Shown in pieces: positions 1 through 64,000 of a stretch of 64,000 nucleotides of DNA. A model generated the notes under the pieces. That model worked only from the letters and a program-made list of their open reading frames with translations. It was not told the DNA's origin and searched no databases. The translations under genes were made by a program, and so were the position numbers. This stretch comes from Desulfobacterales bacterium (GTDB lineage Bacteria; Desulfobacterota; Desulfobacteria; Desulfobacterales; JAAELO01). The DNA lies in NCBI GenBank assembly GCA_024226555.1, contig JAAELO010000214.1, positions 1-64,000 on the forward strand, written 5' to 3'. Every line of letters begins with the position of its first letter. Within the stretch, counting starts at the first letter, position 1.

Positions 1-135
1 GACATTCCCTGGCTACTCAAACCCGGGGATGCACTATGGGCGGCTAGCAAAAACTTCTTACATGAGGATAAGAATTTTATAATGGAGACTCTTGAAACAG
101 CTATAGATATTTTTATCAAGGGTGTATTAAAATAA
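1..135 (+). CDS. C-terminal fragment of a probable TetR/AcrR-type regulator (partial)
   Basis: An open frame enters from the left edge and runs in frame 1 for 44 codons to a TAA at 133-135. The end of the product (ETAIDIFIKGVLK) resembles the last helix of the ligand-binding domain of TetR-family repressors, which often end in a similar 'alDiFlkGv' pattern. The DNA-binding half is outside the window, so the family call is tentative. A clear intrinsic terminator follows at 168-200. Confidence 0.4.
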   Translation, partial: DIPWLLKPGDALWAASKNFLHEDKNFIMETLETAIDIFIKGVLK

Positions 136-167
136 AGTTCTTTATAAGGAACCTCTAATTGAAAACG

Positions 168-200
168 AAAAAAGCTGAATTATAACAATTCAGCTTTTTT
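168..200 (+). terminator. Intrinsic terminator after the partial regulator
   Basis: An 8-bp stem GCTGAATT/AATTCAGC (174-181 and 187-194) has a 5-nt loop, a flanking A-run and a T6 tail, so it could work in both directions. It lies between a partial mobile-element end (about 144-160) and the full element that starts at 207. Confidence 0.85.
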
Positions 201-206
201 ACTATA

Positions 207-472
207 GGGAACCTCTAATAATTAAAAATTTGTTTAAAATTCAACGTTTATAAAGGTTACAGTTATTTTTTGTGAACAATCCAGTGTAATGCGAAGCATT
301 CGCCACCGCATATACATTGATAAATTAGAGCCACTGTAGTTCGATCAAAGCAAACAAAACTAAAATCTTTTTTTATAGGCAGTTATTAGCGACTCCTCCA
401 GAATAGATATTCTGGAACCTAACTGCCTAATAACACATAATATATAAAAAGTGTTACTTAGAAGAGATTCCC
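207..472. mobile_element. MITE-like element, long form (copy 1)
   Basis: This 266-bp non-coding element starts GGGAACCTCTAATAATT and ends in the inverted form AGAGATTCCC. TATA is duplicated on both sides (203-206 and 473-476). It carries an internal block, about 281-345, with CAGTGTAAT and GCCACTGTA; the same block occurs only in the other long copy at 3701-3933. Near its right side is a hairpin, CCAGAATA/TATTCTGG. A truncated relative of the terminus (GGAACCTCTAATT) sits at 147-159. Together with the terminator at 168-200, this accounts for the whole gap between the regulator fragment and the gene ending at 493. Confidence 0.75.
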
Positions 473-492
473 TATAATTTCAATTTGAAGTT

Positions 493-1875
493 CTATTTGT
501 CTATAGCTGCTTCAATAAATCTTAAATCTGCGAACTCTTCCACATCAATCATAACTCCGATCCCCATCTCTTCAACCATATATCTTTGCATTGTATCGAG
601 ATCCTCAAGAGCTGGGTACAGGTTATTCATTGTGATACCCTCTGGGTCAGAAAGCACTTTCTGAAGCACTTCTGTGGTAAGTCCTATTTTTTTCTCAGGA
701 TCAAGAAACGCAACTGCAATCTCTGCAGCCTGCTCTTTATTACTTTCAACATACATCCCACAATGAACGAGAAGTTTTGTAAACTCGTACACTGCATCAG
801 GAAATTCCTCTATGAACTCATCACGGAATGAAGCTACACAACAAGGGTGATCTTTCCACATATTAGAGGTTACAAAATCGAGTTCAGCAATATTTTTAGC
901 TATGGCATTAGATGCTATGGGTTCAGCAACAACAAAACCGGCAACATCATCATTCTCTTTCATAATCATTGGCATTTTGATAGGTGGAACAACTTCAAAA
1001 CGAACATCTATTGCTTTTTTCCCAGGAACTCCAGGTCTTAAACCTAATGAAGTAAGATACCTGTGAGCCATGATATTGTGTATAGACATTTTGTGAGGGA
1101 TATTCACTACTTTATATTTGTAGAAACTTTTTAAGTTATCATAAAGGGCTGCTGTATAATTAACATTTCTAACAAAACTGGAACCATTTCTATGGGCTAA
1201 TGCAACAAGTTTGATTGGAGTATCAAAAGCGAAAAGGTCCATTGCGATTGGTGCAAGAACAAAAGCACCATCGACTTCGCCCTTTTCCAGAACTTCCTGC
1301 AGAGGGTTCCAACCTGGCATTCTTTGTGTTTCAAGTTCAAAATGCTCAGGATTTAATTCACCAGCTTCAATGAGGTGCTTCATAATACCAAGGGCAAGGT
1401 GGTCCGTAATCTGTATATGAGCTATTTTTAAGACAACTTTTCCATCTCGAATCTCTCTCTCTCTTGGCTTAACTTCTTCATCACCAGAAGGTTTTACATC
1501 AAATACTTCGTGGATTTTCAGAGCTATTTCAACATCATCAAAGGGTTTTGCAATATGGTTATTTCCACCATTTACACGCACTTTTTCCTGCTGAGATTTA
1601 TCTCCCTGAGCTGTTGCCATAATGAAAGGGATCATCTTAAAACGTTCATCCCTTCTTATCCACTGCAATAGCTCCATACCATCCATATTGGGCATATTCC
1701 AATCACTTATGACGATATCTATTGGATTTTCTTCGAGCTTTTTAATTCCGTCTTTCCCATCAACCGCCAATACAAAATTTTCATACCCGGCTTTGGTCAG
1801 CATCTGCTTAAACATGAGACGCATGGTTCCGGAATCGTCTACGATAAGTATATTTAATTTCTTATCATGGGACAT
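493..1875 (-). CDS. Response-regulator receiver domain fused to NMT1/NrtA-like ligand-binding domain
   Basis: Residues about 7-125 form a CheY-type receiver with acidic D13-D14, phospho-acceptor D58 in SDWNMP, T88 and K110. Residues about 148-460 match the NMT1/NrtA/SsuA-type substrate-binding fold. That part aligns along its length with the separate protein encoded at 2051-2989, sharing for example DGAFVLAPxAMDL, SxHN, VAEPI and HPCC. There is no signal peptide, so the binding domain should be cytoplasmic, unlike the usual periplasmic ABC-binding proteins. The start is supported by GGAGT 8 nt upstream. It is the third gene of a minus-strand group with cheY (3077) and the unfused ligand-binding gene (2051), although a terminator-like hairpin lies between. 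A phosphorylation-coupled sensor of a small intracellular ligand is an inference. Confidence 0.85.
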   Translation of the reverse strand: MSHDKKLNILIVDDSGTMRLMFKQMLTKAGYENFVLAVDGKDGIKKLEENPIDIVISDWNMPNMDGMELLQWIRRDERFKMIPFIMATAQGDKSQQEKVRVNGGNNHIAKPFDDVEIALKIHEVFDVKPSGDEEVKPREREIRDGKVVLKIAHIQITDHLALGIMKHLIEAGELNPEHFELETQRMPGWNPLQEVLEKGEVDGAFVLAPIAMDLFAFDTPIKLVALAHRNGSSFVRNVNYTAALYDNLKSFYKYKVVNIPHKMSIHNIMAHRYLTSLGLRPGVPGKKAIDVRFEVVPPIKMPMIMKENDDVAGFVVAEPIASNAIAKNIAELDFVTSNMWKDHPCCVASFRDEFIEEFPDAVYEFTKLLVHCGMYVESNKEQAAEIAVAFLDPEKKIGLTTEVLQKVLSDPEGITMNNLYPALEDLDTMQRYMVEEMGIGVMIDVEEFADLRFIEAAIDK

Positions 1876-2020
1876 CTCAGTACTCCTATAAAAATAATTA
1901 TGATTTTAATTAGCTTAAATGAAACTTTCTACACGAATTTGAAATTCATTCGCAATCAATAGATTGGAGACTTATCTTTAATAAAACTCAAGATCGTCAC
2001 GTAATCTTATTTAAATTTTC

Positions 2021-2047
2021 AAAAAGCCCATTATCTAAAGGGCTATT
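2021..2047 (-). terminator. Probable terminator after the ligand-binding gene
   Basis: Read on the minus strand, AGCCC and GGGCT pair (2040-2044 with 2025-2029) and are followed by a T5 run, only 4 bases past the stop codon at 2051. The 5-bp stem is short, so it may only reduce read-through into the gene at 493-1875. Confidence 0.55.
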
Positions 2048-2050
2048 ATT

Positions 2051-2989
2051 TTATTTTGCACCTGCTGCTTCTGCAAATCTAGTATCTACGAAATGAGCAA
2101 GATCTATTTTGGTTTTCATTATCTTCATATTATCACACATGTAGTTCTGTATGGCTTCAAGTCCTTCAACAACAGGGTATAATTCTCCGGTTGAGATACG
2201 ATCTGGGGGGTCAGATAGAACTTTCTTCATTACTTCCTCATCCTGCCCTAGAAAAGCTGCTCCAACTTTTGCAGCCTCAGCAGGTTTTTCCTCAATGAAC
2301 AATCCTGACTTAACAAGACTTGATGTAATCTCATGAATTGCATCAGCGTGATTATTAATAACTTCATCTCTCACAACAAAAACACAACATGGGTGATTTG
2401 GCCATAGGTCTTTAGTTAGGCAGATCTCTTCACCAAACCCAGATGCTATTGCCTGCGTTCCAATTGGTTCCGCAACAATGAAGCCACCAATTTCGCCCTC
2501 TTCGTCATACTGAACTGCTTCTGGCATCATACTTGGAGCCATGACTTCAAGAAAAACATCGGCTTCAGGGTCATTGGTTGTTCCAGGTTTTAAACCAACC
2601 TCTGCAAGTAATTTGTGAAAAAGCATATTATGAACTGATAGCTGATATGGAATTAAAACAACTTTCCCTTTAAAATCTTTAAGATTTTTTATGTTTGCTG
2701 TTTTATTTTTAACAAGAACACTTCCTGATTTATGTGTAAATAAAATCAGTTTCATTCCTACACCAGACTTATATAAATCCATGGCTGTTGGTGCGAGTAC
2801 AAAAGCCCCGTCAATACTTCCTTCTGCCAGAGCATCAGCAACTTCGTTCCAACCATATTTCAAAACAGGCTCAAGGGTACAATGCTGGAAAGTTTCCTCT
2901 CCTTTTTGTAGCTTATCATTTGTAACCCCAAGAATCAGGTGATCTGAAATTTTAAGATGTCCTATTTTGATAACTTGCTTATCAGCCAT
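2051..2989 (-). CDS. Cytoplasmic NMT1/NrtA-like ligand-binding protein
   Basis: The 312-residue protein has the fold pattern of NMT1/NrtA/TauA-type substrate-binding proteins: IGHLKISDHLILG at the start, DGAFVLAPTAMDL near residue 60, GKVVLIPYQLSVHN near 110 and HPCC near 200. It lacks a signal peptide or lipobox (it starts MADKQVIKIGHL), so it should act inside the cell rather than feed an ABC importer, and no permease or ATPase gene is near. It is close to the C-terminal domain of the receiver fusion at 493-1875 and lies just after cheY. AGGAGG 6 nt before the ATG fixes the start. The ligand is unknown. A thiamine-precursor or nitrate role cannot be inferred from this sequence. Confidence 0.8.
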   Translation of the reverse strand: MADKQVIKIGHLKISDHLILGVTNDKLQKGEETFQHCTLEPVLKYGWNEVADALAEGSIDGAFVLAPTAMDLYKSGVGMKLILFTHKSGSVLVKNKTANIKNLKDFKGKVVLIPYQLSVHNMLFHKLLAEVGLKPGTTNDPEADVFLEVMAPSMMPEAVQYDEEGEIGGFIVAEPIGTQAIASGFGEEICLTKDLWPNHPCCVFVVRDEVINNHADAIHEITSSLVKSGLFIEEKPAEAAKVGAAFLGQDEEVMKKVLSDPPDRISTGELYPVVEGLEAIQNYMCDNMKIMKTKIDLAHFVDTRFAEAAGAK

Positions 2990-3076
2990 TTACAGCCTCC
3001 TTTAGTTTTTTCAGAAAACATATTTCTTGCTAATCTATTGTCTATATGTTGAAGAAGTTCACAGTTCACTATCAAA

Positions 3077-3448
3077 CTATAAAATTTTCTTAAGCTTTTC
3101 TGCAATGGATTCAGCAGTAAAAGGTTTTACGACGTAGTTAGTTACTCCTGCACCAACAGCTTCAATAACATTTTGTTTTTGAGCTTCAGCTGTAACCATT
3201 ATAAAAGGCGTGTCTTTATATTCGGCCATGCCTCTTACTGTTTTGAGCAGATCAAGACCACTCATTTTAGGCATATTCCAGTCAGAAATAATAAGATCAA
3301 ATTTCGTCTTTTTAAGAGCATCCAAAGCTGTAAACCCATCTACGGCTTCTTCGATGTCTTTAAATCCGATTTGTTTCAGAATATTTTTTAAGATTCTTCT
3401 CATTGTTGCAAAGTCATCTACACATAATACTTTAACACCATTATACAT
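3077..3448 (-). CDS. cheY: CheY-like single-domain response regulator
   Basis: The 123-residue stand-alone receiver domain has all the expected residues: acidic pair D11-D12, phospho-acceptor D56 in SDWNMP, T86 and K108 in VVKPF. There is no output domain. The sequence is CheY-like (DDFATMRRILKNIL) and similar to the receiver part of the fusion at 493-1875. GGAGG 9 nt upstream supports the start. No chemotaxis kinase, receptor or flagellar genes are in the window. The conserved partners here are the two ligand-binding genes downstream, which suggests a dedicated signalling group. The chemotaxis role is therefore inferred from the family only. Confidence 0.9.
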   Translation of the reverse strand: MYNGVKVLCVDDFATMRRILKNILKQIGFKDIEEAVDGFTALDALKKTKFDLIISDWNMPKMSGLDLLKTVRGMAEYKDTPFIMVTAEAQKQNVIEAVGAGVTNYVVKPFTAESIAEKLKKIL

Positions 3449-3700
3449 TTGAAAAAGCCTCCGGATAAATTAAGGAGTGTATAGTCTTTAAAGCGACATA
3501 TCATATTTATACCAGACAACATTACTATTAGCAAGATTACTATATATTTAAAAATCCAATGATAAAAAATTAAATATTTTTAAATATTAATTATTTATGA
3601 GATTCTTTTTTGATTTAAGGTATTTATAAGATACGAATTTTTCTGTAAATCTTATTAAGATATTACATTATTGTTTCCTACTTTTCAATCAATTAATAAA

Positions 3701-3933
3701 GGGAACCTCTAATAATTAGAATTTTGATTGAAATACAGATTTTAAAAACTTTTAGTTTTATAAAATCTCTGCATGGGAAAAAATAACGAGCTGATTCGTT
3801 TATTAAAACGCCTTAATTTATAAACATTAAAACAGTTCTTTTTTTAGAAAAACTCAGTGTAATTTCAAAGCATCCATGCAAACTAATTAGTGAAAGCCAC
3901 TGTAATTCTACCAAAAAACTGTTTTTAGGTTCC
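3701..3933. mobile_element. MITE-like element, long form (copy 2)
   Basis: It starts GGGAACCTCTAATAATT after TAAA and ends near AGGTTCC at about 3933; the right boundary is degraded and no clean duplication is visible. It shares the internal CAGTGTAAT...AAGCAT...GCCACTGTA block (about 3854-3910) with copy 1. It also carries the core seen in standard copies (TTTTATAAAATCTCTGC, then AACGAGCTGATTCG). It occupies much of the 3449-4265 gap. Confidence 0.65.
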
Positions 3934-4257
3934 TTAGCTTTACAGAGAAACAAAACTATTCTTTTATTTTATATCTATTATTTTTGAAAAATCCTGTGTT
4001 TAAGCAAATCGTTCAATAGTAGGTTGAAAATTCTATAAAAAGGAGTTCCCAACCTGTTACTTTTTTCTCTAATATTTTTATCTACTTATAAATTTATTTA
4101 ACTAAAAAAGTTGAACAAGATAGTATTTTGATTTAATATTAAATAAAATGTTTTCTAATTTTTAAAACGTTTATTAAAGCTTTCAGTTTTATAAAATCTC
4201 AACAAATATTAAAATAGCCTAAAAATTATTATGAAATAATTTCTCAACTTATTTATG
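3934..4257. other. Non-coding AT-rich stretch with element debris
   Basis: No gene is seen here. A short fragment at about 4158-4206 (ACGTTTATTAAAGCTTTC, then TTTTATAAAATCTC) matches the inside of the MITE-like family and appears to be a decayed copy. A weak hairpin AGGTTG/CAACCT lies around 4020-4055. Confidence 0.45.
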
Positions 4258-4265
4258 AGGTGCTT

Positions 4266-4703
4266 ATGATTATCACGAAACCAGAACTTATCAAGTTAAA
4301 TGAAAAGAGTTTCATAGAATCACTTATAGAAAATCTGGACTGGGAAATTCTTACAAAACTGATAAAAAATAAATTAAATATTACCGACATAGCTTGTAAA
4401 GAGGGGGACATTATTGTTCTCAATGATAAAGTTGCCTACAAATTGAATCTTGAACTTAAGCTTGATGTGGATGTTATATTCGACAGGATGGGTGAATTTT
4501 TAAGTGAAGGTTTTAATTTGGATGAATTAAATGGTGAATCTGAAGATAATATTGAAGCCCTTTCATCTGATGAATTAATTGATGAAGAACCATCCCTTGA
4601 TGACGACGTTATTATTGGTGAATCTGTTCTTGAGGAAGAGATTATTCTTGAAGGTGAATCAGAAAGTATTGATATAGATGATTTGCTTGAAAAGGATTTG
4701 TAG
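4266..4703 (+). CDS. Hypothetical acidic protein
   Basis: I do not recognise this 145-residue protein. The first 80 residues look folded (LIENLDWEILTKLIKNKLN). The last 60 are strongly acidic, with runs such as DEEPSLDDD and EEEIILEGE, and end in DIDDLLEKDL. There is no signal peptide or membrane segment. ATG at 4266 is chosen over GTG at 4260 because GAGG (4257-4260) lies 5 nt upstream of it. The gene stands alone, flanked by element debris upstream and an opposing acyltransferase downstream. Its acidic tail could mediate binding to a basic partner, but nothing in the context says which. Confidence 0.6.
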   Translation: MIITKPELIKLNEKSFIESLIENLDWEILTKLIKNKLNITDIACKEGDIIVLNDKVAYKLNLELKLDVDVIFDRMGEFLSEGFNLDELNGESEDNIEALSSDELIDEEPSLDDDVIIGESVLEEEIILEGESESIDIDDLLEKDL

Positions 4704-4810
4704 CTTTTTTTATTTATACTAATCTAAATGTCACAGCAAAAACAAAATAAATTTCTGATTTATGGCTATAAGACATGTATCTTAATCAAGGAAACTAAAA
4801 CAATTGAATA

Positions 4811-5416
4811 TTAATTGTTTTCGATTTTTAATTGTTTTTCCGGATATTTACCTGTTTTATCAGCATAAAAATTTTGAATCCCCACCATATCTTTTTTAAT
4901 ATCACCGGTTGTGTGGAAAAAAGGACCAATACCCGCCGTTTTGGTTTCGTAATCCAAATAACCAAGTCCTATAGGAACTTTAGCTCCATCTGCAATATGG
5001 TAAAATCCAGTTTTCCAGTATGCGATTTTTTTTCTGGTTCCTGAGGGTGGGACAATAAGAATAAGATTCTCTTTTTTTTTAAACTGCTCTATAGATTTTT
5101 CTACCATGTTTGAACTTTTACTTCTATCAATAGGAATAACACCAAGCCAAATGAAAAAAAAACCAAATGGTTTTTTTACATAATCATTTTTTATCATTAC
5201 TGATACTTTCATCTTTAAAGCAAAGGCAGCAAATAAAGTAATAACAAAATCCCAGTTAGAAGTATGCGGGGCTGCTATTAGAACATATTTTTTTTTTGAT
5301 TCCATATCCTTTGGAATCTCACCAATTGACCAACCCATTAGTTTCATAACAAAACGTGAAAAGTAGCGAGCTAAGGTATTTATAACAGGTGTGTTGTATA
5401 TTGTTATTTTCTTCAT
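4811..5416 (-). CDS. PlsC-like lysophospholipid acyltransferase family protein
   Basis: The 201-residue protein carries the acyltransferase signature HxxxxD as HTSNWD near residue 51, followed by a hydrophobic segment and the PIDRSKSS block that corresponds to the acyl-acceptor motif (compare FIDR in PlsC). A proline-rich EGTR-like motif is replaced by PPSGTR near residue 123, which fits the family. It probably transfers acyl groups to a lysophospholipid or related acceptor at the inner membrane. It is shorter than typical PlsC (about 240 residues) and stands alone on the minus strand. The ribosome-binding site is weak. Confidence 0.8.
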   Translation of the reverse strand: MKKITIYNTPVINTLARYFSRFVMKLMGWSIGEIPKDMESKKKYVLIAAPHTSNWDFVITLFAAFALKMKVSVMIKNDYVKKPFGFFFIWLGVIPIDRSKSSNMVEKSIEQFKKKENLILIVPPSGTRKKIAYWKTGFYHIADGAKVPIGLGYLDYETKTAGIGPFFHTTGDIKKDMVGIQNFYADKTGKYPEKQLKIENN

Positions 5417-5667
5417 TCAAAAATCCATTTTAAGAGACAAGTTATTTTGCACATGCTAAACTTAAAAAATATCTGGAACGTATAACAATTATTGTGTCTT
5501 AACAAACTGTTATTAAATTAGCTTTGTAAAAGATTTGTATAATTGAAGCAAAATATTATTAAATTAAATTATTTTACTAAAGTTTTATACTATTAATGCT
5601 GATAGAATAGGTATAAATACAATTTGAACATAGATGTATTTTACGACTTTAATCAAATGGAATCGAA

Positions 5668-6048
5668 ATGATTACTCTTACAACGATGATTGTGATTACT
5701 ATTATCTATAAATGGCAGGGCAATGGTGTTCCATATGCAATGTTTATAGCTATAATAGTCGAAATATATGGGCTCATCTATCTTGATAAACTTATTAAAA
5801 AAACTCAAGATGATGTTAAAAGAGAATATGAGAAAAAACTAAATAACCTTAAGAAAAAAATTAAGGTATTTGATCAGGTTAACAAAGCAAATGAAGGTCA
5901 AATAACAGATTTAAAACGTTCAAACAGAGAATATGAGATAGATATCAGACAATATGACAAAGAGATAGCTGAATATCTAAAAAAGATATCTTCCCGTGAT
6001 AAGAAGATTGAGGAATTGAAAAAGCTGAAACCGGGTGCGTTTCTTTAA
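5668..6048 (+). CDS. Hypothetical membrane-anchored coiled-coil protein
   Basis: The 126-residue product starts with two hydrophobic segments (about 1-15 and 23-42) and continues as a highly charged helix of about 80 residues, rich in K, E and D with a coiled-coil-like spacing (KREYEKKLNNLKKKIKVF). No family is recognised. It ends 4 bases inside the convergent PilZ-like gene, so the two genes overlap tail to tail. A structural or scaffold role at the membrane is only a guess. Confidence 0.55.
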   Translation: MITLTTMIVITIIYKWQGNGVPYAMFIAIIVEIYGLIYLDKLIKKTQDDVKREYEKKLNNLKKKIKVFDQVNKANEGQITDLKRSNREYEIDIRQYDKEIAEYLKKISSRDKKIEELKKLKPGAFL

Positions 6049-6371
6049 TCACTCAAAATCAAAAGACCTATTAAAAAGTGCCCTTCTAATTTTCCATTTT
6101 GACTTTTTGATATATGTCTTATTTCTGTTTTTAAAATTCTGGGTTCTTCGTTCTCCGGGAAATATTTCATATTATAAATATCTCCCTTATTTATATATTT
6201 AAGAAGATCTGAGGATTCTTTAACGACTATGCACATTCCTGATGGTGAAATATCTCTGATCTTGAATTTATAACTCATTTGTAACACATGAGGTTTAAAC
6301 TCTACACAAGAAAGCTCGCTGGCAAGATCTCTCTTTTCACTCCTTATATCATTATATTTTGAGTCTTTCAT
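6045..6371 (-). CDS. PilZ-like domain protein
   Basis: The protein of about 108 residues has the two hallmarks of c-di-GMP-binding PilZ domains: an arginine patch near the N-terminus (IRSEKRD) and a D-x-S-x-x-G motif (IRDISPSGMCIVV), followed by beta strands. A TTG at 6395 would add 8 residues; ATG at 6371 is preferred, although neither has a good ribosome-binding site. The HD-GYP protein at 48168-49541 shows that c-di-GMP turnover is plausible in this organism. Binding would need the full RxxxR spacing, which is only partly met. Confidence 0.65.
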   Translation of the reverse strand: MKDSKYNDIRSEKRDLASELSCVEFKPHVLQMSYKFKIRDISPSGMCIVVKESSDLLKYINKGDIYNMKYFPENEEPRILKTEIRHISKSQNGKLEGHFLIGLLILSD

Positions 6372-6441
6372 ATCTGATCTATTTAATAATACCAAACATT
6401 TTTAAAAGTAAAATCCTCTTAATAAAATGCCACAATAAGAT

Positions 6442-7302
6442 CTAATCAGCAACCTCTTTTCTTCTCCTTTGCAAATATCCATTACGTATAGCCTCATATG
6501 GGTCTAAAGCCGCTTCCTTAATTGCTTCATAGGTTCCCAGTTGCAAAGAAACATTATTTATCATTTTAAAACCAGTTATGGAATACTTTGCTATATCTGA
6601 CTCAATATAATTTATAGGATTCAGAAACTCATCTCCAACTAATCCAACTGTATCTCTTAAAGTTGATGGGCCCAGAAATGGCAAATAGACAAAGAACCCT
6701 TCGCCAATACCCCATTTACCGAAGGCCTGACCTAAATCCTCCTTTGTAGGATTTAGAAATGGAAAATTTTCCGCAGGATTACCGAAACCTAGAATTCCAA
6801 CTGTTGAATTTAGAAGAAATCTACCAATTTCTGCAGTTGCATCTTTAAACTTGAATTGCAGAAGATTACTTACAAATCTCACAGGCATTCCAAGATTGTA
6901 AAAGAAATTCCTTACCCATATCCTTATAAGATCAGGCACAATAAATTTATAACCGGTTGCTATTGGCTTAAGTACCCAGAAATAAGTTTTATCGGTGACA
7001 TGGTACATACCAACATTGAAGTAGTAAAGAGGATCTGAACCATTAATAACCTCTTCATCATCTTCAAAATCCTCTTCCAGTTCTTCATCTGAAAGTTCTT
7101 CATCTTCATCTATGTCACTATCGTCAAGGGTATCTTTAACTTCCTTGTAACTCTTTATTTTCTCTTCACCAGAAACATTTTCCTCTTTTTCAATGGAGAT
7201 ATTACCATCTATGTTTTCTGTATCGATGATTTTGCTGCCACATGCAGAAAAAAAAGTTGCAAGAGCAAGAATAACTAACAGAAGTTTAATTTTTTCTTTC
7301 AT
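6442..7302 (-). CDS. mlaA: MlaA (VacJ) outer-membrane lipoprotein of the Mla lipid-transport system
   Basis: The N-terminus is a lipoprotein signal with lipobox FSAC. An acidic linker follows (DSDIDEDEELSDEELEED), then the MlaA domain: DPLYYFNVGMYHVTDK, RFLLNSTVGILGFGNPA and GFFVYLPFLGPSTLRD are typical. MlaA sits in the outer membrane and removes misplaced phospholipids from the outer leaflet, passing them to MlaC. It is the last gene of mlaEFDCA and overlaps the end of mlaC. An upstream ATG at 7320 is possible, but the ATG used here gives a cleaner signal peptide. The acidic linker is longer than in Escherichia coli MlaA. Confidence 0.9.
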   Translation of the reverse strand: MKEKIKLLLVILALATFFSACGSKIIDTENIDGNISIEKEENVSGEEKIKSYKEVKDTLDDSDIDEDEELSDEELEEDFEDDEEVINGSDPLYYFNVGMYHVTDKTYFWVLKPIATGYKFIVPDLIRIWVRNFFYNLGMPVRFVSNLLQFKFKDATAEIGRFLLNSTVGILGFGNPAENFPFLNPTKEDLGQAFGKWGIGEGFFVYLPFLGPSTLRDTVGLVGDEFLNPINYIESDIAKYSITGFKMINNVSLQLGTYEAIKEAALDPYEAIRNGYLQRRRKEVAD

Positions 7303-7894
7303 TTTCTTTAACTTTTTCATCCAGTTGCTTAATCAGGTCGTAAGGTTTTTTATTTCTTAAAAGTTTTTTAAACTGAACTCTGTAGTTTTTTACCAGACTA
7401 ACGTTTTCAACCTTAATATCATATACAGACCATTTGTTTTTCTTAAATCTTAATACATAATCTATTGGTATATTACCATATTTCTTGCTTATCATCACTG
7501 TTTTGACAAGAGCTTTATTCTTTGGAAGCATTTTTTCTTTAATATAGGAAAAACGCTCACCAGTATAATTTTTCTGAATAGTTTTCAGATAGGTTTTACC
7601 AATAAGCTGGGTAAAAAGACCAACAAATGTGATCTTTTCTTTTTTTGAGAATTTCTTCCAATTTCTTCCAAGAGCTCTTTGCGATATCAGCCTGTAATTA
7701 AAACTATATCTGATAACTTGCCAAAGATCGTCCCTTTGAATCTGTTTCATTGAAGGTTTTTTATATTTAGGATCATCAAGAACAGCTGTGAAAGCATCTG
7801 TCTTTTTTCTAACATAATCAGTTGGCGTTATTGTTGAAGCATTAGCAGTTAATGCAATAAGCAGTATTACAGATATCAATATTATTTTTTTCAT
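7286..7894 (-). CDS. mlaC: MlaC periplasmic phospholipid shuttle protein
   Basis: The 202-residue protein has an N-terminal signal peptide (LISVILLIALTANAS) and the Tol_Tol_Ttg2/MlaC domain: RYSFNYRLISQRALGRNWKK, FVGLFTQLIGKTYL and the C-terminal SVYDIKVENVSLVKNYR are characteristic. It carries phospholipid between MlaA at the outer membrane and the MlaFED complex in the inner membrane. GGAGT lies a few bases before the ATG. The gap to the upstream mlaD is filled by a mobile-element copy (7917-8026), so the operon is interrupted by about 130 non-coding bases. Confidence 0.9.
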   Translation of the reverse strand: MKKIILISVILLIALTANASTITPTDYVRKKTDAFTAVLDDPKYKKPSMKQIQRDDLWQVIRYSFNYRLISQRALGRNWKKFSKKEKITFVGLFTQLIGKTYLKTIQKNYTGERFSYIKEKMLPKNKALVKTVMISKKYGNIPIDYVLRFKKNKWSVYDIKVENVSLVKNYRVQFKKLLRNKKPYDLIKQLDEKVKENERKN

Positions 7895-7916
7895 ATTAAC
7901 TCCAATTTGTTTTTAA

Positions 7917-8026
7917 GCGAAATCTCTAATAACTACATTTTAACTGAACTACTCACAATAAAACAAAAGCGATTAAATTATGTTCCTTCGTATATTTCAA
8001 TCAAAAATCTAATTATTAGAATTTCC
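7917..8026. mobile_element. MITE-like element inside the mla operon
   Basis: It runs from GCGAAATCTCTAATAAC to AATTATTAGAATTTCC and contains the typical TTTCAATCAAAAATC inner end. Its outer bases have diverged and the flanks (TTAA, TATA) do not match. On the minus strand its first base completes the TAG stop of mlaD. Confidence 0.7.
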
Positions 8027-8469
8027 TATACTTTACCAAAGATGTATTTACTAACAAGTTCTTCTATATCTATTGTTGATTCGGTTTCTGTTATATAATC
8101 TCCATCATTTAAAACCTCATCAGATCCACCAGGAAGAAGTTTTATATACTTATCACCAATAATGCCATAAGTTTTGACGGAAGCGATAACATCATCTGTT
8201 AAAACAATCTCTTTTTTTATTCTTAATTCAAGTTCAGCATCAAATTCATTATCAAGTTTTATTGATTTTACATAACCAACTCTTACCCCGGCAATTTCAA
8301 TTGCTGCACCATCAACAAGACCGGATATATTGCTAAATGTTGCTTTCAAACTGTAATGAGAGTCACCAATCCATGTAAGGTTTCCCAATTTTACAGTCAT
8401 ATAACCAATCATCAATATCCCCACAAACATAAAAATACCAACGGATAACTCTAATTTTAATCTCTTCAT
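8026..8469 (-). CDS. mlaD: MlaD-type MCE-domain protein
   Basis: The 147-residue protein has one N-terminal membrane segment (SVGIFMFVGILMIGYMTV) and a single MCE domain (ATFSNISGLVDGAAIEIAGVRVG, then SVKTYGIIGDKYIKLLPGG). MlaD forms the hexameric periplasmic ring of the MlaFEDB ABC complex. GGAGGGAG directly before the ATG is a strong ribosome-binding site. The TAG stop is formed at the junction with the element at 7917-8026, so the protein may end slightly differently from its uninterrupted ancestor; it ends at ELVSKYIFGKV. It is a little shorter than Escherichia coli MlaD (183). Confidence 0.9.
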   Translation of the reverse strand: MKRLKLELSVGIFMFVGILMIGYMTVKLGNLTWIGDSHYSLKATFSNISGLVDGAAIEIAGVRVGYVKSIKLDNEFDAELELRIKKEIVLTDDVIASVKTYGIIGDKYIKLLPGGSDEVLNDGDYITETESTIDIEELVSKYIFGKV

Positions 8470-8505
8470 TCTCCCTCCTTCAGGAAAAGTGAACTATAAT
8501 TATAT

Positions 8506-8560
8506 AAAACTTCTAATAAGAATTTCGTTCGATCAAATTTCAAATTATTAGAAATTTTCT
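8506..8560. mobile_element. Minimal MITE-like hairpin copy between mlaF and mlaD
   Basis: The two element ends are joined with almost nothing between them: CTTCTAATAAGAATTT is followed by GATCAAATTT and AAATTATTAGAAATTTTC. It stops 2 bases from the mlaF stop codon. It could form an RNA hairpin in the mla transcript. Confidence 0.55.
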
Positions 8561-8562
8561 TA

Positions 8563-9303
8563 TTAAGAAGCCCCGCCGCTTATAAAATTATTAATTGCAG
8601 GGTTATCTTGTTGTTGTATATCGGATGGAGTTCCTTCAAATACAATCTTTCCTTCATCAAGCATAGCTATTCTTTGAGAAATGTAGAAAACATCTGGTAT
8701 TTCATGACTCACAATTATACATGTGAACCCAAATTTTTTCTGGTATTCAGAGATCATATTATGAACAGCATTGCGCCTGATTGGATCAAGACCTGTTGTT
8801 GGCTCATCAAAAAGAACAACTTCCGGATTTGTTATTAAAGCCCTTGCAAGAGCAACTCTTTTTTTCATACCACCGGATATTTGGGATGGATAGCTATCTG
8901 AATGTTCGAAAAGTTCAAGCTGATCCATTTTTTCATCCACAAGCTCTTTGATTTTATTTCTTGAAAAACGGGTTGTTTCTCTTAATGGCAAAGCTATATT
9001 ATCGTATATACTCATTGAATCAAAAAGTGCTGTTCCCTGGAACATATAACTGAATTTTCTTTTCATCTTTTTGCGATCTTGAGTGGTCATATCTGAAAAT
9101 GGTTTACCATCATAGTAAATTGTACCACTGTCATTTTGCATAAGATCAATTATATGTTTTAAGAGCACACTTTTTCCTACTCCACTTTTACCAATGATAG
9201 TTGATACTTCACCTTCAAAGATAGAAAAGGACACACCTTTCATTACATGGTTGTCTCCGAAGGACTTATAAACATTTTCAAATCTTATAAATGGTTTAGC
9301 CAT
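8563..9303 (-). CDS. mlaF: MlaF ABC-transporter ATPase
   Basis: The 246-residue ATPase has Walker A GKSGVGKS, signature ISGGMKKR (the Mla/Ttg2A variant of LSGGQ) and Walker B VVLFDEPTTGLDP, followed by the switch histidine in IVSHE. It powers phospholipid transport by the inner-membrane MlaFED complex. The gene starts 8 nt after mlaE ends, so the two are translationally close. It is the usual length for the family. A short hairpin-like element copy separates it from mlaD. Confidence 0.95.
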   Translation of the reverse strand: MAKPFIRFENVYKSFGDNHVMKGVSFSIFEGEVSTIIGKSGVGKSVLLKHIIDLMQNDSGTIYYDGKPFSDMTTQDRKKMKRKFSYMFQGTALFDSMSIYDNIALPLRETTRFSRNKIKELVDEKMDQLELFEHSDSYPSQISGGMKKRVALARALITNPEVVLFDEPTTGLDPIRRNAVHNMISEYQKKFGFTCIIVSHEIPDVFYISQRIAMLDEGKIVFEGTPSDIQQQDNPAINNFISGGAS

Positions 9304-9311
9304 ATATTTTC

Positions 9312-10130
9312 CTACATTAAGAAAGATGTTATTACGTAATCTGCGATAAGAATAATTATACAGGATTGAACAACAGCTGAAGTTGTTGAGTTACTAACAC
9401 CCTTAGCACCAAATCCATCTTTTCTGATATGTGTATAATACCCCTGATAACAGCAGATAACAGAAACTATAACAGCAAAAACAACTGATTTGATATACCC
9501 ACCTGTAATATCTAACATATCAATGCTTTCATGAACCCTGAATAAAAATATTCCGGCATTAACTCCAAGAAGTTTTACTCCTGAAATATAAGCACCAAAA
9601 ATACCCATGAAATCAAATATTGTCGTTAGAATTGGAAAACAGATAATTGAAGCTGCAAGTTTTGGACTAACCAGAAACCTTATTGGGTCAATCTCCATGG
9701 TTTCAAGTGCATCAATCTGTTCTGATATTCTCATAATCCCTATTTCAGCTGCAATTGCAGAGCCACCCCTTGCTATAACCATAAATGCAGAAAGAACTGG
9801 TCCCATTTCACGAATCAAAGTATTTGCAACCCCGGAGCCCAGCATACCCACAGCACCAAACTGAACCAGAGCATAATAAGCCTGTAGCCCCAGAACCATT
9901 CCTGTGAAAAAACCTGTAAGACAAATAATAAAAACAGATTTTCTGCCAATAAAGTATATTTGTTCTATTATTTTAGGTATTTGTACAGGTAGTGAGAAAA
10001 TATGTACAAATGAATGGTACATAAAAATACCGATACGCCCAAGTTCGTTTAAAAATTCAATTCCCGAATTGCCAAGTTTAATAATGGGAGTTAAGAAAAA
10101 AACAGGTACTTCATTATTTTGGTTTTTCAT
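9312..10130 (-). CDS. mlaE: MlaE permease
   Basis: The 272-residue integral membrane protein of the MlaE/YrbE (DUF140) family contains several hydrophobic helices and the family blocks LGLQAYYAL, REMGPVLSAFMVIARGGSAIAAEIG and EQIDALETMEIDPIRFLVSPKL. It forms the membrane dimer of the MlaFED complex. It is the first gene of mlaEFDCA, and the promoter should lie in 10131-10251. No MlaB (STAS) gene is present, as in many non-enterobacterial Mla operons. Confidence 0.95.
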   Translation of the reverse strand: MKNQNNEVPVFFLTPIIKLGNSGIEFLNELGRIGIFMYHSFVHIFSLPVQIPKIIEQIYFIGRKSVFIICLTGFFTGMVLGLQAYYALVQFGAVGMLGSGVANTLIREMGPVLSAFMVIARGGSAIAAEIGIMRISEQIDALETMEIDPIRFLVSPKLAASIICFPILTTIFDFMGIFGAYISGVKLLGVNAGIFLFRVHESIDMLDITGGYIKSVVFAVIVSVICCYQGYYTHIRKDGFGAKGVSNSTTSAVVQSCIIILIADYVITSFLM

Positions 10131-10251
10131 CGTTTTTATTACCCCGTTAAATTTCTTTAGAAAATAGTAAGTATGTCAAAAAGTGTCAAGATTGAAACTA
10201 CTAACATTCGAAAAAAATAACATGAGTTGTCATTATATATTATGAAGTGAT

Positions 10252-11073
10252 TCATATTTCATTTGAAATGTTTGAATAATTCATGCCCCCCATCTTATAT
10301 CCTTCAAGGTCAATTGAAACTGTTTTAAACCCATAGGATTTGAAGGCCTCAATAATTTCACTTCTTATTTTATCATCAAACATTTTATTAAATTCCAATG
10401 GATCTGTCTCTATTTTTGCAGTTTCATTATAGTATCTTACCCTGTATTTTCTAAATCCAATTGATTTAAGAAAATATTCAGATCTTTCAATAATACCAAG
10501 TTTTTTCTTTGAAATTTTTTCACCCATGGGAATTCTTGACGCAAGGCATGCCATTGCTGGTTTATCAAAAGTTATGAGGGACTCTTTTTCTGATAATAAT
10601 CGAATATCATTTTTATTAAGACCTGCTTCAATGAGAGGTGAAAAAACCCCCATCTCAGTTGCGGCCTTCATACCTGGCCTATAATCCTTTAAATCATCTG
10701 TGTTTGCACCATGGGCTATTTTCTCAATTTTTCTTAATTTAGCTAATTCAATTAACCTTGCTATCATTATTTTTTTACAAATGTAGCATCTGTCTTTTGT
10801 ATTATTAACAAAATCTTTATTTGAAAGAATATCAACAGGAATCACAACATGCTCGATACCCATCTCTTTTGTAAAAAATTTTGAATCAACAATTTCTGAT
10901 TCAGGAATCAATTCAGATAAAAATGTTACTGCAATAACCTTCTCTTTTAATTGTTTGAAAGCTTCATAAAGGAGATAAGTACTGTCAACACCTCCAGAAT
11001 AGGCTATCATTAAAGAATTCATTTTTCCAAATATTGATATTAAGTCTGTCTGTTTTTTTAAAATATCATGCAT
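10252..11073 (-). CDS. larE: LarE-type ATP-dependent sulfur transferase
   Basis: The 273-residue PP-loop protein has SGGVDS (26-31), the AANH/LarE body and three cysteines at 96, 99 (CYIC) and 176 (MACLAS). LarE converts pyridinium biscarboxylate mononucleotide to the thioacid form used in the nickel-pincer cofactor of lactate racemase. The three-cysteine pattern matches the LarE type that binds a [4Fe-4S] cluster and recycles sulfur, rather than the single-cysteine sacrificial type. The cluster itself is an inference. No larB, larC or larA is in the window, so a different sulfur-transfer substrate is possible. Confidence 0.85.
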   Translation of the reverse strand: MHDILKKQTDLISIFGKMNSLMIAYSGGVDSTYLLYEAFKQLKEKVIAVTFLSELIPESEIVDSKFFTKEMGIEHVVIPVDILSNKDFVNNTKDRCYICKKIMIARLIELAKLRKIEKIAHGANTDDLKDYRPGMKAATEMGVFSPLIEAGLNKNDIRLLSEKESLITFDKPAMACLASRIPMGEKISKKKLGIIERSEYFLKSIGFRKYRVRYYNETAKIETDPLEFNKMFDDKIRSEIIEAFKSYGFKTVSIDLEGYKMGGMNYSNISNEI

Positions 11074-11235
11074 ATGCTATAGATTTTTGATTAAAGATTT
11101 TTAAAATGTGAATTATTTGCATTTATAGATCTATTTTTACCACTCTAATAGTTTGAGCTAAAGAGCACAAACTTTTTTTATAATGGGGATGCCAAGATTG
11201 ATATTTTTATAAATATTATTCAGGAAGGAAACAAC

Positions 11236-11271
11236 AAAAGAGAATCTGGAATATCCAGATTCTCTTTTTTT
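11236..11271. terminator. Intrinsic terminator after rpsI
   Basis: A long perfect stem (AGAATCTGGA pairing with TCCAGATTCT, extended by A/T pairs) has a 3-nt loop and T-runs on both strands. It lies 27 bases past the rpsI stop and could also serve transcripts from the other side. Confidence 0.9.
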
Positions 11272-11297
11272 GATCGTATTGTAAATAAAGAGGAATT

Positions 11298-11690
11298 CTA
11301 ACGTTTTGAAAACTGAAAACGTGCTCTCGCACCTTTTTGTCCGTATTTCTTTCTCTCTTTTACTCTTGAATCTCTTGTTACAAAACCAGCTTTTTTCAAA
11401 ACATCCCTAAGGTCAGGGTCTGCAAGAATAAGAGCTTTTGTAATGCCGTGTCTGATAGCACCAGCCTGACCAACAATACCGCCGCCTTTTACTGTAACAT
11501 TTATATCATAAGATTCTAAATTTTCAGTAAGAGCAAGAGGTTGTCTAATAATCAATTTTGCTGAATCGCTGCTGAAATACTTGTCAACTGGCTTATCATT
11601 AACTGTAATTTGTCCTGTTCCACTTGTTAACCAAGCTCTTGCAATTCCATTTTTACGCTTGCCAGTTGCGTAGTAAGCTTCATTTCCCAT
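11298..11690 (-). CDS. rpsI: Ribosomal protein uS9
   Basis: The 130-residue protein starts with [16 protein letters not shown] and ends in the universal [17 protein letters not shown] tail, whose last residues contact P-site t[13 protein letters not shown] and [19 protein letters not shown] are the family blocks. It is cotranscribed with rplM, 33 bases upstream, the standard bacterial pairing. A strong terminator follows. Confidence 0.98.
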
Positions 11691-11723
11691 GAAAAATACT
11701 CCAATTTTTAGAAATATTTATTA

Positions 11724-12158
11724 TTAATTTTTTAAAACTTCAGGCTTTTGTGCTTCATGTGGGTGAGTATCTCCCGCATAAACGTGAAGCTTCTTATTAA
11801 GGTCTCTTCCAAGTCTGTTCTTTGGAAGCATTCCCTTCACTGCAAAGCGAATAACATCTTCTGGTTTTTTCTCCAGTAGTTTCTCTGCAGTTATCTCCTT
11901 AATTCCACCAACATAACCACTATGTCTGTAGTATTTCTTCTGATCCAGTTTTCTTCCGGTAAGAACAATCTTATCTGCATTGATAACGATTACCCAATCA
12001 CCAGTGTCAGCATGGGGGGTGTACATAGGATTGTGTTTTCCTCTGATTCTGGCTGCTATCTTTGAAGCTAGCCTTCCAAGTACCTGCCCTTCAGCATCAA
12101 TTATACACCAATTTTGCTGATTGTCAGAATTTTTCGCACTATATGTATACTTTTTCAA
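11724..12158 (-). CDS. rplM: Ribosomal protein uL13
   Basis: The 144-residue protein has the uL13 hallmarks [16 protein letters not shown] near the start, [14 protein letters not shown] and [12 protein letters not shown]. It is an early-assembling large-subunit protein. It is the first gene of rplM-rpsI; in other bacteria uL13 can regulate this operon, but no leader structure is evident here. Confidence 0.98.
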
Positions 12159-12319
12159 TTTTTTATTACTCCTGACTAATTTTTACGTCTGGTCTCTCTG
12201 TTCAAAAAATAACTCAACATACTTAATAGAGATCTTGCCGGTTGTCAAGTAAAAACATAAGCCCTACTAAACAATTTATTATGTAAATTAAGGAGCTTAT
12301 TTTTGCTGAAATCTATAAA

Positions 12320-12802
12320 TTAAAGATTTATAGATTTTTTATTGTCCACAGATTTAACTATTGAATCCACATCTTTTGTGTCAAATGATTCCAACTCTTT
12401 TGATGTTTTACAAGTCACTTCAGCGTTCAATATACCACCACTTTCAACAATGAGATCCCGACACACAACCCGACCTGCGACTTTACCTGTTTTTAAGACT
12501 ATTAACTCCTTAGTCGCCTTAATCTCTCCTTCAAAAACACCACCAATTGTAATACTTTCGACATTGGCATTTGAATAAACAGAGCCAGCTTCTGCAATTA
12601 TTATTGTTTCGCCGGTAAGCTCACCTTTTATTTTACCATTAACAAGCAATTTTCCTTTGCAGGAGATAGTTCCATCAACAACGAGATCTTTGTCAATTAT
12701 TGACACATTTTTCTGCTTAGTATTCACTAAATTTTCTCCTGTTAATTGGTTATCCTGGCTCAGGCCCTTTTTCTTTGACTTGTTTTTTTTCCGGTTTAAC
12801 AT
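12320..12802 (-). CDS. Bactofilin-family cytoskeletal protein
   Basis: The 160-residue protein has a basic N-terminal tail (LNRKKNKSKKKG) followed by the bactofilin beta-helix of short repeats such as LVVDGTISCKGKLLVNGKI, SITIGGVFEGEIKA and KVAGRVVCRDLIVESGG. Bactofilins polymerise without nucleotide and localise cell-wall enzymes. It overlaps the end of the preceding membrane-protein gene by 53 bases and lies two genes after an L,D-transpeptidase. That neighbourhood fits a cell-shape module like the bactofilin/peptidase pairs of other bacteria. The basic tail may bind the membrane or DNA. Confidence 0.9.
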   Translation of the reverse strand: MLNRKKNKSKKKGLSQDNQLTGENLVNTKQKNVSIIDKDLVVDGTISCKGKLLVNGKIKGELTGETIIIAEAGSVYSNANVESITIGGVFEGEIKATKELIVLKTGKVAGRVVCRDLIVESGGILNAEVTCKTSKELESFDTKDVDSIVKSVDNKKSINL

Positions 12803-13676
12803 CGTTTATATCTTCCTGATTTTTATTAATAACACTATCAACCTTATCCTTCTTAGCCTCATTTACGGGTTTGTTTTTAACAACAGGAGGTGTAAGAAGA
12901 TTTACCCTAATCGTTGATCTGTTTTCTAACAAAAGTTTACCTTCTAAGGAGTATGCAAGAACACTACACTCTTTATACGCATCAGGAGGTGTTTTACGGT
13001 TAAAATTGAATCGTACTGTTTTAAATCTGTTTATGGAAAAATACTGTCCTTTCCTGTATTCAGAAGGTTTCTCATTAATCAGAGAAACCTGAGGAATAAC
13101 CCTGTCTATAGTACCATCAACCTTTTTTAGAATCATAAAAACATAACCATTTACCGCTTTTTCGTTATTTGTCTGGTTGGTAAGCCTAAATCTGATTTTA
13201 TAAATATTGCTATCAGATCGCCTGGAAATAAAAACTTTCCCAGCTGTAATTGGTGATTCTAAAACAACAGGTTTTTTTTCAACCTCAACTGTTACATCTT
13301 TTGTCTCTTTATCAGCTTCAGTTAATGTTTTATCATATGTATTTCTGTTTGCAAGCATAATCTCTTTTTCAGCCTGCAACAACTCTTTAGCATTTCGAAG
13401 CTCGCTAATTTTTTTATTGGCGACAGTTAGGTGGTCCTGATAGCTGCTCCTTGACAGTTCTGATTTTACCAATAAAAAAATACAGACAGAAAGTGAAATT
13501 AACATTGCTATAAAAAGGAAAATACAAATACGAAGAAACCATTTAAATTTTTTGATTACAAACATCTGTCCATCATCAGCAATAAAGAACATATCCCAGT
13601 TCTGTGTACGCTTTTTGGATTTTAATGTCAGACCTTTTAATAATTCTTTGTCCACAATTCTCGATATATTTTCCAT
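12750..13676 (-). CDS. Membrane protein of unknown function between L,D-transpeptidase and bactofilin
   Basis: The 308-residue protein has a cytoplasmic N-terminus of about 45 residues, one membrane span (about 46-70, FLRICIFLFIAMLISLSVCIFLLV), a short coiled coil (75-110) and a beta-rich periplasmic domain (about 140-255). The low-complexity basic/acidic tail ends KEKGPEPG. The family is not recognised. GGGG before the ATG supports the start. It overlaps the upstream L,D-transpeptidase gene by 40 bases and the downstream bactofilin by 53. This nested arrangement suggests coupled translation and a complex linking the bactofilin polymer to periplasmic wall enzymes (inference). Confidence 0.7.
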   Translation of the reverse strand: MENISRIVDKELLKGLTLKSKKRTQNWDMFFIADDGQMFVIKKFKWFLRICIFLFIAMLISLSVCIFLLVKSELSRSSYQDHLTVANKKISELRNAKELLQAEKEIMLANRNTYDKTLTEADKETKDVTVEVEKKPVVLESPITAGKVFISRRSDSNIYKIRFRLTNQTNNEKAVNGYVFMILKKVDGTIDRVIPQVSLINEKPSEYRKGQYFSINRFKTVRFNFNRKTPPDAYKECSVLAYSLEGKLLLENRSTIRVNLLTPPVVKNKPVNEAKKDKVDSVINKNQEDINDVKPEKKQVKEKGPEPG

Positions 13677-14965
13677 TTATCCCCTTCAGGTTTAAGAAAA
13701 AGTTTCTTTGTACCTGTTTCATTGTAACCGCTTGAATTATATATTTGAGTAAAAGTTACTTTTATGAATTTTTTAAAAATATCAACTCTGAGGTTTTTCA
13801 TAGATATTTTAATATATTTATACCTACTCTTCAAAGATTTTTTGTGTTTTACCCACATATTCAAATTCATTTTGTAAGCTTTTGAATAAAAATCATTTGA
13901 ATAGTGAGTTTGATATGTTTTGATATCTCCAGTACCCCATGACTTCATCCATTGCGATGCCTGTTCCTTAATATCAGATATCAGTTTTTGTTTTTTTTCA
14001 TATGCAGATCTGATTTTAGCATTATAATCTGTCTTTTTGATAGCATCTACAAAATTCACATATATTTTTCGTTTTTTTGAAAGGAGATGTAAATATTCAT
14101 CGCCTATAATTTTAAAAGTTCCCTCTAAATCTTTAAGAAAGAGTTTTCTTGTTATAATTTCACCTTTGAATGTCCCTTTTAAAACAGTTAAATCAAACGT
14201 AACAACAAAATAATTTTCATTTTTAATGATGGATCTGTTTGAAATTTCAAATGATAAATTTTTTATTTTATTACGCATCTTTATCCATTGTCTCCAGAAG
14301 GAGATGTCTGGAAGATATGATGAATCATAAAAACTCAGATAGAAATGATAAGAGCCGTTCTCAATAGATCTTTTCCACTCATCAATAAGGGTGAATATTT
14401 TTTTAACTGCTATTTTGTTCTCTTTTAAATCTTTTTCAGTATATTTTACCGATTTTGAAATAATAAAAGGTGTATTTTTCAGCTTCAGATAAGGTGTTAT
14501 TTTATCAACATCCTTATTGTTTAATGCTATACATCCATTTGAGCTTCTCTTTATAAGTATCTTTTTGTCTGTACCATGAAGCCATATAGCATCTCCATTT
14601 CGCCCCCTTAAACTATCAATTACATTAGGATAGTCAATGGGAAAAGCCCTTGTTCCATAAACTGGTGTAAGGTCTTTATCTTCATAATCTGCAGTGAAAA
14701 AATAAACACCTTCTGGTGTTTTTTTATCCCCTTCAACTTTTTTTCTACCTTTGTTTTCACCTGTAGCACAATCCAAAGTTAAAACCTTTGATAAACCTTT
14801 AGTCTCATACAATGAGAGCTTCTGTAGTTCCTTATCAACCACAACAGCATACTCTGTATTATCAGAGAACGTTACAAAGGAATCAGGAATAAGATCTGAT
14901 GAGAAAAGTTTTGGTGTGCAGCATAAAAGTATTAAGATCAAATACAGATTAAGTTTTCTAAACAT
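13637..14965 (-). CDS. L,D-transpeptidase (YkuD) with two NTF2-like C-terminal repeats
   Basis: A signal peptide (LILILLCCTPKLFSS) is followed by a YkuD domain at about 38-175 with catalytic H130 (WLHGTD) and C145 in SSNGC. The usual motif is S/T-x-G-C, so the active site is complete. Two related C-terminal segments (about 190-300 and 335-442), each starting with a W-K/M-S motif and ending in FK/WKI, look like NTF2/SnoaL-type folds. YkuD enzymes form 3-3 peptidoglycan cross-links or attach lipoproteins. Downstream overlapping genes encode a membrane protein and bactofilin, so it probably acts in cell-shape control. Confidence 0.85.
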   Translation of the reverse strand: MFRKLNLYLILILLCCTPKLFSSDLIPDSFVTFSDNTEYAVVVDKELQKLSLYETKGLSKVLTLDCATGENKGRKKVEGDKKTPEGVYFFTADYEDKDLTPVYGTRAFPIDYPNVIDSLRGRNGDAIWLHGTDKKILIKRSSNGCIALNNKDVDKITPYLKLKNTPFIISKSVKYTEKDLKENKIAVKKIFTLIDEWKRSIENGSYHFYLSFYDSSYLPDISFWRQWIKMRNKIKNLSFEISNRSIIKNENYFVVTFDLTVLKGTFKGEIITRKLFLKDLEGTFKIIGDEYLHLLSKKRKIYVNFVDAIKKTDYNAKIRSAYEKKQKLISDIKEQASQWMKSWGTGDIKTYQTHYSNDFYSKAYKMNLNMWVKHKKSLKSRYKYIKISMKNLRVDIFKKFIKVTFTQIYNSSGYNETGTKKLFLKPEGDKWKIYRELWTKNY

Positions 14966-15093
14966 TCTTTTAAAACCTTTTCGATCAGGGCAATTACGAA
15001 ATTGAATTCCCCTTTGTTATTAAAAATAAGATAATCACTGAGAACTTAAAGGTTCAGGAATTATATTATATTAATAATAAAAAATGTATTTTA

Positions 15094-15132
15094 AGAATAT
15101 CTAATAACTGCATTTTGAATATTAGATATTTC
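15094..15132. mobile_element. Minimal MITE-like hairpin copy beside ruvB
   Basis: GAATATCTAATAACTGC is followed almost at once by the inverted AATATTAGATATTTCC, a 39-bp hairpin made only of the family's two ends. It lies 16 bases beyond the ruvB stop and may act as its 3'-end hairpin. Confidence 0.55.
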
Positions 15133-15148
15133 CTTTAGATAAACCACA

Positions 15149-16171
15149 CTATAAAATAATTTTCAAGTGCGAATAAGCTTTATCAGTAGCCTTTCGTCCT
15201 GAAGAGGTCCTTGTAACAAGGCCCTTCTTAAGTAGATATGGTTCTACCACATCCACCAATGTATCATTTTCCTCCTGAAGAGTAGCAGCAATGGCATCTA
15301 TACCAACAGGCCCACCCTTATAATAGTTTATAATCGTTTTAAGATAGTGTCTATCCATATTTGTAAGACCCATCTGATCAACTCCTTCAAGTAAAAGAGC
15401 GGCTTCAACTGTTTCTTTTGTAAGAACTCCATCTGCTTTTACCTGTGCATAGTCGCGGGATCTTTTTAGGAGCCTGTTTACTATACGGGGCGTTCCTCTT
15501 GAACGTCTGGCCAACTCAAAAGCAGCTGAATCATCAGTTTTAACATCAAGCAGATTTGCAGATCTTTTAGTAATAGTTACAAGTTCTTCATCTGTATAGA
15601 AATCAAGACTTCTGAAAATCCCAAACCGATCTCTTAAAGGGCTTGATAATAGTCCTGCCCTGGTGGTAGCTCCTACTAAAATAAAACGTTTCAACTGATA
15701 TCTGTGACTTCTTGCATGCATGCCTTTATCAAATACAAAATCCACAGCGAAATCTTCCATAGCCGGATAGAGAAACTCCTCCACAGATTTTGGAAGTCTG
15801 TGAATTTCATCAATAAAAAGTATGTCTCCATCTTTAAGGTTTGTCAAAATCCCAATCAGGTCACCACCTTTTTCCAGTGTTGGACCCGATGTTATCTTTA
15901 ACTCTCCACCCATTTCCCTTGCAAGTATGTAAGCAAGTGTTGTTTTACCAAGTCCGGGTGGCCCAAAAAGAAGCACATGTTCAATTGGCTCATTTCTGTA
16001 TTTTGCAGCTTCAATAGCAATTTTTAAAGTTTCAACAGTTTCTGTTTGACCAATGTAATCGCTAAATTTTTCTGGTCTTAAAGAGAGAATCTCGCTGTTC
16101 AGGTCTTCTATCGTTTCATCTCTTGATAATATTTTTTTAGGGCCTGAATTAAATGTTAAAATGTCACTCAT
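15149..16171 (-). CDS. ruvB: Holliday-junction branch-migration helicase RuvB
   Basis: The 340-residue AAA+ ATPase has Walker A GPPGLGKT, Walker [12 protein letters not shown], the sensor block [18 protein letters not shown] and the C-terminal winged-helix segment [18 protein letters not shown]. It drives branch migration with RuvA. The start codon directly follows the ruvA stop (no gap), so translation is probably coupled. It is the last gene of the tol-pal-ruv block; a mini element hairpin follows it. Confidence 0.98.
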
Positions 16172-16780
16172 CTATTTTGTCCCACTATAAATTTCATCAA
16201 AAAGGTCTTCGGGTGTATTGATATCACTATTTCGAATGCATGCTTCATCAATTAAGAGTTTAGCTTCAACAGGCCTGTGTCCTAACTGCTCAACCAGAAC
16301 TTCAAAAACCTGTTCTGTGATATTTTCATTTTTAGAACCACTTTTCTTTTCAACAGTTTTAGTTGTAAATTTACTAACTTTGCCCTCAAGAGTTGCTATT
16401 ATCTTCTGGGCTGTTCTTCCGCCAATCCCAGTTAGTTTTTTTAAAGAGTTAGAATCATTTCTTTCAATAAAGCCTGCTATTTCCTCCACAGGCAAATTCA
16501 TAGCTTTGACTGCCTTAATGGGTCCAATAGCTTCGACAGAGATAAAATGCTGAAAAAATTCCTTTTCACTTTCATAATTGAACCCTATTAAAACCGGTTT
16601 TGGTTGTCTTTCTGTCTGCTGAAAATAGATAAATAGAGAGATTTCATCCCCTTTTGATTTTTCATTAAGGGATTCCATTACAAATGCAGGTATTAAGATC
16701 TCATATCCTGTATTATTAACAAGTAGCAGGATTTGATCATCATATTTTTTGAGCAAAGTGCCCTGTAAGTAACCAATCAT
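16172..16780 (-). CDS. ruvA: Holliday-junction DNA-binding protein RuvA
   Basis: The 202-residue protein has the OB-fold N-terminus MIGYLQGTLLKKYDDQILLL, the helix-hairpin-helix LKKLTGIGGRTAQKIIATLEGK and the C-terminal RuvB-binding domain. It binds four-way junctions as a tetramer and loads RuvB. It starts 3 bases after ruvC and abuts ruvB. Confidence 0.97.
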   Translation of the reverse strand: MIGYLQGTLLKKYDDQILLLVNNTGYEILIPAFVMESLNEKSKGDEISLFIYFQQTERQPKPVLIGFNYESEKEFFQHFISVEAIGPIKAVKAMNLPVEEIAGFIERNDSNSLKKLTGIGGRTAQKIIATLEGKVSKFTTKTVEKKSGSKNENITEQVFEVLVEQLGHRPVEAKLLIDEACIRNSDINTPEDLFDEIYSGTK

Positions 16781-16783
16781 AAA

Positions 16784-17287
16784 TTAAACATCATCTTTTT
16801 TATATAAAACAGTATTATAGCGGAAAAGACCAATAAGGGCAAGAGCAAGAGCGTCCGATGCATGATAAGGCTTTATCTGCGAATCATGCTCTAAAACATG
16901 CCGAACTGACTTCTCAAGTTGTGCCTTACTTGCATTTCCGTTACCAGAAAGAATCTTTTTGGCTTCTCTCACAGGAATTTCAAATACAGGTACGTTTGCA
17001 TGACATCCAGCTAATAAAATAACTCCTGTAACTTTCCCAAGAAGTATCCCTGATTTAGGATACCTCTCTAGTGAGAAGATATCCTCAACAATTATCCTGT
17101 CGGGTTTATTATCCTTAAGAAGTTTCAGAACATTTTCATAGATTTTTTCAAGGCGCTTAGGAAGAGTTTCATCTTTATCGGTAGATATACAACCGTAAGA
17201 GTACTGATTAACATCAAAATCCTTACCACTTACAATACCAACCCCGGTATCTGCTAAACCGGGGTCTATACCAATAATTGTATACAT
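16784..17287 (-). CDS. ruvC: Holliday-junction resolvase RuvC
   Basis: The 167-residue RNase-H-fold nuclease has its catalytic acidic residues in IGIDPGLADTG, IIVEDIF and the C-terminal HASDALALAL. It cleaves junctions symmetrically. Its ATG overlaps the cpoB stop by one base (TAATG), so it is translationally coupled to the Tol-Pal genes. Confidence 0.97.
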   Translation of the reverse strand: MYTIIGIDPGLADTGVGIVSGKDFDVNQYSYGCISTDKDETLPKRLEKIYENVLKLLKDNKPDRIIVEDIFSLERYPKSGILLGKVTGVILLAGCHANVPVFEIPVREAKKILSGNGNASKAQLEKSVRHVLEHDSQIKPYHASDALALALIGLFRYNTVLYKKDDV

Positions 17288-18102
17288 TATTTTATTCGGG
17301 CAAGCTTTTTTCTTGCATATTTAGCTTCATTTGTTTTTGGAAAATTTTTAATCAACTCATTTAATATTAGCTTGGCATTGGCTTTTTCCCCTAAATTGTA
17401 AAAAGCGTATCCCTGCTTAAGGTAAGAAGCCGGAATCTTGTTTCCATTGGGATATTTTTCGATAACCTTCTGGTATTCCAATATCGCTTTTTCATACCAT
17501 TTTTCCCTGTAATAGATCTCACTGATCCAGAATTGTGCGTTATCAGCATTTACCGATTTTGGATAAACTACTAGAAATTTTAGAAAATGATCCCTCGCTT
17601 CCTTTGTTTTTCCATTATCTAGTTTTCCTTTAGCTAATTTATAAAGTTCCTTTTCTGAAAGTTTTTTCTCTTCACCTTTTTTAATTTTCTTCACGTCAGA
17701 TTTTTTTACAGGTTCAAAACCTACATATTGTTCAAGTTTAAAAAAACGTTTTTTTAGTTTTCGATTTTGAACAAGAGACTCTTCAAGCATCTTTGAAAGA
17801 CTTTTATTACTTTTCTTTAATTTTCTTAAAAAGAATTCAAGCTCTTCAACTTTTCCTTTTTGCATCAAAAGTTCACTTTTAAACTGATGAATCTGGGTGT
17901 TCATACCCGCATAATTCTCTCTTTGAGTCTGATCTGTTTTGTCGAATTTTTTTGATTTTTCATTCAGTTTAGAGAGATTTTTTTCAGCAGACACCTGAAG
18001 TTTATTCTCAAGCTCTAATATGCGCTCATTTAAGTAGTTCACATCTCCTGAAGATGCACACCCTGATATAAGAAATATTAATGCTACAATATATTTTTTC
18101 AT
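17287..18102 (-). CDS. cpoB: CpoB/YbgF-like Tol-Pal-associated TPR lipoprotein
   Basis: The 271-residue protein has an N-terminal coiled coil (about 20-120) and a C-terminal TPR region (about 150-268) with ARDHFLKFLVVYPKSVNADN and AILEYQKVIEKYPNGNKIP, as in CpoB/YbgF. The signal peptide ends in a lipobox, LISGC (C15), so it is probably lipid-anchored, unlike the soluble Escherichia coli protein. CpoB links Tol-Pal constriction to septal wall synthesis. It follows pal after a terminator-like hairpin and overlaps ruvC. Confidence 0.85.
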   Translation of the reverse strand: MKKYIVALIFLISGCASSGDVNYLNERILELENKLQVSAEKNLSKLNEKSKKFDKTDQTQRENYAGMNTQIHQFKSELLMQKGKVEELEFFLRKLKKSNKSLSKMLEESLVQNRKLKKRFFKLEQYVGFEPVKKSDVKKIKKGEEKKLSEKELYKLAKGKLDNGKTKEARDHFLKFLVVYPKSVNADNAQFWISEIYYREKWYEKAILEYQKVIEKYPNGNKIPASYLKQGYAFYNLGEKANAKLILNELIKNFPKTNEAKYARKKLARIK

Positions 18103-18124
18103 AATCCTAAATGGAATGTAAAAA

Positions 18125-18161
18125 AAAAGATTCTTAATATTTTAATACTAAGAATCTTTTT
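18125..18161 (-). terminator. Terminator-like hairpin between pal and cpoB
   Basis: On the minus strand AAAAGATTCTTAGTAT pairs with ATATTAAGAATCTTTT, followed by a T-run, 19 bases after the pal stop. It should reduce read-through into cpoB-ruvCAB, or stabilise the pal mRNA end. Confidence 0.75.
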
Positions 18162-18179
18162 ATGTTAGTTAATCAAATT

Positions 18180-18788
18180 TTATTTCTGCTCGAAGTATGC
18201 TCTTCTGTTTTTAACCCACTCTTCTGCAGTACCGGCTTTAGTAGCTTGTTCTTCACCAAAGCTTACAGTTGTTATTCTTGAAGAGTCTATCCCCATATTG
18301 ATTAAAAACTCCTTCGTTCTGTCAGCCCTTTTTTGACCAAGTGCAATGTTGTATTCCGTTGTCCCTCTCTCATCACAGTGTCCCTGGATTTCAACATTAA
18401 TATCTGTCTCCTCTGTGAGCCAGTCATATTTTTTCTTTAAAGCATCCTGAGCATCGCCGGTTAATACAAAACTATCAAATTCAAAATAGATGTTTTTAAT
18501 ATCAACACCAACTTTTTTCTTCTCAGCCTTATTTATATCTTTAGTTACTTTATCTTCTACTTCTTTTTTTACTTTTTTAGGCTCTTCTTTTTTAGGTTCG
18601 TCTTTTTTGACTACATCTTTCTTTTCTGTTTTATTCTCATCTTTTTTAACTTCATCTTTCTTAGGCTCATCTTTTTTTTGTTCAACCTGTATATTATCAT
18701 CCTCAGTGGTTGATTTTGTACCACACGAAACAAAAAATACCATAGAAACTATAATTATTATTGATAAAAGTCTAATCTGCCATTTCAT
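18180..18788 (-). CDS. pal: Peptidoglycan-associated lipoprotein Pal
   Basis: The 202-residue lipoprotein has lipobox FVSC (C22), a lysine/aspartate/glutamate-rich linker of about 60 residues (repeats of KKDEPKKDE type) and a C-terminal OmpA-like domain. That domain carries the peptidoglycan-binding residues in VEIQGHCDERGTTEYN and GQKRADRTKEFL. Pal anchors the outer membrane to the wall and binds TolB. The long charged linker is unusual compared with enterobacterial Pal and may span a wider periplasm. It is last in tolQRAB-pal. Confidence 0.95.
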   Translation of the reverse strand: MKWQIRLLSIIIIVSMVFFVSCGTKSTTEDDNIQVEQKKDEPKKDEVKKDENKTEKKDVVKKDEPKKEEPKKVKKEVEDKVTKDINKAEKKKVGVDIKNIYFEFDSFVLTGDAQDALKKKYDWLTEETDINVEIQGHCDERGTTEYNIALGQKRADRTKEFLINMGIDSSRITTVSFGEEQATKAGTAEEWVKNRRAYFEQK

Positions 18789-19019
18789 ATTTATTTTTCT
18801 CCTTATGAAAAAAATTATTCAAATATTATCACTATTACTTATTTATTTTTTGCCACAAATTCAACAGAATTAATGTAAAATAGATCACAAAAGATTAATT
18901 TAAAAATGGAATATTCATATTATGTTTATGATTTCTAATAGTTTAAAGGGTATTTTAACATTTTTTTTCAAAAAAGAAAAATATTGTTATCAATAACCTC
19001 AAAAAAAAATCAATAAACT

Positions 19020-20321
19020 TTATTTAATATTCCCGGACCAAAAAGGACTTGTCTGTTTACCCTCCATTTCAAGCAGCCTTCTCTGATCTGTACCAAACAA
19101 GGTCATAATATAGATTTTATCGACTCCTTCACGTCTTGATGAAAAAACAATGTGTGTTCCATCCGGAGACCATGAAGGAGACTCATTATCACCTGTTGTT
19201 GTGAGCATTACTGGCTCTTCACCATTTAATTCAGTCATAAAAATATCTATTTTGCCTTTTGCCATGCTTGAATAAATTATTTTATCGCCAGTTGGTGACC
19301 ATTTTGGTGATGTATTGTATCTTCCAAAGTAAGTTAACCTCCTTACACTTTTATCTTCAAAGTTTTTAATGAAAATTTGAGGCATTCCGGATCGATTTGA
19401 CACAAAAGCCATTCTTTTTCCGTCAGGTGAAAAAGTTGGTGATAAATCTATACCCCATTTGCTCCATTTTTTGGTCAGCCTTTTTACGATCCTGCCATTT
19501 GTATTAATAAGATATATGCCCTGATCATTTGTATATGAAAGTGAAGCGGCAAGTTTTTTCTGATTGGGAAGCCATGCAGGTGTTATGTTAACACCTTTTT
19601 TAGAGACAGTAAAACCAGTATTGTTTTTCAAATTTCTTATGTAAAGATCTGGTTTGCCTTTTATATAGGATGTGTATGCTATCCACCTGCCATCTATTGA
19701 CATTGCTGGTGTTAATGTTATCGATTTATGGTTTGTTATCTGTTTTATATTTTTACCATCAAAATCGCAGGTATAAACCTCTTTATGACCTGTAACCTTT
19801 GAAACAAAAGCTATTTTGCTGTTAAAAAACCCATCTTTCCCAGTAAGATATTTAACGACGTTAGTTGCAAACCTTCTAACAATATTCCTTTTTTCCGTAT
19901 AATAACTCTTGTAAATTTTTCCAAGCAGTCTTTTTTCTCTAACCACATCAAATAGTCTGAATTCAATTCTAAGAACTTTACTTTTATTGATAGAAAAACC
20001 ACAGGTTATAAAAAGCTCATAACCTTTTTCCCTGAGCTTTTTAAAATTCAGATCTTTAATGAGTACACCATTAATCTTTTCACCGGGTAACTTATCAATT
20101 TTGAAGTAGTTGGTGAAAGCAAGTGTTTCGGAAAGAAGATCTGACACAGAACTATCTTCAATCAGTGAGCCTCCCGATATAACAGCGGAGGATGGTATAC
20201 CAATGGGTATTTTATTAAGATATGGATTTTTTATCTCTATGTATTCATAATCAGTTGCATAAACACTATGAAGAATCAGAAAGAATATTAACATTACAAA
20301 TAAGTTTATTTTTTTTAACAT
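19020..20321 (-). CDS. tolB: Periplasmic translocation protein TolB
   Basis: The 433-residue protein has a signal peptide (FVMLIFFLILHSVYA), an N-terminal alpha/beta domain and a six-bladed WD40-like beta propeller. The repeats are typical, for example SPTFSPDGKRMAFVSNRSG, SPKWSPTGDKIIYSS and SPSWSPDGTHIVFSSRREG. TolB binds Pal and TolA in the periplasm. The 48-base gap to tolA and 231-base AT-rich gap to pal contain no other gene. Confidence 0.95.
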   Translation of the reverse strand: MLKKINLFVMLIFFLILHSVYATDYEYIEIKNPYLNKIPIGIPSSAVISGGSLIEDSSVSDLLSETLAFTNYFKIDKLPGEKINGVLIKDLNFKKLREKGYELFITCGFSINKSKVLRIEFRLFDVVREKRLLGKIYKSYYTEKRNIVRRFATNVVKYLTGKDGFFNSKIAFVSKVTGHKEVYTCDFDGKNIKQITNHKSITLTPAMSIDGRWIAYTSYIKGKPDLYIRNLKNNTGFTVSKKGVNITPAWLPNQKKLAASLSYTNDQGIYLINTNGRIVKRLTKKWSKWGIDLSPTFSPDGKRMAFVSNRSGMPQIFIKNFEDKSVRRLTYFGRYNTSPKWSPTGDKIIYSSMAKGKIDIFMTELNGEEPVMLTTTGDNESPSWSPDGTHIVFSSRREGVDKIYIMTLFGTDQRRLLEMEGKQTSPFWSGNIK

Positions 20322-20369
20322 AGCAAAAAATCCAGTCTATTAATTTTAAATACTAATTATCAGAGTAGC

Positions 20370-21245
20370 TTACTTAATTCCAGTAGGCGTAAACTTTAAT
20401 GGTATCAATATATAATTTTCAGAAATATTTTTAGGATGGGGAGAAACAGGGTTTGATTTAATAATCGCCTTATAAGCAGATTCATTTAAATAATCATCAT
20501 CTGATTCTTTTTCAAAATTAATATCTTTTATAGACCCATCCGGCATAACCTTAAAAACAATTAGGGTTTCAAGGGATTTTAATTGTTTAGATATCTGCTT
20601 ATTATAGCTCCAGTTTTTTTCAATTATGAGAGCAATATGGTTTTGGTACTCCTTTATTCTTTCTGCCCTGATTTTCCCCAGAGCTTTTGCTTTATTAGAG
20701 ATCTCAGTTTCACGGATTATACTCTCTTTCTTTACAGTTTTTCTAAGGCGTTTATATACATCATCAAGTTTATTATCTTTACTAAGTTTAGACAGTAACC
20801 TATCCCTTGCCTTCTTCAGTTTTTCATCCGGAGTCAGACCATTTTTTAAACCATTTGTATTTTCAACTTTTTTCTTTTTTTTGTTTGTTTTCTTTTTAAC
20901 ACTTTTTTTGTTTTTCTTTAAATTAACTACATTCTTTTTCTTTTTTACTATTATTTTCTTCTTTTTGATTTTTCTTTTAATTTTTTTCTTAACTTTCTTT
21001 TTAATTACACTCTTTTTCTTCTTTATGATCTTTTTTCTTACAATACTCTTTTTTTTGATCACAGGCTTTGCAAATGTTTTAAGGTTAACATTTATTGAAG
21101 GAGGAAGCTTTACCCTTTCAGCTGCCTGAAAAGGGGACTGTATAAAGATAAAGAAAAGTGCAATGTGTGTAATTGCTGAAAACATGAAAAACTTTAAAAA
21201 AGTCTTTTTTGTTTCATCCTCATTTTTTTGGCTATTATCCTGCAT
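20370..21245 (-). CDS. tolA: TolA-like energy-transducing protein (TonB C-terminal domain)
   Basis: The 291-residue protein has one N-terminal membrane span (about 20-38, FFMFSAITHIALFFIFIQS), a very lysine-rich linker (about 60-130, with runs such as KKKIKRKIKKKK) and a C-terminal TonB/TolA domain (about 200-291; LIVFKVMPDGSIKDINFEKES and YKAIIKSNPVSPHP). It links the TolQR motor to TolB-Pal. The poly-lysine linker replaces the alanine/lysine helix of Escherichia coli TolA. It starts 7 bases after tolR. Position in the operon favours TolA over a TonB function. Confidence 0.85.
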   Translation of the reverse strand: MQDNSQKNEDETKKTFLKFFMFSAITHIALFFIFIQSPFQAAERVKLPPSINVNLKTFAKPVIKKKSIVRKKIIKKKKSVIKKKVKKKIKRKIKKKKIIVKKKKNVVNLKKNKKSVKKKTNKKKKKVENTNGLKNGLTPDEKLKKARDRLLSKLSKDNKLDDVYKRLRKTVKKESIIRETEISNKAKALGKIRAERIKEYQNHIALIIEKNWSYNKQISKQLKSLETLIVFKVMPDGSIKDINFEKESDDDYLNESAYKAIIKSNPVSPHPKNISENYILIPLKFTPTGIK

Positions 21246-21252
21246 TGAATAC

Positions 21253-21663
21253 TTACTTTTCTTCTATTGGTTCTGTGATCATACCAAGGTTCTCAACACC
21301 AGAGGCCTTTATTTCAGACATAACTTTTGCAACCATGCCATAGGTGATATCTTTATCAGCTTTCAAAAAAACCTTACGTCCTGGTTGCGCTTTCATAATT
21401 CTTCGGACTTTTTCCTTAAGGTAACTAAAGGAGATTACAATATCATCGATATATATTATATTCTCTTTATCAATGGAAAGTATTAAAGGATCGTCATCGG
21501 TTGAAAGTGCTGATGAATTAGCTTCTGGAAGGGCAACATCAACACCTTGTGTCATCATAGGAGCTGTAACCATAAATATTATCAGAAGAACCAGCATAAC
21601 ATCAACAAATGGGGTTACATTAATATCTGAAAGCAGTGAATCATTTGAACTTCCACTATTCAT
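21253..21663 (-). CDS. tolR: TolR (ExbD-type) proton-channel protein
   Basis: This ExbD/TolR protein has one N-terminal span containing the proton-conducting aspartate in INVTPFVDVMLVLLIIFMV, and a periplasmic domain ending GMITEP. ATG at 21663 is preferred over 21699 because AGGAC lies just upstream, the overlap with tolQ then shrinks to 8 bases, and the protein starts MNSGSSND as expected. With TolQ it forms the proton-driven motor. Confidence 0.92.
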   Translation of the reverse strand: MNSGSSNDSLLSDINVTPFVDVMLVLLIIFMVTAPMMTQGVDVALPEANSSALSTDDDPLILSIDKENIIYIDDIVISFSYLKEKVRRIMKAQPGRKVFLKADKDITYGMVAKVMSEIKASGVENLGMITEPIEEK

Positions 21664-22357
21664 TGTTTTGTCCTTTTTTACGGAAAACGTCCCTTTCAAC
21701 TATGTTAAGAAAATCGGCAGAGAAAATTTCCAGCTCTGAGTCCATTATTTTTATTTTGTTAGCAAAATAATTATAGCCAATAACGGCAGGTATAGCCACG
21801 GCAAGTCCTGCAGCTGTTGCGACAAGAGCTTCCGATATACCCGGTGCAACCACAGCTAAACTTGCAGACCCTCCTTTTCCTATACCCTGAAATGAATCCA
21901 TAATACCCCACACAGTCCCAAACAAACCTATAAAAGGGGTTGTATTACCAGCTGTTGCAAGAAAAGGAATCATTTGTGAAAATCTTGTCAGCTCTGTATT
22001 TATTGATCTCCTCAGAGATCTTTCTACATTTTCTGTACCCGAAAGGTTAGAACCAATTGACGCAGAACCGGATTGATGAACTTTTTTAAGTTCAGTATAT
22101 CCGTTTCTATATATTCTTGCCACAGGACTATTTGGATAATTTTTTGCTTTTGTATTTGCTTCAGACAGATTTTTACTTCTCCAGAAGATCTCTGTGAACT
22201 GTTCTGATTCTTTTGATGATTTCCTTATGTAAAGCAATTTAATTACCATTATTGCCCAGGATGCTATAGAAAATACCAGTAGTAATAAAAGGATTGATTT
22301 AACCATTATTCCTGCACCACTGATCATCTCAATTATACTTATTGTTTGTACTGTCAT
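21656..22357 (-). CDS. tolQ: TolQ (ExbB/MotA-type) proton-channel protein
   Basis: The 233-residue protein has three hydrophobic spans and the MotA/TolQ/ExbB blocks FLATAGNTTPFIGLFGTVWG and APGISEALVATAAGLAVAIPAVIGYN. It forms the TolQR motor. It is the first gene of the tol-pal block, and its promoter should lie in 22358-22406, ahead of an element copy. Confidence 0.95.
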   Translation of the reverse strand: MTVQTISIIEMISGAGIMVKSILLLLLVFSIASWAIMVIKLLYIRKSSKESEQFTEIFWRSKNLSEANTKAKNYPNSPVARIYRNGYTELKKVHQSGSASIGSNLSGTENVERSLRRSINTELTRFSQMIPFLATAGNTTPFIGLFGTVWGIMDSFQGIGKGGSASLAVVAPGISEALVATAAGLAVAIPAVIGYNYFANKIKIMDSELEIFSADFLNIVERDVFRKKGQNNE

Positions 22358-22406
22358 TACGTAACTCCAGAATTTGTTTTGTTCAGCTCTTTCATTAAGC
22401 TTTTTA

Positions 22407-22550
22407 ACAACCTAATAACTGTCTTTTGATCGAATTACTGCATTTTTCTAAAAAAAAGAACCCTAAAGCCGATTATTTTTTTCTCATGCCTTGTATCTTA
22501 TAAAATTTTATAAGAGTTTCAATCAAAATCTTAATTATTAATAGGCTATT
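22407..22550. mobile_element. MITE-like element between tolQ and groEL (diverged)
   Basis: The inner left end (CCTAATAACTG, then TTTTGATCGAATTACTG) and inner right end (CAATCAAAATCTTAATTATT) are clear. The terminal GGGAA bases are lost and no duplication remains. It accounts for most of the 405-base gap between tolQ and groEL; the rest holds the groEL terminator. Confidence 0.65.
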
Positions 22551-22697
22551 TGATATTATTCAAACACATATTTTGTAACAGATTGTCAGATCTAAATAAA
22601 AAAAATGTAAAAAAGTTGTAAAACTCTATTTTGAAAATTTTATATTAGAGGGAAAGAGGTGTCAAGAAAACTACTGATTGAAATAATATTCTAATAA

Positions 22698-22731
22698 AAA
22701 AAAGCTCCATGAAAAATTCATGGAGCCTTTT
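22698..22731 (-). terminator. Terminator of groESL
   Basis: On the minus strand a 10-bp stem (GCTCCATGAA type, 704-713 with 717-726) has a 3-base loop and an A/T-rich flank with a T-run. It lies 32 bases after the groEL stop. Confidence 0.85.
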
Positions 22732-22762
22732 ATTATTTTAGAGCTGATTTGGGATGGATGAT

Positions 22763-24412
<1,650 letters not shown>

Positions 24413-24462
24413 CTATTTGATCTCCATTTATTTTCGTAAAATATTTATTAAAAAAGTTCTGA

Positions 24463-24753
24463 CTACCCTTCGATAACTCCAAGTACATCATCCTGACTCA
24501 TGATTAGGAATTCTTCACCATCGATTTTCACTTCAGTTCCACTGTATTTACTGAAAAGAACATGGTCGCCTTCTTTTAGTTCAAGAGGCATTACTTTTCC
24601 ATCATCAAGAACTTTACCGTTACCTGTTGCCGCGATTCTTCCCTCTGCAGGTTTTTCCTTAGCAGTATCTGGAATGATGATTCCGCCTTTAGTTGTGTTT
24701 TCTTCTTCAAGACGTTTAACAAGTATTCTGTCCTGTAATGGTCTTAGTTTCAT
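24463..24753 (-). CDS. groES: Co-chaperonin GroES
   Basis: The 96-residue protein starts [17 protein letters not shown] and has the mobile loop [21 protein letters not shown] and the end [18 protein letters not shown] lies just before the ATG. The 146-base upstream gap shows no HrcA/CIRCE inverted repeat (TTAGCACTC type), so control by another heat-shock mechanism is likely. Confidence 0.99.
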
Positions 24754-24899
24754 AGCGCTCCTTCTCCAATTTTACTTTTTAAGTTGTTATTTGTTTCTTC
24801 TTAAAGAATTTTAAAAAAAAATAACCATACAATTTTTTTTGTAAAGGATGTTAAATATATTTTTTAAAACAAGTTTTATTGCTATTAAATGTAACCAAT

Positions 24900-25184
24900 T
24901 TAAGCAGAAACACTTTCCTTCTTAGATGCTGTTTTTGCAGGTTTTTTATCAGTTTTAGCTACATTTTTTGTATCACTTGTTTTCGATTTGCCTGAACTGT
25001 CTGAACTTTTTCCATAAGTATCTGCATACCAACCACCACCTTTAAGATGGAAGGTGCTTTGTGACATTATTTTTTTTAATTTACCATCACATTTTTCGCA
25101 ATCAGTAAGCGGTTTATCACTGATTTTTTGTACAGCTTCAATAACCACACCGCAATCAGAACATTCATATTCGTAAATAGGCAT
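24900..25184 (-). CDS. FmdB-family zinc-ribbon protein
   Basis: The 94-residue protein starts PIYEYECSDCGVVIEA and has two CxxC pairs (C7/C10 and C29/C32, CEKC). It then has a low-complexity Ser/Lys/Thr tail with KPAKTASKKE. Members of the FmdB/CxxC_CxxC_SSSS family are small putative regulatory proteins common beside groES in deltaproteobacteria-like genomes. The zinc-binding part is typical; the exact role is not known. Confidence 0.85.
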   Translation of the reverse strand: MPIYEYECSDCGVVIEAVQKISDKPLTDCEKCDGKLKKIMSQSTFHLKGGGWYADTYGKSSDSSGKSKTSDTKNVAKTDKKPAKTASKKESVSA

Positions 25185-25525
25185 ATTTAAACTCCCTTAG
25201 ATCCAAACTTAAAAGATTGATTATATTGATTAATCAAATCTTTTTTTCTATTAAAACTATGATAAAATAGTTCATGTTTCAAAGTTGTCAAGTCTTTGAG
25301 TTGAATCTGAAATAAAAAAAGTGTTTAATTTTATATTTGTAAATGTTGCTTTTTATATTTTATAAAGATAAATCATAAAAAATTAAAAAAATCATAGTAT
25401 TGCAATTCTTAAAATTATCATGTATAAGATATTGTTCTTGTCTTATAATATAGTTGTGAAAATCTAACAATATTTTAAGCTTTTAAAATGATTAGGTTTT
25501 TTTGTTTCAAATGGTATTAAACAGT

Positions 25526-25554
25526 TTGGACTTAATTACTAAAAATGATATATT
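25526..25554 (+). promoter_or_regulatory. Sigma-70 type promoter for the bS22-like gene
   Basis: TTGGAC (25526-25531) and TATATT (25549-25554) are separated by 17 bases. The predicted start of transcription is near 25561, which leaves about 32 untranslated bases containing GGAGGTGGG. Confidence 0.65.
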
Positions 25555-25592
25555 AAAATATAAATAAACAATAATTTACGGAGGTGGGTCTT

Positions 25593-25691
25593 TTGGGTAG
25601 CGTTATTAAAAAACGAAGAAAAAAAATGAGAAAGCATAAGCACAGAAAGCTATTAGCCCGTACGAGACATCAGAGAAGAAAAGGTAAATAA
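25593..25691 (+). CDS. bS22-like small ribosomal protein (AURKAIP1/COX24 domain)
   Basis: A 32-residue, very basic protein reads GSVIKKRRKKMRKHKHRKLL, then ARTRHQRRKGK. It closely follows the mycobacterial ribosomal protein bS22 and the AURKAIP1/COX24 C-terminal motif (GSV-KKRRKRM-KKKHRKLLRKTR-QRR). The start is TTG at 25593, 6-8 bases after a strong GGAGGTGG. A promoter (25526-25554) and a terminator (25715-25749) frame it as a single-gene unit. Such genes are easily missed because of their size and non-ATG start. Confidence 0.88.
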   Translation: MGSVIKKRRKKMRKHKHRKLLARTRHQRRKGK

Positions 25692-25714
25692 TTCTCTTTA
25701 AATATACGATTTTC

Positions 25715-25749
25715 AAAAAGCACCTTTTGCTATGCAACTGGTGCTTTTT
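25715..25749 (+). terminator. Terminator of the bS22-like gene
   Basis: The stem AAAAAGCACC/GGTGCTTTTT has a 15-base loop and a T-run and lies 23 bases after the stop codon. Confidence 0.85.
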
Positions 25750-25877
25750 GTGTTTCATCAAATACTTGACTACCTTATCTTAATATTTAATTCTCCATTT
25801 CGCTCATTAATTAATAGAATAATGGATATATGTTTTTATAGATAAGCAAGCGGGTGTGATTTTTCTGTTATAAATTG

Positions 25878-26054
25878 AGGGAATCTCTAATAACAAAAGT
25901 TTTTAGGTTTGTTTGACCGAAATTCTTAATTTGTTTTAAAAAAATAAAACCTTTTATAAACGAATAGGGCTCGTTATTTTTTATCAGCAGGGATTTTATA
26001 AAACTGAAAGCTTTTATAATCTGTATTTCAATCAAAATTCTAATTCATTAGAGG
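25878..26054. mobile_element. MITE-like element, standard form
   Basis: It begins GGGAATCTCTAATAAC after TTGA (25874-25877) and ends TCATTAGAGG before TTGA (26055-26058). The last five bases of the right terminus (TTCCC) appear lost. The internal core GGGCTCGTTATTTTT, TTTTATAAAACTGAAAGC and TTCAATCAAAATTC is well preserved. Confidence 0.8.
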
Positions 26055-26102
26055 TTGAAACCCTAAAGTTCATTTGTTTTTTCTAAAATTACCTCTTAAT
26101 TA

Positions 26103-26137
26103 AAAAAAATGGCGGATTTAAAAATCCACCATTTTTA
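26103..26137 (-). terminator. Terminator of hflKC
   Basis: On the minus strand AAAAATGGTGGATTT pairs with AAATCCGCCATTTT (one mismatch) and is followed by T-rich sequence, 26 bases past the hflC stop. Confidence 0.85.
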
Positions 26138-26162
26138 TGATATGTACTAATTTTTATTTAGA

Positions 26163-27101
26163 CTAATGCTTTTTTAAGTATTTAAGAAATTCAGAATCTG
26201 TTGAAAATACCATGGAGGTTTTACCATCCATTGTTTTCTTAAGAACATCCAGAGATTTCACAAAAGAATAGAATTCAGGATCTTTTGTAAAAGCATCTGC
26301 AAATATTTTAGTTGCTTTTGCATCAGCCTTACCTCTGAGAACCTGAGCTCTCTTGTAAGCAGATGAACTTATTTGTTTTAGTTCTTTACCCATTTGTGCT
26401 TTTATTTTAGAAGCTTCACCACGACCAATAGACCTGAATTGTTCAACAAATTTATTACGCTCAGCGTTCATTCTTTTATAAACTTCGTTTCTAACATCTT
26501 CCCTGTAATTAATTCGTTTAATATTAACCTCAACAAGTTCAATACCATAAACTTTCATTTTAGGTGATGCCAGATCAAGAATCTTTTTGGTAATTTCATA
26601 CCTACCAACTTCAATATTTTCAAACTCTTTATTCAGTTTTTCTGCTTCTGCTTCACCTTCAAGGTGAAATTTCATCTTTCTTTTTGTATTCCTGACAGCC
26701 TCAATCAGAGGATACATCGCAATAGCATCCTTTACAGCTGGATCAACGTTTTTGGATAAGAGATCCTTAGCTCTACCCATTGTAGTTACTTTCTTTAAAA
26801 ATAAAGCCGGATTGCTGATTTTCCATCTGGCAAATGTGTCTATCCAGATATATTTCTTGTCATAGGTTGGTATCTCTTCCTTATCACCATCCCACTCCTG
26901 CAAGTTTTTTGGGTATATATTTACCCTTTCTATAATTGGAAATTTAAAGTAAATTCCAGGCTCTTTTACAGGTTCATCTTTAATCTCTTCAAAACGAGTG
27001 ATAACAACTTGCTCTGTTTCATCAACAACATAAACTGATGAGAAGAGACCTATTAAAAATATTACTAATATTACCGGAACTAAAATTTTTGATATATTCA
27101 T
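26163..27101 (-). CDS. hflC: HflC protease-modulator protein (SPFH/band-7)
   Basis: The 312-residue protein has one N-terminal span (KILVPVILVIFLIGLFSSVYV) and an SPFH domain: VDETEQVVITRF, GIYFKFP, YIWIDTFARWKI. A C-terminal HflC block follows (FVEQFRSIGRGEASKIKAQM, RGKADAKATKIFADAF). With HflK it forms the membrane cage around the FtsH protease. It follows hflK by 10 bases. Confidence 0.95.
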   Translation of the reverse strand: MNISKILVPVILVIFLIGLFSSVYVVDETEQVVITRFEEIKDEPVKEPGIYFKFPIIERVNIYPKNLQEWDGDKEEIPTYDKKYIWIDTFARWKISNPALFLKKVTTMGRAKDLLSKNVDPAVKDAIAMYPLIEAVRNTKRKMKFHLEGEAEAEKLNKEFENIEVGRYEITKKILDLASPKMKVYGIELVEVNIKRINYREDVRNEVYKRMNAERNKFVEQFRSIGRGEASKIKAQMGKELKQISSSAYKRAQVLRGKADAKATKIFADAFTKDPEFYSFVKSLDVLKKTMDGKTSMVFSTDSEFLKYLKKH

Positions 27102-27111
27102 AAGTATGCTC

Positions 27112-28209
27112 TTATTTTAAATTCAAATTGTTTGAAAAATTCTTTTTATTGTTTAAGTTTAAAAATGGTAACATGTTTTTCTGACTGGAATCTATTATGT
27201 ATTTGTTACCTATTTTTGGGAAAATTTCCTGTATCATATCCAGATACAATCTTCTTCTGGTGATATCCTTGGCTCGTTTATACTCTCTATAAATGGCTGT
27301 AAATCTTTCAGCATCACCCTCTGCCCTGTTAACAATATCAATGGCATACCCTTCTGCATTTTTAACCACAGCTTCAGCTTTACCTCTTGCAGCAGGGATC
27401 TCTTTTTTAGCCTGCTTTTCTGCCTGCTGAATAAGGGTGTCTTTCTCTTGCCTTGCCTTATTAACATCGTTGAAGGAGGCCTGAACAGGAGGAGGAACAT
27501 TTGTTTTTCCAAGCTCAATATTGATTAACATGATTCCTGTTTTTGAATTATCAAGTTCTTTTTGAAGACTTACCTGGCAGGCATTTGCAATACTTGTCCT
27601 GTCTTTTAAAACCTCATCAATACTCCTGTCTCCAACAACTAAGCGCATTGATGACTCTGCAAGATCATTTAAAAGCCTTTCAGGATTTTTAACTTCAAAC
27701 AGATATTCCTTAGCATTTGATATTTTGTATTGTATATTCCATGGAACAAGACCAACATTGAGATCTCCAGTAAGCATTAATGTGGAATCCGTTCTATTAC
27801 TGGATGAAAGACTTCCACTTCCAAAATCAACAGTTCTTGTTTGTTCCACATTAACCTTTGTGAGTTTTTCAATACCATCGGGAAGTTTGAAATTTAAACC
27901 CGCTTCCACAGTCCTTGTATATTTTCCAAATCGTTGCACAACACCAACAGTACCTGACTTAATAGTAAAAAACATTGTGTTTCCAAAGAAAAGCAACAAC
28001 AATACTATTACAATTAAAGCCACGCCTGAAAATTTCATATTATTAAATTTTTTAAAAAACTCTTCAAGCTGAGGGGGGATATCTCCTCCTCGTCCACCAC
28101 TACCATCTCCACCACCACCCGGACCTGGGTTTGGCTTCTTTGGCTTGTTGCCGAATGTTTTCTTTTGTTTTTCCTGTTGTTCTCTAAGTTTGTCCCAATC
28201 CCAACTCAT
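27112..28209 (-). CDS. hflK: HflK protease-modulator protein (SPFH/band-7)
   Basis: The 365-residue protein begins with MSWDWDKLREQQEKQ, a glycine/proline-rich stretch (PNPGPGGGGDGSGGRGG), one span (FSGVALIVIVLLLLFFGN) and the SPFH domain (VGVVQRFGKYTRTVEAGLNFKLP). The conserved RAEGDAERFTAIYREYKRAK is near residue 300. It partners HflC in controlling FtsH. The gene's upstream side is occupied by an element copy at 28234-28387, only 24 bases from the ATG, so transcription must start in or beyond that element. Confidence 0.95.
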   Translation of the reverse strand: MSWDWDKLREQQEKQKKTFGNKPKKPNPGPGGGGDGSGGRGGDIPPQLEEFFKKFNNMKFSGVALIVIVLLLLFFGNTMFFTIKSGTVGVVQRFGKYTRTVEAGLNFKLPDGIEKLTKVNVEQTRTVDFGSGSLSSSNRTDSTLMLTGDLNVGLVPWNIQYKISNAKEYLFEVKNPERLLNDLAESSMRLVVGDRSIDEVLKDRTSIANACQVSLQKELDNSKTGIMLINIELGKTNVPPPVQASFNDVNKARQEKDTLIQQAEKQAKKEIPAARGKAEAVVKNAEGYAIDIVNRAEGDAERFTAIYREYKRAKDITRRRLYLDMIQEIFPKIGNKYIIDSSQKNMLPFLNLNNKKNFSNNLNLK

Positions 28210-28233
28210 ATTTTTTTCCTATTAAATTTTTTA

Positions 28234-28387
28234 GGGAACCTCTAATAACTGCTTTTTGACCGAATTACTTAAGTTGTTTAAAAAAACAAACAACAGAATT
28301 ATTAGAAAAAATACTTTTGTAAAATCGCCTCATTATTTTTTCAAATGCCTTGTATTTCAATCAAAATTCTAATTATTAGAGGTTCCC
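28234..28387. mobile_element. MITE-like element, standard form, cleanest copy (upstream of hflK)
   Basis: The 154-bp element has intact termini: GGGAACCTCTAATAACTG at one end and AATTATTAGAGGTTCCC at the other, flanked by perfect TTTA duplications (28230-28233 and 28388-28391). It contains no open frame. Because it lies directly before hflK, it may affect that operon's promoter. Confidence 0.88.
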
Positions 28388-28759
28388 TTTATTTATGAAT
28401 GGTAAAATATTCTTATGATAAGTTTAATAAGAACCTAAAAACAGTCATATCGATTAATAACGTTTTTTCAAAAAACTTTTATACGTACTTATGACATATT
28501 TCAATGCAAAAGTGAAACATTAGAGCTGAAAATCCTGATGGAAAGATTAATAAAACCAGCTGTTTTTATGTACTAATTACTAAATAATAAAACTGTATTT
28601 TTCTTAAATTCAGTCTAATTTCAAGTATAGAAGAGAAAAGAAAAGAAACTATTATTGTTTTTTCATACCATTTAACAGGGACTATACTCATTTCAGGGAT
28701 GTATTAAATAATAATAAAATATATCATTTCGAAAACAAAAAAATCGTTTCTTTTCTGGC
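28388..28759. other. Non-coding gap before the dciA-like gene
   Basis: I see no gene, RNA or clear repeat in this AT-rich stretch. It ends in the promoter of the dciA-like gene. Confidence 0.5.
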
Positions 28760-28789
28760 TTGACACATATAGCCGTTTGGAAATAGATT
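28760..28789 (+). promoter_or_regulatory. Promoter of the dciA-like gene, implying a leaderless or near-leaderless mRNA
   Basis: TTGACA (28760-28765) and TAGATT (28784-28789) are 18 bases apart. Transcription would start at about 28796, the A of the ATG itself. No Shine-Dalgarno sequence lies between the -10 box and the ATG. Confidence 0.6.
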
Positions 28790-28795
28790 AGAGTT

Positions 28796-29119
28796 ATGAC
28801 AATTGAATATAAAAATTTAAAAGACCCTTCACATATATCAGGATTTTTAAAAGAAACTCTTAAATCCTATACAAAAACCAATAGTTCTGGAATGACCGCA
28901 ATATGGGATAACTGGAATGATGCTGTTGGAGAAAAAATTGCTGAAAATGCTCAACCAGCAGCGTTTAAAGGGGAGACTCTCCTTGTTTATGTTTCAAGTT
29001 CAACATGGATGCAGCACTTAAGCTTTCTTAAAAATGATATAATTGATAAGATAAACGAATCCCTTGAAGAAAAATCGGTTAAAGATATTAAATTTAAAAT
29101 TGGAAATATCCAGAGTTAA
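28796..29119 (+). CDS. DciA-like (DUF721) protein
   Basis: The 107-residue protein matches the DUF721/DciA fold: W-x-x-AVGEKIAENAQPAAFKG, then LLVYVSSSTWMQHLSFLK. DciA loads the replicative helicase DnaB in bacteria lacking DnaC or DnaI. The gene lies upstream of dnaX and recR, consistent with a replication role. A consensus-like promoter overlaps its start. The TAA stop is part of the TTAA that a mobile element used as target at 29116-29119. Confidence 0.8.
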   Translation: MTIEYKNLKDPSHISGFLKETLKSYTKTNSSGMTAIWDNWNDAVGEKIAENAQPAAFKGETLLVYVSSSTWMQHLSFLKNDIIDKINESLEEKSVKDIKFKIGNIQS

Positions 29120-29312
29120 TGGAACCTCAAATAAATGCATTTTGACCAAACAAAACAACAGAATTATTCAAAAAAAAGAACTGTCTGTTTATAAAGTTAA
29201 GGATTTTTATAAACGAATCGGCTCATTGTTTTTTTATCATGCAGAGATTTTATAAAACTAAAAGCTTTTATAATCTGTATTTCAATCAAAATTCTAATTA
29301 TTAAAGGTTCCC
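29120..29312. mobile_element. MITE-like element between dciA-like and trmN6-like genes
   Basis: This 193-bp copy starts GGAACCTC (the first G has mutated to T) and ends ATTATTAAAGGTTCCC. It is flanked by TTAA on the left (29116-29119, which includes the dciA stop) and TTGA on the right (29313-29316, whose last A begins the next ATG). The right end supplies AAGG 8 bases before that ATG. Confidence 0.82.
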
Positions 29313-29315
29313 TTG

Positions 29316-30026
29316 ATGGAATACTCAAAAGACCTTCTTTTTAATGAATCAATTTCAATAAAACAAAAGAACAAAGGTTATCGGTTTTCAGTAGACCCTA
29401 TAATCCTTGCTGGTATTATTCATGTTCCAGAGGATGCCAAAGTTGCCGATTTTGGAACAGGTTGTGGGATCATTCCAATAGTTTTATGCAAAAGGTTTCA
29501 TAAAATCAACGTAGTTGGAGTTGAGATACAGAAGGATTTAGCACATATAGCAACTCAGAATATCAAAGATAATGGTTTTAGAGACAGAGTAAAGATTGAA
29601 AATATTGATATTAATGAGATATCACAGCGAGGTGTTTACGATTTTATAGTTAGTAATCCTCCTTATATCAGGCAAGGATCAGGCCGGTTAAATCCTGTTG
29701 AAGAGGTTTTAATTGCAAGGCATGAGATTAAAATTACTATTACAAATTTTTTATCTGTTGCTTCAAAAGCTCTGAAAAATAAGGGAAGAATTGCTATAAT
29801 CTTCCCTGCAAACAGACTTTCCGAACTTATCAACGAATTTAAGAATAGCAATATAGCACCTAAAAACCTTACTATAATTTATTCAAAACCCGGAAAAAAT
29901 GCTGAACTTGTATTACTTGAAGGTGTAAAAAATGGTGGTGATGAACTTAAGATTTACAGACCATTTTATATAAATAATGAAAAGGGTGAATATAGTGATG
30001 CTATGCAACGTATATTTGATATTTAG
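29316..30026 (+). CDS. TrmN6-like tRNA1(Val) (adenine-N6)-methyltransferase
   Basis: The class-I methyltransferase of about 236 residues has a SAM-binding loop (VADFGTGCGIIPIVL) and the N6-adenine motif NPPY (VSNPPYI). The N-terminal KGYRFSVDPIILAG block is typical of TrmN6/YfiC. It probably methylates A37 of tRNA1(Val). Both ends are shaped by mobile elements. The ribosome-binding AAGG lies in the element at 29120-29312, and the stop codon TAG uses the first G of the element at 30026. ATG 29316 is preferred to TTG 29313. Confidence 0.85.
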   Translation: MEYSKDLLFNESISIKQKNKGYRFSVDPIILAGIIHVPEDAKVADFGTGCGIIPIVLCKRFHKINVVGVEIQKDLAHIATQNIKDNGFRDRVKIENIDINEISQRGVYDFIVSNPPYIRQGSGRLNPVEEVLIARHEIKITITNFLSVASKALKNKGRIAIIFPANRLSELINEFKNSNIAPKNLTIIYSKPGKNAELVLLEGVKNGGDELKIYRPFYINNEKGEYSDAMQRIFDI

Positions 30027-30187
30027 GGAATCTCTAATAACTCCTCTTTTGGCGAAATACTGTGTTATTTCTAAAAATAACTGTAATAAAATCGGCTCGT
30101 TATTTTTAGAAATGCGGAGATTTTATAAAACTAAAAGCTTTTATAAACGTTGAATTTCATCCCAAATTTTAATTATTAGAGGCCCTC
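30026..30187. mobile_element. MITE-like element after the trmN6-like gene
   Basis: It starts GGGAATCTCTAATAACTC directly after TTTA (30022-30025) and ends AATTATTAGAGG with a degraded outer edge (CCCTC). The core ATCGGCTCGTTATTTTT and TTTTATAAAACTAAAAGC is intact. Its first G is the third base of the upstream TAG stop. Confidence 0.78.
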
Positions 30188-30275
30188 TAATAAATTTGAG
30201 CTTGAAATCTGTTGACAGTCTGACTTAAAAGATATAATTGAAAACCAAATTCCAACTGGGATTTTAATTTAATGC

Positions 30276-30365
30276 GGAGAGATGACCGAGAGGCTGAAGG
30301 TGCACGCCTGGAAAGCGTGTGTGCTGTCACAGGTACCGAGAGTTCGAATCTCTCTCTCTCCGCCA
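30276..30365 (+). tRNA. tRNA-Ser (anticodon GGA)
   Basis: The acceptor stem GGAGAGA pairs with TCTCTCC (30355-30361), followed by discriminator G and an encoded CCA (30363-30365). The anticodon loop CTGGAAA gives GGA. The long variable arm (GTGTGCTGTCACAGGTACC region) is the class-II serine type, and the T arm is GAGAG-TTCGAAT-CTCTC. It is read on the plus strand ahead of dnaX. Confidence 0.97.
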
Positions 30366-30448
30366 TAAAAACCATCTTGCTTACCTTGAACATCTGATCT
30401 ATAATCACTATCTTTTATAAATTAAACGTTTTAACAGGAATTATATTA

Positions 30449-32146
30449 ATGTCATATCTTGTTCTTGCAAGAAAATACAGACCTCAGACCTTTGATCAGG
30501 TGGTTGGACAGGATCATGTGTCAACCACATTGAGAAATGCTATTATTGCAGAAAGGGTAGCCCATGCAATGCTGTTTACCGGGCCAAGGGGTACTGGTAA
30601 AACAACAATAGCACGTATTCTTGCAAAATCCTTAAATTGTATAGAAAATAATGAAACACCTTATATTCCCTGTAATGAGTGTAAATCATGTTCTGAAATT
30701 ACCACGGGTCATGATGTTGATGTTTTTGAAATAGATGGGGCATCAAATAATAGTGTAGAACAGGTTAGGGAACTTAGAGAGAATATTACCTACAGACCTG
30801 TTCACAGTAAATTCAAAATTTATATCATAGATGAAGTTCATATGTTGAGCCTTGCAGCTTTTAATGCTCTGCTTAAGACTCTTGAAGAGCCACCAGCCCA
30901 TGTAATATTTCTTTTTGCAACAACAGATCCTCAGAAAATACCCGTAACAATTTTATCCAGATGTCAGAGACATGATCTTAGAAGGATTGATTTAAGTGAA
31001 ATCCTTTCTCATATGGAACATCTTTGCAAAAAGGAAAGTGTTGAGATAGAGAAAAAAAGTTTAGAACTTATCGGATTTGAATCAGGTGGATCCATGAGAG
31101 ATGCTTTAAGTCTTTTGGATCAGATATTAAGTTGCTCAAAAGATTCTGTGAAACATGACATTGTCGTTGACCTCTTAGGTATATTTGACAGATCAGTTCT
31201 TTTTGATTTCTCATCAGCCATTATGGAAAGAGATATCCAAAAAACTCTTTTTATAATTGAAAATCTTTATAAAAAAGGAAATAATTTTGTTAAGCTCTAT
31301 TCCGAAATAATAGTGCATCTTAGAAATCTTCTTGTTGTTAAATTAAGCGGTAAATCAGAATCTTTGATTGAAGTTCCAATTCATGAGATTGAGATGCTCG
31401 CAGAACAGGTTAAAAAAGTATCACATACATATTTAAGCCAGATACTTGATATACTGCTAAAAGAGGAGCAAAATCTTAAGTTTGCAGCATCTCCCAAAAT
31501 CGCTTTTGAGATGATATTTATTAAGCTTTTTCAGATCAGTCCTACCCTTTCCATTGAAGAGTTAATAAAAAAAATAGACTCACTTAAAGGAAAGATAGTT
31601 GTTAACCAAGCACCTGCTACAAGTGAAGTTTCAATACCTGAAAAAAAAATTGAAAAGATTAAGCGAGTTGAAAATTCGGATAGACCAGTTGATTCAACTA
31701 AAAGAGAAGATAAAGTAAAGGTTGAAAAAGCGGTTCGTGAAGAACCAAAAGTGATGTATAATGAGAAACTTGGATTAGAAAGGAACTGGGAGGTTTTTCT
31801 CAATATAATTTCCAAAAAGCATCCTTCTGTTTCACCGTCCCTTTCAAAAAGCACCTTGAAAAATGTTACTGAAAAGAGTATTGAGATTGCCGTAAGTGGA
31901 ACAAGTTTCAATATATCAAGAATACAAAGTTCCAGTACAAAATCCATAATTGGAAAAGCTTTGACAGGTTTTTTTGGGAAACCTATGGATTTTACAGTAA
32001 GCACTAAAACTGTATCCGAAGGAAAAAATAAGGATCAGAGAAGGGCAGATAATATAAAACAGACAATACTAACAAGCCCTCCTGTATCAGAGATTGTAGA
32101 TATTTTTAACGGTAAAGTCGTTGATGTCAAAATTAAGGAGAAATAA
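30449..32146 (+). CDS. dnaX: DNA polymerase III gamma/tau subunit DnaX
   Basis: The 565-residue clamp-loader ATPase has Walker [10 protein letters not shown], a zinc module (C69, C78, C81, C84: CNECKSC), DEVHMLS and the SRC motif (LSRCQRHDL). The C-terminal 190 residues are lysine-rich and tau-specific. A run of nine A's at 31641-31649 lies in codons 398-401. One extra A, or a -1 ribosome shift, gives Asn then TGA, a product of about 401 residues like a gamma subunit. An A8 run at 31567-31574 also leads to an early -1 stop. ybaB follows after 2 bases. Confidence 0.97.
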
Positions 32147-32148
32147 AA

Positions 32149-32460
32149 ATGAAACAAATGCAGGGAATGATGAAGCAGGCTCAGAAGCTTCAGAAAAAAA
32201 TGGCAAAACTACAGGAAGAATTAGCTCTTAAAACAGTCGAAGCGACAGCAGGCGGAGGAATGATTAAAGTTGTTGCCAATGGAAAACAACAGATAGTTTC
32301 TATCAATATTGAAAAGGAAGTTGTTGATCCGGAAGATGTTGACATGCTCCAGGACCTTGTTTTGGCAGCTATTAACGATGCCCTTGCAAAATCCCAGGAG
32401 ATGGTTTCTTCACAAATGGGTCAATTGACAGGTGGTATGAATATTCCAGGTCTTATGTAA
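32149..32460 (+). CDS. YbaB/EbfC-family nucleoid-associated protein
   Basis: The 103-residue protein begins with a methionine/lysine/glutamine-rich helix ([19 protein letters not shown]) and has the family blocks [23 protein letters not shown] and ISMI-like [22 protein letters not shown]. It binds DNA as a dimer. The dnaX-ybaB-recR order is widely conserved in bacteria. Confidence 0.95.
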
Positions 32461-32523
32461 ATAATAAGATTTCAAAAAAATGTTTTAATTTAGTACGGCT
32501 TATAAAGGATTTTGCATTAACAA

Positions 32524-33123
32524 ATGAATCACTATCCAAAATCGGTCCTTGATTTGATAGAAAACCTTTCTAAACTTCCTGGTGTTGGTAAAAAAACAGC
32601 TGAAAGACTTTCTATGCATATTTTAAGGGCTCCAAGAAGCGAAGCCGAGAAGCTTGCTTCAAGTATTATAACTCTTAAAAATAATATGAGATTATGTGGT
32701 AAATGCTTTGCCTTGAGTGAAGGCGAATTGTGCAGCATATGCAGTAATCCTGGAAGAGAAAGTTCCATTATCTGTGTTGTTGAAAGAATAGCAGATATGG
32801 TAGCCATCGAAAAATCAGGTGGTTTCAAAGGACTTTATCACGTTCTTCAGGGAGTTCTTTCACCAATGGATGGAATTGGACCGAACGATTTAAGAATCCG
32901 GGAACTTTTTACAAGAATAAAAAGTGAACATATAAGAGAAGTTGTGGTTGCAACATCAACCAATGTTGAGGGTGAAGCCACAGCATCGTACCTTACTAAA
33001 AAACTTAAAGAAACAAATATAACTGTAACAAGGATAGCATCAGGTGTTCCCATGGGTGGAGACTTAAAATATGTGGATCAGGTTACGTTAAAGATGGCGA
33101 TGGAGGCCAGATTTGAAAAGTAA
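32524..33123 (+). CDS. recR: Recombination protein RecR
   Basis: The 199-residue protein has an HhH motif (LPGVGKKTAERLSMHIL), the four-cysteine zinc finger (CGKCFALSEGELCSIC) and a Toprim domain (ICVVERIADMVAIE, later GEATASYLTKKL and ASGVPMGGDLKYVD). It acts with RecF/RecO at gaps. It overlaps the next gene by 11 bases. Confidence 0.97.
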   Translation: MNHYPKSVLDLIENLSKLPGVGKKTAERLSMHILRAPRSEAEKLASSIITLKNNMRLCGKCFALSEGELCSICSNPGRESSIICVVERIADMVAIEKSGGFKGLYHVLQGVLSPMDGIGPNDLRIRELFTRIKSEHIREVVVATSTNVEGEATASYLTKKLKETNITVTRIASGVPMGGDLKYVDQVTLKMAMEARFEK

Positions 33124-33514
33124 TAGTGTTACAAAGGATGATATTTTTAAGTGCACCATGTGTGGAGAGTGTTGTGTTGGATACGGTGGAACCTACATCA
33201 CTGAAGATGATATAAAGAGAATTGCTGAGTTTACAAAAGTTGATGGGACCAGTTTTGTTGAAAAATACTGTAATCTCTCAGCTGGAAAACCAGTTCTTGC
33301 TGTGGATGAAGATGGTAAATGTGTGTTCTTTAAGAATAAATGTTCAATACATCCGGTAAAACCCAGGATGTGCAGAGCCTGGCCTTATATTGAAGGTGTT
33401 TTAAAGGAACCCAGCAATTGGAAGCTCATGGCAACCGCCTGTGAGGGGATTCGAACCAACTTTTCAGACGAAGATGTTGTTAGATGCATTCTTGAAGAAC
33501 AAAAGAAGTTGTAA
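33113..33514 (+). CDS. YkgJ-family cysteine-cluster protein
   Basis: The 133-residue protein has the CxxCGxCC cluster near residue 14 (CTMCGECC), then CVFF, CSIHPVKPRMCRAWP and a late CEG: the eight-cysteine pattern of the YkgJ/Fe-S-oxidoreductase-like family (PF03692). It probably binds a metal or iron-sulfur centre. The start is TTG at 33113 inside the recR end, with GGAGG 6 bases upstream. A related but longer protein is encoded at 35497-36333. Confidence 0.9.
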   Translation: MKSNSVTKDDIFKCTMCGECCVGYGGTYITEDDIKRIAEFTKVDGTSFVEKYCNLSAGKPVLAVDEDGKCVFFKNKCSIHPVKPRMCRAWPYIEGVLKEPSNWKLMATACEGIRTNFSDEDVVRCILEEQKKL

Positions 33515-33628
33515 AATTCCTCCACCTGCTGTGTTGTAGCTTCAAACCAGATGTTCAACGTACAACTTGAACGCCTCACGCTGTTTTAACACCATCGCCT
33601 TGCATATGAAGTTTCCCCAAACATATCA

Positions 33629-33663
33629 GTCAATAACTACCAGCCGAGCTGGTAGTTATTGAC
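33629..33663. terminator. Perfect 16-bp hairpin between convergent genes
   Basis: GTCAATAACTACCAGC (629-644) and its exact complement (648-663) flank a 3-base CGA loop. It sits between the convergent ykgJ and DUF6178 genes and its last base is part of the DUF6178-type gene's stop codon. There is no T-run, so it may act as a bidirectional transcription barrier or mRNA 3'-end stabiliser. Confidence 0.65.
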
Positions 33664-35348
33664 TATAAAATGAAAAGTTCAATATATCTTGCCTCAAGGT
33701 CTTTAACTTCAACAGGACCATATTCTGATTCCACTTCATTAAAGAGCTTTTCAAGACTATTTCCCATATTCTCTGAAATATCAAGAGTAGAAAGCTCAGT
33801 TCCAGCAGTTAAAAAACTAAGAAAGTTTTCCTTCATAGATGTCTTTATCTTCTTGTCACTGAATAGATCTCCAAAGAAAGTTTTCAGATCTGATAATTCA
33901 ATTTTAAAGCCTTCATCTTTCAAGCCAAGATAGTGTTTAGCCCAAAGTGTTAAAATAACATTCTTATAGTTAATACTTTCACTATTAATCAACCCTCTGT
34001 CAATATCCATAAGTGAGAAGATTAGATCAAAACCTTTTGCTTCTGTTACAATTTCTTCAGAAATTGCAATATCATCTAAAGACTCAAACTCTCTATACAT
34101 AACTTTATTTTTATAGTTATCAAAATAGAGTGGTTTTGGTAGAAGCAGGCCTCCAATAACTCCGAAGACATCCTCTCCGAAAAATGCAGGGCTTAAGTTG
34201 CCTTTTTTATACCAGCTGTTTTTAAACCATCTGTTTGTATCCCACTTCAGACTCATCAATTGTGTATAACCTGATCTGAATATATCTGAGAGAGTATTTT
34301 TCTTAATGATTGATACTATGTTTTTATCTTTTTGCATTTCAAGACCAATACTTATAAAACCACAGGCCTTCTTTACAACATATGCAAGCTCTTCTTTCTC
34401 TTTAACTTTCTTCTGGTCAGCAGAGATTATATTGTTGCATAGAGTTGCAAATTCTATCTGAAGCTGAAGTAGTATTTCATCATTATCTATATTTGCAAGG
34501 GCTGTTGTAAATTTGTTATTTTTATTTAACATCCCAAAAGAGTACATTGGGATTGGATTTAGAGCCACCTCCCCCTTAATTCCCGGGAAAATTTTCGAAC
34601 TTTTCTTACTTAGATCTTCAGGCTGAAGTGGCGCATATATTTCAATTGCTTCATCAAAAGGTAGAAACCCTTTTTCTGCAAGCCTGACATTTCTCATTCT
34701 GTAATCATCCTCTTCAATTTCCGGAGGAATGACGCTCATAGCTTCGTGCAAAATACTCTGAAATGCAAGATTATTCATTTTTGAAAGGTTCTCAAGAAGA
34801 TTTGAAATTACTTCCTTTCCATAGTCAATTACTTTTTGATCGGCTGGATCTTCAGATTTAAGATCTTTAAATTTGATAAAATAAAAATCATCATAGGTAA
34901 AATACTCTTCACCAAATTCAGATGGGTCCTGATCATGCTCTCTTATTCCAACTTCTATATACTTATTCAGGTGAAATTCAAAAAGTTCAAGGTTTTCAAA
35001 TACAAGCCAGTTCAGGGTTCTTTTAGACTCTGCCTGATGCAGGAGATCAAGCCACTTCGTAATACTCAAATGGTTTATTCTGTCCCTTGACCAAACCTCA
35101 ATGTCTATAATGAATTTCCACTGATCTGAAGATGCTATTGATAGAATTGGTAATGCATCCTCCACCCCAATATCATGAATAAGCATGTAAAGATCTTCTT
35201 CAGGAAACGATTGCACAAGTGTCGCCGGTGCATTTGAATCTAAAATAGCATCCAAAGCTTTCTCAGCAGGAAGCATTAAGATATTTCTTCTTTCTTCCAT
35301 CAATTGAAGATTTCTGTTTATTCTGTTTTGAAGGTGGTGATCACTCAT
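33663..35348 (-). CDS. DUF6178-like protein
   Basis: The soluble, mostly helical protein is of about 561 residues. It begins SDHHLQNRINRNLQLMEERR and contains YMLIHDIGVEDALPILSIAS, SITKWLDLLHQAE and RGLINSESINYKNVILTLW. This pattern fits the DUF6178 family of deltaproteobacteria, whose function is unknown. An upstream ATG at 35444 would add 32 residues rich in isoleucine and lysine; the later start is preferred. It lies 148 bases after a Cys-rich protein and downstream of VWA and MoxR genes on the same strand, which suggests one functional group. Confidence 0.7.
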   Translation of the reverse strand: MSDHHLQNRINRNLQLMEERRNILMLPAEKALDAILDSNAPATLVQSFPEEDLYMLIHDIGVEDALPILSIASSDQWKFIIDIEVWSRDRINHLSITKWLDLLHQAESKRTLNWLVFENLELFEFHLNKYIEVGIREHDQDPSEFGEEYFTYDDFYFIKFKDLKSEDPADQKVIDYGKEVISNLLENLSKMNNLAFQSILHEAMSVIPPEIEEDDYRMRNVRLAEKGFLPFDEAIEIYAPLQPEDLSKKSSKIFPGIKGEVALNPIPMYSFGMLNKNNKFTTALANIDNDEILLQLQIEFATLCNNIISADQKKVKEKEELAYVVKKACGFISIGLEMQKDKNIVSIIKKNTLSDIFRSGYTQLMSLKWDTNRWFKNSWYKKGNLSPAFFGEDVFGVIGGLLLPKPLYFDNYKNKVMYREFESLDDIAISEEIVTEAKGFDLIFSLMDIDRGLINSESINYKNVILTLWAKHYLGLKDEGFKIELSDLKTFFGDLFSDKKIKTSMKENFLSFLTAGTELSTLDISENMGNSLEKLFNEVESEYGPVEVKDLEARYIELFIL

Positions 35349-35496
35349 AATATTAACTTTCTTTTTTAAAATTATAATTTTCGAATAGTAGATAATAATT
35401 AGTGTTTTAAATATGTCAATGGATTCTATGTTATTAGAAGCCATCTCAATAAATTTATCAAAGAAAAAATCCTGAGTAGAATAATATTACAAATTT

Positions 35497-36333
35497 TTAT
35501 TTTAACAAAAAATTGATTTTCTGAATTATTTCTTCGATTATCTTATTAGCTTCAAGTAACTCATTGTTACTTTTGAACACAGAATTAAGACCCATAAAAA
35601 TACTATTAAATTCCGAATTTTCCACATCTGTTTTTGAATAATCGATTGGTTTTAAAGGATAGATGTTCTCTTCAAAGAAATAGTTTCCGAGTGTTTTAAA
35701 CCTTTTTTTTCTGAACTTCCATGAGATTTTTAGATCCACAAATTCTTGAATAAGACTTTTTAAAAGTTCATTTTCAAACATTTCAGATTTTATCTGTTTC
35801 TTTAATCTTTTTTCAATGGATTTAAAAAAGTTTTTAAGCATTTTGTGCTCTGTGATAACAATTCCGTATAGATGCCAATCTTTAGCTGTAAGGCGGATTA
35901 TTTTTTTGTATTCAGGATTGAGGGTATGACAAGTCGGGCAAAAATATGTACTACATGCAAAGCCACCGTAGTAACTGAGGCCTCTTAAGTCTACTCCATT
36001 ATTTCCATCTCCCAGTGGATGGAGAAGGCAACCTATACAATTTTCTTTAATATATCCAACATAGGGACAATGGTGAAAATCCTCAAAGGGTCTTTCCTGA
36101 TTCTCTTTTTCCTCTATAATGCTTTTAAATTTCAGAATTGAATCTATATCTCTTTTTGTATCTTTAAAGAGATCGGATCTGAATAAAAGAATTTCGTTAA
36201 GATTTTCAAAGGAAGCATCATTAATATTGTATAGTCCACAGCATGCGCCACAGGAGATTTTTTCACTAACCTGGCAGAGATAAACTTTGCCAGGTGTTTG
36301 ATTATCTAAAAGTCTGTGATCAGAGGTTCCCAT
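35497..36333 (-). CDS. Cysteine-rich YkgJ-like protein
   Basis: The 278-residue protein has ten cysteines in clusters: C20; C28, C31 and C32 (CGACC); C89; C99 and C102 (CIGC); C127; C132 and C135 (CPTC). The first and second clusters resemble the YkgJ cysteine cluster; the C-terminal 130 residues are helical and charged without recognisable motifs. Binding of zinc or an iron-sulfur cluster is likely. It starts 6 bases after the VWA gene ends, so it is in the operon with MoxR and VWA. The function is unknown; a maturation or redox role for a target of the MoxR/VWA pair is an inference. Confidence 0.7.
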   Translation of the reverse strand: MGTSDHRLLDNQTPGKVYLCQVSEKISCGACCGLYNINDASFENLNEILLFRSDLFKDTKRDIDSILKFKSIIEEKENQERPFEDFHHCPYVGYIKENCIGCLLHPLGDGNNGVDLRGLSYYGGFACSTYFCPTCHTLNPEYKKIIRLTAKDWHLYGIVITEHKMLKNFFKSIEKRLKKQIKSEMFENELLKSLIQEFVDLKISWKFRKKRFKTLGNYFFEENIYPLKPIDYSKTDVENSEFNSIFMGLNSVFKSNNELLEANKIIEEIIQKINFLLK

Positions 36334-36339
36334 ATTTTC

Positions 36340-37530
36340 TTATTTAGCCATCAACTGTGCAATGGATTTTTCAAGACCGTTTATTGTTAGCTCAAACATT
36401 GGGAATATCTCTTTAATAGTTTGAATAGTTCTTGTGTATGGCCACATTCTTTCCGGTACAGGATTAAGCCAGACGCAATGTTTAAATGTTTCAGAAAGGA
36501 AATTCAGTCTTTGAATACTTGGTTGACCACTTCTTGAACTGATATATATAGAACCATCCTGGGACATTAATTCATATGGAGCCATGCTAGCATCACCAAT
36601 CATAATAAGTCTTGTATCAGGATCTAACCTTACAAATTCATCAATTTTAAATGGCTTTTTAAATCTTGAAGGGTCTTGCCATACAGTATCATAAACTGTG
36701 TTGTGGAAAAAATATGTCTTTATATCTTTAAACTGAGCCTTTGAGTAGTCAAAGAGAGATTGAATAACTGAAATATAGGGGTCCATGGACCAACCACCAT
36801 TATCTATCAGAAGGATGATTTTAAGACGATCTTTCATATGCTGGTCAAATATCAGTTCTATCTCACCACCATTTCTTATGGTCTGATAAATTGTTCCATC
36901 GATATCGAGTCTGTCTTTTGCTCCAGCTGGAACCAAATTACGAAGTCTTTTAAGAGCTTCTCCGATGTCTGCAGTTGTTAGCGGTCTGTTTCTGGAGTAA
37001 TCTTTATATCTTCTCTCGTTTGCAACTTTTACAGCTGATTTATTCTTTGAAACGCCGCCAACCCGCATACCACCTTTATGATGGCCTGAGTGCCCCACCG
37101 GTGATCTTCCACCGGTACCAATCCATTTACTACCACCATCATGCCGTCCATCCTGATCTTCCAGTCTCTTCTTAAAATACTCAATGAGCTCATCGGGAGT
37201 AAGTTTACTTAATTTCTCCTCATCTTCACCAAGCATTTCTGCCATCTCTTTGGGATCTTCAAGCCAACCTTTAAGCATTTCCTGGGTCATCTCATCTATT
37301 AAGAGCCCGTCATTATCATCAAGTGCAATTCCTTCAAAACGATTGGCAAAAACCTGATCATAGAGATCAAAATATCTTTCAGACTTAACAAGAATGGATC
37401 TTGCGGATGTATAAAAATCATCCATTGAGTTTATTAAACCCTTGTCAAGTGCCTTTTGTAGAGTTAGGAAGGACGTTGGGCTCACTGGAATTCCGACTTC
37501 CCTTAATTTATAAAAGAAATTAATAAACAT
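36340..37530 (-). CDS. VWA-domain CoxE-like protein
   Basis: The 396-residue protein has an N-terminal helical region (VPVSPTSFLTLQKAL-type start, here VGIPVSPTSFLTLQ), a glycine/histidine-rich linker (GGRSPVGHSGHHKGGMRVGG) and a C-terminal VWA domain with DNGGWSMDP at the MIDAS site. It is the usual partner of MoxR AAA+ ATPases, 2 bases downstream of the moxR-like gene. MoxR/VWA pairs act as chaperones inserting metal cofactors or assembling complexes. The substrate here is unknown. Confidence 0.85.
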   Translation of the reverse strand: MFINFFYKLREVGIPVSPTSFLTLQKALDKGLINSMDDFYTSARSILVKSERYFDLYDQVFANRFEGIALDDNDGLLIDEMTQEMLKGWLEDPKEMAEMLGEDEEKLSKLTPDELIEYFKKRLEDQDGRHDGGSKWIGTGGRSPVGHSGHHKGGMRVGGVSKNKSAVKVANERRYKDYSRNRPLTTADIGEALKRLRNLVPAGAKDRLDIDGTIYQTIRNGGEIELIFDQHMKDRLKIILLIDNGGWSMDPYISVIQSLFDYSKAQFKDIKTYFFHNTVYDTVWQDPSRFKKPFKIDEFVRLDPDTRLIMIGDASMAPYELMSQDGSIYISSRSGQPSIQRLNFLSETFKHCVWLNPVPERMWPYTRTIQTIKEIFPMFELTINGLEKSIAQLMAK

Positions 37531-37532
37531 AA

Positions 37533-38381
37533 TTAAAATATTTTTCTTCTGGTTACATGCATTGTTGCTCTTTCATAATCCTGACTCTTTTTAAACAGTA
37601 CACCTAAAAATGGAACTTTGTTTTTGATAAGTTTTCCTGTTTTAAACTCAGGGTCAGTATCAAGTGCACGTAGCCAGTTAATAAGCTCTCTCGTTGCAGG
37701 TCTTTTTTCAATACCCTCTATTGATCTAAGTTCATAGAATGTTGCAATTGCATTTTTTGCAAGTTTCTTATCAATAGATGGAAAGTGTACATCAACAATT
37801 GATTTCATCATACTTGCTTCAGGAAAAGCTATATGGTGAAAGTTACATCTTCCAAGGAAAGGATCTGAAAGATCTTTTTTAGCATTTGATGTTATTATGA
37901 TAACCGGACGTTTATTAGCTGAAACAACTTCATCTGTTTCAATAATATCAAACTGCATCTGGTCCAGAATGTCCAACATGTCATCCTGAAAATCTGTATC
38001 AGCCTTGTCAATTTCATCTATTAATAAAATTGTTCTTTTTTCAGATGTGAAGGCCTGGCCAATTTTGCTCATTTTGATGTACTCTTTAATATCACTAACA
38101 TCACGTGTGGAATCACCGAATCTACTGTCATTCAGACGAGTCAGAGTATCATACTGATAAAGGGCATCTATAACCTTCATACTTGATTTAACATTTAAAA
38201 TGATAAGCTCCATACCAAGGCTTTCTGCAATAGCATAAGCAAGCATGGTTTTACCTGTACCAGGCTCCCCTTTTAAGAGAAGTGGCATCTCAAGCGCCAT
38301 TGAAACATTAACAATTTGTGCAAGTTCACTATCCAGAACATATTTAGATGCACCAGAAAAATTTTTTCTCTCTTCAGTCAT
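37533..38381 (-). CDS. MoxR-family AAA+ ATPase
   Basis: The 282-residue AAA+ protein has Walker A GEPGTGKT, Walker B ILLIDEIDKAD, sensor 1 IITSNAKKDLSDPFLGRC and a C-terminal lid. It belongs to the MoxR type, which remodels partner complexes together with VWA proteins. It heads a four-gene minus-strand group with the VWA, Cys-rich and DUF6178-like genes. A terminator of the preceding MetE-like gene (38411-38440) separates the two units. Confidence 0.9.
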   Translation of the reverse strand: MTEERKNFSGASKYVLDSELAQIVNVSMALEMPLLLKGEPGTGKTMLAYAIAESLGMELIILNVKSSMKVIDALYQYDTLTRLNDSRFGDSTRDVSDIKEYIKMSKIGQAFTSEKRTILLIDEIDKADTDFQDDMLDILDQMQFDIIETDEVVSANKRPVIIITSNAKKDLSDPFLGRCNFHHIAFPEASMMKSIVDVHFPSIDKKLAKNAIATFYELRSIEGIEKRPATRELINWLRALDTDPEFKTGKLIKNKVPFLGVLFKKSQDYERATMHVTRRKIF

Positions 38382-38410
38382 AATTTCCTCGGAGTTGAAT
38401 AATTAATATT

Positions 38411-38440
38411 TTTTATAAGCCCATATTGGGCTTATTTTTT
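38411..38440 (-). terminator. Terminator of the MetE-like gene
   Basis: On the minus strand ATAAGCCC pairs with GGGCTTAT over a 5-base loop, followed by ATAAAAAATATT. It begins at the stop codon of the gene ending at 38439. Confidence 0.75.
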
Positions 38441-39506
38441 ACATGTTAAATTTTGCTTTTACACGATTTGAAACTTCTCTTGTTAATTCAAGAACTTTTG
38501 TTGCATTTTCAAGGGATAGAGATCCTGCACCACAACTTGGAGTTATCAGAGTTGCAGCAAGAAGCTGCTCTTTTGAAAGACCTGTAACAAGAGCTTTTTC
38601 AAGTTGTTCCACATACATTGCTGTTAAAGAGTCGGCGGATTCATTTTCAATAGCCTCACTTGTTGGTATAATTCCCCAGGCCAGAGTTTTTCCACTTTCA
38701 ACAAATGCTTTAACTTCATTTGGAAAAAGGATGAAATTATCGAAATATGAGTATGCGTCAAAACTGATCACATCAATATCTGATTTTAAAAGCATAGCCC
38801 ACTCTGTGTTTGCACAAACATGAACTCCTGAAAGTCCGCCCTCTTCATGAACTGCTGCTGCAAGCTCATTGATTGCATCGGTAACATTTTCCTGAGTGAT
38901 TGTTATATATGCTGAGGATCCAAATCCAGCAAGAGCGGGTTCATCGAAGAAAATTACAGGGGTATAACCTTCATCTTTAAAAGATTTGGCCTGAAATTTG
39001 GCTTTCATTGCAAGATGTTTGATTAATATATCTTTAACCTGTTCATTATAAAAAACAGCCCGGCCATTTTCATCAACAACACCGGTTCCAAAAGTAATTG
39101 GCCCTGTAACCTGTCCTTTCAGAGCAAGTGGTTTATTTTCAAGATCTTTAACCTGTTTAACAAGTTCAAAAAAACCTTTTGCTGTATCTGTTGTTAAAGC
39201 AAATCTTGATGTTGCAATATCAATCTCTCCACCAGCAATAGACATATAGTCTTCATAAAACTGTAACATCTCCTCTTCAAACTTTGTGCTGGTTGTATCA
39301 ATATATGTTTTATCCCCATCTGTTTCAACACCTGGAAAACCAGGAAGAAACTGAGGAACCATCCCCTCTTCTTTAAAAGATGGTAGTTGAACCCAAAGTG
39401 GTATCTCGGGTGTATAGTTTAAAAGAAATTTAGTTGCTTCTCTGTGATCCTCAAGGGGTAAGCTTCCAATTAGTGCTGGCAGACAATTTGCTTTAAAAGA
39501 ACTCAT
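38439..39506 (-). CDS. MetE C-terminal-domain-like (core) methionine synthase
   Basis: The 355-residue protein corresponds to the catalytic half of cobalamin-independent methionine synthase: zinc-ligand candidates H229 and C231 (GVHVCANTEW) and C325 (TPSCGAGS) are present, with ALKGQVTGPITFG, FFDEPALAGFG and SFDAYSYFDNF. It lacks the N-terminal folate-binding half of full-length MetE (about 750 residues), as in the short 'core' enzymes of archaea and anaerobic bacteria, which use another methyl donor such as a methylated corrinoid protein. No corrinoid protein gene is adjacent, so the donor is unknown. No SAM riboswitch is recognised upstream. Confidence 0.8.
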   Translation of the reverse strand: MSSFKANCLPALIGSLPLEDHREATKFLLNYTPEIPLWVQLPSFKEEGMVPQFLPGFPGVETDGDKTYIDTTSTKFEEEMLQFYEDYMSIAGGEIDIATSRFALTTDTAKGFFELVKQVKDLENKPLALKGQVTGPITFGTGVVDENGRAVFYNEQVKDILIKHLAMKAKFQAKSFKDEGYTPVIFFDEPALAGFGSSAYITITQENVTDAINELAAAVHEEGGLSGVHVCANTEWAMLLKSDIDVISFDAYSYFDNFILFPNEVKAFVESGKTLAWGIIPTSEAIENESADSLTAMYVEQLEKALVTGLSKEQLLAATLITPSCGAGSLSLENATKVLELTREVSNRVKAKFNM

Positions 39507-39723
39507 ATTATTTTCCTGTTTCCATTTTTAAATTTTTCATAAAGACTTATTAAAGTAAGCCTTAAATTCACACTTGTAAATCTGTTTTGATAAAAAAACC
39601 TGAAAAAGGCTATCTTTAGGGAAAGTACTAAAGTTTAATATAACCATGTTACATGTATTGGTCCAACATTTTAATATGATCAAATCGATTAGTTTTTTCG
39701 AACGAAAACTAATATTCGTTTGA
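39507..39723. other. Non-coding gap before the element upstream of tatA
   Basis: No gene is seen. It contains an imperfect repeat of TCGATTAGTTTTTTCGAACG with CGAAAACTAATATTCG (about 39685-39718), a possible hairpin immediately before the element's TTGA. Confidence 0.4.
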
Positions 39724-39872
39724 GGGAATCTCTAATAACCGCCGATAAAACAAAAGGCTTTAGTTTTGTTTGTTTTAATAGAACTTGTTCAAAAACAAAG
39801 CGACAGGATTATTTCAAAAAAAGAACTTTATATTCTGTATTTAAATCAAAATTCGAATTGTTAGAGATTTTC
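39724..39872. mobile_element. MITE-like element upstream of tatA
   Basis: The 149-bp copy runs from GGGAATCTCTAATAACC to TTGTTAGAGATTTTC with perfect TTGA duplications (39720-39723 and 39873-39876). The internal TTTAAATCAAAATTC end is conserved. It lies about 90 bases before the tatA start. Confidence 0.85.
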
Positions 39873-39963
39873 TTGACCTATTTCGAATTGACACATAAAG
39901 ATGTGAGTGATATTGAATTGAATTTGATGAAAGAAAATATTTGATTGTAATCAGGAGGTTGTG

Positions 39964-40152
39964 ATGTTTGGATTAGGAACAACAGAGTTAATTGTAATCC
40001 TCGTTATTGTTGTTATTTTGTTTGGCGGAAAAAAGCTACCTGAAATCGGTTCAGGAATTGGGAAAAGCATAAAAAACTTTAAGAAAGCAACAAAAGAGGT
40101 TCCTGAAGCAGAAGAAGAAAAAAAAGAAGAGATTGAACAGGATAAAAAATAG
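39964..40152 (+). CDS. tatA: Twin-arginine translocase protein TatA
   Basis: The 62-residue protein starts [20 protein letters not shown] and continues with the hinge [21 protein letters not shown] and an acidic/lysine tail. It forms the Tat transport pore with TatC. ATG at 39964 is chosen over GTG 39961 because AGGAGG (39953-39958) gives a 5-base spacing. It stands alone with element copies on both sides (39724-39872 and 40238-40400); no tatC is nearby. Confidence 0.95.
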
Positions 40153-40192
40153 TAAGTTAGCAAGACCTGTTTCACAATCTTAATTTACAATA

Positions 40193-40228
40193 TAAAAAAG
40201 CTGGTATTTATAATTAAATATCGGCTTT
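40193..40228 (+). terminator. Probable terminator of tatA
   Basis: AAAAAGCTGGTATTTA pairs imperfectly with TAAATATCGGCTTTT, followed by T-rich sequence, 40 bases after the tatA stop. Confidence 0.6.
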
Positions 40229-40237
40229 TATTATTGA

Positions 40238-40400
40238 GGGAATCTCTAATATCTGCCTTTAGATCTAACTACCTAAGTTGTTTTAAAAGAAATAAAAACA
40301 AAACAGAGTATCTTCAAAAAAAATAACTATTGTAAAAACCGACTCTTTGTTTTTCCCTCAGCCTTGTATTTAAATCAAAATTATAGTTTTAGAGTTTCCC
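40238..40400. mobile_element. MITE-like element between tatA and the ubiA-like gene
   Basis: The 163-bp copy, GGGAATCTCTAATATC to AGTTTTAGAGTTTCCC, has perfect TTGA duplications (40234-40237 and 40401-40404). Its right edge is 10 bases from the convergent prenyltransferase stop codon. Confidence 0.86.
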
Positions 40401-40410
40401 TTGAATCTTC

Positions 40411-41292
40411 CTAAATCAATACATCCAGAAAAATTCCAGTGAAAAGTGCAACAGAAATTATACTGTTCATATGGAAAAAAGCTATGTTAATGTTTGTCAG
40501 ATCATCAGGATTAACCAGAATATGCTCAATAACAAGGGCAACTCCAATGACCATCACAGAGATAAAATATATAGTTCCTAAAGAAAATACCATTTGTATC
40601 AGAAGAAAGAGTACAAAAGAGATTATGTGAAGATATGTTGAAAATCTCATTGCTTTTTTAATCCCATACTTTGAAGGTATGGAAAACAGGTTATTCTCTT
40701 TATCAAATTCAGTGTCCTGACATGCATATAAAATATCAAAACCTGCAATATTAGCCATAAGCGCAAGACATAATGGAATTATAGCAAATGAAAAAGTACC
40801 GGTCACCGCTATCCATGCGCCTAACGGGGATAGTCCAATGGCAAAACCCAGAAAGATATGGCAATATGCTGAAAATCTTTTTACCAGCGAATAGAGAAAA
40901 AGTACCAGAAGAACTGGAAGTGATAAAATAAAACAGAGTTTTCCAAGCATATATGCTGAGAATATAAAGATAACAGAAAAAACCATTATAAAAGCAATAC
41001 TTGCAAAAAGTGATATTTCACCACTTGGTATCTCTCTTTTATCTGTTCTTGGGTTTTTAGCATCTATTTTATAGTCTGCAACTCTGTTAAACCCCATTGC
41101 TGCTGATCTTGCTGAAACCATGGCCACAAGAATCCAGAAAAAACCTGAGAACGTGACCTGCGTTTCCCTATGTGCTAAAACAACCGCAGAAAGAGCAAAT
41201 GGGAGGGCAAAAATGGTATGGCTGAATTTAATCATACGCCCATAGACTTTTATTTTTTCATAAATTGAACTAAAAGATATATCTATTGTCAT
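40411..41292 (-). CDS. UbiA-family prenyltransferase
   Basis: The 293-residue multi-spanning protein has both aspartate-rich sites of aromatic prenyltransferases: NRVADYKIDAKNPRTDKR near residue 70 and YACQDTEFDKENNLFSIPSKYG near 190. It attaches a polyprenyl tail to an aromatic acid for quinone synthesis; in anaerobes the likely role is menaquinone (MqnP of the futalosine route) rather than ubiquinone, which is an inference. A methyltransferase gene lies directly upstream, 41 bases away, in the same direction. Confidence 0.85.
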   Translation of the reverse strand: MTIDISFSSIYEKIKVYGRMIKFSHTIFALPFALSAVVLAHRETQVTFSGFFWILVAMVSARSAAMGFNRVADYKIDAKNPRTDKREIPSGEISLFASIAFIMVFSVIFIFSAYMLGKLCFILSLPVLLVLFLYSLVKRFSAYCHIFLGFAIGLSPLGAWIAVTGTFSFAIIPLCLALMANIAGFDILYACQDTEFDKENNLFSIPSKYGIKKAMRFSTYLHIISFVLFLLIQMVFSLGTIYFISVMVIGVALVIEHILVNPDDLTNINIAFFHMNSIISVALFTGIFLDVLI

Positions 41293-41309
41293 AATCTGTT
41301 TCTAATTTT

Positions 41310-41347
41310 TCAACCTCTAACAATATTCAAATGTTAGAAAGATTCCC
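41310..41347. mobile_element. Minimal MITE-like hairpin copy forming the 3' end of the methyltransferase gene
   Basis: Read on the minus strand, GGGAATCTTTCTAAC is followed by the inverted GTTAGAGGTT, a 38-bp hairpin of the two family ends. The last codons (Glu-Ser-Phe) and the TAA of the gene at 41334-42131 lie inside it. Confidence 0.55.
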
Positions 41348-42131
41348 TTTTATCTGTTTGTTTCTCTTTAAATCCGGCAAAACCTTTTCTGGTTTTTGAA
41401 CCTGTTTTTATACCTTTTTCATATTTAAGAGCAAGTGGTTTTGTCCTAAATTTTGGGTTTAATGTTACTACTATACCAGCGTAGGTTCCGAAAGGAATTT
41501 TTTTAACAAGATCAATATTTTCTATGGAGCTTATAAATTTGCCACTTTTTCCAGGATAAATATTAACTGTTTTCCATGAAACAGGAACATCGCCGACAAG
41601 CTTATTTATTGTTCTCTTTATCTCCCAGATACTAAAAAAACGAGCTCTTGAATATATTGTACTGGTTAGTTTTCCTTCAATTTTTCTCTGAATTCCTTTG
41701 ATGGCATATTTATTTAGAACCCCTATAAAAAGACTGTCCTTTGCTACTCTGCAAGCTTCTTCAATGGCTTTAGTATGATTTTCAGTGTATTCAAGAGTTG
41801 TTATAAGGCATGCATGATTAAATTCATTATCATCGAAGGGAAGTTCCTCTGCGTAACCCCTTCTCATATCAACTCTTTCTCCTATCTCTTTCCTGGCAAT
41901 GTCAAGCATGTAAGGAGATGGATCAATACCGGAAACGTTAAGCCCAAAATCAAGCAGATGCTTAAAAATTTTCCCGGTACCACAACCGATATCAATTATT
42001 GAACTACCACGAAGGGGATTAAGCTGCTCTAACAGAAGTTCAATCTCTCTTTGAAATGTATATGTGTTGCTCTGTTTTTTACACCATGAGTCATAAGCAA
42101 GAGCATCTTTAAAATCAAATACATATCCCAT
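41334..42131 (-). CDS. Class-I SAM-dependent methyltransferase
   Basis: The 265-residue methyltransferase has motif I IIDIGCGTGKIFKHL, motif II GIDPSPYMLDIARKE and AEELPFDDNEFN. The substrate is not clear: it is longer and different from UbiE/MenG. Because the next gene is a UbiA-type prenyltransferase, quinone or lipid methylation is possible. The C-terminus (KRESF) and stop codon are contributed by a mini element at 41310-41347, so the end of the protein has probably been remodelled by insertion. Confidence 0.8.
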   Translation of the reverse strand: MGYVFDFKDALAYDSWCKKQSNTYTFQREIELLLEQLNPLRGSSIIDIGCGTGKIFKHLLDFGLNVSGIDPSPYMLDIARKEIGERVDMRRGYAEELPFDDNEFNHACLITTLEYTENHTKAIEEACRVAKDSLFIGVLNKYAIKGIQRKIEGKLTSTIYSRARFFSIWEIKRTINKLVGDVPVSWKTVNIYPGKSGKFISSIENIDLVKKIPFGTYAGIVVTLNPKFRTKPLALKYEKGIKTGSKTRKGFAGFKEKQTDKRESF

Positions 42132-42344
42132 AATTTTTTACACTTTTTTCATTTATTATTTTTGAACACAAATTAAAAATAAATTTTAAAATCAGATATT
42201 TACTGAACTAATAGCTATATCAACTTTACCAGCATTTCCAATCATTTTAAACTTGAAAACTCTCTTTTTTGGGTTTTAAAAATATATAAAATAATATATA
42301 CAAGTTCTGTTAAATTACAATATAAATAACTGGGAGAATTTGTT

Positions 42345-42623
42345 ATGGCAAAAGCCACAGCAAGGCATATATTAGTGGAAACTGAGAAAGAGTGCCTTAG
42401 TCTTATAGACCAGATCAAATCTGGTGATGATTTTGGAAAACTTGCAAAATCATATTCAAAATGTCCATCCGGAGCTTCAGGTGGAGATCTTGGAGAATTT
42501 GGGCCAGGAATGATGGTTCCTGAATTTGACAAGGTTGTTTTTAAGGAAGAGGTGGGAACTCCGCACGGTCCTGTAAAAACTGATTTTGGTTATCACATTG
42601 TTGAAGTAACAAGTAGAAGTTAG
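42345..42623 (+). CDS. Parvulin-type peptidyl-prolyl isomerase
   Basis: The 92-residue protein is a single PpiC-like domain: [15 protein letters not shown], the FAKLAKSYS-type block [21 protein letters not shown] and the end [12 protein letters not shown]. It has no signal peptide, so it is cytoplasmic like PpiC. A terminator follows at 42633-42669. Confidence 0.95.
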
Positions 42624-42632
42624 AAAATTATG

Positions 42633-42669
42633 AAGCAGCTGTGATATAAAAATCATAGCTGCTTTTTTA
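42633..42669 (+). terminator. Terminator after the parvulin gene
   Basis: AGCAGCT-GTGAT pairs with ATCAT-AGCTGCT (one mismatch) over a short A-rich loop, followed by T6. It lies 10 bases after the stop codon. Confidence 0.85.
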
Positions 42670-42682
42670 ATTTGGTATATAG

Positions 42683-43639
42683 ATGGAAAATACAGAATAT
42701 AAACCCCCACTTCTTTTTAAAAACGGTCATATCCAAACCGTTTTTCCGTCACTTTTCAGAAAAGTTGAAGACCCTTTATATAAAAGGGAAAGAATCGATA
42801 CTGAAGATGGTGATTTTCTTGATCTTGACTGGTCAAAAAACGGAAACAGAAAAATTGCTATTGTTTCCCATGGCCTTGAGGGAAGTTCTGACCGAAGCTA
42901 TGTGACCGGAATGGTTAGGGCTCTTAAGATTGAAGGATGGGACTCTGTTGCTTGGAATTTCAGATCCTGTAGCGGTGAAACAAATCGCCTATTGAAAATG
43001 TACCATAGCGGAGCATCATATGATCTTGAAGCCGTCATAAACCATGTGGCTGAATTGAAATTATATGATGAGATAGCCCTTGTTGGCTTTAGTATGGGTG
43101 GCAACATTACACTTGTACATTTAGGCCAAAAAGGAAAAGATATACATCCTTTGGTTAAAAAGGCGGTGACGTTTTCCGTACCATGTGATCTTAGAGGAAG
43201 TTCTGAGGAACTTAAAAAACCATCGAGTAAGATCTACATGAAAAGATTCCTAAGGATGCTTAAAGAGAAAATTGAAGAGAAAGCTAAACTAATGCCTGGT
43301 AAAGTTGATATTCGTGACTTTGATAAAATTACAGATTTTAAGGGTTTTGATGATCGCTATACCGCCCCGTTTCATGGTTTTAAAGATGCATATGATTATT
43401 GGGAAAAGTGCAGTAGCAAGCAGTTTATTGAGAATATTAAAATACCAACACTAATTGTTAATGCTAAAAATGATCCATTCCTGTCAGAAAGCTGCTATCC
43501 AATTACAGAAGCAGAAAACAATAGATTCGTAACCCTTGAAACTCCTTCCTCAGGAGGACATGTGGGTTTTGTGTCCTTTAACAGTGAGAAGGTATATTGG
43601 TCAGAAAAAAGAACTATTTCTTTTATTAATGGCAAATAG
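42683..43639 (+). CDS. YheT-family alpha/beta hydrolase
   Basis: The 318-residue hydrolase starts with the family marker PLLFKNGHIQTVFPSLFR. It has nucleophile S in GFSMGGN (near residue 137), WNFRSCSGETNR typical of YheT/ABHD1, the acid in NAKNDPFL and the histidine in SGGHVGF. It probably acts on an ester or lipid substrate; the natural substrate of the family is uncertain. It converges with fdhD. Confidence 0.9.
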   Translation: MENTEYKPPLLFKNGHIQTVFPSLFRKVEDPLYKRERIDTEDGDFLDLDWSKNGNRKIAIVSHGLEGSSDRSYVTGMVRALKIEGWDSVAWNFRSCSGETNRLLKMYHSGASYDLEAVINHVAELKLYDEIALVGFSMGGNITLVHLGQKGKDIHPLVKKAVTFSVPCDLRGSSEELKKPSSKIYMKRFLRMLKEKIEEKAKLMPGKVDIRDFDKITDFKGFDDRYTAPFHGFKDAYDYWEKCSSKQFIENIKIPTLIVNAKNDPFLSESCYPITEAENNRFVTLETPSSGGHVGFVSFNSEKVYWSEKRTISFINGK

Positions 43640-43650
43640 ATATTTTTTGA

Positions 43651-44448
43651 TTAAATTTCAAAACCTTTCTCATTACAGAATATTTTTAAACCATCTCCTT
43701 TAGACAAACAGGCAAGAGTCATATTAAGACTATCAGCAAGTTCCACTGCCAGATTTGTAGGTCTTGAGACAGCAATTATGACAGGAATCCCGGCTCTTGC
43801 AGCCTTTTGTACAAGTTCATAACTAATTCTTGAAGAAAGTATTAACAATTTGGCTGATTTAAGTTTCTCTCCAAGGAAAAGCTTTCCGATAACTTTATCA
43901 ACTGCATTGTGGCGTCCTGCATCTTCAGCAACTTCAAGAAAATTGATATCTGCATCGAAAAGTGCGGCTCCATGTGAGGCCCTTGTCTTATTTCGGAGTT
44001 CCTGATGATCAGACAAATTCGATATGGCTGAATATGCTTTATCTATATTTATCCTATTAGTACTTGTTATGGGAGTAAGCTTTTGTTTTAGATCATCAAT
44101 AAGTTCTTTTCCACAAATACCACAACTTGTCTGACTAATATAACTGCGTCTTTCAATAATATCTGGAATTTTTTCAACTTTTTCAGGGGTTAAAGTAACT
44201 GTGACAACATTTGTATCATTATCACAAAAACCAATTGATCCTATTTCAGATGGGTGGTCAACAATTCCCTCTCCTAAACAAAAACCTGCTGCATGTGGGA
44301 TTTCTTCTCCTGGAGTTCTCATTATAACGGAATAGGAATTCCCCTGAAGCCTTATTGAAAGAGGCTCTTCGCTCAACAAATTTATAGATTCAGAACTGGT
44401 GTTTGATCTCTCCCAGTTTATAATCTTTCTTTTTTTATATCTGTTCAA
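43651..44448 (-). CDS. fdhD: Formate dehydrogenase accessory sulfurtransferase FdhD
   Basis: The 265-residue protein has the substrate loop TSCGICGKELI with the two cysteines that receive sulfur from IscS and pass it to the molybdenum/tungsten cofactor. It also has GEEIPHAAGFCLGEGIV, RTRASHGAALFD and EDAGRHNAVDKVIG. It activates formate dehydrogenase; no dehydrogenase gene is in the window, so the enzyme lies elsewhere. It fits an anaerobic, formate-using metabolism. Confidence 0.95.
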   Translation of the reverse strand: MNRYKKRKIINWERSNTSSESINLLSEEPLSIRLQGNSYSVIMRTPGEEIPHAAGFCLGEGIVDHPSEIGSIGFCDNDTNVVTVTLTPEKVEKIPDIIERRSYISQTSCGICGKELIDDLKQKLTPITSTNRINIDKAYSAISNLSDHQELRNKTRASHGAALFDADINFLEVAEDAGRHNAVDKVIGKLFLGEKLKSAKLLILSSRISYELVQKAARAGIPVIIAVSRPTNLAVELADSLNMTLACLSKGDGLKIFCNEKGFEI

Positions 44449-44733
44449 TGGCCCCTGCTCCTTAAAGCTATATTTTTTATTTTATACTGATACAAATTAT
44501 CTGAATTGTATAAAATTTCATCTCATCTTTTACAATGATAAGTACCTTTTTACAAAAATCATTACATTTATAAAAAAAATCTATTAAGGGGCTTATGTAA
44601 GACAAAATCTATTATTTTCAATAATAGATTCAGTACACAACTTTTCAGATAAATTTACAAAAATGATCTGATAATTTAAAATTAATGATGAAATCCAATT
44701 GATATTTACTTAATAGAATATTAAGGTGAGCCA
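44449..44733. other. Non-coding gap upstream of fdhD
   Basis: No gene or repeat is recognised in this AT-rich stretch; it should contain the fdhD promoter and the lost 5' part of the glyoxalase remnant. Confidence 0.4.
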
Positions 44734-44944
44734 ATGGATAGACCATACAGCCTGGGCGACGAAGAGCTCTATATAGCCTTTAAAACTTATGGTTTTGATA
44801 CTGCACATAAAACCATAAGGATATGGATTGTATGCTTTAAAAATGAAGCCCTGGGGAATCTATTTTATTAAGGATCCTGATGGATACTGGCTTGAATTAG
44901 TACCATTCAGATATAAATTATTAGAGGTTATACTATGTCAATAA
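44734..44944 (+). pseudogene. Decayed glyoxalase I (lactoylglutathione lyase) fragment
   Basis: Two reading frames together match the C-terminal half of a glyoxalase I. The first, from 44734, encodes MDRPYSLGDEELYIAFKTYG, then DTAHKT and CFKNEALG. After a frameshift near 44855 the frame GIYFIKDPDGYWLELVPFR follows, the classic metal-binding end of the enzyme. The N-terminal half is missing and the upstream DNA shows no trace of it. The remnant overlaps the first bases of the gene at 44935. Confidence 0.75.
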
Positions 44945-45459
44945 CAGTAGTGTGTTTGTTTCAATATGATATTATTGGACTTACCATATCAGATATATTC
45001 AATGAATTTGATAAAGGGTTTAAAAAATCAGGTGAGCCCATACATTCTGGTAATTGGAAGGCCTTCGATCATCTCTTCATTCCTATAGAATCTGAAACTG
45101 GATATAAAAATGAACTCAAGAAACAGGGAGAACTGTTTCTTAATACTCCATATTATTACAGCATAACAGTCTATAACAACTTTTGTGCTGTAACCAGCCT
45201 TATAAATTATAGAAAATTTAAAAATGATAAAGATACATTTAATTCAATTATCAAAACAACAAAAACTGTTGCAAATACCTTAGGTGCAAAGGAGATGATC
45301 TATACCGGAGATTACTATTGCGATCAATTAAATAATCTATCTCGCAATAAACTCTATTACATAGAAATTATTAACTATTTCAAAAATAAGTTAGGAGAAC
45401 CTGCAACATCATTTGATAGTTTTAAAAGGGATGATAAAGAATGGTTACATTTAATATAA
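44935..45459 (+). CDS. Hypothetical protein
   Basis: I do not recognise this 174-residue soluble protein. It is rich in aromatic and asparagine residues (NTPYYYSITVYNNFCAVTSL, YTGDYYCDQLNN), with no signal peptide or membrane span. AGAGG lies 8 bases before the ATG, in a stretch (AATTATTAGAGGTT) that looks like the inner end of the MITE-like family and may be coincidence or a remnant. It overlaps the end of the glyoxalase remnant. An element copy follows 47 bases downstream. Confidence 0.55.
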   Translation: MSITVVCLFQYDIIGLTISDIFNEFDKGFKKSGEPIHSGNWKAFDHLFIPIESETGYKNELKKQGELFLNTPYYYSITVYNNFCAVTSLINYRKFKNDKDTFNSIIKTTKTVANTLGAKEMIYTGDYYCDQLNNLSRNKLYYIEIINYFKNKLGEPATSFDSFKRDDKEWLHLI

Positions 45460-45506
45460 GCTTTTTTTTATCATAATAGAATTTTTCTGTTTTCTAAACA
45501 ACTTAA

Positions 45507-45635
45507 GGGAATCTCTAATCATTTGGCTTTTTTGATGAAATACAGCGTTTATAAAAGCTTTTATTTTATAAAGTTTATAGTTTTTATTGATAATAACGAA
45601 GTATTTCGCAGAAAGAACAGTTATTAGAAGTTCCC
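45507..45635. mobile_element. MITE-like element after the hypothetical gene
   Basis: The 129-bp copy, GGGAATCTCTAATCATT to ACAGTTATTAGAAGTTCCC, has perfect TTAA duplications (45503-45506 and 45636-45639). A further right-end fragment (TTCAATCAAAATCCTAAG ending GAGGTTCCC) follows at about 45640-45674. This suggests insertion into or beside an older copy. Confidence 0.85.
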
Positions 45636-45819
45636 TTAATACAGTTCAATCAAAATCCTAAGTATTCGAGGTTCCCGATATTTAATAAGATTAATACTAA
45701 AAACATAAAATACTGAGCGTTTAAAACAATCTCCACTTACACTCCTCCAATCAATCAGCCTATCCCTTTATTGATAGACTTATTGATCAATATCACTAAT
45801 ATATCGTAAATTTTGCATA

Positions 45820-45849
45820 TTGACTTAAAAGACTTTCCTGTAGTAATAT
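45820..45849 (+). promoter_or_regulatory. Promoter of the membrane-protein/VWA pair
   Basis: TTGACT (45820-45825) and TAATAT (45844-45849) are 18 bases apart. The untranslated leader would be about 90 bases, ending in AAGGGGG just before the ATG at 45948. Confidence 0.55.
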
Positions 45850-45947
45850 TTATCGATTCTGATTATTGTTCAACAAACAATTCTTCAGGACCTATTTTAT
45901 TGAACCTTAAGAAATAATTATGTTTTTTAAGGGAACAAGGGGGATTT

Positions 45948-47444
45948 ATGATTAAACTGGCATTAGATATTGTACCAGGACAACCAGCACTTTCAGTGAT
46001 TCTTTGGATAGTTATTCTGTCCTGCGTTCTTTACTTTGCAAGAAAACCAGCACATCAAGCAATTATCGCTCTCTCAAGAGTTATTTATGAAGCGATGAGA
46101 ATTACATCAAGGTCTATAAAGCTTGCAGAAGCAAAACTTGCGATTCGAAACAGAGATGTTTTACTCTCTGCTGGAGAAGAAAGTGTTGAAAGTAAAACTG
46201 AACAGGAGTTTTTCAGAGTTCATAAGGTAGTTAAAAGGGATTTAGGTCAATTTCCTGTATTACAAAGAGCCCTATTCGACCAGATAAATAGAATTGATGA
46301 AGATTACCAGAATAGTTCAGATCTTGTTCCAGATCCACCGGAATGGGTTGAAGCAGTGGAAGCTGTTGCCAAATTAAAAGAGAATAAATCAGGTACAACT
46401 GTTGATATACTTGAACGAATTCACGATTCTATTGTTATCCAAAAAAAAGATTCAATGGATGAATATAGAAAGGCTGTTAGTAAGCACCATCTGATTTTAA
46501 ACAAATTGATGCCATATTGGAGAAAGTTAACAGAAAACCTTGCAAAACTTGAAAAAACTATCGATGGAATCAAAATAAGATCAACAAGAATTGATTCAAA
46601 AATGATTGAGTATGAAGAGATTCGAGGTGGTTCTGATAAAGCTGAAAGAGTATTAAAATCTTCATCTATCACAATGTTTTTCCTTTCCGGGATAGTGCTT
46701 GCTTTTGGTATTGGTGGAGCAATTGTTAACTTCAAACTGATAGAAGGTCCGATGAAGGAGATGATGGGAGGTACCAGTTATATTGGAAACTTTAAAATTT
46801 CTGAAATAGCTGCTCTTGTTATTATTTTAATTGAAGTATCTATTGGTATATATTTGATGGATGCAATGCGGATAACAAAGCTGTTTCCAATAATAGGACA
46901 GATGGATGATAAGATGAGGCGTAAGATGATTTACATAACTCTTACGTTACTTACAATACTTGCGTGTATTGAATCGTCCCTTGCACTAATGAGGGAGGAA
47001 ATAATTCAAGCAGCAAGTGCTGTAAAAGCCGGTCTTTCAGGAACTAAAGTTGATACAAGTTCTAACTCTATCATTTTAAGCGGGCAGATGGTGCTAAGTT
47101 TTATTCTTCCATTTACATTGGCAGTTGTAGCTATTCCATTTGAATCATTTGTACATTCATGCAGGACTGTATTAGGCGTATTTGGTATGTATGGATTACA
47201 ATTTTTCTCATATTTTTTCAGGCTATTGGGTAATTTATCCATCTCCATAGGAAAACTGGTAATAAGCTTATATGATTTATTAATTTTCCCAGCTCTTTGG
47301 ATTGAAGGTTTGTTTAAAAAAAATGATTCTGAAGAAAATGATTCTGGGAAAACTAAAGATTCTGAAAAATCAAAAAGTGCTGGTAAAGCAAAAAGTGCTG
47401 TTAAAAAGACTAAAGTTAAAAAGGTTATAGAGGAGGAAGCATAA
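45948..47444 (+). CDS. Multi-span membrane protein with coiled coil, unknown function
   Basis: The 498-residue protein is not recognised. It has a hydrophobic segment near 15-35 and a long charged helical region of about 200 residues (including KKDSMDEYRKAVSKHHLIL). Further hydrophobic stretches lie near 245-265, 280-305, 325-345, 375-400 and 410-440, and a lysine-rich cytoplasmic tail (KSAGKAKSAVKKTKVKK) ends it. AAGGGGG precedes the ATG. Its stop codon abuts the ATG of a VWA lipoprotein gene, so the two are probably translated together and work as a pair at the envelope. Confidence 0.7.
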   Translation: MIKLALDIVPGQPALSVILWIVILSCVLYFARKPAHQAIIALSRVIYEAMRITSRSIKLAEAKLAIRNRDVLLSAGEESVESKTEQEFFRVHKVVKRDLGQFPVLQRALFDQINRIDEDYQNSSDLVPDPPEWVEAVEAVAKLKENKSGTTVDILERIHDSIVIQKKDSMDEYRKAVSKHHLILNKLMPYWRKLTENLAKLEKTIDGIKIRSTRIDSKMIEYEEIRGGSDKAERVLKSSSITMFFLSGIVLAFGIGGAIVNFKLIEGPMKEMMGGTSYIGNFKISEIAALVIILIEVSIGIYLMDAMRITKLFPIIGQMDDKMRRKMIYITLTLLTILACIESSLALMREEIIQAASAVKAGLSGTKVDTSSNSIILSGQMVLSFILPFTLAVVAIPFESFVHSCRTVLGVFGMYGLQFFSYFFRLLGNLSISIGKLVISLYDLLIFPALWIEGLFKKNDSEENDSGKTKDSEKSKSAGKAKSAVKKTKVKKVIEEEA

Positions 47445-48107
47445 ATGTTAAAGAGATTTACTGCTTTATTAATAATATTATCAACTCTGTTAATTATGAG
47501 TTGTTCAGATTCAAAGAACCGATCTACAGGTGTTTATATGCTAATAGACACATCGGGTACATATACCAAACAACTATTTCGTGCCCAAAGGATAATTAAT
47601 CATTTGCTTGTTAATCTTAATGTGGGAGATTCTCTTGCTGTTGCAAGAATTGACTCAGGTAGTTTTAGCGAAAAAGATATTATAGCTAAAATTACTTTTG
47701 ATGAGAGACCATCCACAGCAAATAAACAGAAACTTGCTTTTAAGAAAAAGATTGATTCTTTTGTAAGAAATGCAAAAGGTAGTAATTATACAGATATAAC
47801 AGGTGGTATATTACAGGCCCAAAGTTATTTAAATGAAGTTGGATCTGGTAAAAAAGTTATTCTGATTTTCTCTGACCTGGAAGAGGAACTTGCTAAAGGG
47901 TATGTTAGGGATTTATCAAAATCAAAGCATACTTTAGATGGTTTTAGTGTTATAGCACTAAATGTTATAAAACTTAGAAGTGATAATATAGATCCAACTA
48001 AATACGAAGAAAGACTTGAGCTATGGGAGAAAAGAATAACCAACAAGGGTGGTAAATGGAGATTAATTAACGATCTTGATAGGCCTGACAAAATTCTCAA
48101 AGAATAA
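47445..48107 (+). CDS. VWA-domain lipoprotein
   Basis: The 220-residue protein has a lipoprotein signal with lipobox LIMSC (C20) and a VWA-like fold. The MIDAS motif is D35-T-S-G-T in YMLIDTSGTY, with DITGGILQA and the later aspartate in IFSDLEEE. VWA domains bind partner proteins through the metal site. The gene directly follows the membrane protein at 45948-47444 with no gap. The role is unknown; an envelope complex with that protein is inferred. A terminator follows at 48137-48169. Confidence 0.8.
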   Translation: MLKRFTALLIILSTLLIMSCSDSKNRSTGVYMLIDTSGTYTKQLFRAQRIINHLLVNLNVGDSLAVARIDSGSFSEKDIIAKITFDERPSTANKQKLAFKKKIDSFVRNAKGSNYTDITGGILQAQSYLNEVGSGKKVILIFSDLEEELAKGYVRDLSKSKHTLDGFSVIALNVIKLRSDNIDPTKYEERLELWEKRITNKGGKWRLINDLDRPDKILKE

Positions 48108-48136
48108 TTTCGTTTACTTATGATTGAAATTATTAG

Positions 48137-48169
48137 AAGGGGATGGAATAAATTTCATCCCCTTTTTTT
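48137..48169. terminator. Bidirectional terminator between the VWA and HD-GYP genes
   Basis: AAGGGGATG pairs with CATCCCCTT over a 10-base loop with a T7 run. It serves the plus-strand VWA gene and overlaps the stop codon of the convergent HD-GYP gene. Confidence 0.85.
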
Positions 48170-49541
48170 ATGCGACAAGTTCTCCCGCAAGAGCTTTTTG
48201 CAGGAAAGGTGGTAGTGCATTGTAAGTGTCTGACGGAGATTTTAATGATTTAGAGGGGTTAATTTCAGAAATAGTATCTTCACTTAAGTCAAGTGGATCT
48301 GATATGGTTTTTAATGTTTTCCCTCTGTTGTCAGTAAATGGTATAATGATTGGCCCTTCACTATCCAAAACATAAGCCATTTGTTTATTCTTGAGCTCTA
48401 CAATACTTCCCGGGGGCAGTATTCCAATACTTTTTACAAAAGAATGCAATACAAGCTTTAAAATATCGTCTTTATTGGCATACATTCTAAAAATCTTCGT
48501 AACAACTCCGATTGGATTCCACGCTTCTTTATAAGATCTTTTGGATGTCATCGCATCATAAATATCTGCTAATTTGCATATTTTAACATACTCAGGAACA
48601 TTTTTATAGCCTACAGAATCAGGGTAAGACCTGTCCTCATTCTCATAAATAGGGCTATGGTGCAATTTAACGGAATTACGAATATATGGACTACTGAGAT
48701 TATTCTTTTTTAAAAGTTCAGGTCCATTATTATAGGAGTGTTGTTTTATTATTTCAAATTCCTGATCTGTAAGGCCACCTTGCTTGTTAAGCAGATAATC
48801 AGGTATCATAACCTTGCCTATATCATGGAGAAAATAACCAATTGATATATTTTGAAGCTCTTTTTTTGGAAAATAACTACCGTTATCACCAAGTTCCCAT
48901 AAAGGATTTACGATATCAGTTCCTTTTATTTCTGAACCACTAAAAACCTTGTTAAACCGGGTCATTATGGCTGTGCCAATAGTACAAACATTAACAGAGT
49001 GATTATAAAGGTAGTCATCGTAAGAAAAAAGTTCTCTTGTTATATGTGAAAAAGCACTCTCTTTTTCTGTTATTAAGTTTAAAATATCAGTTACAGTGTC
49101 TTCAACATTCTGGTAATCGAACTCCCCTCCTGTATCTTTTATTTCACTAATTACCTGCTTAATAATAACTTTTGCTTTTTTATATTTTTTTTCAGCCTCT
49201 TTTTTAACTTCAACTATCTCTTTGATCTGCTTTGTTACACTGGCTTCGGTTTTTTTTGTTATTACCGGTTTTGGTTTTTCTTTTATTTTATGTGGTTGGA
49301 AGCGTTCAGGATTTAACTTTTCTCCCCTTCTATTCCAGACTCCACCAGTTTGATTTTCTATTTTTATTGAAGACATACCAAGGCGCTGAATTTTCATTAA
49401 AGTCGCAACATCGTCTATAAGAACATCTTTCTGTATTAAAAGTTGTTTATCATGTGTATAGATGTCAATGCCGGTTTTAACAAAACCTTTATTTCGTACA
49501 ATTTCTACAAGTTCCAGAATGTCTAATTCGTAACTGCTCAT
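48168..49541 (-). CDS. HD-GYP-type phosphodiesterase
   Basis: The 457-residue protein has an N-terminal domain (about 1-60) like those in HD-GYP proteins, a linker, and an HD-GYP domain (about 165-390). That domain carries LFSYDDYLYNHSVNVCTI, HDIGKVMIPDYLLNKQG, KQHSYNNGPELL, LHH and LADIYDAMTSKRSYKEAW. The GYP motif is degenerate (EDRSYP), so c-di-GMP hydrolysis may be altered. A PilZ-like protein at 6045-6371 is a possible effector in the same pathway. Confidence 0.85.
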   Translation of the reverse strand: MSSYELDILELVEIVRNKGFVKTGIDIYTHDKQLLIQKDVLIDDVATLMKIQRLGMSSIKIENQTGGVWNRRGEKLNPERFQPHKIKEKPKPVITKKTEASVTKQIKEIVEVKKEAEKKYKKAKVIIKQVISEIKDTGGEFDYQNVEDTVTDILNLITEKESAFSHITRELFSYDDYLYNHSVNVCTIGTAIMTRFNKVFSGSEIKGTDIVNPLWELGDNGSYFPKKELQNISIGYFLHDIGKVMIPDYLLNKQGGLTDQEFEIIKQHSYNNGPELLKKNNLSSPYIRNSVKLHHSPIYENEDRSYPDSVGYKNVPEYVKICKLADIYDAMTSKRSYKEAWNPIGVVTKIFRMYANKDDILKLVLHSFVKSIGILPPGSIVELKNKQMAYVLDSEGPIIIPFTDNRGKTLKTISDPLDLSEDTISEINPSKSLKSPSDTYNALPPFLQKALAGELVA

Positions 49542-49705
49542 AAACTCACGGAGAATAATTAAGTGTTAATTTTTACAATGTTGTAGAAGTATATTAGGTA
49601 TTTTAAAAATTAAGCACCTTTAGTTTCTGCTTTAACTAATTTTATGCATTTTTTAATGTTTTAATCAAGATAGCAAAGAAATTTAAGTTTTACAAGAAGT
49701 ATTAT

Positions 49706-49721
49706 GTTACACATATGTAAC
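49706..49721. promoter_or_regulatory. Possible operator upstream of the NifA-like regulator
   Basis: GTTACA and TGTAAC form an inverted repeat with a 4-base spacer, 95 bases before the regulator's ATG. The form is that of a dimeric repressor or FNR/CRP-like site, but the half-site is not a known consensus. Confidence 0.35.
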
Positions 49722-49815
49722 TTACAAAATACCTATTAACAATTTCGTTGCTTTTAAAACATTGCTGATGTATATAAATCTTGTCTTTACATAAATTGAA
49801 TTCGAAAACTTAAAA

Positions 49816-51363
49816 ATGCCCAGAATTAAAAATGGAATAAGAAAAATGAAAAAAATTGAAGAGATAACCCTGTTTTACGAAATCAGCAATGCATTAAACG
49901 AACACCTTGAGTTGAAAAAATCTCTTTACAAGGTTCTTGGTATCTTATCTGAAGCTCTTGGAATGGAACATGTTACAATTACAATTCTAAAACAGAAAAG
50001 TGATGAAATTAATATAGAGCTTGCCCATGGTATGACAAAAAGTGCGATCAAAAAAGGGAAATATAAATTAGGTGAAGGTATTACAGGAAAAGTAATACAG
50101 ACAGGTAAACCACTTTCCGTTTCAAAAATAAGTGAAGAGCCTCTTTTTCTTGATAGAACATCCACAAGGCGAGATAAGGGTGACTATTCATTTATATGTG
50201 TCCCGATTAAAACAGGTAAAAAAATTATAGGCGCTCTAAGTTCTGATCGTCCCTTCGAAGAAAATTTTTCTCTGAGAAATGGAAGGCAGATTTTGTCTGT
50301 TGTTGCAACCATGATTGCAAAACAGGTTAGTAACCTTGAAAAGATCAGCATCGAGAAAGACCGGTTAAAAAATGAAAATGATAGATTAAAAGATCAGCTT
50401 GAAAACAGATATAAATTTCAAAATATAATTGGTAACAGCAATAAAATGCGTGAAGTTTTCCAGATGGTTTCCCAGGTTTCAAGAAGTCAAGCCACCGTGC
50501 TTATAAGAGGAGAGAGTGGAACTGGTAAAGAGCTTGTTGCAAACTCAATTCATTACAACTCTTTAAGGTCAAAACAACCATTTGTGAAAATAAACTGCGC
50601 AGCTCTTCCTGCAAATCTTATTGAAAGTGAACTTTTCGGACATGAGAAAGGTTCTTTCACAGGTGCAATAAGTCAGAAAAAAGGTAAGTTTGAGCTGGCG
50701 CATAAGGGAACTCTTTTTCTGGATGAAATAGGTTCCATCGACCTTGAAGTTCAGGTCAGACTTTTAAGGGTTCTTCAGGAAAGAGAGTTTGAAAGAGTCG
50801 GTGGTCACAAAACAATAAAAACAGATGTCAGGATTGTTACTGCAACAAATAAAAACCTCGAAAATGCTGTTGAAGATGGTTCTTTCAGAGGAGACCTTTA
50901 TTACAGGTTGAATGTTTTTCCAATATATATACCTCCTTTACGAGAAAGAAAAACAGATATATTACTTCTTGCAGAACATTTTTTAGAAAAATATACAAGG
51001 GAAAATCATAAAGAGATTCTGAGAATATCAACTCCAGGAATTGATATGTTAATGGATTATCACTGGCCTGGTAATGTCCGTGAACTTGAGAATTGCATTG
51101 AAAGAGCTGTCCTTTTATGCGATGAAAAAGTAATTCACGGTTACCACCTCCCTCCCACTCTTCAAACCGGTAGTGAATCAGGAACTGTTACGACTACATC
51201 TTTAGAAGAATCGATTATGAATCTTGAAAAAGAGATGCTTATTGATTCTCTTAAAAATACAAGAGGAAATATTTCACTGGCTGCGAGTATGCTTAAAACA
51301 ACAGTGAGAAAATTCTCTTATAAAGCTTCCAAGTATGGAATAGAATATAAACATTATAGATAA
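49816..51363 (+). CDS. NifA-like sigma-54-dependent transcription activator (GAF-AAA+-HTH)
   Basis: The 515-residue activator has an N-terminal GAF domain (about 15-180), a coiled linker and the sigma-54 AAA+ domain (about 205-435). That domain carries Walker A GESGTGKE, the loop GSFTGA (variant of GAFTGA), LFLDEIGS and [12 protein letters not shown] short Fis-type helix-turn-helix ends the protein ([18 protein letters not shown]). ATG at 49846 ([10 protein letters not shown]) is an alternative start. The next genes form an amino-acid importer, and a 10-bp inverted repeat lies between; no -24/-12 promoter is recognised there. Confidence 0.9.
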
Positions 51364-51364
51364 G

Positions 51365-51472
51365 GTTCTCGTAATATAATAAGGTAAATATTTCTCATTC
51401 TGAATTTTATTTTGAGGATTTCATGAAAATAGTGTTTGATTATATTAATGTTTTTTTATAAGTTACGAGAAC
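51365..51472. repeat. Inverted-repeat element between the NifA-like gene and the ABC importer
   Basis: GTTCTCGTAA (365-374) is exactly inverted as TTACGAGAAC (463-472), with 88 bases between. The ends look like short terminal repeats of a small element or a pair of regulator half-sites. No flanking duplication is clear, and it is unrelated to the GGGAA family. Confidence 0.5.
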
Positions 51473-51511
51473 AGAAAAAAATTATTCTCTAATAAATACT
51501 GAGGGGTTTTG

Positions 51512-52270
51512 ATGAAGTCAGCGCTATCTGTTGAGGGTCTTTACAAAAGTTTTGGTAACCTTGAAGTCCTTTCCGGGGTATCTCTTACCGCTAATAGAGG
51601 TGATGTAATAGCAATTTTGGGCTCAAGTGGTTCAGGAAAAAGCACTTTTTTAAGGTGCCTTAATCTGCTTGAAACGCCAAATAAGGGTAAAATTGTTGTT
51701 TGTGGTGAAGAGATTTTAATGAAAACGAACAAAAGAGGTGAGAATCTTCCTCAAGACATAAAGCAGGTTGAACGGATAAGAACAAAATTATCCATGGTTT
51801 TTCAGCAATTTAATCTGTGGTCCCACATGAATATACTTGAAAACGTTATCGAAGCTCCTGTCAGCGTTTTGAAAGTTCCCAAAAAAGAAGCAATAGAAAA
51901 AGCAAAAATGTACCTCAATAAAGTTGGAATCTATGACAAGCTTAATAGTTATCCCGCTCATCTTTCAGGGGGACAGCAACAAAGAGCAGCCATTGCAAGA
52001 GCTTTAGCAATGGAACCCGAGGTAATGTTATTTGATGAAGCAACTTCAGCTCTGGACCCTGAGCTTGTTGGAGAAGTTCTTCAGGTGATGAAAGACCTTG
52101 TGGATGAAGGCAGAACTATGCTTGTTGTTACCCATGAAATGGGATTTGCAAGGGATGTATCATCAGAAGTTATTTTTCTTCATCAGGGTAAAATTGAAGA
52201 ACAGGGAGATCCAAAAGTTGTGTTTGATAACCCATCTTCAGAAAGATTTAAGCAGTTCCTTTCGAGTTAA
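51512..52270 (+). CDS. Amino-acid ABC importer ATPase (HisP/GlnQ type)
   Basis: The ATPase of about 252 residues has Walker [10 protein letters not shown], signature LSGGQQQR and Walker [14 protein letters not shown] with D-loop and HEM switch histidine. It belongs to the polar/basic amino-acid transporter family. ATG 51512 is chosen over TTG 51509 because GAGGGG (51501-51506) fits. It is first in a four-gene import operon with binding protein and two permeases. Confidence 0.95.
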
Positions 52271-52356
52271 TTATACGGATTTATCCGTTAAATTATAAAC
52301 TGTGGTTCTACACCACATAAATTGTAAATATTAATGATTATTTAAGGGGAGATGAT

Positions 52357-53151
52357 ATGAAAAAACTGATATTACTAGCCATGGTACTTCTAATGGTTGT
52401 TGGTTTGGTTGCTTGTGGCGATTCAAAACCTAAAGCAGAAAAATGGGCAACTGTAAGAATTGGAACTGAAGGAGCTTACCCTCCATTTAATTATACAACA
52501 AAAGATGGAAAGCTTGCTGGTTTTGATGTTGATATTGCAGAAGCTCTTTGTAAAGAGATGGGCGCAAAAATGGTACTTGTGGCTCAGGACTGGGATGGAA
52601 TAATTCCTGCTCTTAATGCAAAGAAATATGATGCTATCATCGCTTCAATGTCTATTACTCCTGAGAGACAGAAAAAAATAGCTTTTAGTGGGAAATACTA
52701 TCAGACCCCTGCAAGGTTTATTGTTAAAAAGGGTGCAATGGCATCTTTTTCTGATGAAGCAATGGAAGGAAAAACAGTTGGTGTTCAAAGAGCAACTATT
52801 CATGACAAGTATCTTACAGATAATTACAAGAGTGTTAAAATTAAAAGGTATGGAACTCTTGATGAAGTTTATCTCGATCTAGTTGCCGGACGACTTGACA
52901 TGCTTCTTGCAGATTCTGTTGTAACAGATGATGCATTTCTTAAAAAACACGCTAAAGGAAAAGATTTCCAGTTTATCGGTCCATTATTAACAGATGTTAA
53001 GTGGTTTGGCGTTGGAGCTGGTATTGGAATAAGAAAAGAAGACAAAGATCTTGTTGAAAAGTTTAATAAAGCTATTCTTGCTATCCGAGCAAATGGAACA
53101 TACAAGAAGATTCAGGATAAGTACTTTGACTTTGATGTATACGGAAAATAA
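52357..53151 (+). CDS. Basic amino-acid-binding lipoprotein (ArgT/HisJ type)
   Basis: The 264-residue substrate-binding protein has lipobox LVAC (C20), VRIGTEGAYPPFNY, FDVDIAEALC, QDWDGIIPALNAKKYDAI and the end KIQDKYFDFDVYGK, which matches the tail of ArgT/HisJ. It binds lysine, arginine, ornithine or histidine in the periplasm. The two small inverted repeats before its ATG (ACGGAT/ATCCGT and TGTGGT/ACCACA) could stabilise the transcript. A hairpin follows at 53159-53188. Confidence 0.92.
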   Translation: MKKLILLAMVLLMVVGLVACGDSKPKAEKWATVRIGTEGAYPPFNYTTKDGKLAGFDVDIAEALCKEMGAKMVLVAQDWDGIIPALNAKKYDAIIASMSITPERQKKIAFSGKYYQTPARFIVKKGAMASFSDEAMEGKTVGVQRATIHDKYLTDNYKSVKIKRYGTLDEVYLDLVAGRLDMLLADSVVTDDAFLKKHAKGKDFQFIGPLLTDVKWFGVGAGIGIRKEDKDLVEKFNKAILAIRANGTYKKIQDKYFDFDVYGK

Positions 53152-53158
53152 TTGAATT

Positions 53159-53188
53159 GAGGGGTTTTTTAACCCCTCTTTATTTTTC
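53159..53188 (+). terminator. Partial terminator/attenuator between binding protein and permeases
   Basis: GAGGGGTT pairs with AACCCCTC over a 4-base T loop and is followed by TTTATTTTT. It lies 7 bases after the binding-protein stop. Such hairpins allow more binding protein than permease to be made. Confidence 0.8.
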
Positions 53189-53213
53189 AATAAAAGAGAA
53201 GCTGGTTTCATAA

Positions 53214-53918
53214 ATGGTCAACTTAGAATACTTTAGTTTTATTATCGATTATCTACCAATTTTTTTTGAGGGAGCAATAGTCACTATAAATGTTGCGGTT
53301 TGTTCACTTGTTTTCGCCGTCTCCCTCGGAATTTTAGGTGCTCTTGCAAAGCTTTCAAAATCCAGAATTTTAAATTATATCGCTCAAATCTACACCACTG
53401 TCATTCGCGGTATCCCAGATCTTGTTCTGATGCTTCTTATCTATTTTGGGGGGCAGAAGTTAGTGAATTTGATGACAACTGCAATGGATATTGGCTATGT
53501 TGATATAAATCCGTTTATAGCAGGTTTTTTGACAATAGGATTTATTTTTGGAGCCTATATGGCAGAAACATTTCGGGGAGCTTTTTTAGCTGTTGATAAA
53601 GGACAGCTGGAAGCAGGGTTTGCTTATGGTATGAGTAAAGCACAGGTGTTCTTCAAAATAATGTTTCCTCAGATGGCAAGACATGCTCTCCCTGGCCTTG
53701 GTAATAACTGGCTGGTTCTTGTAAAATCAACAGCCCTTGTTTCTATAATCGGTTTAGATGATATGGTTAGAAAAGCAAATATAGCAGGTGGTTCAACACA
53801 GAAGCCATTTGCGTTTTACTTTCTTGTAGCGATAGTTTTTCTTGTGTTGACATCAATTTCTATTTTTATTTTGGGAAAGCTTGAAAGAAAATACAGTATA
53901 GGGGTTAGGAAGGTTTAA
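53214..53918 (+). CDS. Amino-acid ABC importer permease (HisQ type)
   Basis: The 234-residue permease has five hydrophobic spans, an N-terminal YLPIFFEGAIVTINVAVCS block and the EAA loop (LEAGFAYGMSKAQVFFKIMFPQMARHALPGLG). It is the HisQ-like half of the heterodimer; the second permease starts 2 bases after it. Confidence 0.92.
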   Translation: MVNLEYFSFIIDYLPIFFEGAIVTINVAVCSLVFAVSLGILGALAKLSKSRILNYIAQIYTTVIRGIPDLVLMLLIYFGGQKLVNLMTTAMDIGYVDINPFIAGFLTIGFIFGAYMAETFRGAFLAVDKGQLEAGFAYGMSKAQVFFKIMFPQMARHALPGLGNNWLVLVKSTALVSIIGLDDMVRKANIAGGSTQKPFAFYFLVAIVFLVLTSISIFILGKLERKYSIGVRKV

Positions 53919-53920
53919 GA

Positions 53921-54670
53921 ATGGATTGGTCAATCATAATAGATAATCTGGCAAGCTATAGATCCGGTTTTTTTATAACTCTTCAACTTGTTTCCATATC
54001 CCTTTTTATTGGTCTTCTTATGGCTATTCCACTAGCCGTAATCAGAACATCAAAAAATCATTTTGTAACCGCTCCTGTAAGAGCATTTGTTTATTTTTTC
54101 AGAGGAACTCCCCTTCTGGTACAACTTTACCTGATCTATCATGGACTTCCAATCGCGTTAAAATTCATCTTAAACTTTTATGGCTTCGATGAATCTCAGA
54201 ATTTAAATGAAGCTCTAAAAGATACTATCGCGTTAAAATACATGTGGGAGTTTTTTAAAGAAGCTTATTTTTGTGCTCTCGTCGCTTTTACTTTAAACAC
54301 TTGTGCATATACTACTGAAATTATTCGTGGTGCGATAGAGGGAACTCCTTTTGGAGAGATTGAAGCTGCTGTCTCATGTGGAATGTCCAAACTCAAAATG
54401 ATGAGAAGAATTATACTTCCAAGTGCTTTTAGAAGAGCGCTTCCTTCATACGGAAATGAAGTTATTTTCATGCTCCATGGCAGTGCAATAGCAAGTATTA
54501 TAACAATTGAAGATTTAACAGGCGTTGCCAGAATAATAAATTCAAAATATGCAAGCCCATATGAAGCTTTCATTGCTGCCGGAATCTTATACCTTTGCCT
54601 TACTTTTATTTTGGTTGGTGGATTTAAATTACTCGAGAAAAAATGGTTCGCACATCTTCGAAGAGACTAA
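53921..54670 (+). CDS. Amino-acid ABC importer permease (HisM type)
   Basis: The 249-residue permease has a GFFITLQLVSISLFIGLLMA start, the RGTPLLVQLYLIYHGLP block, EAA loop (FGEIEAAVSCGMSKLKMMRRIILPSAFRRALPSYG) and the C-terminal LEKKWFAHLRRD seen in HisM. It pairs with the HisQ-like protein. A terminator follows. Confidence 0.92.
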   Translation: MDWSIIIDNLASYRSGFFITLQLVSISLFIGLLMAIPLAVIRTSKNHFVTAPVRAFVYFFRGTPLLVQLYLIYHGLPIALKFILNFYGFDESQNLNEALKDTIALKYMWEFFKEAYFCALVAFTLNTCAYTTEIIRGAIEGTPFGEIEAAVSCGMSKLKMMRRIILPSAFRRALPSYGNEVIFMLHGSAIASIITIEDLTGVARIINSKYASPYEAFIAAGILYLCLTFILVGGFKLLEKKWFAHLRRD

Positions 54671-54675
54671 TTGTA

Positions 54676-54705
54676 AAATGCAGTACCGTTTCAAATACTG
54701 CATTT
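54676..54705 (+). terminator. Terminator of the amino-acid importer operon
   Basis: AAATGCAGTA and TACTGCATTT form a perfect 10-bp stem over a 10-base loop, 5 bases after the permease stop; the T-run is weak. Confidence 0.7.
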
Positions 54706-54732
54706 GCCAAAAGTTTTCAATTAGGTTCCTTA

Positions 54733-55209
54733 TTAAAGATCCAGTAAAGAAAAATCAGGGTGAGTTTTTATCGCATGTAGAAGTTGCTCTGTTCTTATTG
54801 AAAGCCGCTTGTTTAAGAAGGTCAGAATATTTCTCATAATCGAGTATCCCATTGAATGGTCTGTATCCATTAACTCTCTTAAATCAAATCCTTTAACAGA
54901 ATATATTAAACAATCATCTGCACTGAATGCTTCTGAAATATATTTACCCTCTTTAAATATTGAAGCCCACCCAAAGGAATGCCCCTCAGGTATTGTTGCA
55001 ACAGTATGGGTTATGTCGCTTGAAATTCTTTGTTCAAGAAAAATTTTACCTGTTATAAGCATATAAAAATGATCGGCGGTATCGCCTTTGGTTGTTATCT
55101 GATCACCCTTAAGGAAATGGTGGGCAGTTAATAACGGAACTATTTTTTCAAGTTGGAAATCATCAAGATTTCCAATTATTGAGTCTTGTTTTAGATCTTC
55201 GATATTCAT
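54733..55209 (-). CDS. Cyclic-nucleotide-binding-domain protein without an HTH
   Basis: The 158-residue protein is almost entirely a CRP-type cNMP-binding beta barrel (about 12-125): FLKGDQITTKGDTADHFYMLITGKI and EGHSFGWASIFKE. No DNA-binding helix-turn-helix follows, so it is a stand-alone ligand sensor. It stands alone on the minus strand facing the importer operon. Confidence 0.85.
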   Translation of the reverse strand: MNIEDLKQDSIIGNLDDFQLEKIVPLLTAHHFLKGDQITTKGDTADHFYMLITGKIFLEQRISSDITHTVATIPEGHSFGWASIFKEGKYISEAFSADDCLIYSVKGFDLRELMDTDHSMGYSIMRNILTFLNKRLSIRTEQLLHAIKTHPDFSLLDL

Positions 55210-55234
55210 TAGCTTATCCTAGGCTATTTATTTT

Positions 55235-55273
55235 AGAATCTCTAAAAATTACCTTTTGATTATTAGAGTTTTC
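55235..55273. mobile_element. Minimal MITE-like hairpin copy upstream of the cNMP protein gene
   Basis: GAATCTCTAAAAATTACC is joined through CTTTTGATT to the inverted ATTAGAGTTTTC, giving a 39-bp hairpin of the two ends. It lies 25 bases before the ATG of the cNMP gene, in its promoter or leader. Confidence 0.55.
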
Positions 55274-55346
55274 TATTTTATTCAATTTGTCAGAGGAATG
55301 CACTTTAAATAATTAAAATTAAAATGCCAAGTATTTTTTAAATGTT

Positions 55347-56360
55347 TTAAATACTTTTTCCAGCCTGATTTATCATCTCAACCTCACCCATAACTATAAG
55401 AACCATGTTTTCATCGATAAGTTTATCATGGGGTGGATTGAACTCAATGTCATTGTCATCTTTCCTGGCTCCTAAAATCAGAAGCCCAAATTGGTCTTTA
55501 AGTTTAGACTCACTTATTTTTTTACCCACAAGATTTGATTTTTCTGGGATTATGAGTTCATGAATTCTTAAATTGCCGTCACTTGATCTTAACATTTTAT
55601 CAAGAAAATCTACTGCTGTCGGACGTATCATCTCAGAAGCCATTCTTAAGGAACCGATAAAATTTGGAGAAACAACACTATCTGCACCTGCATTTTTAAG
55701 TTTAGGTTCGAGGTGGATATTGGTAATTTTGCTGATTATACGAATATTTTTATTTAACATTCTTGCGGTCATGGAAAGGTAGATATTGTCTTTATCACTT
55801 GGCAGAGTTAATAGAACTCCCTTTGCTCTTTTTATACCTGCATTAATAAGATTGTAGTCCTCTGTGCAATCACCCTGAATGTAGAGCAGGTTTGGATCTG
55901 AAATAAGACATTTGTCTATACTTTCGGATTTTTCCTCTATTAAAACAAGGGGTTCTTTATTAACTACCATTTCATCAATTAAATGGCCTGTGGCTTCACC
56001 GCCACCGCAAATGATATAGTGATTTTTTAGTTTACTAATCTTTTTATCCATCTTATTTTTCCTCAGAATTCCTGACAGTTCTCCTTCAACAAGCAGTGCT
56101 GTTAGGGAACTTAAACCGTATAAAATGACACCCATACCAAAGGTGATTAAAACCATTGTGAAAATTTTTGCAATTGTGCTGTTGGATATATCTAAAACTT
56201 CTCCATAGCCAACACTTGTTAATGAGATGACAGTCATATAAAGACAGTCAATAATACGTGGTTTACCTTCGAAAATGATGTAGTAACCCAAACTTCCTGC
56301 AATCACTATCAAAGTGATTGTGGAAAGCCACATAAACAATATTTTTTTAATTTTTTCCAT
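55347..56360 (-). CDS. Potassium-channel protein with RCK (TrkA-N/TrkA-C) domains
   Basis: The 337-residue protein has two membrane helices around the selectivity filter TSVGYGEV (near residue 52), then a TrkA-N Rossmann domain (about 112-230: YIICGGGEATGHLIDEM, GDCTEDYNL) and a TrkA-C domain. It is an MthK/Kch-type channel gated by nucleotide or cation. The variant E for D in VGYGE is common in this family. Confidence 0.9.
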   Translation of the reverse strand: MEKIKKILFMWLSTITLIVIAGSLGYYIIFEGKPRIIDCLYMTVISLTSVGYGEVLDISNSTIAKIFTMVLITFGMGVILYGLSSLTALLVEGELSGILRKNKMDKKISKLKNHYIICGGGEATGHLIDEMVVNKEPLVLIEEKSESIDKCLISDPNLLYIQGDCTEDYNLINAGIKRAKGVLLTLPSDKDNIYLSMTARMLNKNIRIISKITNIHLEPKLKNAGADSVVSPNFIGSLRMASEMIRPTAVDFLDKMLRSSDGNLRIHELIIPEKSNLVGKKISESKLKDQFGLLILGARKDDNDIEFNPPHDKLIDENMVLIVMGEVEMINQAGKSI

Positions 56361-56493
56361 AATAATTGTAGATTATTTTTAGTAAAAAAAGCTTAAATCT
56401 GATTTTTTTAGAGATGTATTTATAAGACTTACCTTTTATATTTAAACTATTTTGAACTAATGTTCAAGCAATGATCAATATAGCTAAGGCAAT

Positions 56494-57252
56494 TTAGCCA
56501 ATAAATTTTTTTACTTTTAGATAAAAATCATCACTGTTATCATTCATCATAAAATGCCCGCAATCTTCAATAGCAGTTTTTTCTATCTCATATAACTGTT
56601 TAAGAATTTCCATATCCTGATTATGAGATCCATAAAAAAAGTTTTGTTTACACGGAAGATCTTTAAAAATTTTAATAAGTTCCCCACTATCTGACCACTT
56701 TACAAGTGATAGTGCACTTTCATAAAAGCCTTTTGGAGAGGATTCATGTATAAAGAAACGTCCATCACGTTTATTCTTCATAAGTTCAGGATAAAGATTA
56801 TCATAAAATTCCTTGTATGAAAGAGTTGCAGCTCTTCTGCTTATAATACCACAATCTGATGTTATCAGATTTCCTTCAAGGTTTGCAAAGGTTTCAACTG
56901 GAAGGTTATAGTTTTTACAAAGTATTAATCCCACAGCACCACCCATACTATGGGCAACAATATGAAGCTTATTAAAAGAGAATAATTTTAAAACCTCTGC
57001 ACATATATCCGCATGATCTTCCATTTTGTATGGGAAAAGATCTTTTTTTTCTGAATTTCCAAAACCAGGAAGGTCTATTGTCAGGATTGAATATTTTGAG
57101 AAAAAATCATACTTAAAAACATCGATAAAAGAATCTTTGGAGCACCCTAAACCATGTATAAAAAAGAGAAGTTGATCACCTCCCTCTCTGTAAGAAGTTG
57201 ATACTTTATAATTTTCTTCATTATAGTTAATTGACAAAAATTTGGTTTTCAT
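56494..57252 (-). CDS. Alpha/beta hydrolase
   Basis: The 252-residue hydrolase has FIHGLGCSKDSF, DLPGFGNSEK, the nucleophile elbow HSMGGAVG and the histidine in DCGHFMMND. The acid residue lies in the helical cap region. The natural substrate is unknown. It starts 2 bases after the TraB-like gene, so both form a two-gene unit on the minus strand. Confidence 0.85.
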   Translation of the reverse strand: MKTKFLSINYNEENYKVSTSYREGGDQLLFFIHGLGCSKDSFIDVFKYDFFSKYSILTIDLPGFGNSEKKDLFPYKMEDHADICAEVLKLFSFNKLHIVAHSMGGAVGLILCKNYNLPVETFANLEGNLITSDCGIISRRAATLSYKEFYDNLYPELMKNKRDGRFFIHESSPKGFYESALSLVKWSDSGELIKIFKDLPCKQNFFYGSHNQDMEILKQLYEIEKTAIEDCGHFMMNDNSDDFYLKVKKFIG

Positions 57253-57254
57253 TT

Positions 57255-58700
57255 TTATTTTCGAATAATATTAAAATTGTTATTTTTCAAAATATTTATA
57301 ATGCTGCTTTTACCCATAAAGTGTTCTACCCCAAGAACAACGAAACAATCTCCATTTTTTTTTAAATATGGTTTTATCTTATCAGCTATGGATGAGTTTA
57401 TATAACTGTAATCATCTCTGTATAATTTATTATATTTAATTTTAGCTTTTTTTATCTTAAATATTATATCTTCCATCTCAGTTAAATCACCACAATTCCA
57501 GAAGTCCAGAAGCAGTTCTTTATCCGACTGTTTATGATTGAGTGAATTAAGAGTGTTTTTTAGGAGCTGCTTCCCGTCATATCTCATTATTTGGTTTATA
57601 TAGTCTGATGCGGTATAGAGTTCGGATATCTGTTTTTTGCCACTTCTCCTTAAAAAATATTTGGTAGCGCTATAACTATCGGAATAACCATTTCTTCTCA
57701 TATCCACCTGGGATAGATTAATAGATAGAAGCCAGGGTTTGAATCTTCTAAAGGAAGAAACTGGTAAACCGTATGATTTGACACTTTTTGTAAGCATTTT
57801 ATAAAGATCTTGTGAAATATAATCCTTAATACTTTTTTTACCCTTTATTCTACCTCGTAAAAAATACTTTTGTAGTTCCTCTGAATTCTCAGGAGATCTG
57901 TTCAAATCACATACAAAATATTTTGATTTTTCAAATGCCATTTCAATTTCATTTTTAAATGGATAAAGATCCTTTCTACCAAAAGGAAGCGCTCCAAGAA
58001 TATACACAGAATTCGTATCCCCCTTTACCTCCCAGAAAACTCTTTTAAAGGTATCAAGGCAATACGCTTCACTCATTTTTTCAGTAATTTTTACAAATCC
58101 GATATTTTTTAAGGTTCTATTATTTTCAATATTTTTAAATCTTGAGACCCACAACTTTTCATTTTTTAACAATGTATTGTTAAAAACTGATTTAATATCC
58201 TTTTCATTTTTTTTCATGTAAAAAGGTGTTGACCAGAATGCTAATTTGATTAAGTTGTTATTCGATTTGGTAATATACTCTTTAAAGAGATAGCTTTTAT
58301 TATCTTTTTTAATCTTAAATACCCATACAATCGTATCTGTTTTTTCACTGTACTTTGCACTTAATATTTTTCTTTTTCCCTCATTTATAATGATACTATG
58401 AAGGGATCTAAAGTATTTCATAACGCTTATATCAGTTTTTTCAATAAGAGCTCTTACAAAAATTTTCTGATTCTTTTTCATACCAAAAAAAAGTGGTAAT
58501 TCATCTTTTTTGCTATTCTTTGGGAAATATTTAATGAACATGTCGTGACTGTTTTGTCTTGTGGTTGAAAGACTCCATATTTCCGGAAATTCAACCTTTA
58601 TTCCAATACTATTATTACTATATGTTTTATCCGTTTTCAGGTTGTGGAAACAACCTGTACATAATAACAAAATCAAAAGAGTTGGTTTTAAATGTTTCAA
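57255..58700 (-). CDS. TraB/GumN-like lipoprotein with an N-terminal PsbP/DcrB-like domain
   Basis: The 481-residue protein has a lipobox (LCTGC, C17), an N-terminal beta domain (about 25-190) starting NSIGIKVEFPEIWSLS (PsbP/DcrB-like) and a C-terminal TraB/GumN domain (about 225-480). The second conserved GxxH is kept as LGVEHFMGKSSI. The first is changed from the usual GT-H to ILGALPFG, losing its histidine. TraB/GumN proteins are putative metal-binding proteases. If this histidine is required, this copy is inactive or altered. An alpha/beta hydrolase follows immediately. Confidence 0.7.
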   Translation of the reverse strand: MKHLKPTLLILLLCTGCFHNLKTDKTYSNNSIGIKVEFPEIWSLSTTRQNSHDMFIKYFPKNSKKDELPLFFGMKKNQKIFVRALIEKTDISVMKYFRSLHSIIINEGKRKILSAKYSEKTDTIVWVFKIKKDNKSYLFKEYITKSNNNLIKLAFWSTPFYMKKNEKDIKSVFNNTLLKNEKLWVSRFKNIENNRTLKNIGFVKITEKMSEAYCLDTFKRVFWEVKGDTNSVYILGALPFGRKDLYPFKNEIEMAFEKSKYFVCDLNRSPENSEELQKYFLRGRIKGKKSIKDYISQDLYKMLTKSVKSYGLPVSSFRRFKPWLLSINLSQVDMRRNGYSDSYSATKYFLRRSGKKQISELYTASDYINQIMRYDGKQLLKNTLNSLNHKQSDKELLLDFWNCGDLTEMEDIIFKIKKAKIKYNKLYRDDYSYINSSIADKIKPYLKKNGDCFVVLGVEHFMGKSSIINILKNNNFNIIRK

Positions 58701-58911
58701 AATAATTTATCCTTTTTATGTCTTTTTCGAATCGAGAAGATCGTAAAGCAAACAGAAATTCAAGTCAAATAATGAGTGGAAGCAAGATTTAATTATGGAA
58801 AAGATATTTCAAATAGATTCAGATTTTAATATTTAAATTATCATTTTGACTATATCCTATTATATGGGAATAATTAAGATTTTGTATTGGGGTTAATGTA
58901 TAAATTTTCAT

Positions 58912-60732
58912 TTGAAAGAGATAATTAAATTGTTAAAAAACAAACCTGTAATCGAATCTCAAATCTCAAATATTGAGTCAAGATGCACATCTTGTAATAA
59001 TTGCGTAAAAGATTGTGACTTTCTGGCAAATTATGGAAATCCTGGTGAAATAGCTAAATTTTATAATGAGGACAAAAAGGGCTGTTTTGAGATTGCTTAT
59101 AAATGTAGTTTATGCTCCCTATGTATTGCGAGGTGCCCTGAAGAATTAGACCCTTCTTCCATGTTTCTGTCAATGAGGCGGGAAGCTGTTAAAGATGGTT
59201 ATGATCTTAAGAGATATTCAGGTATTTTAAATTATGAGAAAAAGGGTTATTCAAAAAAATACTCTTTCTATTTGATTCCCGATGGTTGCGATACTATTTT
59301 TTTCCCAGGTTGCTCACTACCAGGAACAAGACCTGAAACAACAAAAAAAACTATAGAATCTTTGCTAAAGAGAGATTCAAAGACCGGTATCGTCCTATCT
59401 TGCTGCACAAAACCATCCCATGATCTTGGAAGAGAAAATTTTTTTCATTCAGTTTTTAATGAAATGAAAGAATACTTAATAGGGCAAGGTGTGAAAAATG
59501 TAATTGTTGCATGCCCAAACTGTTACAAAATATTCAGTGATTATGCAAAAGAGTTTAATACAAAAACAGTCTATGAGGTTCTTTCTGAATCACCTAAGTT
59601 GCATGATTTAAATGGTAAAGTCTCTATCCATGATTCCTGTGTGGTAAGATTTGAAAATAGGATTCAAAGTTCGGTAAGGGAGTTGACAGAAAATTTAGGA
59701 TTATCAACATTTGAGATGATCCATTCAAAAAAGAACACGTTCTGTTGTGGTGAGGGTGGATCTGTCGGATTTACCGAGCCTTCTTTAGTTAACAGCTGGA
59801 TTAATAAAAGAGCCAGGGAAGCAGAGAATCAGAAAGTTGTTACATATTGTTCAGGGTGTTCAAACATGCTTTCTGGCAAAGTTGATACTGTTCATATTCT
59901 TGATCTGGTTTCAAGTCCCGAAAAAGCAATCAAAGGAAATTTAAAAATATCTAAAGCTCCTTTTACCTATCTAAACAGGCTTTCTTTAAAAAAGAGCCTA
60001 AAAAAAACAAATAAGGATAATATTCGTCAAAATATTGATTTAAAAGAAAAAGGCAAGGGTAGTTTGTCAGCAAGATTTATTGTTTTATCATTAATCATTG
60101 CAGCAATCATAGGAATGAGGGTTTCCGGTTTATCTGATTACCTTGATCAGGATAAACTAAGAGATTTAATAGCTACATATGGAAATCTTGCACCACTACT
60201 GTTTATGATGATTTATGCAATTGCCCCATCTCTTTTCCTGCCAGGTCTCCCAATAACCATTGTCGGGGGTATTTTATTCGGTCCCGTTTGGGGAGTTGTA
60301 TACTCTATAACAGGGGCAACAACAGGGGCTGGGATCGCCTTTTTAATTTCAAGGTATGTCTCTGGTAGCTTCATTGAAGCAAAACTTGATAGTTCAAAAT
60401 GGGATAAGCTAAACGATAGTGTCGAAAAACAGGGGTGGAAAATTGTAGCAATTACCAGGCTGATCCCCCTTTTTCCTTTCAATCTCTTAAACTATGCTTT
60501 TGGGCTTACGAAGATAAAGTTTTCACATTATATTGTTTCAACATTTATTTTTATGCTTCCAGCATGTATCTCATTAATTGTTTTCTCAAGCTCGTTTCTC
60601 GATCTCTTAAAAGGTAACATCACAATTGAGTTTACCATTGGCCTGTTGCTTATGATTCAGGTTTCATTGTTTCCGGTTATTTACAGGAAATTCAGAAAAA
60701 AGGAAATCTCAATTGAAAAGGAAAGGGTTTAA
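58912..60732 (+). CDS. Fusion of a GlpC/HdrD-like Fe-S (CCG) domain to a VTT (TVP38/DedA) membrane domain
   Basis: The 606-residue protein has two ferredoxin-type clusters (C25, C28, C31, C35 and C65, C68, C71, C75), then a CCG-type module with two repeats. The first repeat has C134, C164-C165, C201 and C204; the second has C243, C278-C279, C313 and C316. A basic linker follows, and residues about 385-600 form a VTT/DedA domain with five or six spans (FLPGLPITIVGGILFGP, ITRLIPLFPFNLLNYAFGL). CCG/ferredoxin proteins usually act with flavin or heme oxidoreductases, and VTT proteins act in lipid scrambling or transport. The start is TTG, as no ATG fits. A secreted rhodanese gene follows after 2 bases. 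Confidence 0.85.
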   Translation: MKEIIKLLKNKPVIESQISNIESRCTSCNNCVKDCDFLANYGNPGEIAKFYNEDKKGCFEIAYKCSLCSLCIARCPEELDPSSMFLSMRREAVKDGYDLKRYSGILNYEKKGYSKKYSFYLIPDGCDTIFFPGCSLPGTRPETTKKTIESLLKRDSKTGIVLSCCTKPSHDLGRENFFHSVFNEMKEYLIGQGVKNVIVACPNCYKIFSDYAKEFNTKTVYEVLSESPKLHDLNGKVSIHDSCVVRFENRIQSSVRELTENLGLSTFEMIHSKKNTFCCGEGGSVGFTEPSLVNSWINKRAREAENQKVVTYCSGCSNMLSGKVDTVHILDLVSSPEKAIKGNLKISKAPFTYLNRLSLKKSLKKTNKDNIRQNIDLKEKGKGSLSARFIVLSLIIAAIIGMRVSGLSDYLDQDKLRDLIATYGNLAPLLFMMIYAIAPSLFLPGLPITIVGGILFGPVWGVVYSITGATTGAGIAFLISRYVSGSFIEAKLDSSKWDKLNDSVEKQGWKIVAITRLIPLFPFNLLNYAFGLTKIKFSHYIVSTFIFMLPACISLIVFSSSFLDLLKGNITIEFTIGLLLMIQVSLFPVIYRKFRKKEISIEKERV

Positions 60733-60734
60733 AA

Positions 60735-61979
60735 TTGAATTATTCTCTAAACAGAATAGCAATATCGTTAGTTCTTTTCACCTCACTTACTCTGGCAACC
60801 AATACTCTTTATGCTTCAGGCTATGATAAATACTTTGTAACATCCTCATGGCTAAAGAAAAATATAGATAAAAAAGGTCTTGTTATAATAGATGCAAGAG
60901 AGGGAGATGCATATAGTGATGGTCACATAAATGGATCTCGATCTCTGAAATGGAAACAGGTATCCGACATGACAAAACCTTTTGCCCATAGAGGATGGGG
61001 AACAGTAACAGATAAGAATCTTCTTGAAGGAGTTATATCAAAAACAGGGATTACAAAAAAATCTGAGATCATTATTTATGCAGATACCAAAAATGGTTGG
61101 GGAGAAGATGGTAGGATATACTGGACCTTTAGGATTGCAGGCCTTACAAATATAAGAATTTTAGACGGTGGAATTGATGGGTGGGAAAATTCTAAAGGAG
61201 ATATAAATGAAGATGTTGTCAATGTGCAAAGAAGTGATTTCAAATTAAAAAAACTATCCCTTAATAATTCTATTGATACAAATGATTTAATTAAAGATTA
61301 TAAAAATTATAAAATTTTAGATACAAGAACTTTAAATGAATATAAGGGAGCTCGTAAGTATGGAGAGAAAAGAGGTGGGCATCTCCCTGGTTCAACCCTT
61401 ATGCCTTTTAAATTTTTTTTAAACAATGGTTACGTTAAATCTGAAAAAGAACTTATCAATATCATTTCATCAAAAGGTATTACCAAAAAGGATAACATTG
61501 TTACTTACTGTACAGCAGGTATCAGATCGGCCTATGTGCAGGTTGTTCTTGAGATGCTTGGGTACAAAATTAAAAACTACGATGAATCTTTTTATATATG
61601 GGCAACGGAGAAAGAAACAAAATTAGGCTTTGTTAAAGATGGTTTACCTTATAATTCTATTACAATGAAGCAATTTAATGATGATCTAAAGTCTTCTGAA
61701 AATTATATCCTGATTGATATTCAAAACAAAAATGATTTTGTTAAAGATCATTTTAACGATGCCATTGGAACTGATGCATATCCCGTAAAAAGCAAAAATG
61801 ATAAGATAAAGCTCGATAAAGCTCTGAACATTTTGAAAAGTTCTGAGAAAAATATTATTACAATAAGCCCAAAGAGTAATGATAGTGCAAGAAGAGCTTT
61901 TAACCACCTTAAAAGTAAAGGTATTAAACAAAACAGAATGTTTATACTTGACGGGCAAAGGAGCAGCTGGTTTTTTTAA
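60735..61979 (+). CDS. Secreted triple-rhodanese-domain protein
   Basis: The 414-residue protein has a signal peptide (AISLVLFTSLTLATNTLYAS) and three rhodanese-like domains. The first (about 35-155) has YADTKNGWG in place of the catalytic cysteine loop. The second (about 180-290) has the active loop CTAGIRS with C259. The third (about 310-414) is degenerate. It probably moves sulfur in the periplasm. It starts with TTG, 8 bases after GGAAAGGG, and immediately follows the Fe-S/VTT fusion, implying a joint sulfur or redox role (inference). Confidence 0.85.
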   Translation: MNYSLNRIAISLVLFTSLTLATNTLYASGYDKYFVTSSWLKKNIDKKGLVIIDAREGDAYSDGHINGSRSLKWKQVSDMTKPFAHRGWGTVTDKNLLEGVISKTGITKKSEIIIYADTKNGWGEDGRIYWTFRIAGLTNIRILDGGIDGWENSKGDINEDVVNVQRSDFKLKKLSLNNSIDTNDLIKDYKNYKILDTRTLNEYKGARKYGEKRGGHLPGSTLMPFKFFLNNGYVKSEKELINIISSKGITKKDNIVTYCTAGIRSAYVQVVLEMLGYKIKNYDESFYIWATEKETKLGFVKDGLPYNSITMKQFNDDLKSSENYILIDIQNKNDFVKDHFNDAIGTDAYPVKSKNDKIKLDKALNILKSSEKNIITISPKSNDSARRAFNHLKSKGIKQNRMFILDGQRSSWFF

Positions 61980-62008
61980 AAACCACTGAAAAATGTTTTT
62001 TAGAAAAA

Positions 62009-62239
62009 TTAATACAGAACATATTTAACAAGACTTTTCATATTTCCTTTCCAGGAACACCCCGTACATAATATTTTTGAGAAACTATAACCTGTTAAAT
62101 CGCAATTTGATTCTTTAGTTGGAACCGGTTTTTTTTGATAATTCACATGGAAGTAGATATTTTCATTATCATCTGATTTGATATATAACCTGTGTAGTCC
62201 GCATTGTGGACATAGGAGATACTTATCTAATTTGGACAT
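62009..62239 (-). CDS. Small zinc-ribbon-like protein
   Basis: The 76-residue protein has CPQCG (C10/C13) and CTGC (C58/C61) pairs that can bind one zinc, with GYSFSKILCTGCSWKGNM near the end. No family is recognised. It converges with the rhodanese gene. Confidence 0.6.
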   Translation of the reverse strand: MSKLDKYLLCPQCGLHRLYIKSDDNENIYFHVNYQKKPVPTKESNCDLTGYSFSKILCTGCSWKGNMKSLVKYVLY

Positions 62240-62320
62240 AATAGGTCTTAATAATCCTTAATATTTAATGTGAAGCAGCTTGTTTCTAACGATAATATAA
62301 CCTAAATTCTTTTCAGGCAA

Positions 62321-62450
62321 ACGGATTTTTGGTGTTACTCATAATCAAGAGAATTTTTGGGGGAGTATTAAAATAAACAGTGAAAAGAGAATAAACATTG
62401 ATTAATAATTCTTCTTAATGGTATCTGTTAAGTAACACACAAAAATCCGT
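62321..62450. repeat. Second inverted-repeat element near the flavodoxin pseudogene
   Basis: ACGGATTTTTGGTGTTACT (321-339) is inverted as AGTAACACACAAAAATCCGT (431-450) with one base inserted; about 91 bases lie between. It is a small non-coding element or paired regulatory site, unlike the GGGAA family, and it fills most of the 62240-62467 gap. No flanking duplication is clear. Confidence 0.55.
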
Positions 62451-62467
62451 ATATTCATAATTAACTT

Positions 62468-63054
62468 TTAAACTGACTTAACCAGCGTACTAACCCACTT
62501 GTTTATATCAGTACTATTTCTAAAAGGATCTCCATCTACTTTCAGGGATGAACCCGCAAGAGATCCATTCTTTGAAGATATTAACTCTTCTATTTGATCT
62601 ACAGCACTGCAAAAATACTTGTAAGAACTATCACCACATCCGAACACCCCAATTTTTTTATTTATAAACTGATATTGACCGATTTCATTATAAAAAGGTT
62701 TAAAACCAGATTGCATTTCGAATTCATCTTCACCAAAAGACCATGTGGAACAACCAAAAACCATCAGGTCATAATCTTTATCCAGTTCATTTATTTCAGT
62801 ATTTAAAACATTTCTTTTTGTAACTTTGAAACCGTTTTTCTTAAGGGAATCTCTAATAACTGATCTTTTTGCGAAACACATCGTTATAACAAAAATAAAA
62901 CTGTAGTAAAATCAACCCGTTGTTTTTTGTTATGCCTTGTTTTTCATCAAAAATTCTAATTATTAGAGGTTCTCTTAAGAGATTTTTTAATTATATCTGC
63001 AGTATTTTTTGTATTTCCGTTTGTTGAACCATATACGATTAGAGCATTAGCCAT
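62468..63054 (-). pseudogene. Flavodoxin gene disrupted by a MITE-like element
   Basis: The start (MANALIVYGSTNGNTKNTAD) has a flavodoxin phosphate loop GSTNGNTK and a strong AAAGGAGG upstream. The rest (NEIDK-like core FGCSTWSFGEDEFEMQ, FGCGDSSYKYF, DQIEELI) continues after an insertion at 62845-62974. Total length 587 bases minus the 130-base element and one TTAA leaves 453 bases, exactly 151 codons, and the join reads SLKKNGFKV in frame. As it stands the upstream part stops after 34 residues (ending KRTSNN), so the electron carrier is knocked out here. Confidence 0.9.
62845..62974. mobile_element. MITE-like element inserted in flavodoxin
   Basis: The 130-bp copy, GGGAATCTCTAATAACTG to AATTATTAGAGGTTCTC, is flanked by perfect TTAA duplications (62841-62844 and 62975-62978). 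It sits in the coding sequence of a recognisable flavodoxin, which proves the family has moved by a mechanism that duplicates 4 bases. Confidence 0.93.
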
Positions 63055-63291
63055 TATGTCCTCCTTTTAAAAAGGAACTATAAATAGAACTAAAAAATAA
63101 CATAGAACAGTATAATTAGTTGTCAATAATATATTTCGTTGATGCTAAGATATTTCATTTGCCAGTATTTACATCCTTATAAACATTATTATATTATGTC
63201 ATTAGAAAAATATCATTTACAAACTATTTTGCTGATTTTGTTTTTATAATTTGTTACTCTTATTGAAAAACCTAAAAAAAGGGGTTTTAAA

Positions 63292-64000
63292 ATGATCGAT
63301 TTTATTCAACAGTTTCACCCTGTAACCCAGGCATTGATAGCTACCCTTTTTACATGGGGTATGACAGCGGCGGGGGCTGCAATAGTTTTGTTCTCAAATA
63401 CAGTGAATAAAAAATTCCTTGATTCAATGCTTGGTTTTGCAGCTGGAGTGATGATAGCAGCAAGCTTCTGGTCTCTTCTTGCACCAGGAATCGAGATGGC
63501 TGAAGGGCTTCATATGACCCCGTGGCTTGTTGCAGCTATAGGCTTTATGGCTGGGGGCATTGTTATGAGGCTTACAGATAAATTCCTTCCACATCTTCAC
63601 CCTACTCTTGAGATGGATAAAAGTGAAGGTATTAAGACATCCTGGCAAAGAAGTACTTTGCTTGTCTTAGCAATAACACTTCATAACATCCCGGAAGGTC
63701 TTGCTGTGGGTGTGGCGTTTGGTGCAGTCGCTGCAAATTTACCTTCTGCAACTATTGGTGGTGCAATAGCACTTGCAATAGGTATTGGGATACAGAATTT
63801 TCCTGAGGGTACAGCTGTTTCCATGCCTCTAAGAAGAGAAGGTATGGGCAAATGGAAAAGTTTTTTTATGGGACAGGCATCAGGTGTTGTTGAACCAATA
63901 GCAGGGGTTGCCGGTGCATTTTTTGTAATACATATGCAAAGCGTTCTCCCTTATGCACTATGTTTTGCGGCAGGAGCAATGATCTTTGTAGTTGTAGAGG
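63292..64000 (+). CDS. ZIP-family metal transporter (partial, runs off the window)
   Basis: An ATG after AGGGG opens a frame of 236 codons with no stop before the window ends. The product has hydrophobic spans and the ZIP signature in helix IV, TLHNIPEGLAVGVAFG, and in helix V, IGIQNFPEGTAVSMPL, with metal-binding H, N and E. It imports zinc or a related divalent metal. The 5' gap (63055-63291) has no other gene. Confidence 0.92.
   Translation, partial: MIDFIQQFHPVTQALIATLFTWGMTAAGAAIVLFSNTVNKKFLDSMLGFAAGVMIAASFWSLLAPGIEMAEGLHMTPWLVAAIGFMAGGIVMRLTDKFLPHLHPTLEMDKSEGIKTSWQRSTLLVLAITLHNIPEGLAVGVAFGAVAANLPSATIGGAIALAIGIGIQNFPEGTAVSMPLRREGMGKWKSFFMGQASGVVEPIAGVAGAFFVIHMQSVLPYALCFAAGAMIFVVVE

Follow-up and report, generated by a model that had tools for sequence, protein, structure and literature searches.

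The closest described relatives of the locus analysed here combine iron-sulfur clusters with CCG motifs. Hdr enzymes (HdrB/HdrC, HdrD) have a ferredoxin dicluster and two complete CCG motifs on a common fold, a link to CoM/CoB, and a membrane part of the cytochrome b kind, such as HdrE. The mycobacterial ETF:menaquinone oxidoreductase, EtfD, carries a membrane-anchored dicluster and a double CCG in a single chain, with a heme-b domain as its membrane part. Its CCG sites are non-catalytic, with Thr539 in place of a Cys and His583 capping cluster D2 (PMC13083937). In proteins of the NF045663 type (pyridine nucleotide-disulfide oxidoreductase/dicluster-binding protein), a flavin/NAD-binding half is joined to the same Fe-S/CCG half. 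On the membrane side, the DedA subfamily of YdjX (COG0398) has been proposed to act as lipid scramblases (PMC10127716), and the same paper, a 2023 survey of the DedA family, lists rhodanese, PAP2 and pyridine-nucleotide-disulfide oxidoreductase domains as the only fusion partners. Escherichia coli K-12 encodes ydjX (VTT), ydjY, ydjZ (VTT), ynjA-D and ynjE (a three-domain rhodanese) side by side, and both units, ydjXYZ-ynjABCD and ynjE, are FNR-activated (PMC3688515). Rhodanese selenoproteins, SaoL and the SAO (Sec-assisted organometallic) system are also already known (review, PMC13188914).

We analysed a stretch of 64,000 nucleotides from a sulfate-reducing Desulfobacterales bacterium (contig JAAELO010000214.1, positions 1 to 64,000; hereafter the window), in which an Fe-S/CCG protein is fused to a VTT domain and followed by a rhodanese gene. 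The features of the pair are as follows.

58912-60732, plus strand: Fe-S/CCG-VTT fusion CDS, 606 aa, with ferredoxin dicluster, double CCG and VTT (DedA)
58981-59151, plus strand: 4Fe-4S dicluster domain, aa 24-80 (Pfam Fer4_17; conserved cysteines)
59287-59541, plus strand: CCG module 1, about aa 126-210 (motif conservation; HdrB/EtfD fold)
59620-59871, plus strand: CCG module 2, aa 237-320 (Pfam CCG; motif conservation)
60064-60726, plus strand: membrane region with VTT/DedA, aa 385-605 (Pfam VTT core aa 443-559; YdjX HMM match)
60735-61979, plus strand: putative exported rhodanese CDS, 414 aa, TTG start, three Pfam Rhodanese stretches
60735-60818, plus strand: signal-peptide-like N-terminus of the rhodanese, about aa 1-28, with a hydrophobic segment after R7
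60843-61190, plus strand: rhodanese domain 1, aa 37-152, without catalytic Cys
61263-61634, plus strand: rhodanese domain 2, about aa 177-300, with the catalytic loop C259-TAGIRS at 61509-61529
61635-61976, plus strand: rhodanese domain 3, aa 301-414, without Cys

The two genes are separated by 2 bases, and each is present in a single copy in the window genome, which also bears dsrA. An earlier sequence-only reading had proposed both the fusion and its rhodanese neighbor, and the two open reading frames and their Pfam domains were found where it had placed them. The fusion ORF begins with TTG (starting from a second possible TTG, at 58930, the protein would be 6 aa shorter) and contains 0 internal stops. 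This ORF, together with 75 fused homologs, also answers the concern that a stop codon or frameshift might separate the two halves, and the homologs rule out a sequencing, frameshift or assembly artefact. Eight cysteines form the ferredoxin set (C25, 28, 31, 35; C65, 68, 71, 75), and both CCG motifs are complete (C134, C164, C165, C201, C204; C243, C278, C279, C313, C316), with Pfam CCG matching in two stretches, the better of them 237-320. Each of these 18 cluster cysteines (8 ferredoxin and 10 CCG) is kept in at least 95% of 85 homologs. Two complete CCG motifs are found in 84 of the 85, the sole exception, L086, being a frameshifted sequence. The segments flanking the membrane helices are positive (8 K+R versus 3 D+E before the first helix, 7 versus 3 after the last), which by the positive-inside rule suggests that the Fe-S part is cytoplasmic.

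The fold of the Fe-S part was compared using an AlphaFold model of the fusion (pLDDT 88). The best match for the whole Fe-S part is EtfD (9ojn; Z 19, 3.4 A over 340 aa), and HdrB structures (5odc/7bkb/8rvy) match with Z 16-17 and an rmsd of 2.9-3.1 over about 215 aa. The second comparison with the PDB mainly covered residues 123-377 of the fusion. In the alignment to EtfD, the places of Thr539 and His583 are taken by Cys165 and Asn203. The hallmarks of EtfD are thus absent from the fusion, which has C165 instead of Thr and CPNC instead of CPHC, and Cys165 is invariant among the fusion homologs. Since all of the Hdr CCG cysteines are kept, the Hdr-type set at the EtfD Thr539/His583 places included, and the inactivating changes of EtfD are absent, the two CCG modules appear by sequence to carry an Hdr-type catalytic ligand set, and noncubane clusters are predicted for both. 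Unlike Hdr and EtfD, the fusion has VTT as its membrane part.

The sequence-only reading had known of no standard enzyme with this architecture, and as far as we searched this holds. The best NCBIfam model, NF045663, scores 210.3 bits, well under its cut-off of 530, and its match (model positions 304-670 of 759) covers the Fe-S/CCG part of the fusion only. The two Fe-S/CCG halves are homologous, at about 30% identity, whereas the fusion lacks the flavin half and has VTT instead. NCBIfam also indicates a wider kinship to GlcF, LdhH and TmcB. No such fusion is named in the DedA survey, and no published description of the architecture was found in open papers and family libraries. A parallel in the survey, the fusion of VTT to pyridine nucleotide disulfide oxidoreductases, likewise couples VTT to a disulfide-reductase module, but there the module is flavin-based, and in the window it is of the Fe-S/CCG type.

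The VTT domain itself is well supported by Pfam (88 bits against a cut-off of 33.9). An HMM of the fusion VTT matched YdjX at 1.7e-41 and YdjZ at 2.3e-27, these being the only E. coli DedA proteins compared, and the domain is classed by sequence as YdjX-like, of the COG0398 subfamily. No invariant His or Cys was found in the VTT part across the fusion homologs, so there are no evident heme ligands in it. A second VTT-like domain, VTT2, occurs in Geobacter-type homologs. It was considered as a YdjZ equivalent and rejected, as the HMM gave no match.

The rhodanese was described in the sequence-only reading as a triple protein with one intact loop, and the domain analysis agrees: C259, in the CTAGIRS loop of domain 2, is the lone cysteine of the whole protein. 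The tandem fold with the catalytic Cys in its second domain is that of thiosulfate/mercaptopyruvate sulfurtransferases, and a structure model (pLDDT 78) matches thiosulfate sulfurtransferases, with Z 30 to CysA3. We regard the protein, by its sequence, as a putative exported sulfurtransferase. Domain 3 is approximately 35% identical in alignment to proteins of the L067 and L073 loci. It resembles free-standing exported rhodanese-like proteins of ~140 aa that adjoin Fe-S/VTT genes, in Geobacteraceae the fusion itself, and this is further evidence for a linkage between rhodanese and fusion. A YnjE-type triple rhodanese was rejected, since the catalytic Cys lies in domain 2 rather than domain 3 and the extra domain follows the tandem pair. 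ExtH, the rhodanese of the Ext selenite/tellurite operon, is only weakly similar (NF040901, 47.7 bits against a cut-off of 200).

Homologs of the fusion are not confined to this genome. A species-genome collection contained 164 stretches encoding a relative, of which 80 were kept. The set of 85 homologs consists of the kept collection loci and six loci from the window organism's order. Seventy-five are fused, four of them with VTT first, and 10 have the Fe-S part alone. The fused forms occur in Thermodesulfobacteriota and Nitrospirota, nearly all in other genomes, a recurrence that rules out a single odd gene in one genome. Isolates carrying homologs include Malonomonas rubra, Desulfuromusa kysingii, Oryzomonas japonica and Desulfoluna species, and homologs are also found in Nitrospirota MAGs. 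Among 297 sampled genomes of the phylum, 34 have a closely related VTT domain, fused in about 11 as judged by open-frame length and mostly free-standing in the rest. The four loci with VTT before Fe-S/CCG (L103, L104, L105, L107) group together in the tree (support 99/95), and the unfused rows are scattered, in a tree whose root is unreliable, with outgroups on very long branches. L090 (8001-9626), a fused homolog from the Desulfuromonas MAG AUK168, has two in-frame TAG codons, one of them at a conserved Tyr position.

The same parts also occur as separate genes. Four of 12 free-standing VTT genes adjoin a separate Fe-S/CCG gene (L126, L130, L132, L137). L132 and L137 both run glycosyltransferase, glycosyltransferase, Fe-S/CCG, VTT, rhodanese, with the last three genes overlapping or nearly so; the window shows the same order of these three, with Fe-S and VTT joined into one gene. 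Two other free-standing VTT genes lie beside a pyridine-nucleotide disulfide oxidoreductase (L134 by NCBIfam, L129 by sequence), and one genome encodes both the Fe-S fusion and a 714-aa VTT-Pyr_redox fusion. Taken with the flavin-Fe-S proteins of the NF045663 type, these joins indicate that the VTT, Fe-S/CCG and flavin oxidoreductase parts have been fused in all three pairings. The Fe-S/CCG-VTT system is real, widespread and conserved, with an unusual architecture, and its function is something that we infer. In L126, a 761-aa protein (686-2968, minus strand) beside the split Fe-S and VTT genes matches radical SAM models over its N-terminal half and arsenite methyltransferase models over its C-terminal half.

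Three kinds of neighborhood recur around the homologs. One contains a YdjY-domain protein, MerB-like SaoL, a second VTT-like domain (often fused), SelD and YedF. Another contains glycosyltransferases, a tandem rhodanese and an exported protein of ~285 aa, which matched no family and which we read as a beta-barrel. The third contains the arsenosugar protein ArsS, glycosyltransferases TIGR04282/TIGR04283, a DoxX-like protein and a rhodanese. A rhodanese lies in the operon at 17 of 69 fused loci against 23 of 469 background genes (Fisher p 9e-7), and YdjY at 19 of 69 against 1 of 469 (Fisher p 2e-17), both p values being inflated by genome relatedness. One or the other is present at 31 of the 69, and more than half have neither, some contigs ending early. 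All 34 rhodaneses within two genes of a homolog look exported, but so do 19 of the 21 other rhodaneses in the same loci, and export alone is therefore not specific. In one Geobacteraceae operon (L067, 3389-9587), a UGA rhodanese, a rhodanese, the fusion, SaoL, YdjY and SelD stand in a row.

In four of the rhodaneses, the codon precisely at the catalytic Cys position is an in-frame TGA, and the domain continues beyond it (e.g., VLY-U-TMGIRSGF). Those of L078 and L082 adjoin the fusion, that of L100 adjoins an unfused Fe-S gene, and that of L067 lies two genes upstream of the fusion. A hairpin downstream is good in L100 and weaker in L078, L082 and L067. The window genome has a SelD with its own in-frame TGA, and the window rhodanese uses Cys. 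The sequence-only reading had suggested that the pair links membrane redox chemistry to periplasmic sulfur or selenium handling. For the family, this gains support from the exported rhodaneses, the four UGA codons and the SelD, YedF and SaoL neighbors; this support does not extend to the window pair, whose rhodanese uses Cys and in whose genome neither SaoL nor YdjY was found. The same search detects SaoL in the genomes of two relatives. Although SaoL beside some fused homologs recalls the SAO system, that comparison rests on SaoL, and membership of the window genome was rejected on its absence.

The E. coli genes offer another parallel. HMMs built from the fused VTT, from the YdjY-type neighbors and from the tandem rhodaneses match YdjX, YdjY and YnjE, respectively, and E. 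coli, too, keeps VTT proteins, YdjY (a neighbor of many fused homologs) and an exported three-domain rhodanese together. However, the ydjXYZ-ynjE stretch has no Fe-S/CCG gene, and the extra domain is N-terminal in YnjE and C-terminal in the window rhodanese. We therefore consider this a parallel and not an identity.

We propose, at a probability of roughly 45%, that the pair is a membrane-anchored Hdr-type reductase with an exported sulfurtransferase partner. Most likely, it would be a disulfide or persulfide reductase and a periplasmic sulfurtransferase that act on sulfane sulfur or on thiol adducts of selenium, arsenic or mercury. The proposal is grounded in the domain content, the complete ligand sets, the gene linkage and the conserved order of the split operon, and draws on a predicted Hdr/EtfD fold and a predicted export signal; the real cluster types, transport by VTT, its direction, the substrate and the electron donor of the proposed reductase are what we infer. 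The cytoplasmic N-terminal half would hold two cubane [4Fe-4S] clusters and, in its CCG modules, two Hdr-type noncubane clusters, which would cleave an S-S bond (or S-Se, S-As or S-Hg) one electron at a time. The YdjX-type VTT/DedA domain would anchor the reductase in the inner membrane and probably pass or present a sulfur-bearing substrate. In the periplasm, the rhodanese may load sulfane sulfur onto C259 and hand it to the VTT side; its Sec-bearing relatives perhaps handle selenium too. The CCG clusters would then reduce the persulfide, disulfide or thiol adduct in the cytoplasm, with electrons from a ferredoxin or flavoprotein. If this mechanism holds, it would give anaerobes a new way of taking up or neutralising compounds of sulfane sulfur, selenium, arsenic or mercury. 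Across many anaerobes the set turns up repeatedly, often with genes for selenium, arsenic and mercury beside it, a pattern that points to an undescribed handling of sulfur-like elements at the membrane.

A bolder version is an undescribed transmembrane system in which the COG0398 domain itself conducts sulfane sulfur, or a selenium- or metalloid-thiol adduct, from the exported rhodanese to the fused Hdr-type reductase. We hold this only tentatively and consider it somewhat unlikely. If true, it would give this DedA subfamily a role in redox-coupled transport and suggest a possible function for the E. coli ydjXYZ-ynjE genes. Through the repeated association with an Hdr-type reductase and with exported rhodaneses, some of them with selenocysteine, function becomes a testable question.

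Lipid scrambling, and not sulfur carriage, is what has been proposed for DedA proteins of this subfamily (PMC10127716), which speaks against our main proposal. A plain sulfur role leaves the glycosyltransferase and arsenosugar neighbors unaccounted for, and these neighbors are the reason for widening the proposed range beyond sulfur and selenium. They also bear on two alternatives. The fusion may serve metal(loid) detoxification, reducing or releasing mercury, selenium or arsenic thiol adducts at the membrane while the rhodanese provides it with sulfur or selenium or scavenges these for it. MerB-like SaoL, SelD, YedF, the radical SAM protein ArsS and arsenosugar glycosyltransferases as operon neighbors in relatives would fit, as would the fusion of related VTT domains to pyridine-nucleotide disulfide oxidoreductases, members of the mercuric reductase superfamily. 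We think it unlikely, given that SaoL was not found in the window genome, that the only metal(loid) gene beside the window pair is a ZIP-type transporter 1.3 kb downstream and that in many loci the partners are a rhodanese or glycosyltransferase only. VTT might instead act within a glycolipid or thio/arseno-sugar pathway as a lipid scramblase or flippase, with the Fe-S part and rhodanese carrying out redox and sulfur chemistry on the sugar or lipid being carried. Phospholipid scrambling has been proposed for the subfamily (PMC10127716), AglJ-like and CelA/PgaC-like glycosyltransferases directly precede the L132/L137 genes, and arsenosugar glycosyltransferases flank others. Yet the YdjY/SaoL/SelD contexts contain no glycosyltransferase and none lies beside the window pair, which makes this role quite improbable.

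The fold evidence could be taken to favor a simpler, EtfD-like function in which electrons pass from a cytosolic flavoprotein through the Fe-S/CCG part to the quinone pool, without disulfide chemistry and with the rhodanese as a bystander. EtfD is the best fold match across the whole Fe-S part, and the kinship to GlcF, LdhH and TmcB points the same way. Against this, VTT has no conserved His for heme, the non-catalytic substitutions of EtfD are absent from the fusion and exported rhodaneses recur beside it, the split operon included; we consider such an electron wire quite improbable as well. The membrane-anchored reductase with an exported sulfurtransferase remains our preferred reading.

Other genes near the window pair were also noted. 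The divergent neighbor of the fusion (57255-58700, minus strand) encodes a member of the TraB/PrgY/gumN family whose start resembles that of a lipoprotein. Downstream of the rhodanese, at about 62010-62250 (minus strand), lies a small ORF of about 76 aa; it has CPQC and CTGC pairs and resembles a zinc-ribbon protein. A flavodoxin gene at 62468-63054 (minus strand) seems broken: its N-terminal part (MANALIVYGSTNGNTKNTADII...) runs from 63054 in another frame and stops, and the remainder is the ORF 62468-62881.
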